Shown: positions 1 through 64,000 of the stretch, in pieces
Layout of the letters: the number at the start of each line of letters is the position of its first letter
Numbering within the stretch: position 1 is the stretch's first letter
From: Loxodes magnus
Lineage: Eukaryota > Ciliophora > Karyorelictea > Loxodida > Loxodidae
Assembly: GCA_946699065.1 (NCBI GenBank)
Contig: CAMPDV010000136.1
Span: 62,001 to 126,000, forward strand
Length of the DNA: 64,000 nt
Reading direction: 5' to 3'
Made by a program: the position numbers and the translations under genes
The notes under the pieces: generated by a model
What the model was told of the DNA's origin: nothing
The model's database searches: none
What the model saw: only the letters and a program-made list of their open reading frames with translations

Positions 1-335
1 TTTCTTAACTCATTTTTATGTTGAATGCAATGTCCCTTTTTTCTTGTCTTATAAGATTGTTCGCTTTTTTTGCTTATTTTTTTAATTCTCGTCTTGTCTT
101 TTTGTTTCCTCCGAGTAATTGTATTTTCTTTATTATTGACTTGTGTATTCATATATAATCTCCACTCTTTTCTGTATTTTTTCTTTCATGTTTTATAATA
201 ATCTTCGTTTTTATGTTTTCAAAACCCATTTATTCAATTTAGTCTGCTCATTTCTTGAATTAATCTTATATCTATTTTCTTTTTAGTTTCTGATAGAATT
301 AGTCCTTTATCTTTTGTAGATTTTTTTCCCTTTAT

Positions 336-859
336 TGTATAATTTATTGTAATTAATCCTGGCTAGTGATCTCCTATAATTCTTTTTTGATAGAATTTAG
401 TGCTAATTATATTAGGTGCAATGTCTTAATCTTTCAAAAAATAGTCAATTTTGAAGCTTTTTAAACCTGCATTTGTGATAAAAGTTGGGCCATCTTTGGG
501 ATCTTAGTATTATAGCTTAAAATCTCTCATTATGCCTAATAGATATTGACATCTAGGTTTAATTCGTTGGGTAGGAATTATGGAATGTGCACATAAAGAT
601 CACCAAGTACTAATACTTTAAATCTATCATTCATCACCCTGTGTATAAATTATTGTAGTCCATCATAGAAAGGAATAAGCTATTCGTGCGAATTTGTTCG
701 GTGCGTATACGTTTATTAAGGCTAATTTATTGCTAATTCTATACATATTATTCTACCTCCTTAAAACACATCTGCTTAGTTAAATCTATCTACCTCTCAT
801 TCCTTAATTCTTTTCGTAATTTCTTCTTTTATGTAAAAAGCCACTCCTTTGCTGTGTTT
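336..859 (-). pseudogene. endonuclease/exonuclease/phosphatase (AP-type) domain of a LINE ORF2, frameshifted
   Basis: Translated with TAA/TAG as Gln, this segment shows the characteristic blocks of LINE AP endonucleases in the right order: GVAFYIKEE, a beta-strand block ending INVYAPN, a GDFN-like block (LGDLYVHIP), then KIDYFLK and IIGDHQP, which match the SDH-type histidine motif at the domain end. The family cuts target DNA to prime reverse transcription. At least one frameshift separates the INVYAPN block from the GDLYVHIP block. The GDFN block reads GDLY, so the conserved Asn of that block is changed. Both points argue for an inactive remnant. Confidence 0.65.
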
Positions 860-1149
860 TGTTCCTGCCTTCAAGATTGCTTTATAACCATATATTTATG
901 GCATCTATGCAATCTCCTCTATAAATATTTCTTAAATAGCCCATTATATCTGCTTGCTTATCTTATAAGAACTTATGCAGTTTTTCCTTATTTGTTTTTA
1001 TCCTCTAACATTAGCTGTACCAATTTTTATTTTTTCTCAGATAATAGTATTCAATTCCTTTTATATTAGTAGTTCCTTTTCTTCGTTATCTTATTATTAG
1101 CTTTTTTATATTTTTTTTGTTTAATGAAGCCAAACTCTTCAAGTGATTG

Positions 1150-1806
1150 TGTTGTCTACTGAATCTGAGATTTTTATTTACTCTATTTTTTGTATTCTTA
1201 CTATCATTGTATTTTTTCAGTGATTTCCTTACAATGAATCTTTTACTGATACATTGCTTTGCTAAGTTCATTATGTTCTAGCGGGCTCAGTTTTGTTCTG
1301 TCACATTTTAGAGTTATGATCCTTACAATATCCTTGGGTTACTCAAATCATATTATTTCAAGCTCTATCCATTTTTGTAACCTCCAAAACTTTTTATAAT
1401 TACTGTATACATTGTGAATAAACTCAATTTTGGTTGTTTTTCTTATTACTCTTTAAATATCATACTTCCTTTTCATTTTAAATTTTTATATTCCTGTATT
1501 CTTAATCTTTAAGTTATTATAAAGGGTTTATTTTCTGTTCAGTAATATTATTTTTGTTCATGTTCGTGTTCTTATTTTAGAATTCTTCTGCTTTTTTTAT
1601 TATTTCTAAGATAGTTTCTTTTCTTATGCATTATTTCGTACTATGGTCATTCAATTGACAATCTTAGCATTTTCACTTGATTGGATGGCTTAGTTTAGTC
1701 TTTATTTCAAAATTGTCAACTATTTCTGGGATTTTTTGTAGGGCTTCCTCTTTATGCATTTTTAAGTAGTTGATCATCTTTCCATTTAACATTGCTGTTC
1801 CTTCCC
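1150..1806 (-). pseudogene. LINE ORF1-like protein with one CCHC zinc knuckle
   Basis: The minus strand encodes a stretch that ends in a Gag/ORF1-type zinc knuckle, CQDCQLNDHSTKQC (C-x2-C-x4-H-x4-C), at 1669-1628. It is preceded by a hydrophobic and charged segment containing KIPEIVDNF. Downstream the frame continues through a Lys/Asn-rich tail towards the endonuclease domain. Such ORF1 proteins bind element RNA. I infer this role from the position next to the endonuclease. The start codon is not identified, and the segment may be broken. Confidence 0.5.
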
Positions 1807-2349
1807 ATGTTTGTATCATTGTCTATTTAATTAAGCCCCATTATTTTAGTTTATTCTCTATTAAATTTGTTCATCTCCCTATCTAGATTTCATTGTATTG
1901 GGTAATTCTTTAAGTTAAAATATTGTTTGGTATTTCTTTTTTAATCAGTATTTTCTGAGTCTTGTATTACCACGCTCCCATGTTTGCATATTATTCCAGC
2001 TGCTCTTAGTTAACAAAGAAGATTAAAATTTTTCCATTTGGTAGCCGTTAGATTTTTCTATATTTTATTATTGCATAGTCCTAAAGTATTGTAAAATTAT
2101 TTAATTACCACGTCCCTTTCTATTTATTTAATCTAAAATTTTTATTATTTGTATTTTCTTTGTAGGTATTAATTGAAATAAGCCATTCCTATTCCTTTTA
2201 GTTGTTAATCTTTATTCTGACTACCTCCCTAAAGTCTATTCCTTATTTAAACAATTGAACATTCCCAACATTTAAATGCTTAAATTTGTCCAGTTATTAA
2301 TAAATATCGTAAATTCTAAAAGCTCTTTCATGCCTTTGCATATATGTTT

Positions 2350-2403
2350 CAGTAGTTCCCTACCCTGATATTCGGCATGTAGTATGTGAGCGAGAGACTA
2401 CTG
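2350..2403. repeat. GC-richer inverted repeat at the presumed LINE 5' end
   Basis: CAGTAGT at 2350-2356 is complementary to ACTACTG at 2397-2403. The intervening segment is clearly more GC-rich than its surroundings and contains GTGAGCGAGAG. It marks the boundary between the T-rich LINE block and an A-rich intergenic stretch. It could be a 5' untranslated structure of the element. Confidence 0.35.
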
Positions 2404-2408
2404 TTTTT

Positions 2409-3311
2409 GTTTTGAACTTCCATTAAAAAAAAATATATATATAATAATTTTAATTTATTGATATAATTATATAAGCAAAATGCAAGCTAAAAAGTTTTAA
2501 AATTAAGAAAATAAATTAGTTTAAGTTTAGAAATAAAAAATAGAATTGTGATTAATAAAATTTTAAATTAAAAAGTTACAATTAAACTAATAAGAGAAAA
2601 ATGTAAAAAAGGAAACAAAATATAAATAATAAATTTGAAACAAATTGAAAAGTAAAGAGCAAGCATATAAAAATTTAAAGTTAATATAATAGTTAAAAAG
2701 TATCAAAATTAAAAATAGGATATATAATTCATATAACTATTTAAAAAATAAAAGTATAAGGAATTAATTTTAAATTTTACTTTAATTAAATCTTTAAAAA
2801 TAAATGGATTGACTCTTCAATTAGTTTTTAGAGAACATTTTTTTATTTTTTTTAATCTTCTCAAATAGTTCCTCATTTAATTTAATAGATAATTAATTTT
2901 CAGGTATTTTGAGAGATATCCAAACTATTGTAAAATGAAGATTAAAGGTTAATCTAGGTTAGTAATAACTTATTTAGAAAATTCTAAGATTAAAGATTGG
3001 TAAAACTAAGTTTTAGAGAATATTCTATGAAATAGAAAGATCTATTGTAATAGCATAATCATATCATATTATATAAGCAGATTTAATGCTACTTAGTTTA
3101 TAAAACTTATATTTAATTATAAATTTGTAATTAGCTAATAGATTCTTAATATGCATTTATTTATAATAAATGAAAGCTTTAATTAATATAAATATTTATT
3201 ATTTAAAATTTAAGCAAAACATACTTAAGATTAATACTTTATAGTTTAACATCTAAAAGAAATTTAATTAATATAATATATAATCAATTTAAAGCAGAAA
3301 TAGTCAAAAGA
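2409..3311. other. A-rich intergenic stretch, no gene recognised
   Basis: Very A-rich plus-strand sequence with many short poly-A runs and TATA-like tracts. I see no convincing protein, RNA gene or repeat. It may hold the promoter of the gene starting at 3312. Confidence 0.4.
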
Positions 3312-4454
3312 ATGGCTAGAGCAGGATTTTTATCTGCCAGGTTAAATTTCTTTTAGTAAAGTCCCTAGTTGAAACAATATTTCGAAGAATTATGTCTGGA
3401 TTGATCTAACATAGATGGTTGCTTAAAGTTTATGATTTTGGAGTATGCATTCATTATTCATGGTGGACACTATTTACAGAACCAAACAACAGAATATCTC
3501 AATTATATCCATTAAAAGGCCTTTTAAAGTGAGCAATACGGCGAGAGTTTAGATGTCTTCTAACATTCAATTAAAATTAAGATATATAATGAAAATTTAT
3601 ATTCATTATTATTTGAAAAGGTTAAGTAAAAATATAATAAGAATTTAGACAGAAATCAGATTATAAATTTGACTTATGAATAAAAATTTTCTAAGAAAGT
3701 TAGATGAAATAAAGACATTTATAAAGACTCTGGTAAAAGAATGCAAGGTTAAAGTAATTGAACATATTAAAAAAATATTTAAAAGTTGTGTTAAAAGAGA
3801 AAACTAGAATCTATAAAGAACTAGTTACAAAATATTAATATGAATAATTTTGATGATAATAGCTAAATATATTTAGAATGATCTAAAGAAAGATATACAA
3901 ATTTAAAAGAATATTAAAAATGAATTAAGAATTAAAGAAAAGTAAATTAAAATCAGATTGCCCCTTTTACAAGAGATTACAAAGAGGAATTAACTAAATT
4001 TAGCAAGTCGGTAGTAAATTACCTAATGAAATAAAATTATGTAGATTCTTAGAAAATTTAATTTTAAAACAACAAATTGGAAGTATATCAAAGCTCTTAA
4101 TGACATTTTTAAACTATCTAATGACAAGATAACCCTTTTAAGAAGATTCACATAAATTTTGATATTAATATTTTATTAGCTTCCAAATTTCATACTGATA
4201 GATCGCATTTAAGATTTTATAAATATCAAAATATTTTTAATTAAGACATATATAAAATATTTAACTTCAGCGACAAAAAGCATAGAATAATGCTATTTAA
4301 GGTTTTCTTTATGAGTAACTAATTATCTTAGAAAAATAATTAAAAAGTTTGCTCAAATTTTTTTCTAAAATTTGCATTTTCGTATCATTTACTTATTATT
4401 TTAGTTTCTTGCTAAATAAGACAAAATTTTCTAAATGAGATATCTAAATTCTGA
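3312..4454 (+). CDS. unrecognised 380-residue protein
   Basis: From ATG at 3312 one frame reads about 380 residues to TGA at 4452 with TAA/TAG as Gln and internal TGA as Trp. The product starts MARAGFLSARLNFF and contains well-mixed stretches such as EYAFIIHGGHYLQ and FTRDYKEELTKFSKS. The rich use of D, E, G, H and V is unlike a chance reading of AT-rich DNA. It has no signal peptide and no clear membrane segment until hydrophobic residues near the C terminus. I do not recognise the family. Earlier in-frame TGA codons near 4.1 kb could be the true stop. A short ATAAT tandem lies just downstream, before the tRNA-like half at 4578. Confidence 0.5.
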
Positions 4455-4577
4455 AACCTAATTATTTCATATAATATAATATAATATAATTGAGATAAAA
4501 GATATCTGAAAAAATGAACATTAAATAGACTAAACTTAATATGTTTATATTTAATTAATCTGCATTATACTTTCTAA

Positions 4578-4620
4578 GGCAGACATGGTCTAGTGGGTAT
4601 GACGACTGCCCGCTGTCTGT
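4578..4620 (+). pseudogene. tRNA-Gly(GCC)-like 5' half
   Basis: GGCAGAC is followed by a box-A-like D arm (TGGTCTAGTGGGTA, with GTC/GAC stem pairing). Next comes a segment resembling an anticodon arm with GCC in its loop. No T arm or box B follows; the sequence runs into TATATTTTGC and a T8 tract. CAGACA at the start can also pair with TGTCTG at the end, giving a compact folded half. I read it as a truncated tRNA gene or a tRNA-derived fragment, possibly cut by the neighbouring element. Confidence 0.4.
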
Positions 4621-4631
4621 ATATTTTGCTT

Positions 4632-5350
4632 TTTTTTATGAATAAATTAGCTTACGTGATTTCACCTTTATTTGATTAATCACAAATCAAAAATTTAAAG
4701 TTAAATAAAAGAAATTTCATATTTGTTTGGATCTTGTTTATCATACGTTCTAAGGATTTTTAATCTATTTTTTCTGAGAATTTCTGATAGATCGTTTCCC
4801 ATTCATTTCTTATTAAATTCGTTAATTGCATGCTATATGTTTGGAGCTTCTTTGTTTAGCTAGAGTATTTTTTTCCTGTATAATTTACCGTCTTGATTGC
4901 AATAGATCCTGAAAATATTTTCCCATTAGTTTTCTACTATTTTCTTTTATTTTTATTAGAATTGGAAGCAGCTTCTAACTTTGTACCCTGGTCGGTTGCA
5001 GTATCAACAATTCATTATTTTCCAATAGGAAATATAATTTGTTGTATACTGTTGCTCTACATCAATCGGATCTTTCATCTACATTTTTGCAATAATATGC
5101 TTTCAGTTAACTCTGCAAATTGATTAAATTTTGTTTCTAATTATTCTATCCTGATAATTCCTAGCTATCTATTTTCAAATTTTTTTTCTTATGAGTTAAT
5201 CATCAAGTGTTCAATTTTTCTTTCGAGTTCTTGTACAGTTCTTAAAAGTTAAAAATTTTCTAATTGCATGACTTGGAGTTCTTAAAGTATTTATTATTAA
5301 TCGTAGCTTGACTAAGATGATTCCTTTTGAGAAGAGATTTTTTGCAAGTA
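4632..5350 (-). mobile_element. decayed copy of the coiled-coil/CCHC element family
   Basis: The minus strand encodes a knuckle CWYCNRPGYKVRSC (about 5012-4966) in which the zinc-binding His is replaced by Tyr, a one-base change. About 30 codons downstream comes the family's second motif, YCNQDGKLYRKK (4905-4869). The same pair of motifs occurs in the element copies near 7.8 kb and 57.8 kb. A glutamine-rich and charged helical region precedes the knuckle. The minus-strand 3' end meets an A8 tract next to the tRNA-like half. Frame continuity outside the motifs is poor, so I treat it as a remnant. Confidence 0.5.
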
Positions 5351-5399
5351 ATTTTAAATTTTATATAATAAATAATAAATAATAAATAAATTTGATTAT

Positions 5400-5433
5400 A
5401 GAGCGCGTAGCACTCTCGTTGGTGCGCAGCTCT
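5400..5433. other. strong GC-rich hairpin
   Basis: AGAGC pairs with GCTCT at the base, followed by GC/GC and GCAC/GTGC pairs with a small bulge and a TCTCGTTG loop. This is the most GC-rich local structure in the first 6 kb, in an otherwise A/T tract. It lies at the 5' side of the minus-strand element and could be its leader or an unrelated structured RNA. Confidence 0.4.
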
Positions 5434-5629
5434 TTAAAAAAAATGTTTCATACTAACAATAATGTTTGTTACTGATAAAATTATCAGATACTGGTAGACC
5501 TTGTTCAATACTGGTTCAATTATTCAGTACTGATAAAAATATTCAATACTAATATAATTTTAGAATAATCGTAATCTTTAATACTTGCTGCAGGTCCAAA
5601 GACATGGCAGGATTGTGTCTCATTGCATC

Positions 5630-5850
5630 ACCAAAGCAGAGGACGACATGTGTCAATTATGGATACTTAAATTCCCCACCTCTGATGAAGTTCGCAATAT
5701 TATTTCTTTTTAGTTCCAGAATTAAAAATAAACGAAACCAGGCCAAGCCAGTGTCGAAGGTCTAAGAATCTTATGTCTCGAGGCCAAACCAAAGCAGATG
5801 AAGACATAAAGTCGATTATGGGTACTTAACTTCCCCAACCTCTGATGAAG
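5630..5850. repeat. two diverged ~62-bp direct repeats in a GC-rich island
   Basis: Copy A (5630-5690) and copy B (5788-5850) both begin ACCAAAGCAGA and end CCTCTGATGAAG, with about three quarters identity between. They lie in a 290-bp island that is much richer in G and C than the surrounding DNA. Neither strand gives a protein I recognise, and the sequence does not match a spliceosomal RNA, 5S rRNA or tRNA that I know. A structured RNA or a transposon fragment are both possible. Confidence 0.45.
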
Positions 5851-6465
5851 ATGACCTTGCTGTTCACCTTCGAACAACTATGGCGGTTTTAAAAAATATA
5901 TAATAATATTAAAAAGATAAATATATATAATTAAAAAGATATTTATACAACTAAAATGCTAAATAAATTAAATCAAATAATTATATCATAAATTAACTTT
6001 TTCATTTCACTATTAAAAATTTTGATTTATTTTGAAATTATTAAAGCTTTTATTTTATACTAAGTTTTTCTATACTCCATCTTATTCCTACAAATAATTT
6101 CTTCATTATTTTTTTTTCATTTTACTAAAATTTATAATTTATTTAATGCAACATAAAGAAGAGATTTATACTTGTGATAATAAAATAATTTTAAAGGAAT
6201 TAAATTTTAAAATTAAATCTAATTAATTTATATCTAATTAAAGCTTTCTAATAATAATGCTTCAAATCATATTAATTGACTGCTAGATTATACTATAAAT
6301 TTTTAAGTAATAAAACTATTTTATTTTTAGTTAACAGCGCATGACTTTATTAAAAATCTTAATTTTTTTAATAAAAATAGAGATCTAAGTTATCTTGATA
6401 AGCACAACTTTACCTTAATTAGCAAACTTTTTAATTTAAAAAGTTTTGCTATAAAACAATTTAAA

Positions 6466-6539
6466 GGTCGCATAGCTCAGCTGGTTAGAGCGCTGTGCTA
6501 ATAACGCAGAGGTCGTGAGTTCGAGACTCACTGTGACCA
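6466..6539 (+). tRNA. tRNA-Ile (anticodon AAT)
   Basis: A complete 74-nt cloverleaf. The acceptor stem GGTCGCA/TGTGACC has one G-T wobble. The D arm is GCTC...GAGC. The anticodon stem CTGTG/CGCAG carries loop CTAATAA, and the T stem is GTGAG/CTCAC with loop TTCGAGA, followed by discriminator A. The anticodon is AAT (read as IAU), so isoleucine. There is no intron and no encoded CCA. Internal boxes A and B are intact, so it is probably transcribed by RNA polymerase III. Confidence 0.95.
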
Positions 6540-6544
6540 TTTTT
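6540..6544 (+). terminator. RNA polymerase III terminator of tRNA-Ile
   Basis: A run of five T residues follows the discriminator base of the tRNA directly, as expected for polymerase III termination. Confidence 0.8.
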
Positions 6545-6781
6545 AGTATTTAAAAGCAAAGAAATAATATAAAATTATTAGACTTAAAATATAATAATAG
6601 TTCAAAGTTTATCTTTAAAATAATACTTCAAAATCTCTAAAATTTTATCCTTTTATTATTTACTAGATACACTATATTATTAATAATTGCCTAATTAATT
6701 TACTTTTAAACCAGATCTTTTTATTCACTATCAAAAAAATGTTAGTGTTTTAATTTGTTACTTTTTTATTAATTTTTTCAG

Positions 6782-7250
6782 ATGTTTATAAAATTTTGCT
6801 TTGAAGATAAAATAAAATTTGCATCTTATTTAGATATAAAACTCTTAAGGCTTCAACTACAGAAATCTTTTAATAGATTAATTTTAACTGATTATTATTT
6901 CTCAGGTAATAGCCTTATTTTTAGTAATGAGACAAGTAATTCTTGAGATTTATACTTAAGAATCTGATTTTATTATTAAGAGAATTTCGCTGAATTTTCC
7001 CAAGATACTATATAAAATCCTAAAATAGATAATTTATCTAAATTATGCTCATTCTCTCTGCTATACAGCATCTTACGATATATTGAATAGTTATATATTA
7101 CCATCCTTGATTAAGTTATTGAATTTCATTATTTTATGCAGAAATTAAGAGAAAATTATAATTATTAGTCTTTTAATTCCTGTTTGCTTTAAATTTCTTC
7201 ATTTTATCACTTTACTCATATACTTATTTATTTTCTTGTTCCATTTTTTA
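6782..7250 (+). CDS. fragment of an unrecognised gene, perhaps cut by an element
   Basis: From ATG at 6782 the frame reads MFIKFCFEDKIKF and goes on with balanced composition, for example GNSLIFSNETSNSWDLYLR and EFHYFMQKLRENYNY. No TGA near the end closes it. Instead the sequence runs into an A tract and the start of the zinc-knuckle element at about 7251. Imperfect copies of the bordering sequence occur at 7230-7255 and 8100-8126. I therefore suspect the gene was interrupted, but I could not find a convincing continuation. Function unknown. Confidence 0.35.
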
Positions 7251-8100
7251 ATAAAAAAAGATGTCAGGATTCAAAGCAGGATTCTTCGCCACTCCAAAAA
7301 GGCAGGAGTTAACGACATCCTAGAAAGACTAGGAACAGGAAAGGGTACCAAAAAAGTCAGTCATGAGATGATTTTCCCATCTCTGAAGAAAAGACTAGGA
7401 AATAGGCTAAAAATATAATGCGCTCTGAAGTCTCTAACCTAACCACATAATAGTAAGCAAGTTAGGATTAGTTAATTAAAGTGGTACTGGACCTCCAGGA
7501 AGAGGTCAAAAAATTGAAGAAAGACAATAAGAAGTTAATGGAAAAACTTAAACTTTCAGAGGAAATAGAATCAAGACTCATGACCTGAGAAAGACTTTAA
7601 TGCATTTTTAAACATTTCACAAGACCAAAACAATTAATCATAACACTAATAATAGAAGTAGAAAGAAATGGGAAACAAAATAGAAAAATAGAAGAAAACC
7701 TGAGGAGAAAAAACTCAAGATTTAAATCTAAGCGAGAATAAAAAAGATGTTATTATTGTAGCTCTTGAACGCATCTTTGGAAAAGAATCTAGAAATTTCA
7801 AAACTTTAAATAAGAATACTGAAACTTATAGAAAAAATTGGAGAATAGAAAGCAGATACAACAACAACTAAAATTAAAAAGAGAAAAAGAAAGATTATAT
7901 TGCAATAAATTTGGAAAAATATATAAGATCAAAGATACCAATCATTATCTATACAAATGAATACCTCAGTAATAGTATATATAACAAGGAGAAGGGCTGT
8001 AGCAACATTTAGACTTTCATATTTAGCCTCTAGAGTAATCTACAGCTTGGCGGAAAAGAGGTTGAAATACCTACAAGAACGTCAAACTTTTAATTTAGTA
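7251..8100 (+). mobile_element. decayed coiled-coil/CCHC element, plus orientation
   Basis: An A tract followed by GATG (ATG at 7259) opens the element, as in the intact copy at 30.1 kb. It then encodes a basic N-terminal segment, a long coiled coil (EEVKKLKKDNKKLMEKLK) and a knuckle CYYCSSWTHLWKRI at 7748-7789, whose last Cys is replaced by Ile. The second family motif, YCNKFGKIYK, is at 7898 onward. The 3' end has a TTTTAATTTAGT signature like the intact copy. The coiled-coil part switches frame relative to the start, so the copy is broken. Flanking similar sequences lie 870 bp apart, against 869 bp for the intact insertion. Confidence 0.55.
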
Positions 8101-8129
8101 TTTTATTTGTTCAATTTTTAAATAATATT

Positions 8130-11100
8130 TACACTTTTTTAATCTTTTATTTTGATATATTACGAGCATTCCAGTGGTTTTTGTTACTTTATCTGTTAAT
8201 AAAAATGATTCCAAAAAAGCCTTTTTACCCAGCTCTTGTATGATGTTACTAACGATTTTTTCCTTCTTTAAAAGAATAAAGGAAATTGACAAAGGCTATT
8301 AACAAACTTTGTTAACGAGATTAAAAATTGATAAATTCTATAAACTTTCAAAATCTGAAAACTAATTTTAAGATAGAAATTAATTCTAAATCCATCCTTA
8401 CTGATAATTTAAGAAAGAATTTCACATATGGAATAGATAGTAAGGAAAATTTAAAATACTAGAAATTATAGAACAGAAAAATCCTAAATATTCAACTATA
8501 CAGTGGAATAGAACATTAATCTTCAAAAAAAAATTCTGAATGAAGGTAACAAATTTTTTGATATTGAAAGCGGGTGGATATCAAGTAAGAAGTTACTACC
8601 AATCTAAATGAAAAAATAGAATTATAGAAAACTAATAGGAAATATATTTAAAATTTAATTAACTCAAAAAGGTTGCTCTATAGGAAAAAATTTCCAAGTC
8701 AATCAAAAGCACCTATAATTAAAAGCAATTTATGAATGTAATAAAAATTAATGGAATTTGATTTATAGGAAAAATCGTAAAAAAAACAATATAAAAATCA
8801 TCAATGCTCACGACAGTTAAGATCCAAGTAAATTTTTTCGTGAATAATTTTTTAAACATTAAACTCTTTTGTCTTGGTAATCTTACTAATGGTGGCACTA
8901 CATTAATAAATTGCTATTATAGTTTCTTTCAGGATAATTTTTAGTCTATCTTTGCTAACTTTAGACTGCTTGCTATTTTTTTCTTGATTAATAATAATGC
9001 TATTATTTTATATTAAAAATAGTTTTTTCCAAATATTAAGTAAAAAATACATAGAAAAAACTTGAGCTCAATAAACTTTAAATAGATTTCATTTATAGAA
9101 ATCCTTAACTTATCAATTATCCATCTTCTCTCTTACAAAATTTTGAACTTTTCTAGTTTTGATAAATTCAAGAAATTACTAATCATCTTCTAAATGGTAA
9201 GACAGCTAAAACAAATGAAACAAAAGTGAATTCATCAAGTATTCTGGAAAAGAGATACAATAAATAATTCACTGTTTTTTCATTAATATTATGAGATTTT
9301 AATGCTTACCATAAAAGCTGAGTACCTCCATCAAGATTCCTATTTATAAGAAAGGTAGTAAGAATGATGTAAAAACTGAAGAATGATTTCATTTATTAAT
9401 ATTATTCTGAAGATCTATGACAATGTTTTAACAGGAAGGATTTGCAAATTATTTAAGAATGTAACCTCATATATCATTCATAAATTGATTTCTCAAGAAG
9501 AGAAAAACGTTCATTATCTATAATTACTATGGTAGATAAATGACCTTTGTTAGAAAAAAGGAAAAGACATAGCAAAGATGTTTATTACTCTTATTGACGT
9601 CAAGAAGATGTTTAGCAGAATTGAGAGAAGAACATTTTTTCAGCATCTTAATTAAAAATACAGTTGGGCCTGATATTGATACTAGAATCTTCTAAAATAT
9701 CTTGAATACCTATTTTCTCATCGATGGGTAAACACCCGCAGACTTCATGACAACAATGAAGATATGTAAGTGAGTTCACATGGTTCTGCACTCTTATCCC
9801 TATAGTATAATATAGTAAACAGACATTTGAAGAAAGAAACACACAACTATGCCTTAATCTGTACAATATGAACTTTGTTATGTCGAGTATGAGCAGATGG
9901 CCTCATATTTCTTTCTTGTTCTGGTTAGAGAATAACTTATAGATTAATGCGACAAAGTTTTTCAGTGGATTTTTCTGTAAATTAATACTAGTAAATGTGA
10001 AGTAATCCAATATGTTAAAAAAGTGCTAAAAAATTGAATTTAATTTGAAACTGGAAGGTTAGCATATAAAGAAGAAGAGCCAAACGACTTATCTTGGAAT
10101 CATAATATAAGAAATTTGGTATTTGACCAGTCACTGCAAATAAAAGACCCGAACTTATTTGGAATAGGTAAAATTACATTTATAATCTCAGTCGATACAA
10201 GAATGTTACTTCCTGACACTTCAAAATGCTCTGTATCATGTTTACACTACCTAATTTGAATAAGGTTAGGATATGGTTCCTTGAATTGTAATGAGAGACT
10301 TATAGAATATAAAGAGAAGATAAACGAAATTATAAGTATAACGGCGATGAAAGCTTTATTGTCGCCTATCTCTGTCTTTAATGAGTCTTGCTACATAGAC
10401 TTTAACTGACTACAATTTGAGTACACTATGGTTAAACTTTTTTCCGATTCTACTTTAAGAACGAAAGACTTTAGGATTTCTAGAATTCGATATAAGACGA
10501 AAAGAGAACTTTTAGAATATAATTGAAACTAAAAATATTTGTACTTTTATTAATTAAAAAATATGTTTTAGTCTAATAGAATTAATAAAAACGACCAAAT
10601 AATAATTTCTAACTTACTATATATTGAGATTATTAAAGGTAAAATAAGAGATTAATTTTATTAAGACGCAAATCTAAGTTTTAGAGATAAACCAAATGCA
10701 AAAACATTTAAAGAGCAACTTGAAGAACTTCAGAAATTTCTGAGATAAATTACGCTAAACTTAACAAGGAATACAGAAAAGAAATAATTTCAATCTTTAA
10801 GTTGAGCCCTTAATTTTATAATTTTCAATTGATTTGTATACGCGTTATTATCTTGTGAAAAATATGTTTTGTCCATGTAGAAGTAAAAATTCCTTTAATC
10901 ATATCTTCTAATTTTTCTAATATTTGGACTCACTTAGAAATCTTTCTGATAAATTTCCTGGATAAAAATTGGAAAAATTAATAAATTGTGATCAACACTA
11001 CATAAACTATTCAGTTCATTTCTCATAAATATACGGATACATACCTTCAAATATAAATTGTTCACAGAAATCTACTAAAAAAATTAAAATTGTAGGAAAA

Positions 11101-11230
11101 AACGCAAATAACTAATTGGAGTCTATTATTAAAATGTCATTCTTTAACTCTGTCATTATTTCATAAACTCCGGTTTTAACTTTCTGTCTACGATATAGAC
11201 TTTATCATCATTTTCATACTTGATAAGGTT
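8130..11230 (+). mobile_element. decayed LINE ORF2 with reverse transcriptase
   Basis: The order of blocks is that of a LINE ORF2. An unassigned linker (8.1-9.2 kb) comes first, then fingers and palm motifs of a reverse transcriptase (9.3-9.95 kb). A C-terminal region with FCPCRSK and a following HIF, reminiscent of the LINE C-terminal zinc motif, lies at about 10.87 kb. Several frame changes are needed to connect them. I saw no endonuclease domain between the preceding zinc-knuckle element and the RT, so either it is lost or the two belong to different elements. Confidence 0.55.
9320..10400 (+). pseudogene. non-LTR reverse transcriptase domain, frameshifted and catalytically altered
   Basis: Recognisable RT blocks in order: PIYKKGSKNDV, then NWRMISFINIILKIYDNVL (matching NWRPISLLN...KI) after a one-base frame change. 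Motif A is LIDVKKMFSRIERRTF at 9592, a motif-B-like SHGSALLS lies at 9782, and the YADD position reads WADG at about 9890. The family YADD box needs two aspartates, so WADG would be inactive. After this box the frame shifts again to reach INTSKCEVIQY, the usual block after the palm. A dead retrotransposon copy is the simplest reading. Confidence 0.65.
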
Positions 11231-11389
11231 TGACTTATTAAAGCTATTTTTCTTTTCCTAGTTTAAGTATTCTACAATATTTTTTTGTTTTTCGATAAAT
11301 TGATAAATTATAAATATCAATAAGAGTCCATTTGTTATATTATAATATTATTTAAATAAAAGGTATCAGAGTCTGTTACGAGATTTCAT

Positions 11390-11640
11390 GCTTTTAAATA
11401 CATTTGCTAAAACGATGCTAGAAATTTCACAACTTCAAATAAGAGTACTGAAACTACTAAAGGAAGTAAGGGAAAAAAGAAGATACAACATAAGTTTTAA
11501 GCGAAAAAAGAGAAATTTTACATTTAAATAGGTAAAGAAATATATAGAAGAAAAATATATAATATAATTAAGCAAAAAAATAAATAAATAAACACACATA
11601 TATATAATAAGGAGATGAGCTACAGATTTAGCCTCTTAAT
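11390..11640 (+). repeat. fragment of the coiled-coil/CCHC element
   Basis: Nucleotide similarity to 7780-8040: CTAGAAATTTCA...AAATAAGA.TACTGAAA, then a Lys-rich helical region ending in IGKEIYRRK. This last part aligns with the family's second motif FGKIYKIK, followed by the shared AAGGAGA...GCTACAG region. The zinc knuckle itself is missing. An independent old fragment rather than part of the LINE. Confidence 0.4.
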
Positions 11641-13266
11641 TTCTTGTGCTATTTTTCAGGATAAAAATTAAAGTATGATATAAACACTAGCTAAAGAAAA
11701 GTAGCAATATATACTTTATAAAGTCTAAGTTTTTCTTTTAATTAATCTTGCTTTATTAGCTTTAATTGATTACCCTTTAAAACTACATTACAATGAGATT
11801 TTAAGAATACTTCATCAAATTTGCACTTAATTTTGAACTGATACTTCCTCTGATGTAAAATTGCTTACAAAAACTAAGAACAATAGCCTCTAATATTTTA
11901 AGAATTTAAGTTCACGGACATAATATTTTCAATAGATTTTTAAGACACTAGTAACAGCAATCAACATCTAAACAAAATATGAAATAAATAAGATAAAAAA
12001 TTTAATTAAGATTTAAAATGAGACTTATTGAAATTCCTACTTTCGATTTATTTTATAGAATTAGACAAACACATTGCTGAATAAAAATTTCCAATTTTTA
12101 CTTACATAATATTAAAAAATATTAAAAATGCAACGCTACGAGAAATATTATCAGATCATAAATTAAGGATCTTTAGTTAATTTTTAGTATGTCTTGAGGA
12201 ACTTTTAAATATTACTCTCTGAAAATGACATTTGCGGTTAATGAGAAAAACCATTAGCATATTCCTAATATTAAGCTTTTAAAGATATAATCGAAAAATA
12301 AGGATTTCAGGAATTTCGACTTACTAAAGCTTTAAATTTAAATCCAAATTTATATTAGTCATAACTTCCCTACTCGATTAAAACTTTAATAAAATGATTT
12401 AATTATTTATTGTCTCTCATTATAAGTGTCTTCATTAAAAAATTTAAATTAGAGCAAATAATGAAAAAATAGAAAAATTTGAAAATCAATTTGGTAAGAG
12501 AGCAGGTGAAAGAGAAAATGATCAAAGGAGATTGAATCAAGACTATTGAGATGAAAGTTGGAAAATACTTTTTATTACCTATATGAAATATGGTATAAAC
12601 ATATTTAAATCTTAATTAATTAACAATGAAAATAACCCAGCAAATCATATCTAAATACTTAAACTTTATTTGATTTTAAGTATAAATATTATTAATTTAA
12701 ACTATTTAATTCTCATTTAGAAAATATTTCTTTCTTCTGATTAACTTCATTTTAACTATCTTTAAGTAGAATTAGTTACTACTATTGATATTTAACCTAT
12801 TTTATAATTAATAATAATAAAACTTAATAAGTATCAATATCTATAATTATAACAAGCCTGAGTTATAATTAGTAAGAGGATATTATATTTATGCTTTTAG
12901 CTTTAAATTAAAAATCTTTCCTTAATAAATATTTGTTATGCTTATTTATTTAATAGCTAGACTTATAGGTAAAATTATGGAATTAGTTAGTTTAGATTTG
13001 CATGTATAACTATAGGTATTAAATAAGGATTTTAATAAAATAACTAGATGCAAAGCTGATACAAGTGACTATTTTAATTCCTATAGGTTAATACATATAT
13101 AATAACTCTTATAAAATACTCTCTACTTTAAATCTTATTATACTCTCCTTTATAGAATTCCTAAACTTATTTTTCTATTCTATTCTTGATAAAAAGAACA
13201 GTTTACAAACTAGATTTTTCATAAATAGGAAATATTTTTTACCTTTAAAGATATGGAGGGAAGAGA
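11641..13266. other. AT-rich stretch with only weak coding signal
   Basis: No gene I would defend. About 12440-12600 on the plus strand reads as a short Lys/Glu-rich helical segment (EQVKEKMIKGDWIKTIEMK) that could be another fragment of the coiled-coil element. The rest is low-complexity A/T sequence. Confidence 0.3.
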
Positions 13267-14637
13267 ATGGAGCTATTATATATGTAGAACTATGTACATT
13301 AGAATAAAGTTACTTTAGGCAAAGTTGAAGAGTTTAAAAATCTTCCTATATCTTTAATTTATCAGTTTCACTCTCTTAAGCTAAATACATCTCTAATATA
13401 GTTTTTAGTAGAGAGTTGTAAAGTAAATCTAATATTAGCCCATCATCTGACAGATAGTTTATTGAAAGAGAATTCCCAAAAATTAGAAATTTTAGTTGAG
13501 TTTAGATATAAAGAAATAGCAAAATTTATTATAATTAACTAAAAATACACTGTAATTGCATTTATTAGTATATAACCATAGACTATATTTAATTTTATAG
13601 AAGGAGATTAGATTTATTTTTGTCAAAATATGGTGTCAGAAGCTAAGTTGTTTATATTGAATAAAACATATCTAAAATACTAGAATAGAATGAAAATTAA
13701 GTCTAAGTTTTGGATTAGTGATACCTCCAATCAAGTTAAATTATTAAATTGTAAGCTTTCAGGACCAGGATATTGCTGATTTGGTATTCTTTGGTTTGTT
13801 ATAGGAGATTAAGCAATCATTTAAATTTAAAAGATCTAATCTTAATTTCCATGTTGCATTTCCAAAGTTTAAGTGTTATAGAAATCTTATGGATAATATG
13901 AATATCTTATTTCATTCTAGGGCTACAAAGCCACATTTATTTCAATATTAGCCGGAATTCCCTACTAATTGGAAGGTTGATCTATAAAAGTAGGAGCATT
14001 ATTATTAAATTTCTATTTAATTCCTATTTAACATGCACTATAAATATTAATAGAGCATATAAAGCAAGTCATTATATGAGCTACAAAAGAGAGTCAAATT
14101 CCTACCTGCCAATTAAAAGTATCCCTCTTCGAAAAAAGACATAAGTCATCATCATTATCTGAACAGATTCAACCCCCGTATTCATCTTAGTAGCAATCAT
14201 CATATTCATTACAATCTTTGTAAGATAATGATATAGCAACACCAAAAGCAATCGTTACGAAAAAAATAGTAATCGAGTAGATAATTTAAAAAATTATTAA
14301 TAAAATAAGGCAGACTTTTTATCTACTATAACTTGAAAAGGCGATAAACTAACATCCAGCGTAAAGAGTTGAAATGAAACAAATAAAACCAAAACCGGAA
14401 TGAGTAGCTGCACACATAATAACCAAGGCTATGAAGGCAATAAGGGTAGTAAAAAAGGATATAATAAAAGAGACAATAACAGATGTCTTAATTTTTTTCT
14501 ACACCTTTATGCATGAGAATATGGTTTCTATTTCTAATTATGCCTATTCCATTTTATTATTTAAAGAAAAAAAAACAATTTAAATTAACGATTTATCCAG
14601 TCAAGGAAAATTTTACATTTAAAAAATTATGATATGA
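13267..14637 (+). CDS. unrecognised 440-residue protein with two short introns
   Basis: ATG at 13267 opens a frame with good composition (LILAHHLTDSLLKENSQKL, FIEGDQIYFCQNMVSEAK). Two GT...AG segments whose removal keeps a convincing frame are inferred: 13735-13762 (28 nt) and 14119-14138 (20 nt). After the first, the frame gives QDQDIADLVFFGLLQEIKQ. After the second comes a Ser/Gln-rich low-complexity stretch (SSSLSEQIQPPYSSQQQ), then a helical C terminus. Exon lengths sum to 441 codons ending at TGA 14635. The region at 14.05-14.5 kb is more GC-rich than its surroundings. No family recognised. Confidence 0.5.
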
Positions 14638-15579
14638 AATCTGGCAAACTTATTTAATTTATTTTATATGTAAAATAAACTCAGAAAAGTGGTTTTTCTA
14701 GCCATAGGATGAGAAGGTAAATAATATTTATTATTTATCCTTTTATAATTTCACTAAATCTATTTAAACTTCCATATTTTTGAATCATTAATTTTACAAA
14801 AGCATAGTTAAGAGAGTTGAGAAATAAAAGAAAAATCCCTCCTTTCACTAATATATGATATTTATCTTTAAACATAGCAAAACAAAATTATTAAATCTCC
14901 ATTTAATTTATTTTATACTAAGTAAAATCTACCTTTTTTATATCCCATCTTTTAGTATAGAACCAAAATGATATCGCAACTTATCTAATATAAGGAGTAT
15001 TCACTAATATTATATATACTATTTCTGGAATTATTAAAGAATAGTTTGCTTGCTTTACAGAAGGGTTAGTAAAGCATTCTTTTAAGAAAACTTATTTCAG
15101 CTACAATTAAAACTTATAGAGTCGAACAAATCCATCAAAGTTAAGTTACCATTTAATTTAAAATGTCTGTATTTTTGCCAAATAGTAATCTAAACAAGTT
15201 TAAGATATTGTATATTCTCAATAGTTTTATCCACTAAGTTTGCTCAATAATTATTTTAATTTATTTGCTTTAGTAAAGCTTTTATATTGCTTATCTCCAT
15301 TTTTAAACTTCTAATTATAAAGAAATTTTTACTTAATCTAATGTTTATTATTAACACAAGTGAAATTATTTCTTTAATACTCCCTCATTTTTATATAGAT
15401 TAAGATTAAAAGTTTATATAAATTAAGGCTTTTAATAACTTATTATTTGGTATCTTTAGAATTTATCAGAACTAAGTAAATGCTTCTTAAATTAGACTCT
15501 TTAATACAACTTTTGATTTAAATAATTAGCATTTATTTAGTATTTTTTCAATTCTTAGTTTGAAAGTTATTATGATTGA
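14638..15579. other. AT-rich stretch, no confident gene
   Basis: The strand bias changes from A-rich to T-rich along this stretch, as it does around minus-strand genes in this window. No start, stop or motif allows a gene call. Confidence 0.25.
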
Positions 15580-16480
15580 TCCGAATCTTTAATTTTTAGA
15601 TTTATTAGTTTATTTATAAAAGATGAACAGAATTGAAATTTATATGAATGTGCAAGAGTTTAAAGGAAGCTTAAAAGTTGATCTTTTAAAAATTAGTCAT
15701 TCTTTTCCAAAATAGTTAATAAATATAAGGATTTGCAAACTTGGAAAACTTAGAAATCTATTTATTTGCTAGTATTAAGCTTCTGCATAGTTTATTTTAT
15801 TAAGCGTTCCGTTAATTTTTTTTTATTATAAACAATAAAATTAGATACTTGCAAAATTGAGAACTTGCTTTATTCTAACGCTGCAAAACTCTTTTATAAT
15901 TGCTTTAGAGGAATTTCAGATTTCACTTACTATCGTTAAATTGAAATAATGAGAATACAGATTAATGACGCTATTTAGTTTTCCAATTACTTCTTTGAAT
16001 TTTCCTAAGTTTTAAAGAGAATACATCTGTAGAAATAAGTTCCTATTTGATTTTGCTTAGTATTAAAAACATCTTTGTAACTTTCTATTGATGTTTAGTT
16101 TTGCCGTGAATTATTAGAAAAACTTGTTTGTTTTAATAAGCTTCAATTTTATTAAAATCTAGTTTGATTTTAATGTTCAAGCTTATATAGTTTCTTCATT
16201 CTTTTTTATTATCAATCTATTGCTTTCTATGCTTTTTATTTAAGTGTTAACTCTTCGTTAAATGGAGATAAACAAAATTAACATCTTATATCGCGAGGTT
16301 ATTGCAATTAAACGCTTCTTGCAAGTATTTTAAGTTAGTTATAAAGCTTACTTCATTAATCAATGAAATCTCTAATTAGAATCAAGTTTTCTAGCATCAT
16401 CGAAACACTTTAATGGTCCAAATTTCAAAGTGATAAATAAACCCCTTTTATCGTATAGTTCTTGGTATATCTATTATTTG
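15580..16480 (-). CDS. coding-like helical protein segment, unrecognised
   Basis: On the minus strand, 16480-16200 reads with balanced residues such as EISLINEVSFITNLKYLQEAF. Around 16060-15900 it reads LGKFKEVIGKLNSVINLYSHY and SEIWNSSKAIIKEFCSVR. The alternation of hydrophobic and polar residues suggests helical, perhaps TPR-like, repeats. The plus strand is T-rich here, as it is opposite the better-supported minus genes. Start, stop and introns are not resolved, so the limits are approximate. The opposite strand also gives a partly plausible reading. Confidence 0.35.
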
Positions 16481-16953
16481 ATTAATTATTATTGATTTCT
16501 ATATCTTAAGCCATAATTATAAAATTGATATCCAAGTATAGGAATTTTCCTTTATAATCCATTTAAATAAAATTTCCTAATTATAATAGATTGGCTTATT
16601 AGTTTAATTTGCTAAGTCTCTTAATCAAATTACATAAGATAAGACAAAAAATCTAAATAAGGACTAGTTTTTTACTACTTGACTTATAGAAATTTTGCTT
16701 TACCCTTCCATTTTAAGTTTCTTAATATTCTAATTGATTATAATCCTAAGCGATATTTAGATAAATGAACTTTATTATTGCTACTAAATGTCTCTACTTA
16801 GTTGAGCTTATTTCCTTACTAATTCAGAAGTATTGCAATCAAAACTTTCTTAGTAATTCTTAACTTTAATTTAGTCTCTTAATTTGCTTATTTTGATATT
16901 ATAAAGAAGAATGATATCTCTTATGGTCCTTCAACTTCTTAAGTGATATAATA

Positions 16954-18430
16954 ATGAGAAAACTAAAAGGCAATTAAGCAAAAGCTGAATAATAAAAGAT
17001 AATGTCAAGTGATTAGTAAAAGCCTAAATTTAATTTGAATGCACATATATTGATGTCCCTAAATCTTAAGGATATAATAAAAAGTTAACTATACAGAACT
17101 TTTTAAGCATTTTAAAAGAATAAATAAGCAGGAAAAATAAATAATAATATCACTATTTAGAAGGATAAGCAAAATATGCTTAACACATAATCATACTTAA
17201 GTTTAGCAAAATAATACCTTAAACTAAATAAGAAAATAATTATAAGTATAGCGCTATTTTATATAAACAACTTAGATATATATGAGATAATTGTATCTTA
17301 ATATCTTTAATATCTTATTCAAATTATAATAAAAATATTAAAATGTAATACTTAAAGTTAACACTTTTATGAGTATTTTAATAGCTAAGAGATTGCTTTT
17401 CTTTATTGAATCTTATTAATTAAATATAAGAAAAGCTAGCTAAATATTACAAAGACTAGAACTGTTTCTTTACTATGTATTAGTTGACTCATAATAATAT
17501 AATGCAAGCTATTAAAAATGTAAAGGTAAGGCTATATAAGCAAAAAGTAAAAGAGACATTATTGTTTATTAATTAGATTAGAACTATATAGGTTTAAGTA
17601 ATTTAAATAATAGTTTGAAAATATCTAATTAAAGAATCTAAATTACTAGTAATTAGTTCCATTTGCTATTGCTAATTAAACTATTATCTAATTATCTAAG
17701 ATAAGATTATAGAAGAGAGAAAGTAGAGATTAAACTCAGAATAGTAGATCAGTATATCGGAAATAACATTCATGCAGCCATTTAATTATAAGTTTAATTT
17801 CTTAATTATAATAAAAGCTATACTCTGATATAAGATTAGCAAGTAAGAGATTATATTGTTAACTATCAAGGATTTCAGCTAAAATAATAAGAATGTCCGA
17901 GGTGATATTGTGGTAAAATGCAACTATTTGAAAAATTATAAGAGCAAGACTTTGATGATTCTTCAATATTTGAAGAAATAATAAGCTAGATCTACTTTTT
18001 AAAAATAGTGATTATTGCTGCCAATTAATTGAAACTAATAAATTTAAATTAAAGTTAATTAAGAATTTTAGTATTAGCTAGAATAATAAAAGGCTTTAGT
18101 ATATTAGCTTTAAAATATGTTTATCAGTTAGAAAAGTATTTTAATGAAAATAACTTTAATTTAATTTAAATTAAATAAGTGTAATCTATTTTAAAACAAT
18201 CCCATATCATAATGCTTAAATTTTGATTAACTTCACAGAGGTTTATCAAATCTTAAAAATTATAAGATTTTAGCGGATTTTGGAACTAAACAGTTTGATA
18301 TAGATTGAAAAGAAAAAGAGTAAATATCTTATAAAAAGCACTGATTAGCTTTAAAAGCTTAATAAGATAAATTTTATCCTTCTTCCGAAGTAAATTATAG
18401 TATCTCGTTTCAATTAAATTATCAGCCTAT
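16954..18430 (+). CDS. unrecognised helical protein, exon structure unresolved
   Basis: ATG at 16954 starts MRKLKGNQAKAEQQ and continues with SYLSLAKQYLKLNKK. From 17729, in another frame, comes a strong block: KLRIVDQYIGNNIHAAI, DQQVRDYIVNYQGFQLKQ and ECPRWYCGKMQLFEKLQEQDF. The frame change between about 17.45 and 17.73 kb implies an intron or two adjacent genes. In-frame TGA codons near 17.4-17.5 kb could be Trp or stop. It may also connect to the gene at 18697, which lies on the same strand. Function unknown. Confidence 0.4.
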
Positions 18431-18696
18431 CTACTTTAAATGAATAGCTTGATTAAGCTTATCTTAACTTAAAGATATTCTTCTGTATTTCCTTATGTTT
18501 AGTAGCTAAGTAGTTTGTTATTAAATCATTATTTTAAATTTATGTTTCTTTAGAATTTAAATCAGTTCTTAAGTGTTTGCTTCTTTTCTTTTATTAACTT
18601 TTTAATACCGTTAATCAAGATTTTACATAAAGCTTATTATGTGTCTTATATAGAATCTTTTAAAGATTTAAAAAGAAAATTAAAGATATAAAGATC

Positions 18697-20362
18697 ATGG
18701 AAAATAATAATAGCTACTAACAATAGAGATGCTATAATAAGTCAGTGCAATAAGTAAAAAGTAAGATAATAGAAGAGCTAGTAGCATTATATAGAGGAAT
18801 AGCTTGCTCAATAAAGAAAATTAGATAAAATAAATGGATATTTCTATATCTAATTTACTCAAGAAACAAACAACTCTATCTAAAATAAAAATCCCTAGAT
18901 TTAAGATTTAAACAGTTTATAAGTGAATGTAAGAAAACTCAACTTTAAAGCAGCTGTGACATTAAATTATTTTACAATTATGAGAGGAAATTAAAGAAGA
19001 TAAAAAGGATATTAATCAGAAATAAAGAATTAAAAGTTTAAAAACAGGAAAGAAAGCTAAAATAGGGAATATAAAGGAGAGCAAAATTTAAGATTAATTA
19101 AGAACTTTTGAAAAGATAATTCATAAATAGTTAGTTATTAAAGAATCTTATCATCTTGCTCTTACTTCTAATTGTCAAAGTAGGTAATAATTATGGAAAA
19201 AGTTTAAAGAAAAGAAGCAGATTTACCTTCTGCTTGGAATTAAATAAATATTACTTAAATAAGCAAAAAGATTCTTATAGAGAGTTGCTAATAAAATCTT
19301 AAAAATTAATTTGGTAGCTATCAAATCACATTCTACTAATAAGCTTGGGAGATTATTATAGGTCTTAATATAAAATAAATAGGTACTGTTTCTCTAGAAT
19401 ATTTACCATCCTAAAGGCATAATATATCTGATGAAATTAAAAATCTTAAGAACATCTGGGATTTAAAAGTTTCTTATCTAACTTTCATTCAAATAGAAGG
19501 TAATAATTATCTATGCCTTAACAATAAATTAATAGAAGTTTAATAATACTAATAATAGAGTCATCCTAGTAAATATTTAGATAGATATTAAAAAATTCTT
19601 AAATATCTGCTTAAGTTACTCATTAAGTTTAGATGTTTAAAGTCAACTAGAGATAATAAAATAAAATCTTAGTTTCAAGCTTTTAATACTGAAAATTTTA
19701 AGAAATTAATCTTTTAAAAGAGAGATTCATACAAACATTAAAAAGAATTCAACTATTCACTTTAATACTAATTTGCAAAAAAATGCATCTAATAGTTCTT
19801 TGAGGAAAAGGTCTATTTGAGATCCCCATAATTTATTAAAACTTATAAACAAATAATTAAGACACAACCGTTTGGTATTATGTAAAGAAAAAAGAATGTG
19901 ATTGGCCACTTAGTAGTAATTTTAGAATTTAAGTAAAAAGCAAAAGACATAAATAAGCAGATGTAATGAATGCCCTGTAAGAATGCTAAACTACTAAATT
20001 CTAAAAGATAGAAAGAAACCAAGATAGAATTTTATAAAAAGTCAAATTAAAAAAAATAATTATGGGAAGGAGAGTTACTAATAAATTTTGACTATTTAGA
20101 AAAGGCAAAATGAAGAAAGTAAAGTAACATTTAAAAAAGCTATTAAAACAGTTCCTAAAAGAAATACTTGAGGAGAAAAAGATAATAAATTGAAACTAAA
20201 TTAAATAATAAAATTAAAGACATAAAATCAAGATACAGTACCAGTTAACAAAATCCACTGAAAAAAAATAAAAGAAAATCAAAACCTAAAAGATATTTGT
20301 TTAACTGGAAAATAATTAAAAACATGATTTAAAGTACTGACTATTCTAATGATATTTTATGA
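18697..20362 (+). CDS. unrecognised protein of about 548 residues with a 19-nt intron
   Basis: ATG at 18697 opens exon 1; its region EELVALYRG...KSLDLRFKQF...YERKLKKIK has a paralogous copy at 32997-33300. Exon 1 ends in a Leu-rich stretch at 19183. A 19-nt GT...AG intron (19184-19202) joins it to a second block beginning QRKEADLPSAWNQINITQ. This block continues with high-quality sequence (ISDEIKNLKNIWDLKVSY, FEEKVYLRSPQFIKTYKQ) to TGA at 20360. Exon lengths sum to a multiple of three. Alternatively a separate gene starts at ATG 19193, inside the proposed intron. No known domain. If the TGA at 20360 is Trp, the protein is longer. Confidence 0.5.
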
Positions 20363-23300
20363 AATTTAACCAACAATCTGAAAAAGATTTTCTTAAGCAT
20401 TCACTTTTATCAGGCAATTTTTTTTGAAAATAAAGTATTGAAAGTACAAAAATGTGAAATAATATAATGGGAAAGCAGTTTACTTATTTCGAATGAATAC
20501 TAATACTCACTTAGTTCTATATATAGCATTTTAAATCTATATCGCGATAATCATTTACCTTGAATCTTTGTTACCCTTTATACCTTAATATTTGTTATTA
20601 CAAACAAGCAAGGTAATTTAAATATAATTGTTAAAGGAAATATCTTAATTTTTAAACTTAAAAATAGAATAATCTTAATTCTATTTTATATATTTTGTCT
20701 TTTATTTATTCCAACTCCTCTTTATTATTATTTTATCTCTTTAGCAAAAATTTCCATTTAAATCTTAGTAAATGTCTACTAATTTATTTTTTAAGAACTC
20801 TCTACTAAATATTTATAAAGCTTCAACTGCTTAAGATATTTCTTAATTTATTCTACTAAATTGGTTATCTAAAAATTTATATACTTAGAATCTTTTAATA
20901 TATGACATTTTGAATTTTTAAAGTATGCTTTATTTCTTATTATGTCAATCAAACTTCATCCTACAGGGAGTTTTAATTTACCAAGGCTTAACTTAAAGTA
21001 AATTATTAAATCTTAAGTACTAAATATAATTAAATGCTTCTAGAGTTCTTCTATCTTGCTATATCAATTTAAATTGTTAACTGATTATTTTCAGCCTAAG
21101 TTTATATTTAATATTATAAGATATTCACATAAATATATTTAGTTGCTAAGATACTTATTATAATCATTAATTCTGGTTATTTAAATTATTAATATAGAGT
21201 TAATAGAGTCATTTATTAGTTAAAATAAATAGCTTAACTATATTTAATCTCTTTTAATAGTTATTCCTTTAAATTAATAATCCTAGTCAATAGTTTAAAG
21301 CTAACTACTAAAGCTAACTAGTAATTAAAGCATAGAAATGGTTATTGCAAATAATTAATGAATTAAAGTATTTTTATCATTAATCTATCTATATTGATTA
21401 CTATTCTATAGTAGAACAATATTTTCCTTTAATTACATTTGCTATATTCAATTTATTTAGTCTAGGATACATTTATTAATATTACTATAATACCCTTTTT
21501 TTAATTTTTAATCTTTCATTGCTGTATTAGCATGTTTTAAATCTGCTTGCTACATTTTTCTTATTTAGTTATTATTCCATACATTTAAAAGATTATTACT
21601 CACTTAATTATACAATTTGTCTATGGAATATTGGTAATTTTTTATTATCTTAGTGTTCTCTTTAAAAATAACTCAATTTATTATTTCTTTTTCTACATTA
21701 GCTTTAATTAAATAAAACTAGTAGTTCTTTAATTATATAATATCAACCTTATAAGTATAATAGCTAGACTTTGCTTTTAATTGCATCTATCTTTATTTCT
21801 TTTTCCTATTTCTTACTAATTTTAAAATTATTAGCAGGAAACTAATTTAAAATTTATTAACTCTTGCTTTATTTATCACTAGACTAAAAAAGGACTTTCT
21901 AATTTAGTCTTTTAGCTTAACTTTACAAGCTAGAAAATAATAGTATGATAAAGAATTTGAAGCATTTTAAGAATAAAAAAGAGTGCTAACTTAGTTTGTA
22001 TATTGATATACTTAACTTAAATAAAACAGCTAGATTTATATTTAATCCTAAAGCAATTTCTCTATAGAAAATAAAGCTATTATTTAATTATAAACTTGTT
22101 TCTTAGTATTAAAAGCTCTACAGTATTTTAAATAATAGCAAAGGTATTATTACTCCATTAGAGCAAAATATATGAATAGTAGGCTTTTAAGATAAAGACT
22201 AATTAAATAATAAAATTAAAGGTATCTAATAATTCATAAGATACTTATTTACTTCTACTAGCTTTTAAATATTATATTAGAGGCTTTTATAAATAGTTTA
22301 AACTATTTTTATTATTGCGAATCACTTAGTTATTTAGAAATAATAATTTCATTAATAATATACATTAGTGTATATTAAATGACTACATCATATTTATTAA
22401 GATCATAAATTAAATTCTAGATATCTTTAAGATGTACTAAGTATTAGACTAAGAAGAGTTATTTAAAGTCATACTAATTACTGAGCTCTTTTCTCTCCTC
22501 TATAGTCCTTTTTATTTGAATTGAAAGCTTTATTTAATTAGTTATTTAACCATATATACTTAAGCTTTAGTAAAAGCTAAATCTATTATTCCTTTCTATT
22601 TACTGCTTGCTATTATTAATTTATTACAAAAGCTAAATTATTTTGCTATTTATTTAAACCAAGGGTCTGTTTAAATTTAGGCGGGAAATTAAAGTGAATA
22701 AAAAAGGATTTCTTAGGTATAAAGATTAGAAATAAGAAATAATGAACTTAAGCTTTAAATTATAGTTGATGCTATAATTAAATAATACCTATTAGTATTA
22801 AGTCTTTTATCTTTAGTTATTAATTATAAGCTAATTTCATATTTAGATTCTTTTCTGCTTTATTTATACCCATTAGTAGGATAAATCACTTTATTGAGAT
22901 TTACAGTTATTTTGCTTAAACAACTAATTTGCTAATAAAGTTAAGAGATGTAATGCTATTAAGGTTAAATACAAATTTTAATGCTTTAGTTATCTTTTTT
23001 GCTTTATCTTTTGGAAAATTGTAAGCCTAACTAGTAGAAAGCTAAAGAATATATGGTGATATATAAATACTAGAAGTGTTTATAAATAAATTATAGTCTA
23101 TAAATAATCATTTAAATCCTGTGTATGCTAAAGATTTGTATTAATATAGAAATATTCTAATATTTTAGTGCGAAATAAATAATATAAAATCAAAAACTTA
23201 TAATAAATACTTTTATTTTAATGTTTAAGATAATAAATCTCTTAAATTCGCTTTTTAAATATAAAAAGTATCTTTCAATCAATTTATAAAATAGAAACAG

Positions 23301-23924
23301 GGAAACTTTTATTTATATAAGATAAGGAAATTAAACTATTTAAATTAAATTAGAAAAAATGCTTTTATTTCTTTTATAATATTGAATATTAGTTATCTAT
23401 ATTAATAACTTAAAGTATTTAACTAAGACTATGAATCTTATAGAAACTTTTATATTTAGCTGATTTATTAGTTGTAGATAGCTTTTAAATCTTTAAAATT
23501 TAATAATTTCCTTGTTTTTTATCTATATCCATTCAATTATTTATTTCAGTATTGATATTTCAGGTTAACTTTCTTAAAAGGAAGATGTGAAAAGATGATG
23601 CCGAAACTCTTTTTTCATAAATTAAAATAGCGGATATCTTAATTCTAGCTTTGAAATATTTTATATTTTTAGAGTAAATAAAGCTAAATAAATTATTCTT
23701 CAGACAGAACTTTATTAATATACTACACACAAATCTCTTTAAATTTTTGATTAATTAGGACCTAAAGTACTTATAATTATTTAAGCTTCAATACATGTCA
23801 AATCTTAGACTTAGCTTGAATGATTTGCTCATATTTATGATTAATTATTAATTTTTGAGTATCTTTGTACAGCTAAGCTCTTGTTATACAACTTACTCTA
23901 AACTACTCTTAGTGAAAATAAAAG
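20363..23924. other. AT-rich stretch with minus-strand coding-like segment
   Basis: At about 21720-21475 the minus strand reads a plausible helical segment (KNYQYSIDKLYNQVSNN, QQADLKHANTAMKDQKLKK). A short plus-strand block near 22680 (RREIKVNKKGFL) recalls the YERKLKNIKGGF block of the 18.7/33.0 kb paralogs. The remainder gives no residue pattern I can separate from chance. Confidence 0.3.
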
Positions 23925-24314
23925 GTGTATTATGATAATCGGTTGCTACAAACGAGGGCTACAATAAATAATGAGAATTTTATTATAAAGAGTGAACTTT
24001 GGTTATCTACCAAGACTGATAACTAGATTTTTTATAAAGAAGCTCTTATGCTTTTATGATATTTCATTATCATTATTTCTTGACCTTAGCATTTAGTGAT
24101 ATATCTGATTGCTTAATTTAGAATTTAAATAGATAATTTAGAACTTACTTTTAAAATTTTTATGGATATACTCTAAAATTTTTCAAATAGTCAAGCTTAT
24201 TCTTTAATTTTCTACTAAATATAAACTTATTTACTTTTGATAAGAGTAAACTTACTAATTTTTCTTTTAAGAAATGCAAATATCATCTACAGCTAATAAC
24301 ACTAAAAGAAGCCT
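23925..24314 (+). CDS. coding-like segment of an unrecognised protein
   Basis: A plus-strand frame of about 130 codons with non-random composition: YYDNRLLQTRATINNENF, then KSELWLSTKTDNQIFYKEAL, then hydrophobic helices. No start or stop could be fixed. It may be an exon of a gene running towards 26 kb, which uses a different frame. Confidence 0.3.
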
Positions 24315-24899
24315 TAATTTATCAATACAGTTACCTTCTTGAAATTAAAATATCTGTAAAAAAATGTGAATGTAATTTTATCAAGCAACCCTCTAAAATA
24401 ATTTAAAGCAATTAGTTTATTCAAAATTTATAATTTTTTAAATAAAGTATACTAACTCATTTTTCACATTTTATTCTTAGTTAAGTTCTTTATTTTAATC
24501 CTTTACTATGCTTCTATTTATAAAAAGGTTTACATATTCTAAAGTTTATTATTTTTATTAATAAAAATTATTACTTAAGTTTAGCTATTCTACTATGTCT
24601 ATCTTATTTTACTAGAAGAATAAATCATGTTATCTTTCCTTTTGTCTTCCATCTTTTACCTCTCTCTGCCTTAATTTAATTTTAAGCAACTAGTTATTAG
24701 ATATAAATAAAAGATAATTATAGTTTAATATTTTTTCTTAATTTAGACTACTTCTATTATTATATTGCTTAAATAAAAAAATTAAGCTTATAAAATTATT
24801 ATTCTTTTTTTGCTGTAGTTAGGGTTGCTCCTAATCTTCTAATACTCTTATTTATTTTGTATTAATAAAAAGATTATATTGATTAAAAAATATAAAGAT

Positions 24900-26660
24900 A
24901 GTACAGAGCTTAGGTTATTTTATCAAAAAAGTTGTATCATAAACTTTACTTTTCTATAAAGTTAGAGGAAGTCCTTTTTAAATAAAACTATCAGCTTAAT
25001 AAGAATAAAGCTAATGTAATCTACTAAAAGCCGTAAGTTTCTTCTTTTTTCTAAATTATAGGAAATATTTCTTTTGCTTTAATATAATTATGATTTTATT
25101 CCTGAAATTAATTGTGGAGTTTTCTAATTTATATAATTTTGTGACTTCTTTAGATTTCTATTTATCTCCTTTGTCTTAATAATCTTAATTTTTCTAACAT
25201 TTAATTGTAATTAATTATACCATATTTCTCCCTTCAAATTCTTTTTAATTACCTTAGAGATAGATAATACTAATTATTAGCATAGCTAATTAATAATAAA
25301 AAGCTGCTAATTTTATCCTTCTATTGCTACGTGGATCTTGTATAAATGGTATAGAGAGCTCTATTTTTATTTTAATCTAAAAGTCAGGTTCTAATATATT
25401 TGAGATACTTACACCTTTTATTAATTTGCCTCTCTTAAGAAATGTTAATTTTCAGAATTTAATTAGGCTTTTAATCTCTCTAATTGTTTTAGATTTATTT
25501 TAATTACGAACCTAAACATTTTATGTTCAAGCTTTCTTATCTGCCACTAAAGGAAGAACATGCTATTAAAGCTATCAATTATAGTAAAAGTCTTTACAAT
25601 TGAAGACTTAAACTCTAAATAGCTTCTTAACTTATTTTTAATACACTTAATGAAGTTCTCTTGAAGGAAATAGAGAAAGCATAATTAAGACTACATTTAT
25701 CTAGCATCATAATATTAAATAGAATATAAGGATAGTTAAATGCCTATCTAAAGAGATGCAGTTTGGTTAGTAGTTAGATAAATTGATTATAATAAGTGAA
25801 TATAGTGATGAAATGATATTAAGTTTGATATTTAATAAATTACTATTAATGCTTAATGGTATTATTGTTAATTAAGATAAGTTATTTATATACAGTTATA
25901 AGTTATAACCATGATGGAATCATAAGTTAAAAGTAAAATATTAAGACAGCATTGTCTATCTTATTATCTAATCTTCTATTTTAGAATCATAAAAGTTTAT
26001 ACTTTTTAGGGGTTTAATAAATAAATATTAAAATACTTTAATTTAGTAAATTTCTATAAAGAGAGTTTTAGAACTTTGTCTTAATAAAATATCCATTTAA
26101 TAGAGTTTTAACTATAAAAGAAACTTAGATAATTATCATTAAATCATAGGAAATATAATATAGTCATCATTCACTACTAATTCTTTAATCTCTATATTTA
26201 AATTCAACATTATTCAACTTAGCACTATATATTAAATATAATATCCATCATTTAGACAATCAATAATATTCTAAAATTATTACCAAAATTATACAGTCTT
26301 CATCATATCAACCATTACTATCTTTCGTATTAGCTAGCTATTTTTTACGTTTTTTTTCTTTATTCTTTAAACTAAATAATTTCATCATATCTGAATTTAG
26401 ATTAGATTAAATAATTGCTATGATAAGTAAAGAAATAGAGGGGAAATATCTTTATTAGTAAGATTAACTAAATAATAATTATTATTTTCTATAATTATAA
26501 TTAAAAAATCTAAACCAAAGCTAACTAATACAATATAATAAGCCTTATCTTATTTAACTTAGTTAAATGTTTTTTTAATTTTTTTAATTATAAAATGAGA
26601 GGTAAATTTATAAAATTGAAATTAGGATATCTGAAATATGCATTATAATTTTATAATCTA
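24900..26660 (+). CDS. coding-like segment of an unrecognised helical protein
   Basis: A single plus-strand frame is persuasive between about 25.3 and 26.4 kb: NYEPKHFMFKLSYLPLKEE, HAIKAINYSKSLYNWRLKL and NTLNEVLLKEIEKAQLRLH, then many amphipathic helices. The helix pattern is TPR-like in places, but no repeat register is clear. Ends are approximate because no codon is an absolute stop. Confidence 0.3.
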
Positions 26661-29600
26661 ATATAACCTTTTTTTAATTTACTTCATGGTCTTTCTTTTT
26701 TAATAAATGCTTTTTTATCTCTTTTAAAGATTAAATTTATCATTTAATTTTTCCTTCAAAGATTTTCTAAATAGATAATTCTATTTTTATTTTCTAAGAT
26801 AATATAGCTCTTTTTATTCAATTAAATCTAAATTCTATATGCAAATTAAGAGATTATAGTAAATTCTTTTGATATAAATCAATATTTGTTCCAATATAAA
26901 CTAAGATATTTTCCTTTCAGCTTCTTTTTCAGAAGGAGTGCTTTTGAAAAACATATTTTAGAAGATAAGTTTTGAGGATTTCTAGTTTTCATTTTCTCGA
27001 TATAATTTTAAGTTGACAAGTTTTTATTTATGCTAATAGTTCATAAAATTATCGTTCTAAATTTTTCTTTTATCAAATTTAAATCTTTCTCTTGATTTTA
27101 TCTTTTTAATATCAATTGCTCCATTTTATTCTTTCAAAAATTCCCTCATTTACTTTCTATAAGTAGTGCTGAATATTTGAAACATTCCCTTCCAAACTAA
27201 ATTAAATTTATACTAATTTCTAAGTAATGATTTGAAATCTATTTAATGATATATAGTTAGTTTAGTGAATTTTGATATCGTAATTAAAATAATAGGTTTT
27301 GCTTATATATAAAATAGCCTTATATAATTCCTATAATTATTAAAGATAAGTTTATTATTAAGTATTACTAACTGCTAATATTATTTTGCTTTTTTGACTA
27401 TTAAATGTAATAGCTCTATTTAATAATTCCTCTAATTAATCTACTTCTATTATGAATCTAGCTATTACTCTTATTGATGCGCTTTTGTATAGTTAAACAG
27501 CATTTTTATATTTGTTTCATTTATATGTTTTGCCTTTATTATGTATTATTCCAATTAAGCTAGAATATATTAAAACTGTAATGTTTTAACTCATAAATAG
27601 AGCAATAATAAATATAGAAAATAAAAAGTTTATAGTGCTGGCTAATAGTTACTTAAAGCTAAAAGATATATATAATAATAGTATTAGCTATATTAGAGGC
27701 TTAAATTAACTATTTACTATTTATAAATTACTTACTTATATTATCAAATATATTCCATTTCTTTAATTTAGACTTTTCCGTCTAATCAGATATTAATAGC
27801 TTGTACATAATAAAACTGCTCAAATCAACTTAATAACCAATTAATAGCTAAGCTTAACAAGTTAATATTTAATAAACCTATTTTTATAAAGCTAAAGATA
27901 CAACTTTTAAATTATAAAGCTTTAAACAAAAGTCATTAATTCAAACAGACAAGACTCTACATGATAGCAAAAAGGTTTGAAATTATTGATATTTTATAAA
28001 CTAAAAGGAACACTAATATATGTAAAGAATGTATAAGATTAGATTTAAATCCTTATTAAATATTATAAAGTCTTATATTATGCATATGCAAACTACTAAA
28101 GAAATAATAAGTTCTAAATAGATAAGTAATTATAAATAAAGAACAAAGATTCATTATCATTCTTAATCTTAGTCTAATAAAGCTATATGAAAGCATTTTT
28201 AGAAATAGTAATTATCATATGAATTCTTTAATATAATAACTTAATGAGGCTTTATCTTTAATCTTATTATCCTAATCTTTTTTATCTAAATTAAGTAATT
28301 AAAACTTTGGTTTTGCTTATAATATTAAGAAGTTTTAATATTTAGAAGCAAGTTTATAATTAAATAATAGTCTCTAGATATAGTAGGTTTAGAAGCAAAT
28401 AAAGATATTAATAAAATTTTAATTAATAAGGTTGGAGATTAGAATATAAGTTAAATTATACAATTATTTAATGATGTAGTGATAAAAATTAATTAAGAAA
28501 TAAGTTAATTTTTATTTAGTTTATCTATTATAAATTAATGCTGCAAAAGTAATTCAAATTCGAGATTATTAAAAAAGTAATGCATAGTCAACTTTAACCT
28601 TTTTTAAAGTTGATATTATACAACAAATAAACAATAAATACTTACCTATTAAAATTTATAAAAACGAAGACATAATTTAATGTTCCAGTTTAAAAATATA
28701 TTAAATTTAATAAAATAAACAAGAAAAATATCAAAAAAACTTTGATAAAAGATATAATAAATATGTGTAATTTTCAGTTAAAATGATAGGATAACTAAAT
28801 GAGAAAAAGGCAACAACGCAAGATTGAGCTAGCTTGAAGCATTTATAATAATTTTAAAATATTTTAACTTAAATATAATATTTTAGTTTAATAAATAAAC
28901 TTAAAGATCTGAATATTTCCAATTATTAAGTAACATCTATCTCTATGCTTAATTATAAAACTTCATAAATGTATTAATAATGACTATTTATCTAATGCAA
29001 TTAATGGTCTTATTTAATAGTAGCATTTTTTTCTTACTAGAGTTTCTAAGTTAAAGAACAAGTATTGAAAGAGATGATTATAATAATATTTTAATTTTGA
29101 TCACTTAGCTAATATTTTTATTAATGATATACAAAAATTTAAATATTGGTTAGTCATATGATAAAGATCTTAACAAATTATTAATTTTATTGATAAATTA
29201 TAAATCAAGCTTAAGATAAGCAGTTTAATCTAAGACTGTAAAATCTATAAGAATTGTAGGAGTATTGAATCTAAATTTAGTATTTAAGTATTAAGAACTT
29301 ACACTAAGTTAAATATAAATTGATATAAAACTCTCTACATATTAAATTTTTATAATAACTAAAAATAAAGCATATTCTAAAAACTCACTAAATCATATAA
29401 TCAAGATTCTAAGCTAATTGTCTATTAAGCAAAATAATTCTTCCCTCTTAATTCTGTAAGATAGTATAAAACTTTAAGTATTTAACACTTATTTCTAAAC
29501 TTTTAGTAAGAAAGTTCCTGTATAAATAAAATTTAGTAGATATATTTAAAGACTTTAATGAAAATTCTTGTTTATAGATAATAATTAATAATAAGAAACT

Positions 29601-29771
29601 AGAATAAGTAAAAATAAGAAATACATCTATTATTAGATTAAAATTACATTTTTTCTTTAGATATTATATTTAAATATCCTACTCTTTAAAACTTGATTTA
29701 AATAGCAAATAAAAAAAATCACAGTGAAGATATAGGTTTAAATCATAAAATTAAGAATTAAGAAGCACTTA
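26661..29771. other. AT-rich stretch, gene content unresolved
   Basis: T-rich to about 27.2 kb, then A-rich. Individual frames contain short plausible runs, but none is sustained, and there is no motif, RNA gene or strong repeat. Confidence 0.25.
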
Positions 29772-31747
29772 TCAATAGGATATAAATTTAAATATTCTTT
29801 TTGAAGGATGATTCAATGCTCATTCAGCTTTGGAAACTTTTCCTGACTTATAAATCATTTTTCCTAAACCTTATCTTTTACCTTTCTAAAACTGTCCTTC
29901 ATATATATCTCCGTTTAAGTAAGTATATCTTCCTTTTGAAGGATAATCCTATTTTCATTCACCTTCGAAAATATCTCCTGATTTATAAATCATTTTTCCT
30001 TAACCTTATCTTTTGCCTTTCTAAAAATATCCAACATAAATATCTTCATTTTCAGGAGATTCTTATTCTTTTACTTCTATTTTCTTTTTTTATTGATTTT
30101 CTAAATTTTCTTCTTAATACTTTTTTTTTTTTTTTAGTAAACTAAATGTTAAAAAAATGTTTTGGCATATTCTGGACTTTCAACCAGTTCCTGCCGCCAT
30201 TTTTTTGACTCGGATGGATACCGCGACCATTTTTTTTATGTGGATGGTTACCACTGATTGCTTTCAAAAGAGCGCATAGGCAGTTTTTATTTGTATATTC
30301 CTGTTGGAGTTATCCATAGAAAATTCAATGCTCTTCATGTTCTTTATTATACCTTTTCATTTAATTTTTTTCATTCTCAGCATCTTCTTAATAAGTGGTA
30401 ATTGGATTGGCAATATCAACATTATTTTTTAATCTTCTTTTGACTAATATGTTTTTTAAATAGCTTATTTTCAATATTTTCTAGTCTTTTAATTAAGTTA
30501 TTATCATATCTAATTTCTTTCTGTTCTTAAACACTTTATAATGGAGTGAAAGTTTTTTCAATTTCCATCTTTGATGTACGTTAAGATTTTTATTGCGATT
30601 ACATTCAAAGTTGTTCTTCCGTTATTACCTTGTTTTCTATTAGCTGATTCTTAAGGATTTCCATTTCATTATTTTGCACGTCAATGTTTGTTGTAAGTTC
30701 CCGTATTAATAAGTCTTAATTATATATTGTTTCTTCGTATCGGGATATAATTTTTTACATTTGTTCGATCTTTTGTCGTAGTTCCTCTGAAATATCTGAT
30801 TTAAATTCCTCAGCTTGCAAAGTTCCGATCATTATTTTACCTTATGAGTCGGAACTTGATTCTTCTTATTGTTTTGCTTTTTATCGAAGTACTTAAGCAG
30901 CCTTTTTCCGAGCATTTCTTATTTGATTTTTATTTAATCTAATGTTCTGCTCCATCTTTTTTTTTTTTTTTTTTATTTCTTCTTAATACTTTTGTATTTT
31001 ATTTTAATCTTATTCTTTTTTCGCTTTCATTTTTTATATTTTTTATAGATATATTTTTAATTTGCTAATTTAATTTCGATTTTGCATGTCATAAATTATT
31101 TTTTTATTTTTTAAACAATGAAATATATTATTAGATAAATTTTTATTAATTATTTTCCGATATATTTTTTAGTTAAACTCCGTTTTTTTTTAATTTAACT
31201 TTTAAGTGAAATTTAATATTATGACTACAAATATTTTGTAATTCGAGGTTTTAAAATTATTTTTGTATGTTTATTTTTAGTAATTGAATTTAAGATAATC
31301 AAAGAGAAGAAAATAGTGATCTTTTAATTCATTTTGTTTAATTTTTTAATTCTTTTTAGTAAAACTAAAGATTAAGTTAATTTTGATTTAAAAGTTTTTA
31401 ATTTTTATATTAATCTATTTCATAGTGATTATAGTTATAAAGAAAGCTCTTTTTATTGTTTGATTTTCAACTATTTTATATATAGAATTTTTGATAATCT
31501 GATATTTTAGTATTTATTCTTCTTTTATTTAGCTATTTTTACTATTTTTAAGGAAAATTATTTTATAAAATTTTATTCTTTTTAAAGAGCCTGTTGCTTT
31601 ATATTTGAGCTTTGTTAATCTAATATCATTTATTAACTGAAATTAAATGTCCTTTCTAAAAATTTATCTCTTATGTTTATTGATGAAGATGCAGTGTTTT
31701 ATTTGAAAAGCCTGATAATATTCATTAATCTTTTTAGTATTACTCAT
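29772..31747 (-). CDS. MORN-repeat protein gene split by an element
   Basis: The minus-strand frame opens at ATG 31747 (MSNTKKINEYYQAFQIKH) and runs about 250 codons of Lys-rich sequence to QKYQEE at the 18-bp repeat. The gene then stops making sense because of the insertion at 30125-30975. Beyond it, from 30106, the frame resumes with NLENQQKKK and four MORN repeats (for example EDIYVGYFQKGKRQGQGKM), the last degenerate, to TGA at 29774-29772. Removing the element and one repeat copy (869 bp) leaves exactly 369 codons, counting the stop, in one frame. MORN repeats usually bind membranes or act as scaffolds. As it stands the gene is disrupted unless the insert is removed from DNA or RNA. Confidence 0.75.
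30107..30124. repeat. 18-bp direct repeat, left copy
   Basis: TTTCTTCTTAATACTTTT, identical to 30976-30993. The two copies bracket the element exactly, and one copy is part of the MORN coding sequence. Interpreted as a target-site duplication, or as a pointer if the insert is excised. Confidence 0.85.
30125..30975 (-). mobile_element. intact 851-bp coiled-coil/CCHC element inserted in a MORN gene
   Basis: The segment is bounded by an exact 18-bp direct repeat (30107-30124 and 30976-30993). In minus orientation it starts with an A18 tract, then GATG and an uninterrupted reading frame. It ends with ATTTAGTTTACT followed by a poly-A tract next to the second repeat. The direct repeat with a 3' poly-A fits target-primed insertion by LINE machinery. 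The presence of A tracts at both ends is unusual. The insert length is not a multiple of three, so it breaks the host frame. An internally eliminated sequence removed during macronuclear development is the alternative reading. Confidence 0.75.
30134..30955 (-). CDS. coiled-coil plus CCHC zinc-knuckle protein of the element
   Basis: About 273 residues from ATG at 30955. A basic N terminus (LNKNQIRNARKKAAQVLRQ) is followed by an acidic Ser-rich patch and a long coiled coil (residues ~55-110). After MEIEK comes one zinc knuckle CWYCQSNYHLLRRC (C-x2-C-x4-H-x4-C). The tail holds two copies of a unit like PSESKKWRQ, matched by a tandem DNA repeat at about 30190-30250. Three of the Trp codons around the knuckle are TGA. 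Such proteins usually bind nucleic acid. No TGA closes the frame inside the element: the last codon before the poly-A tract is TAA, which is Gln in this code. It may therefore terminate differently or read on. Confidence 0.65.
30976..30993. repeat. 18-bp direct repeat, right copy
   Basis: Identical to 30107-30124. In the host gene this copy encodes the KYQEE segment. Confidence 0.85.
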
Positions 31748-32996
31748 ATTTGTAACTTAAAATGATGCAATCTACTATTTTTTTACAAGTAAATAAAGCA
31801 CTTACTTTGAAAATAGATTTTAAACCCTATACTAATTTTTATTTTTTTAAGTCAATTCAAAATTCAATTTATAATATACAATATTTTTAATTGATAAAAG
31901 TTATCTGATCTACTACTTATTATTAATTTCTTTCTTCCTTTCATTTTAATTTTCCTAGCTATTTCATCATGATTTTTCTCTTACTTCTATTTAAGTTTAA
32001 GTGATATAAAACATTCTTCTTTTAATAGCAGATAAACTAAATTGTAAAATATTAGAGTTATTAGTTAATTCTCTAATATTTAATAATATCTAATTATATA
32101 GCCTTTAATCCTTGCAAGCAGAAATAAATCTACCTAGAACAACTAATAGAAAGATAGCTTCTTTTTCTATATATATGAAAGGTATAAGGTTGAATATTAA
32201 GTTATCCTTAAAATTAAATCTTTAATTGTTTTTCATTTGTTAATTATAAAATACTTTGAACTCATCTATAGTACCATAGCATTCTTCTTAAATTAAGATT
32301 TGAATGCTTTCTTATGCTACTCTATCTCTTCTTTAATCTTTTCTAGTTTGCTTAAATATTTTGTTTAATATAAATAGATATCTTTTCACTAGATTAGAGA
32401 TCACTACATTATCGAAATACTGAACTCAAAAATTTATAGTTTCATCTGCCAGATTTTCTATCTAAATTTACATTTTCAAACTACTAGCTATTAACTTACT
32501 TCTAATTGTATTGCTTAAAGCATTTTAGACAAGAGGCTTCTTAGTAACTAAGCTAACTTAGCCTTTAGGTTATGATAAAGATTTACATAAAAGTCTCAAA
32601 CCTCAGAAAAAAGCTAGTTTTAAGCAAAGTTTAATTCATATTATTTATCTACCAGATTAACTAAGATAACCAGAGTTAATTTTTTTTAATTTAGCGTCTC
32701 TTCAATATAATATCCGCTATTCAAAAGGCTAGTATTAAGTCTAAATTATTATTTTATTTAGGTTATTTTTATAATAGCTATATGTTTACTAGCTAACAAG
32801 CTTGATACAAAGTCAGCATTTTAGCCTACCTTTTCTAGAATTTAAATTAGCTCTTAATTTTAGCTAATTAATTCCTCTTTTCTTATTTATATTATTTAGA
32901 CTGATTTTTCTAAAATTATTATGTATTTTACAAGGTATTTTTTAAGATCTTTAAAAGATACTAAAAGATTAAAAGCAGTATACAAAAAGTAACAGT
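31748..32996. other. AT-rich stretch upstream of the MORN gene, no confident gene
   Basis: T-rich on the plus strand, so minus-strand coding is possible, but I found no motif or sustained reading. It contains the 5' region of the minus-strand MORN gene. Confidence 0.25.
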
Positions 32997-33300
32997 GCCA
33001 TCGAATGATGGAGTAATTATAATAGATCAATGTAAGCTAAATATCTACAATTAGTAAAGAGATAAGAAGAGTTAATAGTGTTAAAGAGGGAATAAATAGA
33101 CTAATAAACAAATAATCTTAGGGAAATTAATGGCTTATTTCACATCTAACCTATTACAAGCGTAAAAATACTTAATTAAGATTAAATCCCTAAATTTAAT
33201 ATTAAGATAGTTTATATATGAATAGAAGGTTTGAATTTATGGCAGCTTACATAGTTAAGTTATTTTTTAATATGAAAGGAAATTAAAGAATATAAAAGGG
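32997..33300 (+). pseudogene. paralog of the 18.7-kb gene, probably a fragment
   Basis: Protein-level similarity to exon 1 of the 18697 gene in the same order. YNRSMQ...EELIVLKR aligns with YNKSVQ...EELVALYR. After a frame change, KSLNLILRQFIYE and FQYERKLKNIK align with KSLDLRFKQFISE and FYNYERKLKKIK. Conservation of residues rather than bases shows that both copies were once coding. The copy lacks a clear start and changes frame, by indel or intron, near 33130. Nothing like the second half of the 18.7-kb gene follows. Confidence 0.5.
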
Positions 33301-33484
33301 GGTTTCTCTCTAAGCACTAGTACATTTAGAATTGATAAAAATTACCTGCTAAGTTAATTCTTATTTTTTAATTTTTAAGATGATTTTTATAATTTTTTTA
33401 TAGCCTTCATTACTATTTATAAAATGTTTATTACTTCTTTAAATGCTTCTTTTATTTCCCTTTCTTTCTTAAAGACACTTTTAA

Positions 33485-34480
33485 AATGTGTTCCTCAAAT
33501 TAATTAGAATTTATGAATATTTTTGTGTTAAATCATTCAATTTATTATTATATTTTTCTCGCATCTCTTGTAATTTTTATTTTCTTTATTAATTTTCTGC
33601 GTTATTTTGACTTTGATTAATAGAAACTTGAATATTACACTACTTCTAAATTATTTTAGAGCTATTTAGAAGCATTTTTTGAATTTTTATACTTAACGTA
33701 GCAAAGATTATTTGCAAAGCCCAATTATAATTTGGATTGCATATTTAAAAGCTTTAATTAAATTTTCTCTTGCTAGTATAGGAATTATATTAATTTTTGT
33801 AAAAAGTAGCAGAGTCAATGTACTAGATTGCTTCTAATTCATAATAAATTATCTAAGTAAATTCCTTAATCAAGTTTATTTTACTAATTTTGATTTATGC
33901 CAGGTGTAGATTTTACATATTTATCTTTTCGTTAATTATTTAATTCTTTTTGAGAAAATCTCTTATTACTCATAGTATCCGTACTTTCGGCTTTTTTCAT
34001 TTACAGCATTTAATTATTTTCTTTATTTGATTTAGAACTTTTAGAGAAAAGCTATTTCTTAATAAATAGCCCTTGTGGATTTTTCAATTGTCTTATCTAA
34101 ACATTGTATCAATCCTTCACTCTTTTTCTGTTATTTTCAGTGAATCTACACGACTACTTTAAGCACCAATAAAGTTAGAATTGGTTTTCAAGCATGGTTG
34201 AGAACTTAATTATTAAGTCTCTTCATCCAGATTTTCTAAAAATATTATTTTATTATTGCATCTATTATTATCTAGGATTAATTGGTATTGCTGACTTAAA
34301 GTATTCAATTACCTTCTGATTCTTTCTAAATTAAAAAGCTATTTGTAGCACAAACTCAAGCAAAATATAATTAATCTTGATATTATATCAAAGCTTTAGA
34401 CATTCGTTTTGCTTTTCTTCCCAATTATCATATGAAATTACTTACCATTCAAAACATTGAACTTTTAAAGGTTTACTTCA
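33485..34480 (-). CDS. unrecognised protein, paralog of the 36.4-37.5 kb gene
   Basis: The minus strand reads a strong N-terminal block (DNWEEKQNECLKLWYNIK, QKVIEYFKSAIPINPR, TPR-like). In another frame come SLKITEKEQRIDTMFRQDN, HKGYL and LHLAQIKISKINLIKEFTQ. A Gln/Lys-rich coiled-coil end follows (QQRKQKLQEMREKYNNK). The middle blocks align with the copy at 36.4-37.5 kb, which confirms the frame. Frame changes between blocks suggest short introns that I could not place. Function unknown; a helical-repeat protein is likely. Confidence 0.45.
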
Positions 34481-36439
34481 AAAATCTTATTATAGAAGTT
34501 AATAGCCATGTATATTAACTTAATTTCTAAATTTTTTTTCTTAATTACATTTTTTTAGAAAACATTTAAGCGTAGCCTTAATACTTAGATAAGCAATCTA
34601 AAGATTCTTTAAATTTTTCTTTCTTTCTTTTAGATAAAGTCTTTAAGTTTAAACCTTGATCTTGTTATAACTAAATTTAATAACGTCACTAAAGCATTTA
34701 ACATTTACTTATGCTTTCCTATAAAGATCGTGCCTTTCTTTTTCAATTAATGCTTAGATGATTAAATATTTTTAAATTAAAGCAGCTATATAAATATATA
34801 ATATAATAAGTGTTTTGATTATTAATTAAATTTGATTCTTCCCTTTTTATTTAATTTAGCTTAATTGTGATTATTTCATATGGCTTATATTGAAAATGAT
34901 CTTTATTTAATTTTTGTTAATTACTCTTAGTTTTTTATTTGGCTACTAAAGTTAGATAAGCCATTGATATAAACCTATTAATAAATAAACTTGCTATTAA
35001 AATCTAGTTATGACTCATATTAATATAAATTTATGTAGTTTACATACTTTGGCCTCTTATGATATTATTTGATTAATAGGCTTTTCCTTTTATAAAGTTT
35101 ATTTTATTGATTAGAAATACTCTTAATAATGATGTTCCATTTGCTATCTCTAGTTCTTTTCTTTTTAGTTGTATTATTTAATTGGTTAGATATTATTTAA
35201 CTAGAGCAAATGATTGAAGAATATAGAGTAGGAAATAATTAAAATAAAGAATTAGAATCTAGCTATTAAAATAGAATATATCTGTCTAGCATTATCCTTA
35301 CTAAACTTAAGCAGATTTTCTTTATTTAGCTTAATAATTAATTATAGCTATTAAAACTAATACTCAGTGCTTCTTACAATATTAATCCATTTATTTATTT
35401 AAAATAGCTATTAATAGTTTACATTTTCTAAGTTTACCCTTTTTTACTTATTTTGCTAATAAGACTTCTTAATTTTAATTATAACTAATTGTATATCTAT
35501 TAGTGGAAGCTATTTAACTTATAAAAAGATAAAACACTATTTTAATTAAACATAATTACCTAAGTCAAATTAACTACCACTCTTAAATTTTAGAGTAACT
35601 AGTATATTCAAATACCTTTATCTCCTTATCAAATATTAACAGATTCTTCCATTTCTATAAGCATATAACAGGATTTAGTTATTTTAATAACATTATCCTA
35701 TATTTAACTCTAAAATTTGTCTAAGCATGTATCATAACCTTTAGTTATATTTTATTATAGTAGGCAAAGATAACTTAACCTTTTATTTCTAATACTGAGT
35801 GGAACCAGTAATCTGCTTATAATATCACTGTTAATTTATAATTAAATTGTTTTTGTGTATAAGTATCTTCCAATATTTAAGCTGTTCTTTAATGCTTATT
35901 TATTCCAATCCATTGCTTCTATTTTTATAAACTCCTTAGACCAAGATTCTTACTTCTATAATTAATTGATTCTTTTGGGTTAATCTTAAGTGCTTTTTAT
36001 AGCCAACTAAGGTAACTATTTCCAAATAACTTTAAAAAATCGTCTTGCTATTAACAGCAATTTAAAAGAATTTATTAGGGATTTCAACCTTATCAAAGTA
36101 ATTAGGTGATTCAAATATAATAACTAAAGTACCAAGATTTTGCTATATAAGCTACTGCTTAAGCAATTTTTAAATTTATGCTTTCATAAAAAAGTTTTGC
36201 TTTAATTTAGTTCAAAGCTTTAAATTAACTTTCTGGCTAATAGAAATCTAATCTTTACAATAATTTATTTTTACCTTGTTAAAACATTTAAATAGTCTTT
36301 AAGCTTTGTAAACAACTATAGCGGAGATCTTCAATTGTTTTGAGTCTTTTTAAATATTAGCATATTACTATTTTATGAGTATTACTTGATTAACAGTATA
36401 AACTGCTTATTTCCACTTTTTCAAAATACATTTCAAAAT
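34481..36439. other. AT-rich stretch between two paralogs, unresolved
   Basis: Strand bias changes several times. No sustained reading or motif. It may contain the N-terminal part of the 33.5-34.5 kb gene and the C-terminal part of the 36.4-37.5 kb gene. Confidence 0.25.
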
Positions 36440-37510
36440 TCCTTTCTTTTTATTATCTTAAAATAATTAGGATAGAATACTTTTACCTTCTTAAATCTTT
36501 CAATTACTTCTTTTTTTCTTTTCTTGTAAAGTTTTTTAGTTTAGATTATAATTTTCGACACTATTATATTAATTTATTACATATTTGTAAAGCTTTCTTT
36601 TTTACTTTCATAAATTTCTTTAGTTTTTAATAAAATTTTTTCTAATTAAGTTTTTTGACTTTCAAGAATTTAATATAAGCTTTCTTGAATTATCTATTTG
36701 CTTCTGCATATTTAATCCAGTTCATTAGAGTTATTTTTATTCAAGTAAGCTAACATTATTAGAGCTTATTGATACGGCAGAATTAAAACATTCAATTGCT
36801 ATTAATTCATATTGTATCTTACAGTGAAATTTCTTTTAATTTATAATATTCTGTAATATTGGATTTAGATCAGTAGAAATTAAAAAATTCCCATGCTTCT
36901 ATATTTTTTTTTCGAGTTTCGTAATATCTTTTTGGATATATATTCAACATTTCAGAGCTATTTCTATAGTTCAATTAAAGCAATTAATTGAATTATTTTG
37001 CTTCATAAAATTAAATCTTAGTAAATATAAGGAATAAAATAAGTTCCATCAATTTATTATTATCGCAGCAACAATTATCAGAATAAGTCTTATTTCATAC
37101 CTAATTCTGAAAGTGAACTTCTAAGCTATTGAGTTTATTTTATTAGCTTGATTTATGCTATGTACTAGCATTAAATCTTAAGTTTTTTCTAAGTTATTTG
37201 CAATTATTTTAAGGAAAGTCTCTTCTTTCTCATGACACTGTTTAATTGGTGTCTTTTCTAGCAGAACATTGATTCATTTTATTGCTACTTTTTAAAGACT
37301 ATACTTTAAATAGCTCTTATGGAAATATTTGATTATCTTTCTAAACATTGTATAAGTTATTCGCTTCTTTCCTATTATTTGTAGCAAAACTCTTTTATTA
37401 CATTAAGTATGAATAATGTTAAGATTTATTTCAAGATTACCTGAAGTTTTCAATTACTAGGTTCATCTTGCAAGAGTTCTAAAAAGCTTTTTACTATTGT
37501 AGGTATTTTA
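36440..37510 (-). CDS. unrecognised protein, paralog of the 33.5-34.5 kb gene
   Basis: From about 37.5 kb downward the minus strand reads LLQIIGKKRITYTMFRKII, then FHKSYLKYSL, then MLVHSINQANKINSIAQKF. These align in order with LKITEKEQRIDTMFRQDN, HKGYL and LHLAQIKISKINLIKEF of the neighbouring gene. Further on, in another frame, are MLNIYPKRYYETRKKNIEAWE and NWIKYAEANRQFKKAYIKF, which look TPR-like. Exon joins are not resolved. Confidence 0.45.
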
Positions 37511-39026
37511 ATATATTGTATTTAAGGTTTAACGAGGCTTTTTGTTTGATTTGTTAATCTCTTAGAGAATTTTGCATGGTAGATAGATTTATCTATGATT
37601 ATCGTTTCTAGTTGAATTAGGTATTAGATTAGTTATTTAAGATACTTATGTTACTTTAAACTATGGCTATTAAGGTTCTTACAATATGAACTAGTTATTT
37701 TGCTTAGTGGCTTAATTATGAATCCTAAATAAGTAATAACTAGACTTACTTTTGATATAGTATTGGCTTAAATGACTTAAAGCTATTTAATGATATGACT
37801 ATTATTTAGTTAATCTTACTAATAAAGACACTTAAGAGCACTTTGCTTATGATTTTGATTGTTTAACGTATGATGAAATGAATTGGTAGAATATTTAGGA
37901 TAATTATGAGCATAAAGACTAATTGGTTAATATTAATGATAATAATGGTTGGTATATTGAAGAAGGTATATATTTGGTAATAGTTTGAATGCTAAATTAA
38001 GCATATAAGCTTTAAAGATTAAGAGACTATCCCCCACTAGTTTATAAGTTAAGTTTTAAAGCTTCTTTAATTTATAAATGATATAAATTAATTAAATATA
38101 GACTAATGATATTCAACCTTTAACAATAATAAAGGCTTCTAACTAAATATAGTTAAAATTAAATAGTTCAAGTACTTTGCTAAAATTAAACAGCTTCTGT
38201 TTTATAAATTGAATTAAATAATGCTTTAACTAATTTAAATAAGAACACTTAAGACTTCTTAATCTCTTAAATTATACAGATTAAAGTACTTATTATCAAT
38301 AATTTCCTGACTTATTAAAATTAATATTTCTTATTAAAGATTTAGAGATAGACTCTATATCACTACAATTATCTCTAATAAATAGGATTTAATTATTATA
38401 CTTAGAAATATTGATTAAGCATTTATTTATCAAGATATTCTCTTTGTTATATATCAACTTTTAAATTTAATCTATCTTACCTTGCTATTAAGTAGAGCTA
38501 ACAAGATAAGCCAAACTTATAAAACAAGAAGAGTAATTAGCTTATATTAAGCTTCCTCATTTTACTATTAACTTATTTATTTTAAAATCATTCCAAATCC
38601 TAAAGTAATTTACCCTAAAAATTGAGAAGAGATAAATAACAAAGCTAGTATAACTATAAGATTAACTAAGAGCTTAATAAGAAAGATAAAAAGATTTAGC
38701 TTCTATATCATTATATAGTATCATATATGCTTAAGTCTTAATTAACTGCTCTTAATAAATGCAAATAGCTTAATACTATAATTATAGTTTAAGCTTTTAA
38801 AACTCCTAAATTCAAATAGTACAAATACCTTTAATAGCTTATAAATATTGTAATAAGCTAATTATAGTAAGCAGTAGATAGTAAAGTTTAATAGACTTAG
38901 TATTTATATACCTAATTTTATTAAAGCTAAACATATATCATTGTAATATAAATATTTAAATGTAAATTGCCTAAGTTTTCGATTATTCCATCTTAGACCT
39001 TTATAACTCAATCTTAGCTTTAATTC
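37511..39026. other. AT-rich stretch, no confident gene
   Basis: Mixed strand bias; short plausible readings on both strands, none sustained or motif-bearing. Confidence 0.25.
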
Positions 39027-40883
39027 TCAGTAATTTTATAATTGTTCGCTCTTAAAAAGGCATAATAGTCTGTCATTTTATAATTAAGAGGTAGCTTCTT
39101 CAGGTTTGATTTCACTGCTTTATAAAAGTTTTAATGTACTTCAATTATTTTTATCTTAATTACCACTTTTTTCACTCTTCCCTTTTTAGAAATAGAAAGC
39201 CACAGCTAAATAGTAAATATCTTTATCAATTAGAATCTTAGTCTTTTCTATCATAGTAGCAGCATTTTTCCCTTCTTACTCAACATTATATAATTCTTTT
39301 TAACTTCCGTTTGATTAGTTTACTCTGTTTCAACTTTCAAAGAGCTTCTTCCTCCAAACTCTTCAACTCTACTCCTATAAAATTAAGTCAATTAAACGAA
39401 ATTGAAGAATATCTCTTTAACGTGCTATACAAATTAAGATTATAAAGATATTATAGGAGACTAAATAAAACAATTATTGAAGCTTATTATAAAGAAAGTA
39501 TTAGCATTTAGCCTTTAAAAATAGTAGTAATAGTAAAGCTTATAAAACCTAGAAATAGAGATTAATAACTTTAATTTAAGATTTACTTAGTAACTACTAT
39601 ATTAATACAGCTATGTAAAACTTTAGCTTTAGATAGTAAATAGATGCTTATATAGAGCTTATTTTATATATTATAGAACGGAAGTTAATTATGGTATTAT
39701 CTAACTATCTTTTTAGAATAACTAAAATTAGTTTTTTTAAGTATATTCTGTAACTTTATAAAGATAACTTTAGCATTTTTAAGATATATAGCTATATGTA
39801 AGTATTCAAATATTTCGTTAACTTTTGAATTATTTGTTGCTTTACTTTATAGAATATTCTTATATTTAATAAGCATCTTTAAGCTTAATAGCTATTATAC
39901 ATTAAAGAAATCAACTGTGAAGAAATAAGTAGACTGTATATGTCAATCTAATATTTTTATTTTCTTATCTAATTTTTTCTACTTTTAAATGAACTTCTGG
40001 CAGTCATTTATCTTATGTTCTACAACTCTTCTGAAGATATTTATGTTTTTTCTATTTTGTCATTAGAAAGTTAAAAATTTAAGTTCAACGCACTTTTAAG
40101 CTAAGTTTTCCTCCTATCTCCTTTTTCTTATTTAACCGAATTAGATTTCTTTTTTATAGATCCTTTTTCTTCTTATTAGCATATTTATTATCTTATTTAA
40201 AGTTTATCTGATTTTTTTAAGAATAAGGCTATTTTATTTGGCTAAACGTTACTCTAAATTACTCTTATTCTTCCTTTAATTTCATTTAAGTTTTTGGATC
40301 TAAAATTTAGTACAATTTTTATAAACTCTGATAGAAATTATTCTTCTGACTGTTTCACTGTTTAAACAGTCTGCAATTTTTCCTTATATACTCTATTTTT
40401 TAGAGTTCAAATTTTTACCGTTTACAAGAATAAAAATGCTTTTAATTATCTAAATACTTTTAGACATTCTTGAAAGAAGGTCAGATCTATAAGGGTTCAT
40501 AATCTTAGTACTAAATTTTTCTTCCTTAATATGAAGCTTTTTAAGTTTCTCATTTCAATTTTAGATTTTAAACCTACATCCTAGGGTTGATATCATTTTT
40601 ATTATATATAAATTACTCTAATCTTCAGAAGGACTATTTTTTTCATTTTTATGCTTAGCTTTTTTACAATTTCTAAAAATTCCTTTCACTTTGAGTCATA
40701 ATGCCGTTTTATTCTACCTCTATCCATTAACTCGATCTCTTTACATCTTGCAAGTTAAAATTTTCTAAAAAGGGTTGTACTTGTTTGTTTCTTATTTTTC
40801 CTTACTTTGATACAGAAAAATTGAGATCGTTTTAATTTTAATGCTTGCAATATCTGAACAGATAAGGTCTAAATTTTTAGCAT
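39027..40883 (-). CDS. unrecognised 618-residue protein
   Basis: One minus-strand frame from ATG 40883 to TGA 39029-39027, 618 codons, without introns. The N terminus is basic (RSQFFCIKVRKNKKQ, MDRGRIKRHYDSKWKEFLE). Charged, low-hydrophobic stretches follow (QICQQEEKGSIKKKSNS, EKTQISSEELQNIRQMTAR). The C-terminal region contains GKNAATMIEKTKILIDKDIY and LAVAFYFQKGKSEKSGN, which resembles a TPR helix pair. Composition is good over almost the whole length; about 39.4-39.9 kb is more Leu/Ile-rich. No signal peptide, no known family. TAA/TAG Gln codons are abundant. Confidence 0.55.
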
Positions 40884-41717
40884 GTTAATCTTTCTCTTTA
40901 TTTAATTAAACAAAATGCAGAATATTGATCTATGTTAAATAAAGCACTAATATTGATTAGTTGGAGTCGCTTAAACTACTAAATCCCAAGGATTTAGATA
41001 TATTTGCTTTACCTTACTCTTTAGAGTTTATATCTTAGTTTACTTTGAGAAATCTTACTAATTCTGTCTTAATATTTCCAAATTCCAAGTCTTATTAATA
41101 AAGAATTTTCTTTATAGGAACTTGACTTTATACTTAGAAGAGTTCTAAGCTACATAAAATAAACTTAGATTCTTATCCTAAAGTTGCAATTCATCATAAG
41201 TAGCGAAGGATTTAACTAAATTAAGATAATTTTCTACTTTCTTCTTAAGTTTTGGTCTTACTTCAGATATTCTTATCCTATAGAAGCTTCTTTCATTTTT
41301 TCCTTTTCAATTGTGCCTTTAATGTCCTTTATATTCCCTTACTCTTCATAACTAAGCTTATAGTAAATTTCTTACTTAATAGCATTTTTACCTTTACAAA
41401 GGATAAATACCTTCAAGTTAAATAATTAATAAACTAAACTAAATCTAATAAATAAATTAGCTTTTTAAGCTTGTGCTTTAATCCTATAATAGGAAATAAT
41501 TAGTATATTAGCTTTGCTTTTATACTAGTAGCTTTAATAAAAATTAACTAAGCTTATATTATATAAGCTTAGTATAGATTAGTGCTAGTTATTTAAACCT
41601 CTATAGCATCTAAAGGCTTATAAAGTACTTTCAATTGTAATTTATTCGTTAAGTTTGAAAAATAATGCTACTAGAGATTATGCAAAAGCCAGGATTGGAG
41701 CATATACTACCTCTTAG
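40884..41717. other. intergenic region between divergent genes
   Basis: Lies between the minus gene starting at 40883 and the plus gene starting near 41718, so it should contain both promoters. AT-rich, with no motif I can assign. Some minus-strand coding-like residues near 41.0-41.3 kb may be an upstream exon. Confidence 0.3.
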
Positions 41718-44700
41718 ATGAAAGAAGATATAACATACTTGCTTTGCTTAAGTTGTTAATGATCTTAAGCTTTATAAACAAATCAGTTTTACTCAAAGAG
41801 AGATTAAGGCTGTAGGTTTGTAATAAATCTCTTGAAATTTAGAGCTGTAATATCTTAGTTAAACTTTAAAGTTTAGCATGGTGTTGGTTAATAAGCTTAC
41901 CACAGGCTCAAAAATAAATAATGCAATAACTGAAATAACATTATAAGAAGATATCTCAAACAGACTGCAGACGAAAGCTCCTCTTTAATTAAACAATTTG
42001 ATAATTTTTTCTAATTAAGTCACTGATGTAAACTTTGAAGTGAAAGAAAGAACTAAAGCTTCTAAATTTAAAATAGCTGATATCTAAAACTTGATGCCAA
42101 GCTTTAAATTTATAATTAGGGATATAGTAAAGAGCACATTAATCTAAAATGATAAATAATAAGAAGCGAAATTTTAAAATAGCAAATAGAAGAGAAAAAT
42201 AAATAATAGTTTAGTAGTGAAGAAACAAAAGAGTATATATCAGTAGTAACTACGAAATTACATAATGCAATAGTCAAATATAAAAATAGTCATTAATGAC
42301 TAAAGCAAATTTAGTACACTATTTTATTAATAGTATTGGTTAAGTAAACTAACTACTAGAATCATTTAAAAGTATAACTCTAATATATTTTGAAAGAAAT
42401 TGATAAAAGATTGATAAGTCAGCTCAGAATAATATCGCAAGAACCAAGATACACATAAAATGATATTTCTTACTCTGGAAGAAAGATATTAATGTTGATA
42501 ACTAGTCAACATTAAAAGCTTAAATGAAATATACAATCTTTATATAAATACACTAAATGAAACTTTTTTTAAATAAGATAACTAAAAATTAAATTTGTCT
42601 GGAGTTGAAACACTACAAAAGTTATTCATAGTGTTTCAATTAAAATAAGAAAAATGATTTCACAGTTGTCTAAAAATACTAAAATCGAATCATCTAAAAT
42701 AGATACTAATCAAATTAATTCTAATTAGTATACTAACTTCCAGCAAAATTAATCAAATAAAGCTATTGAAATCTGCTCTTAGCTTAATTTTAATTATCTT
42801 TAATGCAATCCTTTTTTTAATTTTCATCATAAAATCAGAAATAAGCTTATCTATTCCTATGATTTCTATAAGTAAAACCATTATTCATAATAAAGTTATA
42901 TAAAGCTCAAAGTTAGATTAAAATTATGATAGATATGTTTTATGTGGAGTTAGTTTTTTATTCTAAAAGAGATGTTTAAAACAAAATACAAAAGCAAAGG
43001 TAAATTTTTTTATGATTTGGATAAATTTAAAATATTTAAAAGATATCTTTCATTAATATCTTTTGTCTTAGTAAGTAGTTTTATTTTTTAAATTAGTATA
43101 ATTTTTAAAAAGAATATTTTAAAAGTTCTTTTCGAAAAAAAGATCATCATATGACAGATGTAGGGATTAACTGATAATTTAGACTATAAGTCTTGAGAAT
43201 TAAGATCTCTTGTTTACATTTATTTATATTCGAACGTGCTTGAGACAAGAGCTAAAATTTAGGAATTTGAAAATTGATCAGTAGAAGGAAATATTTATTC
43301 CTCTAGTATCTCTAATAGCTCAGCTTATGATGTTATTTATCTATTTTTATGGCAAATAGCTTTATCCTTAGCTTAGCTAAAATAGTATTTCTCATAATGA
43401 AAAAAGATGATTATCATTTGCCTCATATAACAAAGCTAAGTTTCTGAGCTCTTTCCCAATTTAAATTAAGATATCATGTAATATAATTCTTTAGGCTTTA
43501 ATTTACAAGTATCTGCTATTTCATATCTTTCAAATAAAATTTGGAAAACTATTCAGTTTCTTAATCCATGATCTTGATTAAGTTGTTTAAAACTAACCAA
43601 ATTATGCAAAAATATCTATATATTTTTTATAAGGAGTTCTTTAAATTAGTCTTTCAGTTATGGCTTTCAGAAGGAAAGGCTTTATTACAATTTAGTGGAA
43701 ATATGCATTTTTGTAAGATTTTACTACAGTCAAACAAAAGCAAGGGAGAAAGAGCTGAAAAACATAAATGAAATAAGTCAGCTAATTTTAACTTAATAGG
43801 AAATATTTATGCTAGATGAATTTGCTTAGCAAATGGACTTTATACTGAAACAGAAGTGAGACTTATAAAGTTAAAAAATGCTACATTAAAGTTTAGGAAT
43901 TGAAATACATCTAACCAAATGTAAATTAAAGCTAGCTAAATTATATCATCAGATTTAAAATACGTTTGATTATATCACATTTAAGCTTAGGTTCATGAAG
44001 TATAATACTAAATAGTGAAAGCTGACTATTCCTTTTGATTTATACAGCATTAAATAAAATCTATATGATTAATTATTTTTCTCTAATTTAATTAATAATT
44101 TAAGCTATATCTATTAAATGCTTGAAATCATACTTATTAAATTATATTTCCCGCCTAATTTATTTCAATTAGATATATTTTAAATAAATAGGTATTAAAC
44201 ATCAGTTTTGCTTTGGTCAACTTATTAGAACTATTAAAATTGTTAAAGAAAAAGAGATTAAAAATAGCTTCTTGCTAGTAGATCCTGTAATTTGGATGTT
44301 TTAAAGTAAGCATCATTATTATTCTTATTAAAATCCTTTTAAATCATTCTTCAAGCTAATACTTAATGGAATATTATCAGAAACTAGTCCAGAATCTAGA
44401 ATAACTAGAAAATATGCAAATCATGGGAGTTTAGATATAGAGTTGCTGATAAGTAGTAATTACAAGCATTATGAGTATATGAATGAAAGTGTAGATTATT
44501 AGCGGCTTTAAATGATTAATTAGTTTATATTATATATAAAGAAGATTTAGAAGCATTGCCAATGAAGAACTGTAACAATAATAACAGCAACTTATTACAA
44601 TAAGAAACCAGACTAAATAATATAGTAGTCTACAAAGCTAAAAGATAAATAGATTAATATATTAATAAAACTTAAACTAAAGTTAGGAATAGCTATTTCT

Positions 44701-46095
44701 TAGTTTTAATCTAAGAAATAATTTAAGCAATAGATTTAAAAATAAACTACAGAAATATGTAAAAATAGAATAATAAAGTAGCAAGATTTTACTAACTAAC
44801 TTTAAAGTGACAAACATATAAAACAGCTTCTTAGAGTAGTAAGCAAAAAAAATTAAAATAGTAAATTAACTTAGAAGTATTATAATGTGTTCAGACTATG
44901 ATAATATAGCAGGCCCGTGGATTTTCTTTATTTTTTTTCAATTTAGCGTAATAGAATATTCCCTGCTAGATTTACAACAATTATTAGGCTTTCACTTGTT
45001 TATAGTTGAGAACCAAAGGTAAGTAGATAACATAAAAATTTAGTAAAAATTGCAACTAAATGGATAGATTGTTTACTTGTTGACCTTCCAAAAATTGAAA
45101 AATGTAAAAGATATATCAACAAATTAGGTTTTATAGATATGGAAGTTTTTGAAAACATAATTGTTGTTGAGGTTTTATTAATTTGGATAATAATTTTAAT
45201 TAAGTATAACGCTGAAAGTAAAGAATTGAGAGAATAGATAGTTATGATACTAAAAAGTAGTGATTCCATAATAAGAAACACTCAATTATACCTAGGGAAT
45301 ATGAGAAATCTTCTTAAGAGTTTAAAATAGCAAGTGAGCTAGATTCTAGTTTTATTTTTGCCTAAAATAGCATAGAATGCTTTGAAAGGTAAGGCTAATT
45401 TAAAGAAATAATAAAATACCAAAAAATGCATTCGGTCCTACTTCTTCATTATTAAGTTTTAACTTAATGTACTTTCTCTAAAGAAACTTAGGAAAAACGA
45501 GGAATATTTGAGATATATTAAACATTTAAGGAATTTCATAAAGAGATCTAGGATAAAATAGTAAAAAAATTAAGTGCTATAACACTTAACTTTTGCTAAA
45601 ACTTTGTTAAATTATTAATATAAGGAAATAAATCTAGGAAATACTGAAAAAAGGATTAGAGAAAAAACTAAAAATAGTATAAATATAACTATAAAATATA
45701 GGATTATTAAAGCAAAAAAATCTAAGTCTAGTTAATTAAAAGTGTTCAAACTTAAATAAAAATGGTTTAAAATCGAATAATTGAATAGATTAAAGGAAAG
45801 TTTTATCGACTTAGAGTTTTTAAAGTATATTCAAATCTTAAAGAGCTAGAATACAAATAAATGACACATTCCATTTTCTTTCTAAACTAAAACAGGACAA
45901 TTAAGATAATCCTATTGAGTAAAAAAATTGATTAATAAGAAATTAATTAAACAATAAATTACAGATGAGAAGCAAAAGCTGCCAGAAACTAAATTAAAAG
46001 AGTTATGGTAAGTTATTTTAATAGACTAGAATAAATTTAAAATAGAGTAAATCTGATTTTTTAATTATTTGCCCTTGAAAGGTAAAAATATATGA
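41718..46095 (+). CDS. large unrecognised protein of about 1450 residues with a membrane-like segment
   Basis: One frame runs from ATG 41718 for about 1100 codons to 45018. A 25-nt GT...AG intron (45019-45043) then joins it in phase to a second exon reading KVKIATKWIDCLLVDLPKI and on to TGA 46093. Total length is a multiple of three. Residues ~430-450 form a hydrophobic membrane-like stretch (YLSLISFVLVSSFIFQI). Later parts are soluble and helical, for example LTQQEIFMLDEFAQQMDF and YKEDLEALPMKN. In-frame TGA TCT TGA at 43569-43577 would be read as Trp, because the frame clearly goes on beyond it; a two-gene model ending there is the alternative. The N terminus could lie further upstream. No family recognised. 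Confidence 0.5.
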
Positions 46096-46779
46096 AGCTA
46101 ATACTAAATAAGATAATAATTAAGCATTACAAATAATAGTAACAAGTTGATATTTTTAAATTTCTTAAGTTTAAATTCTGATAGCAGGAAAGCTTAAAAA
46201 ACTTGCAGTTTTTAAGTTTAAAATATTAAAAATTAGATTATTATTAGATGATCCATAAATGATAGAGCTAAAGTTAGAAAAAGTTGAATAATAAAATAGG
46301 ATTGCAAGAGTTAAAAAATGTAGCAATAAATAAATAAAAATAGAAATAAATAAAGTTAAAATAATTGATAAGGATTAAATTAAATTACATTGTAGTTGGC
46401 AAAATGGAAAAGTATAATCTTTTAAAATGGTTAAATTAATTAGTTATATTATAAATAAAATGCTTCATAGTTTAAGAATAAAAAACTTTTAATTTAGTAA
46501 TTTTCTTAGTATGCTTAAAGTAACTATAAACATATGAATTTCATATAAAATATTAGCTAAATTACACCTACTTAATGATATCTTTAGATTATTTTAAAGA
46601 ACTTAAGTTAATAAAGACACTAAATAGTATACAGATTATATTAATTCTAAAAGCTAGCTATTTTAAATATTACATAACTACTAGGCACTTAACTTTATTA
46701 ATAAGCTATTTATGAATTATTCATTGTTTATCTAATAACTTAGACTAAAGTTATAATTATTTACTTTAATCAACATCAA
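46096..46779. other. AT-rich intergenic stretch before the MORN-LRR gene
   Basis: Some plus-strand readings (GLQELKNVAINKQKQKQ, about 46.3 kb) could extend the preceding gene. Otherwise nothing recognisable. The promoter of the gene at 46780 should be here. Confidence 0.3.
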
Positions 46780-49700
46780 ATGCAAAATAATCACAGCTTA
46801 TTCAAAAAATATTCAAAAATCATGATTTATCTTAACGGAAATGTTTACAATGGTACTTTAGAAAAGGAATTACCTCAAGGATAAGGAATAATGAACTATC
46901 CAAATGGAGATATATTTGAAGGATGTTTTGAAAATGGAAAAAGATAAGGCTAAGGTACTATGAAATATAAGTCTGGAAAATAATTTACAGGGGAATGAAA
47001 ATGAGATAAGCCATGAAATGCTTATGGATTTTATAAATAAGAAACCGGAGACATATTTGAAGGACATTTTTAGAATGGGAAAAAATAAGGTTAAGGCACT
47101 ATGAAATACAAATCTGGAAAATAATTTTCGGGACAATGAAAATAAAACCAGCCGTATAATGGTGATGGATTCTATAAATATGAAAATGGAGACAAATACG
47201 AAGGCCATTTTGTAAATGGATAAAGATAAGGTAAAGGTTTAATGATATACAATTAAGGCGAACAATTTGAAGGCGAGTGAAACTAAGATTAACCTTAATC
47301 GGGAGCTTATAAATATTAAAATGGAAACTTATATGAAGGAAAGTTTGCAAATGGATAAAGATAAGGTTTAGGTACTATGAAATATAATTAAGGCGAATAA
47401 TTTGAAGGCTAGTGAAACTTAGATTAACCTTAAATCGGAGTTTATAAATATAAAAATGGAAACTTATATGAAGGACATTTTTAGAATGGGAAAAAATAAG
47501 GTTAAGGCACTATGAAATACAAATCTGGAAAATAATTTTCGGGACAATGAAAATAAAACCAACCGTATAATGGTGATGGATTCTATAAATATGAAAATGG
47601 AGACAAATACGAAGGCCATTTTGTAAATGGATAAAGATAAGGCAAAGGCACAATGAAATATAATTAAGGCGAATAATTTGAAGGCTAGTGAAACTAAGAT
47701 TAACCTTAATCGGGAGTTTATAAATATTAAAATGGAGATGAATACACTGGACAATTTTTAAATGGAAAAAAATAAGGTAAAGGAAAAATGATCTATCATA
47801 AAGGAGATTAATTCGAAGGTAAATTTTACTGAGATTAAATCTTTGAAGGAATTTATAAATATTAAAATGGAGACTCTTTCAAAGGATATTTTATAAATGG
47901 TAAAAGATAAGGCTAAGGTACTATGAAATATAATTAAGGCGAATAATTTGAAGGCGAGTGAATAAAAGATCAACCATTCAATGGTAATGGAGTTTATAAA
48001 TATGAAAATGGAGATGAGTACGAAGGAAAGTTTTAAAATGGTTAAAGATAAGGTTTAGGTACTATGAATTACAAATCTGGAGAAACAATTTAGGGAGAAT
48101 GAATATAAGATAAACCATTCAGTGGTATTGGAACCTTTAAATATTTAAATGGAGATGAGTACGAAGGAAAATTTGAAAATGGCTAAAGATAAGGCTAAGG
48201 TATAATGAAATATAAGTCCGGAAAATAATTTTAGGGAGAATGAATATAAGATAAACCATTCAGTGGTATTGGAACCTTTAAATATTTAAATGGAGACGAA
48301 TACGAAGGAAAATTTGAAAACGGATAAAGATAAGGTAAATGTTTAATGATATACAATTAAGGCGAACTATTTGAAGGCGAGTGAAGCTAAGATTAACCTT
48401 AAATCGGAGTTTATAAATATTAAAATGGAAACTTATATGAAGGAAAGTTTGAAAATGGATAAAGATAAGGTTAAGGTACTATGAAATACAAATCTGGAGA
48501 AACATTTTAGGGAGATTGAAGCAAAGATTAGCCTCTATTTGGAGTATTTAAATCTTAAAAATGAGATATTTAATATTGCTAGTTTTAAAATGAATAAACA
48601 TAGAAATATTAATTAACAGACTATAAGTTGGAAAATTATAATAAAAAAGAGCGCAAATAAAAAGAAACGCTTAAATAAAGCCTTTTGTAATCTATTATAG
48701 ATATATAGCAACTCTAATTTTTAAAAAATAACACCTCTGGATTTATTACTTTTGAATTAGATTTTGATTAATTTTTCAATTAAATAGCCTTTGAGACTAA
48801 GGTAGATAACTCAAGATAAATAAAAATTGAAGGAAAGTGAAGCAATAGTTAGCTAGAGTAAGTTTTAAAAATATAAGTATGCAATGAAATAATATTTGAA
48901 TGAGACTAATTTTTAGCTGATAAAGATAAAAGCATTTAATAAAAATAAATAATTTAGATTTAAATAGGAAAAGATAACAATTCCCAATAATATTAAAGTT
49001 AATAAAGTTGCATCAATAAAGTATGAAGAAATAAGAATTTATTGCAGCAAATATTTTCCTTTTTAAATTTACGAAGTATATTTAATTTAACTCAAGTTAA
49101 TAATTTTTTGTGGAAGTTTCCATATTAAATAAATAAGATATCAATAAGACATTATAATGATAGCACTTAATATGTAAGAAATAAAATATGAAGCTGCTTA
49201 AGATTATTACTGAGGTCGTAAGTTAAAAGTTTGAATATAGATTTATCAAATTTTTCTTAAAGTTCATTTAATGAATTTCATTTCATGTTTTAGATATCTC
49301 TCATTTTAAGCCAGATATCATTTTATTAAAGCAAACAAAAAAATTAACTTTAGGAGCTCAAAATAGATAGCTCAGAATAATTTGCTAGTCTATTAAGCTT
49401 GATACCTGCTTCTTTGAAATATCTGGTCTTAAAAGGAAAATTTCAAGATTAAGATTTAAAATTTTTGTCTAGATTAACTAAGTTAGAACATCTTGAGTTA
49501 GATAGTTAATCTTAAATATCTAATGAAAATGGAATATAAGGAAGTTTTCTAATAGATTTTTGTTAAAATTTGAATTTAAAAATTATAAAAATAAACAGTA
49601 AGACTATTAAAGTTTCCTACTTACAAGAATATTTATAGCAAAAAGGAAATTTAATAGAAGAAATAAATATCAACTAAAACTAGGAAATCAACTAATTGCT

Positions 49701-50583
49701 TTAACTATGCCCTAAAATAAAATCATTTGATTCATAGCAAAATAGATATATAGATGAAATATTAGAAAAGATTAGAGATTATGATCTCGCTTAGTTAAGT
49801 TTGAATAATTATTTCCAATCTGACATTTTTTCGTGGTTTATAACTAAAGGTTTTTAAAAACTAGAGTAAGTTAGTATAGCTAACTGCTAAAACTTTAATG
49901 ATGAAAATCTAATTCTCTTAATGTAAAATACTCCCAGTCTTAAATCTCTCTATTTGAAAGAACTGACATAAATTCAAAGTGCTGCTCTCATGTAAATAGG
50001 TGACTAAGGGTAAAAATATGAATAAATAGGATTGATTAATATATCTTAGCTAGACTAATAAATATTGGAGCATATTTTCTAGAAATGTAAACAATTGAAA
50101 TAAATAGAATTAAACTTTAGATTTTAAAGAGAAATAAACTTTAACTTTTGTTTGACTGAGTAAGTATTTGAAGAAATTTAGAAAAATTGTAAGCAACTAT
50201 AAAGATTAAGTTTAAGCAACTTAAATATAAGTAATAGTTTAAAATGAATCTAAAACTTTACTGAAAGCATCAGACTTAGATATTTAAAGCTCGAAAATTT
50301 GGATTTAAATTATTAAGATATACATTTAGTATTATAATGCTGCTAGCACTTAAATACTTTAGAGATTATAGATTCATGCATGTTATCGTATAATACTTTC
50401 CCTATACTAAATTAGAATTAAGTTTAGTATCCTATTTGGAAGAATCTTAAAGTTCTTAAATTTCAAGATAATCATTAATCCTAAAAGGGCATTTTTGAGG
50501 AAATGAAAAGATACTTAAGGAAGTTGAAGATTTTGTATGATAACGAGGAAATGAAACTAAAGGATAATTTAAAGCTGAGTTGA
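46780..50583 (+). CDS. MORN-repeat, F-box-like and leucine-rich-repeat protein
   Basis: A single frame of 1267 codons from ATG 46780 to TGA 50581, with a second in-frame TGA nine bases later. Residues ~16-590 hold about 25 MORN repeats, alternating NGDxYEGxFxNGQRQGxGTMKY with SGxxFxGEWxQDxP units. A charged linker follows. Residues ~750-790 (NLLQQIFSFLNLRSIFNLTQ) resemble an F-box, and the rest to the C terminus is leucine-rich repeats (LTKLEHLELDSQ, LKSLYLKELTQI). MORN arrays usually bind lipids or scaffolds, and F-box/LRR proteins recruit substrates to SCF ubiquitin ligases. Combining all three is inference from this reading. Gln is very often TAA/TAG, and TGA encodes the conserved Trp of the GEW motif. 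No intron is needed. Confidence 0.85.
47060..47642 (+). repeat. recent duplication inside the MORN array
   Basis: The block starting at 47060 (AAGGACATTTTTAGAATGGG) recurs almost unchanged from 47471, an offset of 411 bp or 137 codons, for about 170 bp including third codon positions. The rest of the array is more diverged. This points to recent unequal exchange or gene conversion that kept the frame. Confidence 0.7.
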
Positions 50584-50820
50584 TTAGTTTGATTAGGGAT
50601 AAATAAAGTTGATTAACTTTCTAATAAATATAATTACATTAAAATAAAAATAGATTTCTAATCTATTTATGTCTATTTCATATTCTAATTTAACTATTCT
50701 ACTCCTATCTACCTAGTCTTTTATTTGCCTAAAACTAATTTATTATTTAATTATATTGCTAAGCAAATAGTCTTTATTATACTGCAAGTATAATAGGTCA
50801 CTTAGATCTATGCATTTATT

Positions 50821-52490
50821 AGAGAAGGTAATTATAGAGTTATTAGATTAGCTAAATTATTTGCATTAAAGGAAGGTTTAGAATTAGAATTTGTATTTAA
50901 ATGTAGATAATAATCAAAACAATATCAGCATAGTGATTTACTAAGTTATAAAGCTTTTATTAGTAATTTTCAATAAGAGTGAAAAATAATACTCTGTATC
51001 TTTTAATTTCTTAGGAGTTCTAATATTCTACATGTCAAGAAGGAGAGATACAATGGCAATTACTTAGAGGATATAAGGGAAATAAAGTGACAGAAGCTAA
51101 TCCATTGAAAGGATAAATTTATAAGAGTGAAAATTAAGAAATTAGTATAATTCTTATTATCTCTTTAGTAACTAGAAAAATATGCTTTCTACTAAGTTAG
51201 AAGAAATGCTAGAAATAAAGAATAAAGTATACAAGCAAAAGTGTGCTTCTAGAATAAGATTAAGCAAAAAATAACCTATTAAGTCCTAATAATCTTAAAG
51301 AAATTATACTAGGAACTTGAGATTTAATATTATATCATTTTTGAAAATGGAAAATATTTAATGCAGTTGCAATTAAAAGATTCTCTTAGTTATACAAATT
51401 TATCTAATTAGAAATTGACGAAATAATTAAGCTTACTTGCATTATAATATTAATTTGCTTTTAGATTAGAAAGATTTTCATTAGTCTTATCAAATTGGTT
51501 AAATTTATCTAAATAAATACAGCTTATTTAAAATAAAGAAGCACCAAGAGAAATAAAGAAAAAGATTAAAGACGAAATAAATATTATCGAAGATGTAATT
51601 AAGTACTGAAAATTAAAAAATGTTTATAATTAAATAAATTTAGACACATAAGTAATAAGCATTTCAAGTAAATACTTCTATTTACCAAATTATTTTATTT
51701 AAATTATAAAAATAAATAATAGATAGAGAGGATTAAGATAATCTAGATGGACTAGAGATTATTACTTTATTAGATAAGATAATCAAAACACAATTATTTT
51801 ACTAAGAAAAAATTATCTTTTATGCTTTACTAATCTTTTAGTTTTAAGCAGATAATTTTTTTGTTAATTAAAGTTATTTGAAAGTTAGTAAGAGAATATA
51901 GTTATAAGAAATTCAGAAAAGTATATTTTAAAAGAAATAAAATACTTAGCTTTGGTTTTGAGGTAATTAGCCTAATTATTAAAAAGATTCGAATCTTAGT
52001 TATTTTATATTTATTAATTAAAGGTTCAGATTGAAAATATTAAGACAAACTTAATAAATCAAATGTTACTTGGCAAGAGAAAGTTGAGCATCTATAATAA
52101 AATATTTTGGAATGGTTGAATTTAAAATTAACTTTTGAAGATAAAATTAATTATAATCAAATTATTATTTATATTTCTTATAGCAATAATATAAAACCAT
52201 TAAACGAAATTAATTTAAGACAATTAAAATCTGAGCAAATGTAATTAATCAAATAATTGCTTCCTAATATAATTAAAATTTACTATAATCACTTAACTTC
52301 TCAAAATTATCCAGCTTAATATACTAATGTTTCCCAAGATTCGCTTTTGAGATTCTTTTCTTACATTATTCTAATTTAAGTATATGTTGCTACATAACTT
52401 TAAGAATTAATTAGTTTTAGTCCAAACTATAAACTAATAAGGAAAGCAAATAAAGTATTATTATAAATAAAAAGTATAATTTAATAATGA
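50821..52490 (+). CDS. unrecognised helical protein following the MORN-LRR gene
   Basis: From about 50821 a plus-strand frame shows strong coding character: REGNYRVIRLAKLFALKEG, EDIREIKWQKLIHWKDKF, FENGKYLMQLQLKDSL, then EAPREIKKKIKDEINIIED. The C-terminal part reads NEINLRQLKSEQMQLIKQ and ends at TGA 52488 in another phase. A short intron or my own miscount near 52.1 kb must therefore lie between. The frame is the same as that of the upstream MORN gene, so a read-through fusion is formally possible. I prefer a separate gene, because 50.59-50.80 kb looks non-coding. The start codon is not certain. Function unknown. Confidence 0.45.
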
Positions 52491-53130
52491 TCTTAATACA
52501 ACTTAACTATCTGCTTTATTTGTAAAAGTTACTTAGCTTATCTAAGAACATATTTCATTACTTAGGTTTTGTAATTTCTTTATAGAGTTACCTTTATATT
52601 ACTTTTTAGCAAGTTGATAAGATCCATCTATAAACAAAATTTCATAATGTATTAAAGTGATTTTCAGCAATACAAATATACATTTACTCTTATTAGGATA
52701 TATTTGCTTATAACCAATTTGAAATATTAAGATAACTTAGAAAGAAGATACCAAGAATATAATTTAGCTAATTTCTTTTATCTAAATAATATTTAAAAGG
52801 GACTATTATTCTCATTTATACGATGAATTCTTTATTTTATATAATAACTGGAATACATGCTTCTTCATTGTAAAAGCTAAGATTAAGTATTGATATAATT
52901 AAAAGCAGACTAAATATGGAATTTAGTTATATAATTGAGCATATTAAATTATATAGCTCCAAATATATTACTACAGACTTTAGAAACTTGTTTTAATATA
53001 AATAAGATAAGATTATCATGCTTTTAATACCAACTTTATGGTTATTTTGATTAATTTATATTATTAAATATATTATTATAAGGTTAATCTATATTTGATG
53101 AATTTAGGTTAATAAGTTTTAGTTTGTAAA
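52491..53130. other. intergenic region between convergent genes
   Basis: AT-rich sequence between the 3' ends of a plus-strand and a minus-strand gene. No feature recognised. Confidence 0.35.
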
Positions 53131-56100
53131 TCAATTTGCATATTCCATGCTATGTTGAATGGTTTCAACTAGAGTGTCATAAACTCTAATTTAAAATTCA
53201 GAAATTTTGTCCATACAAATAACTTCGAAGTTCTATCCATAATAACCTTTAAACAAATCGATCGTTTAGTTTAACTTATCATTCAACTTAACAAATTTTA
53301 ATTCTGCTTTTTTCTCTTTCATTTTGCTGAGCAAAGATTTCCAGTTCAAATTGCAAGGACATCCTTTTGGATGATTCGTTCCTTTTAAGAATTCATCTCC
53401 ATGAGGAGAATCATCTCCTACAATGAAAACAATTCTCGAAGCATTTGTCCTTCAAATAAGTGTATTAGATCCATTTATACCATCTAACATAGCTTCGCCA
53501 TAATTTCTTCCGCCTCCACTTGCTTAAAGTTTTTCTAAAAATTAAATTGCCCCTTCAGCAGTAAAATCTACTAAAGCTTGCGATTAAGGATAAACAGAAA
53601 TAGGAGGATCAGACGGAAAGTTTCCATTATCAGGATAATGGTCTGTATATCCAACAATAGCAAACTTTAGATCTAAATTTTCTGATGCATGATTATCCTG
53701 ATATTTAATAATATTTCTTATAACATTTTTTAGCTCCTTGAAATATTTATCCATTGATCCTGTACAGTCAAGTATAATAGAAATGTCGAACATATTTGAT
53801 CGATGAAAGCATTATGGAAATTGATGATGCTTGTGTTAATTTGATTACATTCCTTCATGAAATAGTTTCCATTCGCAATAAACTTTCTCCTAATGGTCTG
53901 ATGAGTTACAGTAATATGGGCATAGTTTAAATTATTCTTATTAGAAAGAATCGATCTTTTAAACGGGAGGTAACCAGTTATGTAGTTATCAATAAGCAGA
54001 ACATTCGAATAAATCATATTTTTCGTTTAAATTAGGCATATACTAATCATTAGAATGAATAGCGTATCCTACATGAGTTATTCCATAACATTTTTCTCCT
54101 CCCTCGCATTTCATAGGATGACTATGTCCTCTCCCTTTACGTAGACAAGCTTATCAGCACTACTCTGGCTTAGCAGATTCCCCTGATACTAATTTTCTTG
54201 TAGTTTTCTTATTTTCCTCTTCAATTTCAAATTAAAACTCTTTTGTTTTAGCTATATACATACATTTTTCTTTGTTTCGATGTGATGATGAAGAATGTAA
54301 CCCTGGATGTCCAAATATATTTTCACAATAAACTCCACAATCTCTACATCTAATTTGACATCTATGCTTAGCCTCTCCACATTTATGTTCACCTTCATGC
54401 TAAAGACATCCAGCAGGAATAGGAATAATGCACTCACATCTAGATTCACTTTCAGAGACATAATTATATTTAAACTTATTAAATGGATTTTCCCATTCAA
54501 GTTCTGCACAGCTAGTTTCTATTTTACATACTCCTTCCACTTCGCATTATTACTTACACTTATGCAAATTGCCACACAAATGTTATTCTGATTGATTAGT
54601 AAAGCCATGAAGATGGTCTTTATTAGAACATAAGGCTACACACCCTGATATAGAGCAAGAAAAAGGACAATTTTACTATCCACAATCATGTTAATTAGCA
54701 TGTTCTTCTATCTAGTTAAAATTTTATTCGATTTGACATAATCTTTTACATTATTAATACATTACACACTTTTCACCACAAGGATGGGATATTGAACTGC
54801 ATTTATGCTTTTATCCTTCATGATCAGGTTGTCAAACACACTTATTCTAGCAATTTTTGAAAGTGCAGGGTTAATCACATACGTGATTTTTATCACCACA
54901 TATATGGATTCCTAAATGTCCTGAATTTTAGGAGCACATATTTAATTCTTTACATATCTAGCATCTAAAAATACACTTATGATCAGTCTAGCAATCACAA
55001 AATTCGTTATGGTTGAGATTTAATACGCATGATAAACCACATTCTTTGCATTTTCTTCTACATAGAGAATGAATCCATAGTAGATTTTCATCAAAATATT
55101 TTTCTAGTGTAATTTTTTCAGCCTCAACAATAGGCTAGAATTCAGTATCGATTTCTCCGATTTATTTGACGAAATAACCGAAAATGCATAATTTTAGTTA
55201 TTTGAAATAGTTTACCATAAATTTATCCAAAGCCTCATATCATTAATTCCACATTACTTTTCTTAGATTTTCTTCTTTTACTACACTTTTCTCTAAAAAC
55301 TAGTCAAAAACTTAATGCTTCAATTTAACATCCAAACTTATGTGAAGTAAGTTCATCTCAATCTGGTAGCGATTTTCACTGTCAACATCAAAGTTATCAA
55401 TGTAGTTACAATTTTCCTGTTGTAGCAGTGAAGCTAAGGAAGAAGGATTCTTAATTGAGTCTCGGATACATTTTATATTTTTAGAAAATTTTGCTTAAAA
55501 TACTCTAGAATCTGTTACTTAACCATCATCAGAATAAATTTAAGCCATAACAGTCTTAAGTATGTCAAGAAAATCACCTCCTGAGCATCATCTGCTTTCA
55601 ATCTAATTTAAATAAAACTGTCTTCTTTCCTCAATAGCAGTAGCGAATATTTATTCATTCTCGAAATGATGATATGAAAAGCAGAGAAATTTCCCTTAAA
55701 AAAGCTTCATTAAGAAGTCTGCCTTATTGTTTCTGGTAAGATTTTCGATGAACTTTATTACTTCCTAATTTGCCTCCTCTCCTTGATTAGAAGCTACGTC
55801 TCTTATAGAGATTTCTAATTAACCCCTAAACAAAGACTTTCCCTTAAGTCTATCTATTCCATATGAAAACTTCTCAAATAAATAAGACAAATTACGGTTA
55901 AAAGTCAGATCTTAGTTGAGAATTGTAACATCTGAAATAGCTGAAAGTAATAAGCAAAGCTTTATTTCCTCTTACACTGTTCTTTCGAAAGAAAAAAGTC
56001 CTTCACAGTCAAAAACAATTATCATTTAATCTTCAACTTGTGTAACGCTAATCCATATACCATCAGTGCAACGATGTGCTGCTACATCGAACCTCGTTCC

Positions 56101-57452
56101 AAAAATTCTATTAAGTAAATAGCTTTTACCTGAGCTTTATCTTCCCATAATGGAAAAAACTTTAATTGTTTTCTTAGTATTTCGAATAATAGGCTCTAAA
56201 TATCCTAACCTTATATATAAAGAGAATTAATTCACAAAATCTCCTTAAGATTCCTTCACCTCATTAACAAAATTTTCGAAATTGTTAAATCCATCTCTTA
56301 ATGGTATCAAATTTCCTTCTTGAATAGATGCTAAATGCAAAGGCGCTCGTGTATATAACTTGCTTTTAAATTGCTTGGAATCCTAAAGAAGTTCAATATT
56401 TTCCTATTTTATTCTTTATATTAGTGCTTCATTAATTACACCCTTAAAAGTCATTAACTTATTCAAAGAATCTATACTTTTAATATAATTCAGTACTTCT
56501 TTCTTATTTATATCCATATAAATATATAAATCAGGCATAAATTCTTAAAAATGACTTGCTCCTCCAAACTTATTTAGAGCATAATGTAGTATATCAATTA
56601 TAGGGTTTCCTTCTATTTTCTTATTATTTTGCTACTCTACTTTGCAATCTGTTTATTCTCTATCACTTTAAAATCGATACGCTACTAGTTTATTTTATAA
56701 CTCTTGTACCAATAAAATGTTTCAAAATCCACAACCTAGTAACTTGAAATTTACTTTAGCAGATGTAACATTTATTAGCTCGATGAAACTAAAATTTATA
56801 TCATATATTTCTATCGTGCTTTCACTTAAAAAGCAATACACACTTTCATCTTTAGTGCTTTTTACATCATAAAATCGATTTCCCTATTTTGGAGCAAATT
56901 ATGCTTATACTCTTTATGGCTCTTTTTGCTCCTCTATAATAAGTATGTTTTCTTTCATTACTTGTGTGATTATTTTTTAACCACTAACTAACTCCACTTA
57001 AAATACTTTGCCTTGTTTGTTTATTATAAGAACTCGCTTTGCATTTTGTAATAAACAGCTTGAAATGACTTACTATATATTTATATCATAAACTTCAAAT
57101 TAAATTCCATTTCAAATGTTTTTCAACTCTTTAGATGCCATAGTATGCTTTTTTGTCCTGGTTACAAAAGGCTACAAATAATTAAGCATTAGATCCATAA
57201 GCTAGTAATATTTAGTCCTTTATTACATCTAAATAATCTATTTCATATCTATATTAACTTAAAGGATTAAAATTAAAGGCTTAAAAATAATCTTATTAAT
57301 CATTAAAAATGAAAGCGCTGTTTTCTTCTAAAATGAAGAAGCTTTAATTAATTAATTTTAACTATAAGGGTTAGGGTCATCTTTAATTAGAGGAAATGCT
57401 TCCTCAAATTAAAGACAATAAACGTTTTTATATTCAATACTCAACTGTACAT
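53131..57452 (-). CDS. large GTPase (VLIG/GBP-like) with Cys/His-rich region and C-terminal VWA domain
   Basis: About 1407 residues on the minus strand, ending at TGA 53133-53131. The N-terminal ~380 residues are beta-rich (propeller-like). At residue ~404 comes the P-loop GRQSSGKSYLLNRIFGTRF, then a switch-like RCTDGIW and DCEGLFSFERT, features of the GBP/VLIG large GTPases. Residues ~750-1120 hold many Cys and His in zinc-binding style (CKECGLSCVLNLNH, CGDKNHVCNQPC). The C-terminal von Willebrand A domain carries a MIDAS-like DCTGS at about residue 1196. Three inferred GT...AG introns near the 5' end (57403-57440, 57328-57362, 57202-57226; 38, 35 and 25 nt) restore one frame; the third could instead be 28 nt at another site. 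The start at 57452 is provisional. VLIG-type proteins are immune-linked in animals; a role here is unknown. Confidence 0.7.
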
Positions 57453-58560
57453 GTCTTCATCTGAATCAATTTCAAACTGAGATAATCTTCTTTCTCTTCA
57501 ATAAGTTCATAAAATTGTTCTTCCATCTTCTTGTAATTTTTCTCCAGCTTCTCTAAACAAATTCTAAGGTCATTGCTGTCCTTTTAAAGCTATTTATTCT
57601 GTTACTATTAATTACCAAGATCCTGTTTGATTAGAGTCACACTTGAATCATCTAATATCACCTTCTTTCTGTAAATACCTCCAAAGTAGTTACAATATAG
57701 CCTCCTCGATGTTCCAAATTATTTATGGTGCTGTTCAAGCACTCTTCTTCACTTCGGACATTACCTCCAAAAATGTCCAGCCTTTTGACAACAATAGCAA
57801 CGTTTTATTAATGGCTTGAATTAAAATTTTTATTCTGTTTACATTTTTTCAATTTCCATCTTTTCTGATTGAGGTTAATTTTTTTTGATTGGTAATCGAA
57901 TTTCTTCTTTAATTTTCTATTGATTTGCTTCTAGGTTTTTTTCTAATAGTTCAAATTAAGAAGTTAAGGCTTCAATTTAAAACTAAACTATACTTACCAA
58001 GTCTTGATCTTCCTTTTTTCTATCTTAAAAAAGAACCCGAAGATTCAAGTTTTCCGCCTTCAGGATCTATATTTCGGTATTCATTTTCTCAATTAATGAA
58101 TAAAGCTAAATAATGTCTTGCTCGTGGGGTTTCTCAAGCTTTTTCAGTTTGCTAGGAAATTCAGTATTTTCCAGTCCTTAACAGGAGTTAATTTATCTTT
58201 TATGAATTCTTGGTTCTTGTTGGTTAACTGAGACTTAAGATTGATCTTTAAGGTTAGAATTTAAGGTTTAGATTCGCGGATTTTTTTCCATTTTTTTTAA
58301 ATGAATACGAAGAAGTTTTAATATTCTGGTATTTAGTATAAATCTATTTTATATTCAGTGTCTGTTTCGATAAATGATATTTCATTTTCAACGATCTTTA
58401 TATAGAAATTTTGATTATAGATTAAACTAATTTCTGACTACCAATTTGTTCGTTGATTATTTATTTTATTTCATTTTTAAAGTCATTTATGAGACTTTGT
58501 ACCTTTTGTTCTATACTTTCTTTAATTTTATTTGTTTAATTAGTCATAAATTATTATAAT
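57450..58560 (-). mobile_element. diverged coiled-coil/CCHC element next to the GTPase gene
   Basis: The minus strand encodes a helical N-terminal part in two frames, then one long frame with a coiled coil (EKMNTEIQILKAENLNLR). After MEIEK comes a knuckle CYCCQKAGHFWRQC with all four ligands intact, then the family motif YCNYFGGIYRKK and a second coiled coil (RICLEKLEKNYKKMEEQF). It ends near TGA 57437, overlapping the presumed start of the GTPase gene. MEIEK, the knuckle and YCN..G.IYRK are shared with the other copies. At least two frame changes upstream suggest decay or introns. No flanking direct repeat was found. Confidence 0.55.
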
Positions 58561-58931
58561 GATTACTTTAAATTTTGCTTGCTATTTCATTAAATTTCAT
58601 AATCTTAGGTTACAAACCTTTTCAAATTTTTACTTGAGATGGTAATATGTAAATGTAATATTTTGATCATTAAATTTCTTTTAAGAAGTAAATAATTTTA
58701 TTTTTTAAGGAAATAATGAGGTGAAATTACTTAGAATTTAGATATAAATTTTTACTATGAATCATTTTAAATTGGATAACCAATCATTATAATATTAGCA
58801 TTTTCCTTTTCAATTACATCATCTTATTTGATTTCTTTATATTTATGAGCAATACTATTGACTACTTAGCACTTAATTTAATGATAATTAAAAGAAATTA
58901 AATATAGGAATTAAGGTTATTTATATATTAA
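58561..58931. other. AT-rich intergenic stretch
   Basis: Nothing recognisable. It lies between a minus-strand element and a plus-strand gene and may hold the latter's promoter. Confidence 0.3.
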
Positions 58932-59528
58932 ATGGGGAACTACAAGGAAAACTGATAATTTTGGGATAGAATCATAATAAATAAAAACAACTTTAAGCAA
59001 AAGTATTTATTAGTTAAAAGGAATTTTCTCCAAATAAACTTTAAAAATTTAAAAAGAAAAATAATTTAATTAGGAAAATACTATTTGAAAAAAATATAAC
59101 AAATCCTATTTTCTGCGCTATTACTGTAAATTAAATAACAAAAACCTTTATTTTTAATTATTAATTAACTAAAAATTGTTTCCAATCTGCTAAAAAAAGG
59201 CCAATCATGTCAATTGTTTTCCTAATATTATATAAACTAATAGTATATTATTGATCCTCTATATATAAAATTCCGCCTTTTTTTACTTAATCAAGAAAAT
59301 AGTTATGAGGTTGCTTTATTCATAAGTTCTAAAGACACGTAATAGGTTTTAATTAAAAAAGGAGTTATTTTGTTTCATTTTCATTTATTTATTGCAAAAA
59401 CTCGTTCTTTAGAAATAAATTCTTTTAAAAGGAAAATATTCATAAAAGAATTTCTAATAGATCTAAATAATTTAATGAAAAAGAGAGCAATCTTTTCAAA
59501 TATATTAATAGGCTGCAAATAACTTTGA
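58932..59528 (+). CDS. unrecognised 198-residue protein
   Basis: ATG at 58932 to TGA at 59526 in one frame, 198 codons. It begins MGNYKENWQFWDRIII; glycine at position 2 would allow N-myristoylation if real. It contains NQENSYEVALFISSKDTQQ and HFHLFIAKTRSLEINSF, and ends SNILIGCKQL. The composition is better than expected by chance, but Ile/Leu/Lys/Gln-rich. No signal peptide, no known domain. Confidence 0.45.
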
Positions 59529-60225
59529 AAAATAAATATTTTCATTAAATATTATTTTGTGTATCATAATTTCTGTTCTTTCTAAAAGCATTGTTTCATA
59601 TCTTCTAATGCAATAAATTTAGCTTGTCATTATTAAAAATTCATTTTTCTTTGTTCTGAATGATAAATCTTCCTCAAATTATGATGATACTGTCTCTTTA
59701 ATTTATTAATACTATTATAATCTGTTTACATTATACGCTATTTTAAAAAGTCTTTATAACTTATTTACATTTATATGAAATGTTTAAAAATTCTTAACTT
59801 TATAAGAAAGTATGAAAATCGAAGAAATAAGTTTCTAAATGTAGATTTGTTGATAAGAGTGTAAAGTAGCTGTCACTAATTCATTCATATTTTCTAGCTT
59901 TTAAATTTCTACTTCTTTTTTACTTTGTTTGACTTAACTCATTTAAGGAATATTTTATATATTTTTCTTTGTTTGCCATTTTCCTTTATTAATATTATCT
60001 TTAAGAAGATAATATTATTACAGTACTTATTAAAGTTTAAATAATAAATTTAAGAAGTAAAAATTAGAATACTTTGTAATAAATAGAAATATTAATTTAA
60101 TAGTCTTAGAGAAATAAAATAAAGATTAAGAAAAATACCAAACATTTAATAATTACATGTTCTTCTATATCTTTTCCATATAATTACCATCAGTTAGTAT
60201 TATTTATTCAGTCATCCAAGAATAG
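59529..60225. other. AT-rich stretch, no gene recognised
   Basis: T-rich then A-rich sequence with a perfect inverted AATATTATCTT/AAGATAATATT near 59990-60017. Otherwise featureless. Confidence 0.3.
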
Positions 60226-60537
60226 TCAGAGTTGAATATTCTGTACACTATTGCAGAATTAACTTTCACTTGATCTAAACTTCCCAGCAGATAATGCATT
60301 AATTTTTGGTATTACATGCTAACTATTATAATATTTATATTCATTATAGTTTTCTCTATCTTTAAATATTATCTTTTTAAATTTTAGATATCATTCTACA
60401 TCTATGTATAACATCCTAGTGCTAGTTATAACTTCCTCTAATTGATTTTTCAGTGTTATAGCTCTTACTTGCTTTTCGCTCTTTGTAGCGAAGAGATGTA
60501 GTAAAGTGAATGCTAGGAATAGATAAAAGATATTCAT
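60226..60537 (-). CDS. small secreted protein candidate, 103 residues
   Basis: Minus-strand ATG at 60537 starts MNIFYLFLAFTLLHLFATKS, a textbook signal peptide with a short basic mature start (EKQVRAITLKNQLEEV). The frame continues through DVEWYLKFKKI (Trp as TGA), SQHVIPKINALSAGKF and NSVQNIQL to TGA at 60228-60226. Another in-frame TGA lies 18 bases further. An alternative 49-nt intron would switch to a second plausible tail (VNSAIVYRIFNSDYSWMTE), so the C terminus is uncertain. No family recognised. Confidence 0.55.
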
Positions 60538-61935
60538 TTGAAAAATAAAAAAATCTCAATATATTAGGTTTTATAATACTTTTTATTAGGATTTGTTAGA
60601 TTTTATTAAAGTTTAATTATATTTTAATATGTAAGACTAACCATATCTTATATATTCTATCAAAGCATAAAATTATTCTGAGAACATTTATGATGATCAT
60701 TTAGATTCGTCACTGAAGGTTATGTAAATCGTTACTTATATATCCAAATTCATATTCCAAGGTCTTTTCATTACAAATTTTCAGAATCAGCATAAATTTT
60801 AGGAAATTTCCCATTTTTTTTAAAGTTTATGAAAGAAAAAAAATTTTTCTTAAAATTATAGTTTTTCTATGTTTCTGAGTAGTTAGGAGAAAGTATACAT
60901 ATAAATATAACCTTAGCTAATAAAAATAATAATTTAGGACTAAATATAGTTATTTAAGATACTTAATCTTGGTGCTTCTTTATTATCAATCAATGTTTCT
61001 TATAATATAAGCTATTATTTAACTAAAATAGTAGCAAACTATTTACATTTTTAAAACTTACAGTCTAATATCAATAATAGTAAAGATTGAAATAACTACT
61101 AGCTATTTTAAATAAAGGAAGGCTCATAATATAGCATTGGCATAGGTTTAGGTTTACTTAGATTAAATTAGATGAAATCTATTTTTGTTGCTTTACTTAT
61201 CTCACTGATAAACATACTTTACAGACTGTTCTTTAATCATCAATTTGATATTTTATTGTAAATTTACATTCTGAAGTGCTTGATCGATTTAAAGTAGCAA
61301 TTAGGTGAAATATTAGCATTAAGAATAGATTTAAAAGATTTATGTGTAGTATAATAATAAAGCTTTGTATAAAATTTTGATTATTAGGTTTATTTACTAA
61401 AGAAGTAATAAAAAGAATCTTAAAAAGCTAGAAACTAAAATATTTTGCTATTTTATTTTTTAATTATATTATCATTATTTCTATTTTCCATACTTTCATT
61501 TTTTGAAAGTTAAATCAGGGTTCAGCTTAATACTTAAATAAATAAGAAATTATAGTCTAAAATTTAAAAAGCTAGAATATTATTTAAATTTTAGATATTT
61601 AGAGACTACATCCAACTAATTATTATATAAGGCTTAAAAATGTTTTGATTTATGTATTGATAAAAAATACTTAGTTATAAATATAGATAATAAATAATCA
61701 ATTTAATAATAATACTAATACATTTATTCTAATACAATTAAAATTAATTAGTCTATTCATTTTCTTTTACATCACTAAAAGAGAAATAACCTCTATTTTT
61801 ATGAATTAAATTAGTGAATGTATCAATTATTTTTTGAAGTAAGTAAGTTTGATAATTCTTATTTTCTAAGATTATTTAAATTAAAGTGCTTTAATGTATT
61901 TGCTTCAATTTTGTATTTTATGCTAATTATTTTGT
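60538..61935. other. AT-rich stretch, no gene recognised
   Basis: Low-complexity sequence without sustained coding signal, RNA gene or repeat that I can identify. Confidence 0.3.
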
Positions 61936-62130
61936 ATGAAAGATTATAAGAAAATATCTAAGGAATACAATCCTTATTACATAGACAGAAGTATACTTAT
62001 AAATATTATAGTTCTAAAAATAATATATATTATAAGCTTATTTCTAGTGTTTATATATCACCATTTGGCTTTTACTATTTTTCTTAAAATAAAGCACAAA
62101 AGATGCAATTTAGTATTTGAAATAATTTGA
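61936..62130 (+). CDS. possible 64-residue membrane protein
   Basis: ATG at 61936 to TGA at 62128 without a single TAA or TAG, unusual in this AT content. A charged start (MKDYKKISKEYNPYYIDRS) is followed by one or two hydrophobic segments and a basic end. It could equally be chance, since nearby genes use TAA/TAG freely as Gln. Confidence 0.25.
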   Translation: MKDYKKISKEYNPYYIDRSILINIIVLKIIYIISLFLVFIYHHLAFTIFLKIKHKRCNLVFEII

Positions 62131-64000
62131 CTAAATAATTAAACTAGTATTTAATCTCTTAATTTTAATAACTCTAATGATCTTATTTATTCATAAGAAT
62201 TAGGAATACTTAACTGAAGTATTTGTTCAATGAATTAAAAAGTAAGAAATAAATAAGGGAGCTATTATAATTGAAAGCTTAGGTAAAAATTTCATAACAA
62301 GTATAAAAAGACTAAACTACTAATAGTTTCATTAAATTAATATATTTAATTCCCTTACTATTTGTATTTAATTAAAATTAATGTTTAAAGCTTTATTATA
62401 AATCTATCTATATAGTTACATTTTTTTAATTCCCACTTAAATTAAAAAAGAAGTTCTAATAGTTTATAAATAATAAAGCTATTATAATAAACTAGTAATG
62501 CTAAGCAATAAGTAGTAAAGCTTTATATTTAGTATCCCTTATTTATTAAACTAAAGTTAAATAATTTAAATTATAAAATTTAGATAATACTTATAAATTC
62601 AAATAGTTATACTCTATAAAGAGCTCATATCTTACTAAAACTTTAAATAGCTCTTCATAGATAATCTATTTATAATTTAGCTATTTCTATACCTTAGATT
62701 TATAATTTTGATAAGCAATATAGAGTTTTATAGTATTATAGATATATAAATACTAAAGAATACTATTTTCTAAATATTTTATTAATTTAATAATTTTAAA
62801 CAAGTAATAGATTTATTATAGCTCTAAATCTTATCTTCTATCAATTCTTTATAAAAGTATCTTAAGAATAAATAGACATCATATGAATCCTTTAATGTCT
62901 TTAATATTATTAATCAATCAATCTTTATTTATAGCTTTATTCCTTTTATCTTTTGAACCTAAATATAAATAATCCTTAACTTTTAAGTATCTAGAGGAAT
63001 TTATATAAAGAAGAAAGTTTATTATTATTTAGTTAATATATAGTAGATATGCTTTAGGAGCTAATATAAATATAATATGCCTTATTAGTTTAATCATATG
63101 AGAACATAGTTTTGCTTATTTTGCTTCTAGTGAAATTAAAAAAATTGCTTTCAAAAGTTATTAATAAGAAGCTTGGAAGCAAAGATTAAAGAATAAAGTA
63201 GAAATAATAGTTTTTAATTTAGTGATAAATAAAATAAGCAATTAGTTAGCTTTGGTTTAGTTTCATATTATAATTACAAAGTTAGCATTAAAATAAGAAA
63301 ATACTAATTACTAAACAAGTATTTCAAAAGTTAAAAGCTAGCTATGGTTATTAAAATTGTAAGCTTTATTTTATATAATCAATTAGCAATAAGTTTTAAT
63401 TATTAAGGCTTATATAGATAAATTTAATGCTTTAGTTATAAAAATAAGACAATTACTAAATAAATAAATCAAGTATCAAAAACCTTTTGATAAAAGACAT
63501 AGGAAAATGAGTATTATGCTGTTAATAAAATTTTTTATTAACTAAATGAAAAAATGAAACAAATAGATTCAAAACGCTAAGGTATAAAATTGCAAGTTAA
63601 AAATGGTTTGACCAAATCATTAATAATGACGTTTAATATCTTTTAGCGAAATATAATTCTTTAATTAATAATAAAAGAAAGAATCTGAAAATTTTACTCA
63701 GCAGTAATAAAAAAAATCTTTATATTTAATAATAAAACTATATAAATGTATGTTTAGTGTTATTAATCTATTTTATTAAATAATTAACAAATTAGTAATC
63801 TACTAGCTCTCTTATTAAGACTTTTAATATAAAATAATAACTATTAAATGATATTAGATAAAAGTAAGCTTTCAACTTTAACTATTTATCATATGTTTTT
63901 AAATAAATTAAATCTATATTAAACTATAAAGTAATCATTAGCAACTCTTTGATAAGGATATTAATAACTTATTTAACCTTTATTTAAATTATCATGTTAA
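62131..64000. other. AT-rich stretch to the window edge, no gene recognised
   Basis: Mixed strand bias with many short A/T repeats. I see no motif or sustained reading. Confidence 0.3.

Follow-up and report, generated by a model that had tools for sequence, protein, structure and literature searches.

A probable LINE-mediated retrocopy near the start of a small MORN gene within a window of karyorelict-type genetic code

The insert, its flanking repeat and its A-tracts

On the minus strand of the window (the whole 64-kb stretch of DNA that we analyzed) lies the body of a small MORN gene, and directly upstream of it an 851-bp insert that has a reading frame of its own in the same orientation. 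The features of the locus are given here in the order in which they are met along the minus strand.

30994..31030 (-): where the MORN gene probably starts, with an ATG at 31030, about 12 codons upstream of the repeat or 18 counting the repeat
30976..30993 (-): TSD copy 5' of the insert, AAAAGTATTAAGAAGAAA, 18/18 match to 30107-30124
30957..30974 (-): 5' A18 tract, directly preceding the G-ATG of the insert ORF; the longest A/T run in 64 kb
30125..30975 (-): 851-bp insert, probably a retrocopy, bracketed by the 18-bp repeat and differing in GC from the adjoining DNA
30133..30955 (-): insert ORF from ATG 30955, with a coiled coil, KMEIEK, CCHC and IYKQK, TGA being read as Trp
30380..30421 (-): CCHC zinc knuckle, CWYCQSNYHLLRRC; a profile of three copies matches zinc knuckles
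30121..30135 (-): 3' A15 tail, which overlaps the 3' copy of the repeat by its final 4 A
30107..30124 (-): TSD copy 3' of the insert, an exact 18-bp repeat
29772..30106 (-): MORN gene body, comprising two 135-bp units and a degenerate one; Pfam MORN, codon score +29.5

An earlier note on this DNA had described an 18-bp repeat bracketing the element, and the repeat is indeed exact (TTTCTTCTTAATACTTTT at 30107-30124 and 30976-30993, spacing 869). Read along the minus strand, the 5' side runs ...AATAC-AAAAGTATTAAGAAGAAA-T-A18-G-ATGGAGCAG... into the insert, and the 3' side runs ...TTTAGTTTACT-A11-AAAAGTATTAAGAAGAAA-ATTTAG.... On the sense strand the site is TAC/AAAAGTATT, in which AAAA is present and TT absent, AC preceding the AAAA. 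GC content is 28.3% in the insert, compared with 16.3% in 31031-31747, 19.1% in 28772-29771 and 22.9% in 31748-32747.

Taken alone, the 18-bp repeat is weak evidence in a window as AT-rich as this one, because an exact 18-mer pair at a distance of 300-2000 bp also appeared in 5 of 30 copies drawn from an order-4 Markov model. Outside the MORN array at 46903-48560, three further exact pairs of this kind lie 100-10,000 bp apart in the window, and the MORN unit itself accounts for one. A/T runs of at least 12 nt occur in the 64 kb only as the A18 and A15 tracts, one at each insert end, and the next longest run is 9; across 100 order-5 Markov copies of the window minus the element, runs of at least 12 averaged 0.36 and runs of at least 15 numbered 0. 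When both strands were scanned for a repeat of at least 13 bp with an adjoining A-run of at least 8, within 7 kb, the window showed the combination once; of 60 order-4 Markov copies, one showed it, with a repeat of only 13 bp. Within a GC-richer stretch at 5613-5807, two 37-bp copies that are 76% alike and stand at a distance of 158 bp are possibly a short interspersed repeat; they had no Rfam match at gathering score.

Genetic code and the probably interrupted MORN gene

A long MORN-repeat gene at 46834-48669 (+), in which Gln is mostly TAA, gives good evidence for a code without dedicated stops. Within its array (46903-48560), TAA and TAG are read as Gln and all 14 Trp codons are TGA, 11 of them at the conserved GEW-type position; a single-frame reading of the gene at 53.1-56.6 kb contains TGA and TGG 7 times each. 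The window therefore uses the karyorelict/Condylostoma type of code (table 27), with TAA and TAG as Gln and TGA as Trp. Excerpts of one study put TGA use very low in Condylostoma (0.042%) and Parduczia (0.120%) (PMC4967479), so that we infer a Loxodes-like ciliate, which would fit the window better. For L. magnus, the excerpted genome study gives TGA as the sole stop, read as Trp when it stands at a sufficient distance from the poly-A tail (PMC11441545).

The MORN body is well supported, with a Pfam MORN match over 29772-30104 (-) in three stretches (E 2.2e-13; 49.7 bits against a cut-off of 22.5) and a codon score of +29.5 against a null maximum of 8.0 (GC 25.7%). These scores come from a codon model trained on 53099-56649, a small and uncurated training set, and the null from the best frame at 400 random places on both strands; a self-trained coding HMM gave doubtful frames, and the codon model was used instead. 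The earlier note had held that deleting 869 bp would join two halves of a MORN gene of 369 codons. Its arithmetic stands: removal leaves exactly 369 codons in one frame from 31747 to 29772 (-), with TGA at 29957 and 29822 ahead of the final TGA at 29774, a frame that is open only if TGA is Trp, as the window supports. Likewise, 869 is not a multiple of 3, and the insert shifts the frame as claimed. Of the proposed gene, the MORN body survives, but 239 of the 369 codons (31747-31031) score as non-coding, at -71.7, -80.0 and -64.1 in the three frames with a GC content of 16.3%, where random pieces presumed to be intergenic have a median best-frame score of -55.8. We rejected the 369-codon gene on these grounds of codon usage and GC.

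The MORN gene most likely starts at ATG 31030 and takes up the insert after about 18 codons, which would give it a probable length of 130 codons (to TGA 29774) or 114 codons (to TGA 29822), stop counted. An alternative that concerns the site, and is compatible with the retrocopy explanation, is that the insert lies upstream of the MORN coding region and splits no gene. The non-coding scores of 31747-31031 would agree with this, and the 18 codons from ATG 31030 (31030-30976), with a score of +2.2 over a stretch too short to decide, are too few to serve as proof of coding. However, no ATG of the MORN frame stands between the insert and the first MORN unit, and taking the insert out brings ATG 31030 into that frame; we consider an unsplit gene somewhat unlikely. 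With the insert left in place, ATG 31030 and ATG 30955, 25 codons further on, are read in the same frame, and the MORN body follows downstream in another. Since the two ATGs share one frame, a transcript from the MORN start would be predicted to encode a fusion with the insert ORF.

We also considered whether the insert is a germline-limited internal eliminated sequence (IES), cut out at an 18-bp pointer as the somatic nucleus forms. Exact removal does join two stretches in one frame, and the downstream MORN body is real by Pfam. Nevertheless, a code with TGA as Trp closes almost no frame, so one open joined frame is weak evidence, and agreement of frame across the insert is a 1-in-3 event of little weight; upstream coding is limited to about 18 codons, and A-runs at both ends together with an ORF are marks of retro-insertion. 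In the excerpts of the L. magnus study, moreover, no canonical IESs were detected (PMC11441545). If the organism belongs to the group of L. magnus, a species also rich in LINEs, excision is unlikely on this ground as well, and overall we judge it highly improbable. The insert would then be expected in both nuclei, perhaps on one haplotype. Of the two origins offered by the earlier note, recent retro-insertion is thus supported by the flanking duplication, the A-tail and A-runs that are unique in the window, and excision found no support in the sequence.

The insert ORF and its relatives

The element does carry its own zinc-knuckle ORF, as had been claimed, with the knuckle running from 30421 (-), given TGA as Trp, and backed by a profile of three copies. 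The insert starts immediately 5' of an ATG whose ORF scores coding-like (+15.2; GC 29.4%), the other same-strand frames scoring -0.7 and -6.1 against a null maximum of -5.7. Because one of these other frames, at -0.7, likewise lies above the null maximum, the assignment of the insert frame rests on homology. The part of the ORF from the knuckle to the end matches minus-strand stretches at 57.8 kb (score 60) and at 5.0 kb (score 85), with 0 of 1000 shuffles as good in each case, and the remaining five frames of the insert matched neither copy. The N-terminal halves of the insert ORF and the 57.8 kb copy did not score above shuffles (z 0.9; 173 of 1000), and the common coiled coil is accordingly no evidence of descent. 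The ORF alone matched no family in Pfam at E 10 or in NCBIfam at E 1. Its structure model (mean pLDDT 57.3) is confident for the coiled coil only, with a helix at 57-132 in which residues 61-120 reach pLDDT 84-91 in blocks of ten, and mostly poor for the remainder.

Toward its 3' end the ORF is less regular. No in-frame TGA stands close to the ORF end or tail; a TGA at 30182, which would give a 3' UTR of 44 nt, sits in another frame, and codon scores prefer another frame at about 30400-30176. On the basis of the missing near-tail TGA and these scores, damage to the copy is possible, or its last third may have been assigned the wrong frame. The Trp codons, taken toward the tail, are five TGA followed by four TGG, an order with a chance of 1 in 126 that is post hoc and frame-dependent; with that same qualification, it is as expected if TGA is avoided near the mRNA end. 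An imperfect 26-bp tandem repeat with a spacing of 30 lies late in the ORF (30197-30252) and encodes the repeated peptide PSxxKKW.

The relatives differ in setting. A large gene occupies 53100-58300 (-) and contains a URGCP/VLIG-like GTPase and a Cys-rich region, together with a weak match to vWA; its coding frame shifts along its length, and its 5' end bears, or is preceded by, a coiled-coil/CCHC/GGIYRKK module. The Pfam matches of this gene are MMR_HSR1 at E 1.2e-4 (just above the Pfam cut-off), URGCP_GTPase at E 1.6e-13 (below the cut-off) and a weak vWA at E 0.021. The 57.8 kb copy is in this GTPase gene, at the 5' end, or directly upstream of it, in the same orientation. GT..AG pairs at 17 nt, the modal intron length of L. 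magnus, occur at 2.69 per kb in 53.1-58.3 kb compared with 2.06 in intergenic DNA; at other lengths from 12 to 27 the counts are 1.92 to 4.61, so that intron length lends no support to a Loxodes-like source. The third CCHC/LYRKK module, at 4700-5300 (-), has Tyr in place of the knuckle His and its coiled coil in a different frame, and is probably a decayed gene.

Searched against the PDB, the profile of the three copies gave 17 matches at E up to 1, of which 15 were zinc knuckles (best E 3.9e-4) and the other two an ATPase inhibitor and a DUF5072 protein. Fourteen of the 15 knuckles were retroviral nucleocapsid or Gag, retroviral chains being common in the PDB, and one was that of cellular TUT7. 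A coiled coil with a CCHC knuckle is a common make-up of a LINE ORF1 or a Gag protein. Together with the predominance of nucleocapsids among the matches and the presence of three related copies within 64 kb, this would suit a non-autonomous ORF1-only retrotransposon like mammalian HAL1, that is, a multi-copy family that has its own coiled-coil/zinc-knuckle ORF1 and borrows the RT of a LINE. Several observations speak against it. The relatives, compared as two diverged copies within the window, are 22-23% identical to the insert ORF, which is not a burst; the repeat and A-run scan found nothing at either the 57.8 kb or the 5.0 kb copy; one copy occupies the 5' end of the GTPase gene or immediately precedes it, in the same orientation; and the same profile also matches the cellular TUT7 knuckle. 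We therefore think an ORF1-only element unlikely.

An autonomous LINE would have RT and endonuclease inside the element; the insert has 851 bp, one ORF and no Pfam family at E 10. No RT was seen beside either relative in the parts scanned. Pfam searches covered 1-3, 4.4-5.5, 7-10, 29.8-31.7, 46.75-48.8 and 52.8-58.6 kb, mostly on one strand, and elsewhere in the window RT was excluded solely by a scan for the motif [YF][AVMIC]DD, which is absent from all six frames of the 64 kb. We favor a cellular (host) gene family over a Gag gene as the parent of the insert, because one of its relatives belongs to or adjoins a GTPase gene, the other is a separate remnant, and the parts scanned next to them showed no RT. 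As a separate observation, 659-1879 (-) holds a coding-like frame (+33.6) with a CCHC motif, CQDCQLNDHSTKQC, and putative LINE endonuclease motifs; Pfam and PDB searches of it gave no endonuclease or RT match. A viral origin of the insert was also tried and set aside, since 18 pattern matches in viral contigs yielded 0 confirmed cases and no phage relative was found at E 0.01.

A proposed retrocopy model and its likeness to known systems

We conclude that the element is quite probably a retrocopy that LINE enzymes made from a polyadenylated mRNA and inserted recently, on the minus strand, into the 5' end of the small MORN gene. In the model we propose, a LINE endonuclease would cut the template strand of the target following a run of T's, the A-tail of the mRNA would pair with the target T's, reverse transcription would proceed to the mRNA start, and repair would leave the 18-bp duplication. 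The copied mRNA would encode a protein with a coiled coil and a CCHC knuckle, of which the window contains at least two diverged relatives. LINE-mediated retrocopies have TSDs of roughly 7-20 bp, and the locus presents an identical TSD of 18 bp with an adjoining A15 tail. That the repeat and tails are intact suggests a recent event. To our knowledge, a 5' tract like the A18 is not a usual retrocopy feature; its most likely source would be either the mRNA leader or the copying itself, if synthesis jumped to a further A-tail. In the excerpts of a study of human insertions, extra 5' bases are reported for 14.6% of L1 insertions with 5' truncation and for about 12% of those of Alu (PMC2912911), and the A18 could be such extra 5' sequence or part of the source RNA.

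If the window is from a Loxodes-like organism, the L. magnus study lends support to this model: its excerpts give about 2,700 RVT_1 and 1,200 Exo_endo_phos_2 domains and >30,000 LINE copies, as well as 504 repeats coinciding with indels of the monoallelic kind (PMC11441545). A further reading, which we rate as rather improbable, is that the insert is a full copy of an mRNA with both a 5' poly(A) leader and a 3' tail, from a stand-alone karyorelict mobile gene family that moves by borrowed LINE machinery; with no dedicated stop in the code, inserts of this kind would fuse with host genes and not truncate them. Among the matches listed in our literature search, no title concerned this locus or karyorelict retrocopies.

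By itself, a single locus of this kind is ordinary biology. If the organism is Loxodes-like, the retrocopy explanation would make it a gene struck by retrotransposition in a ciliate seemingly without genome editing and without a dedicated stop codon. Because there is no dedicated stop, an insertion there cannot simply truncate the protein; fusion or shifted reading results. With a set of A-tailed inserts one could ask how mobile elements are tolerated in a somatic nucleus that is not edited.

Among known systems, an mRNA retrocopy mobilized by human L1 (a processed pseudogene or retrogene) is alike in its A-tail, its long TSD beginning with AAAA and the sense ORF at the 5' end of the insert, whereas the present insert also has a 5' A18 tract and lies in a ciliate with an ambiguous code. 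HAL1, an ORF1-only retrotransposon of mammals, shares the coiled coil and a nucleic-acid-binding motif without RT, but here one relative of the insert sits at or beside a GTPase gene, the copies having been compared within the window. A ciliate internal eliminated sequence is alike in having direct-repeat flanks near or in a gene and differs in that the insert has A-tracts, an 18-bp repeat, a gene-like ORF and no sign of excision. Full-length human L1 insertions have TSDs that peak at 14-16 bp and a TT/AAAA site, according to the excerpted study (PMC2912911), whereas the bases before AAAA here are AC. The LINE families rnd-1_family-27 and -19 of Loxodes magnus, named in the excerpts of its genome study (PMC11441545), are the kind of element able to supply the endonuclease and RT.
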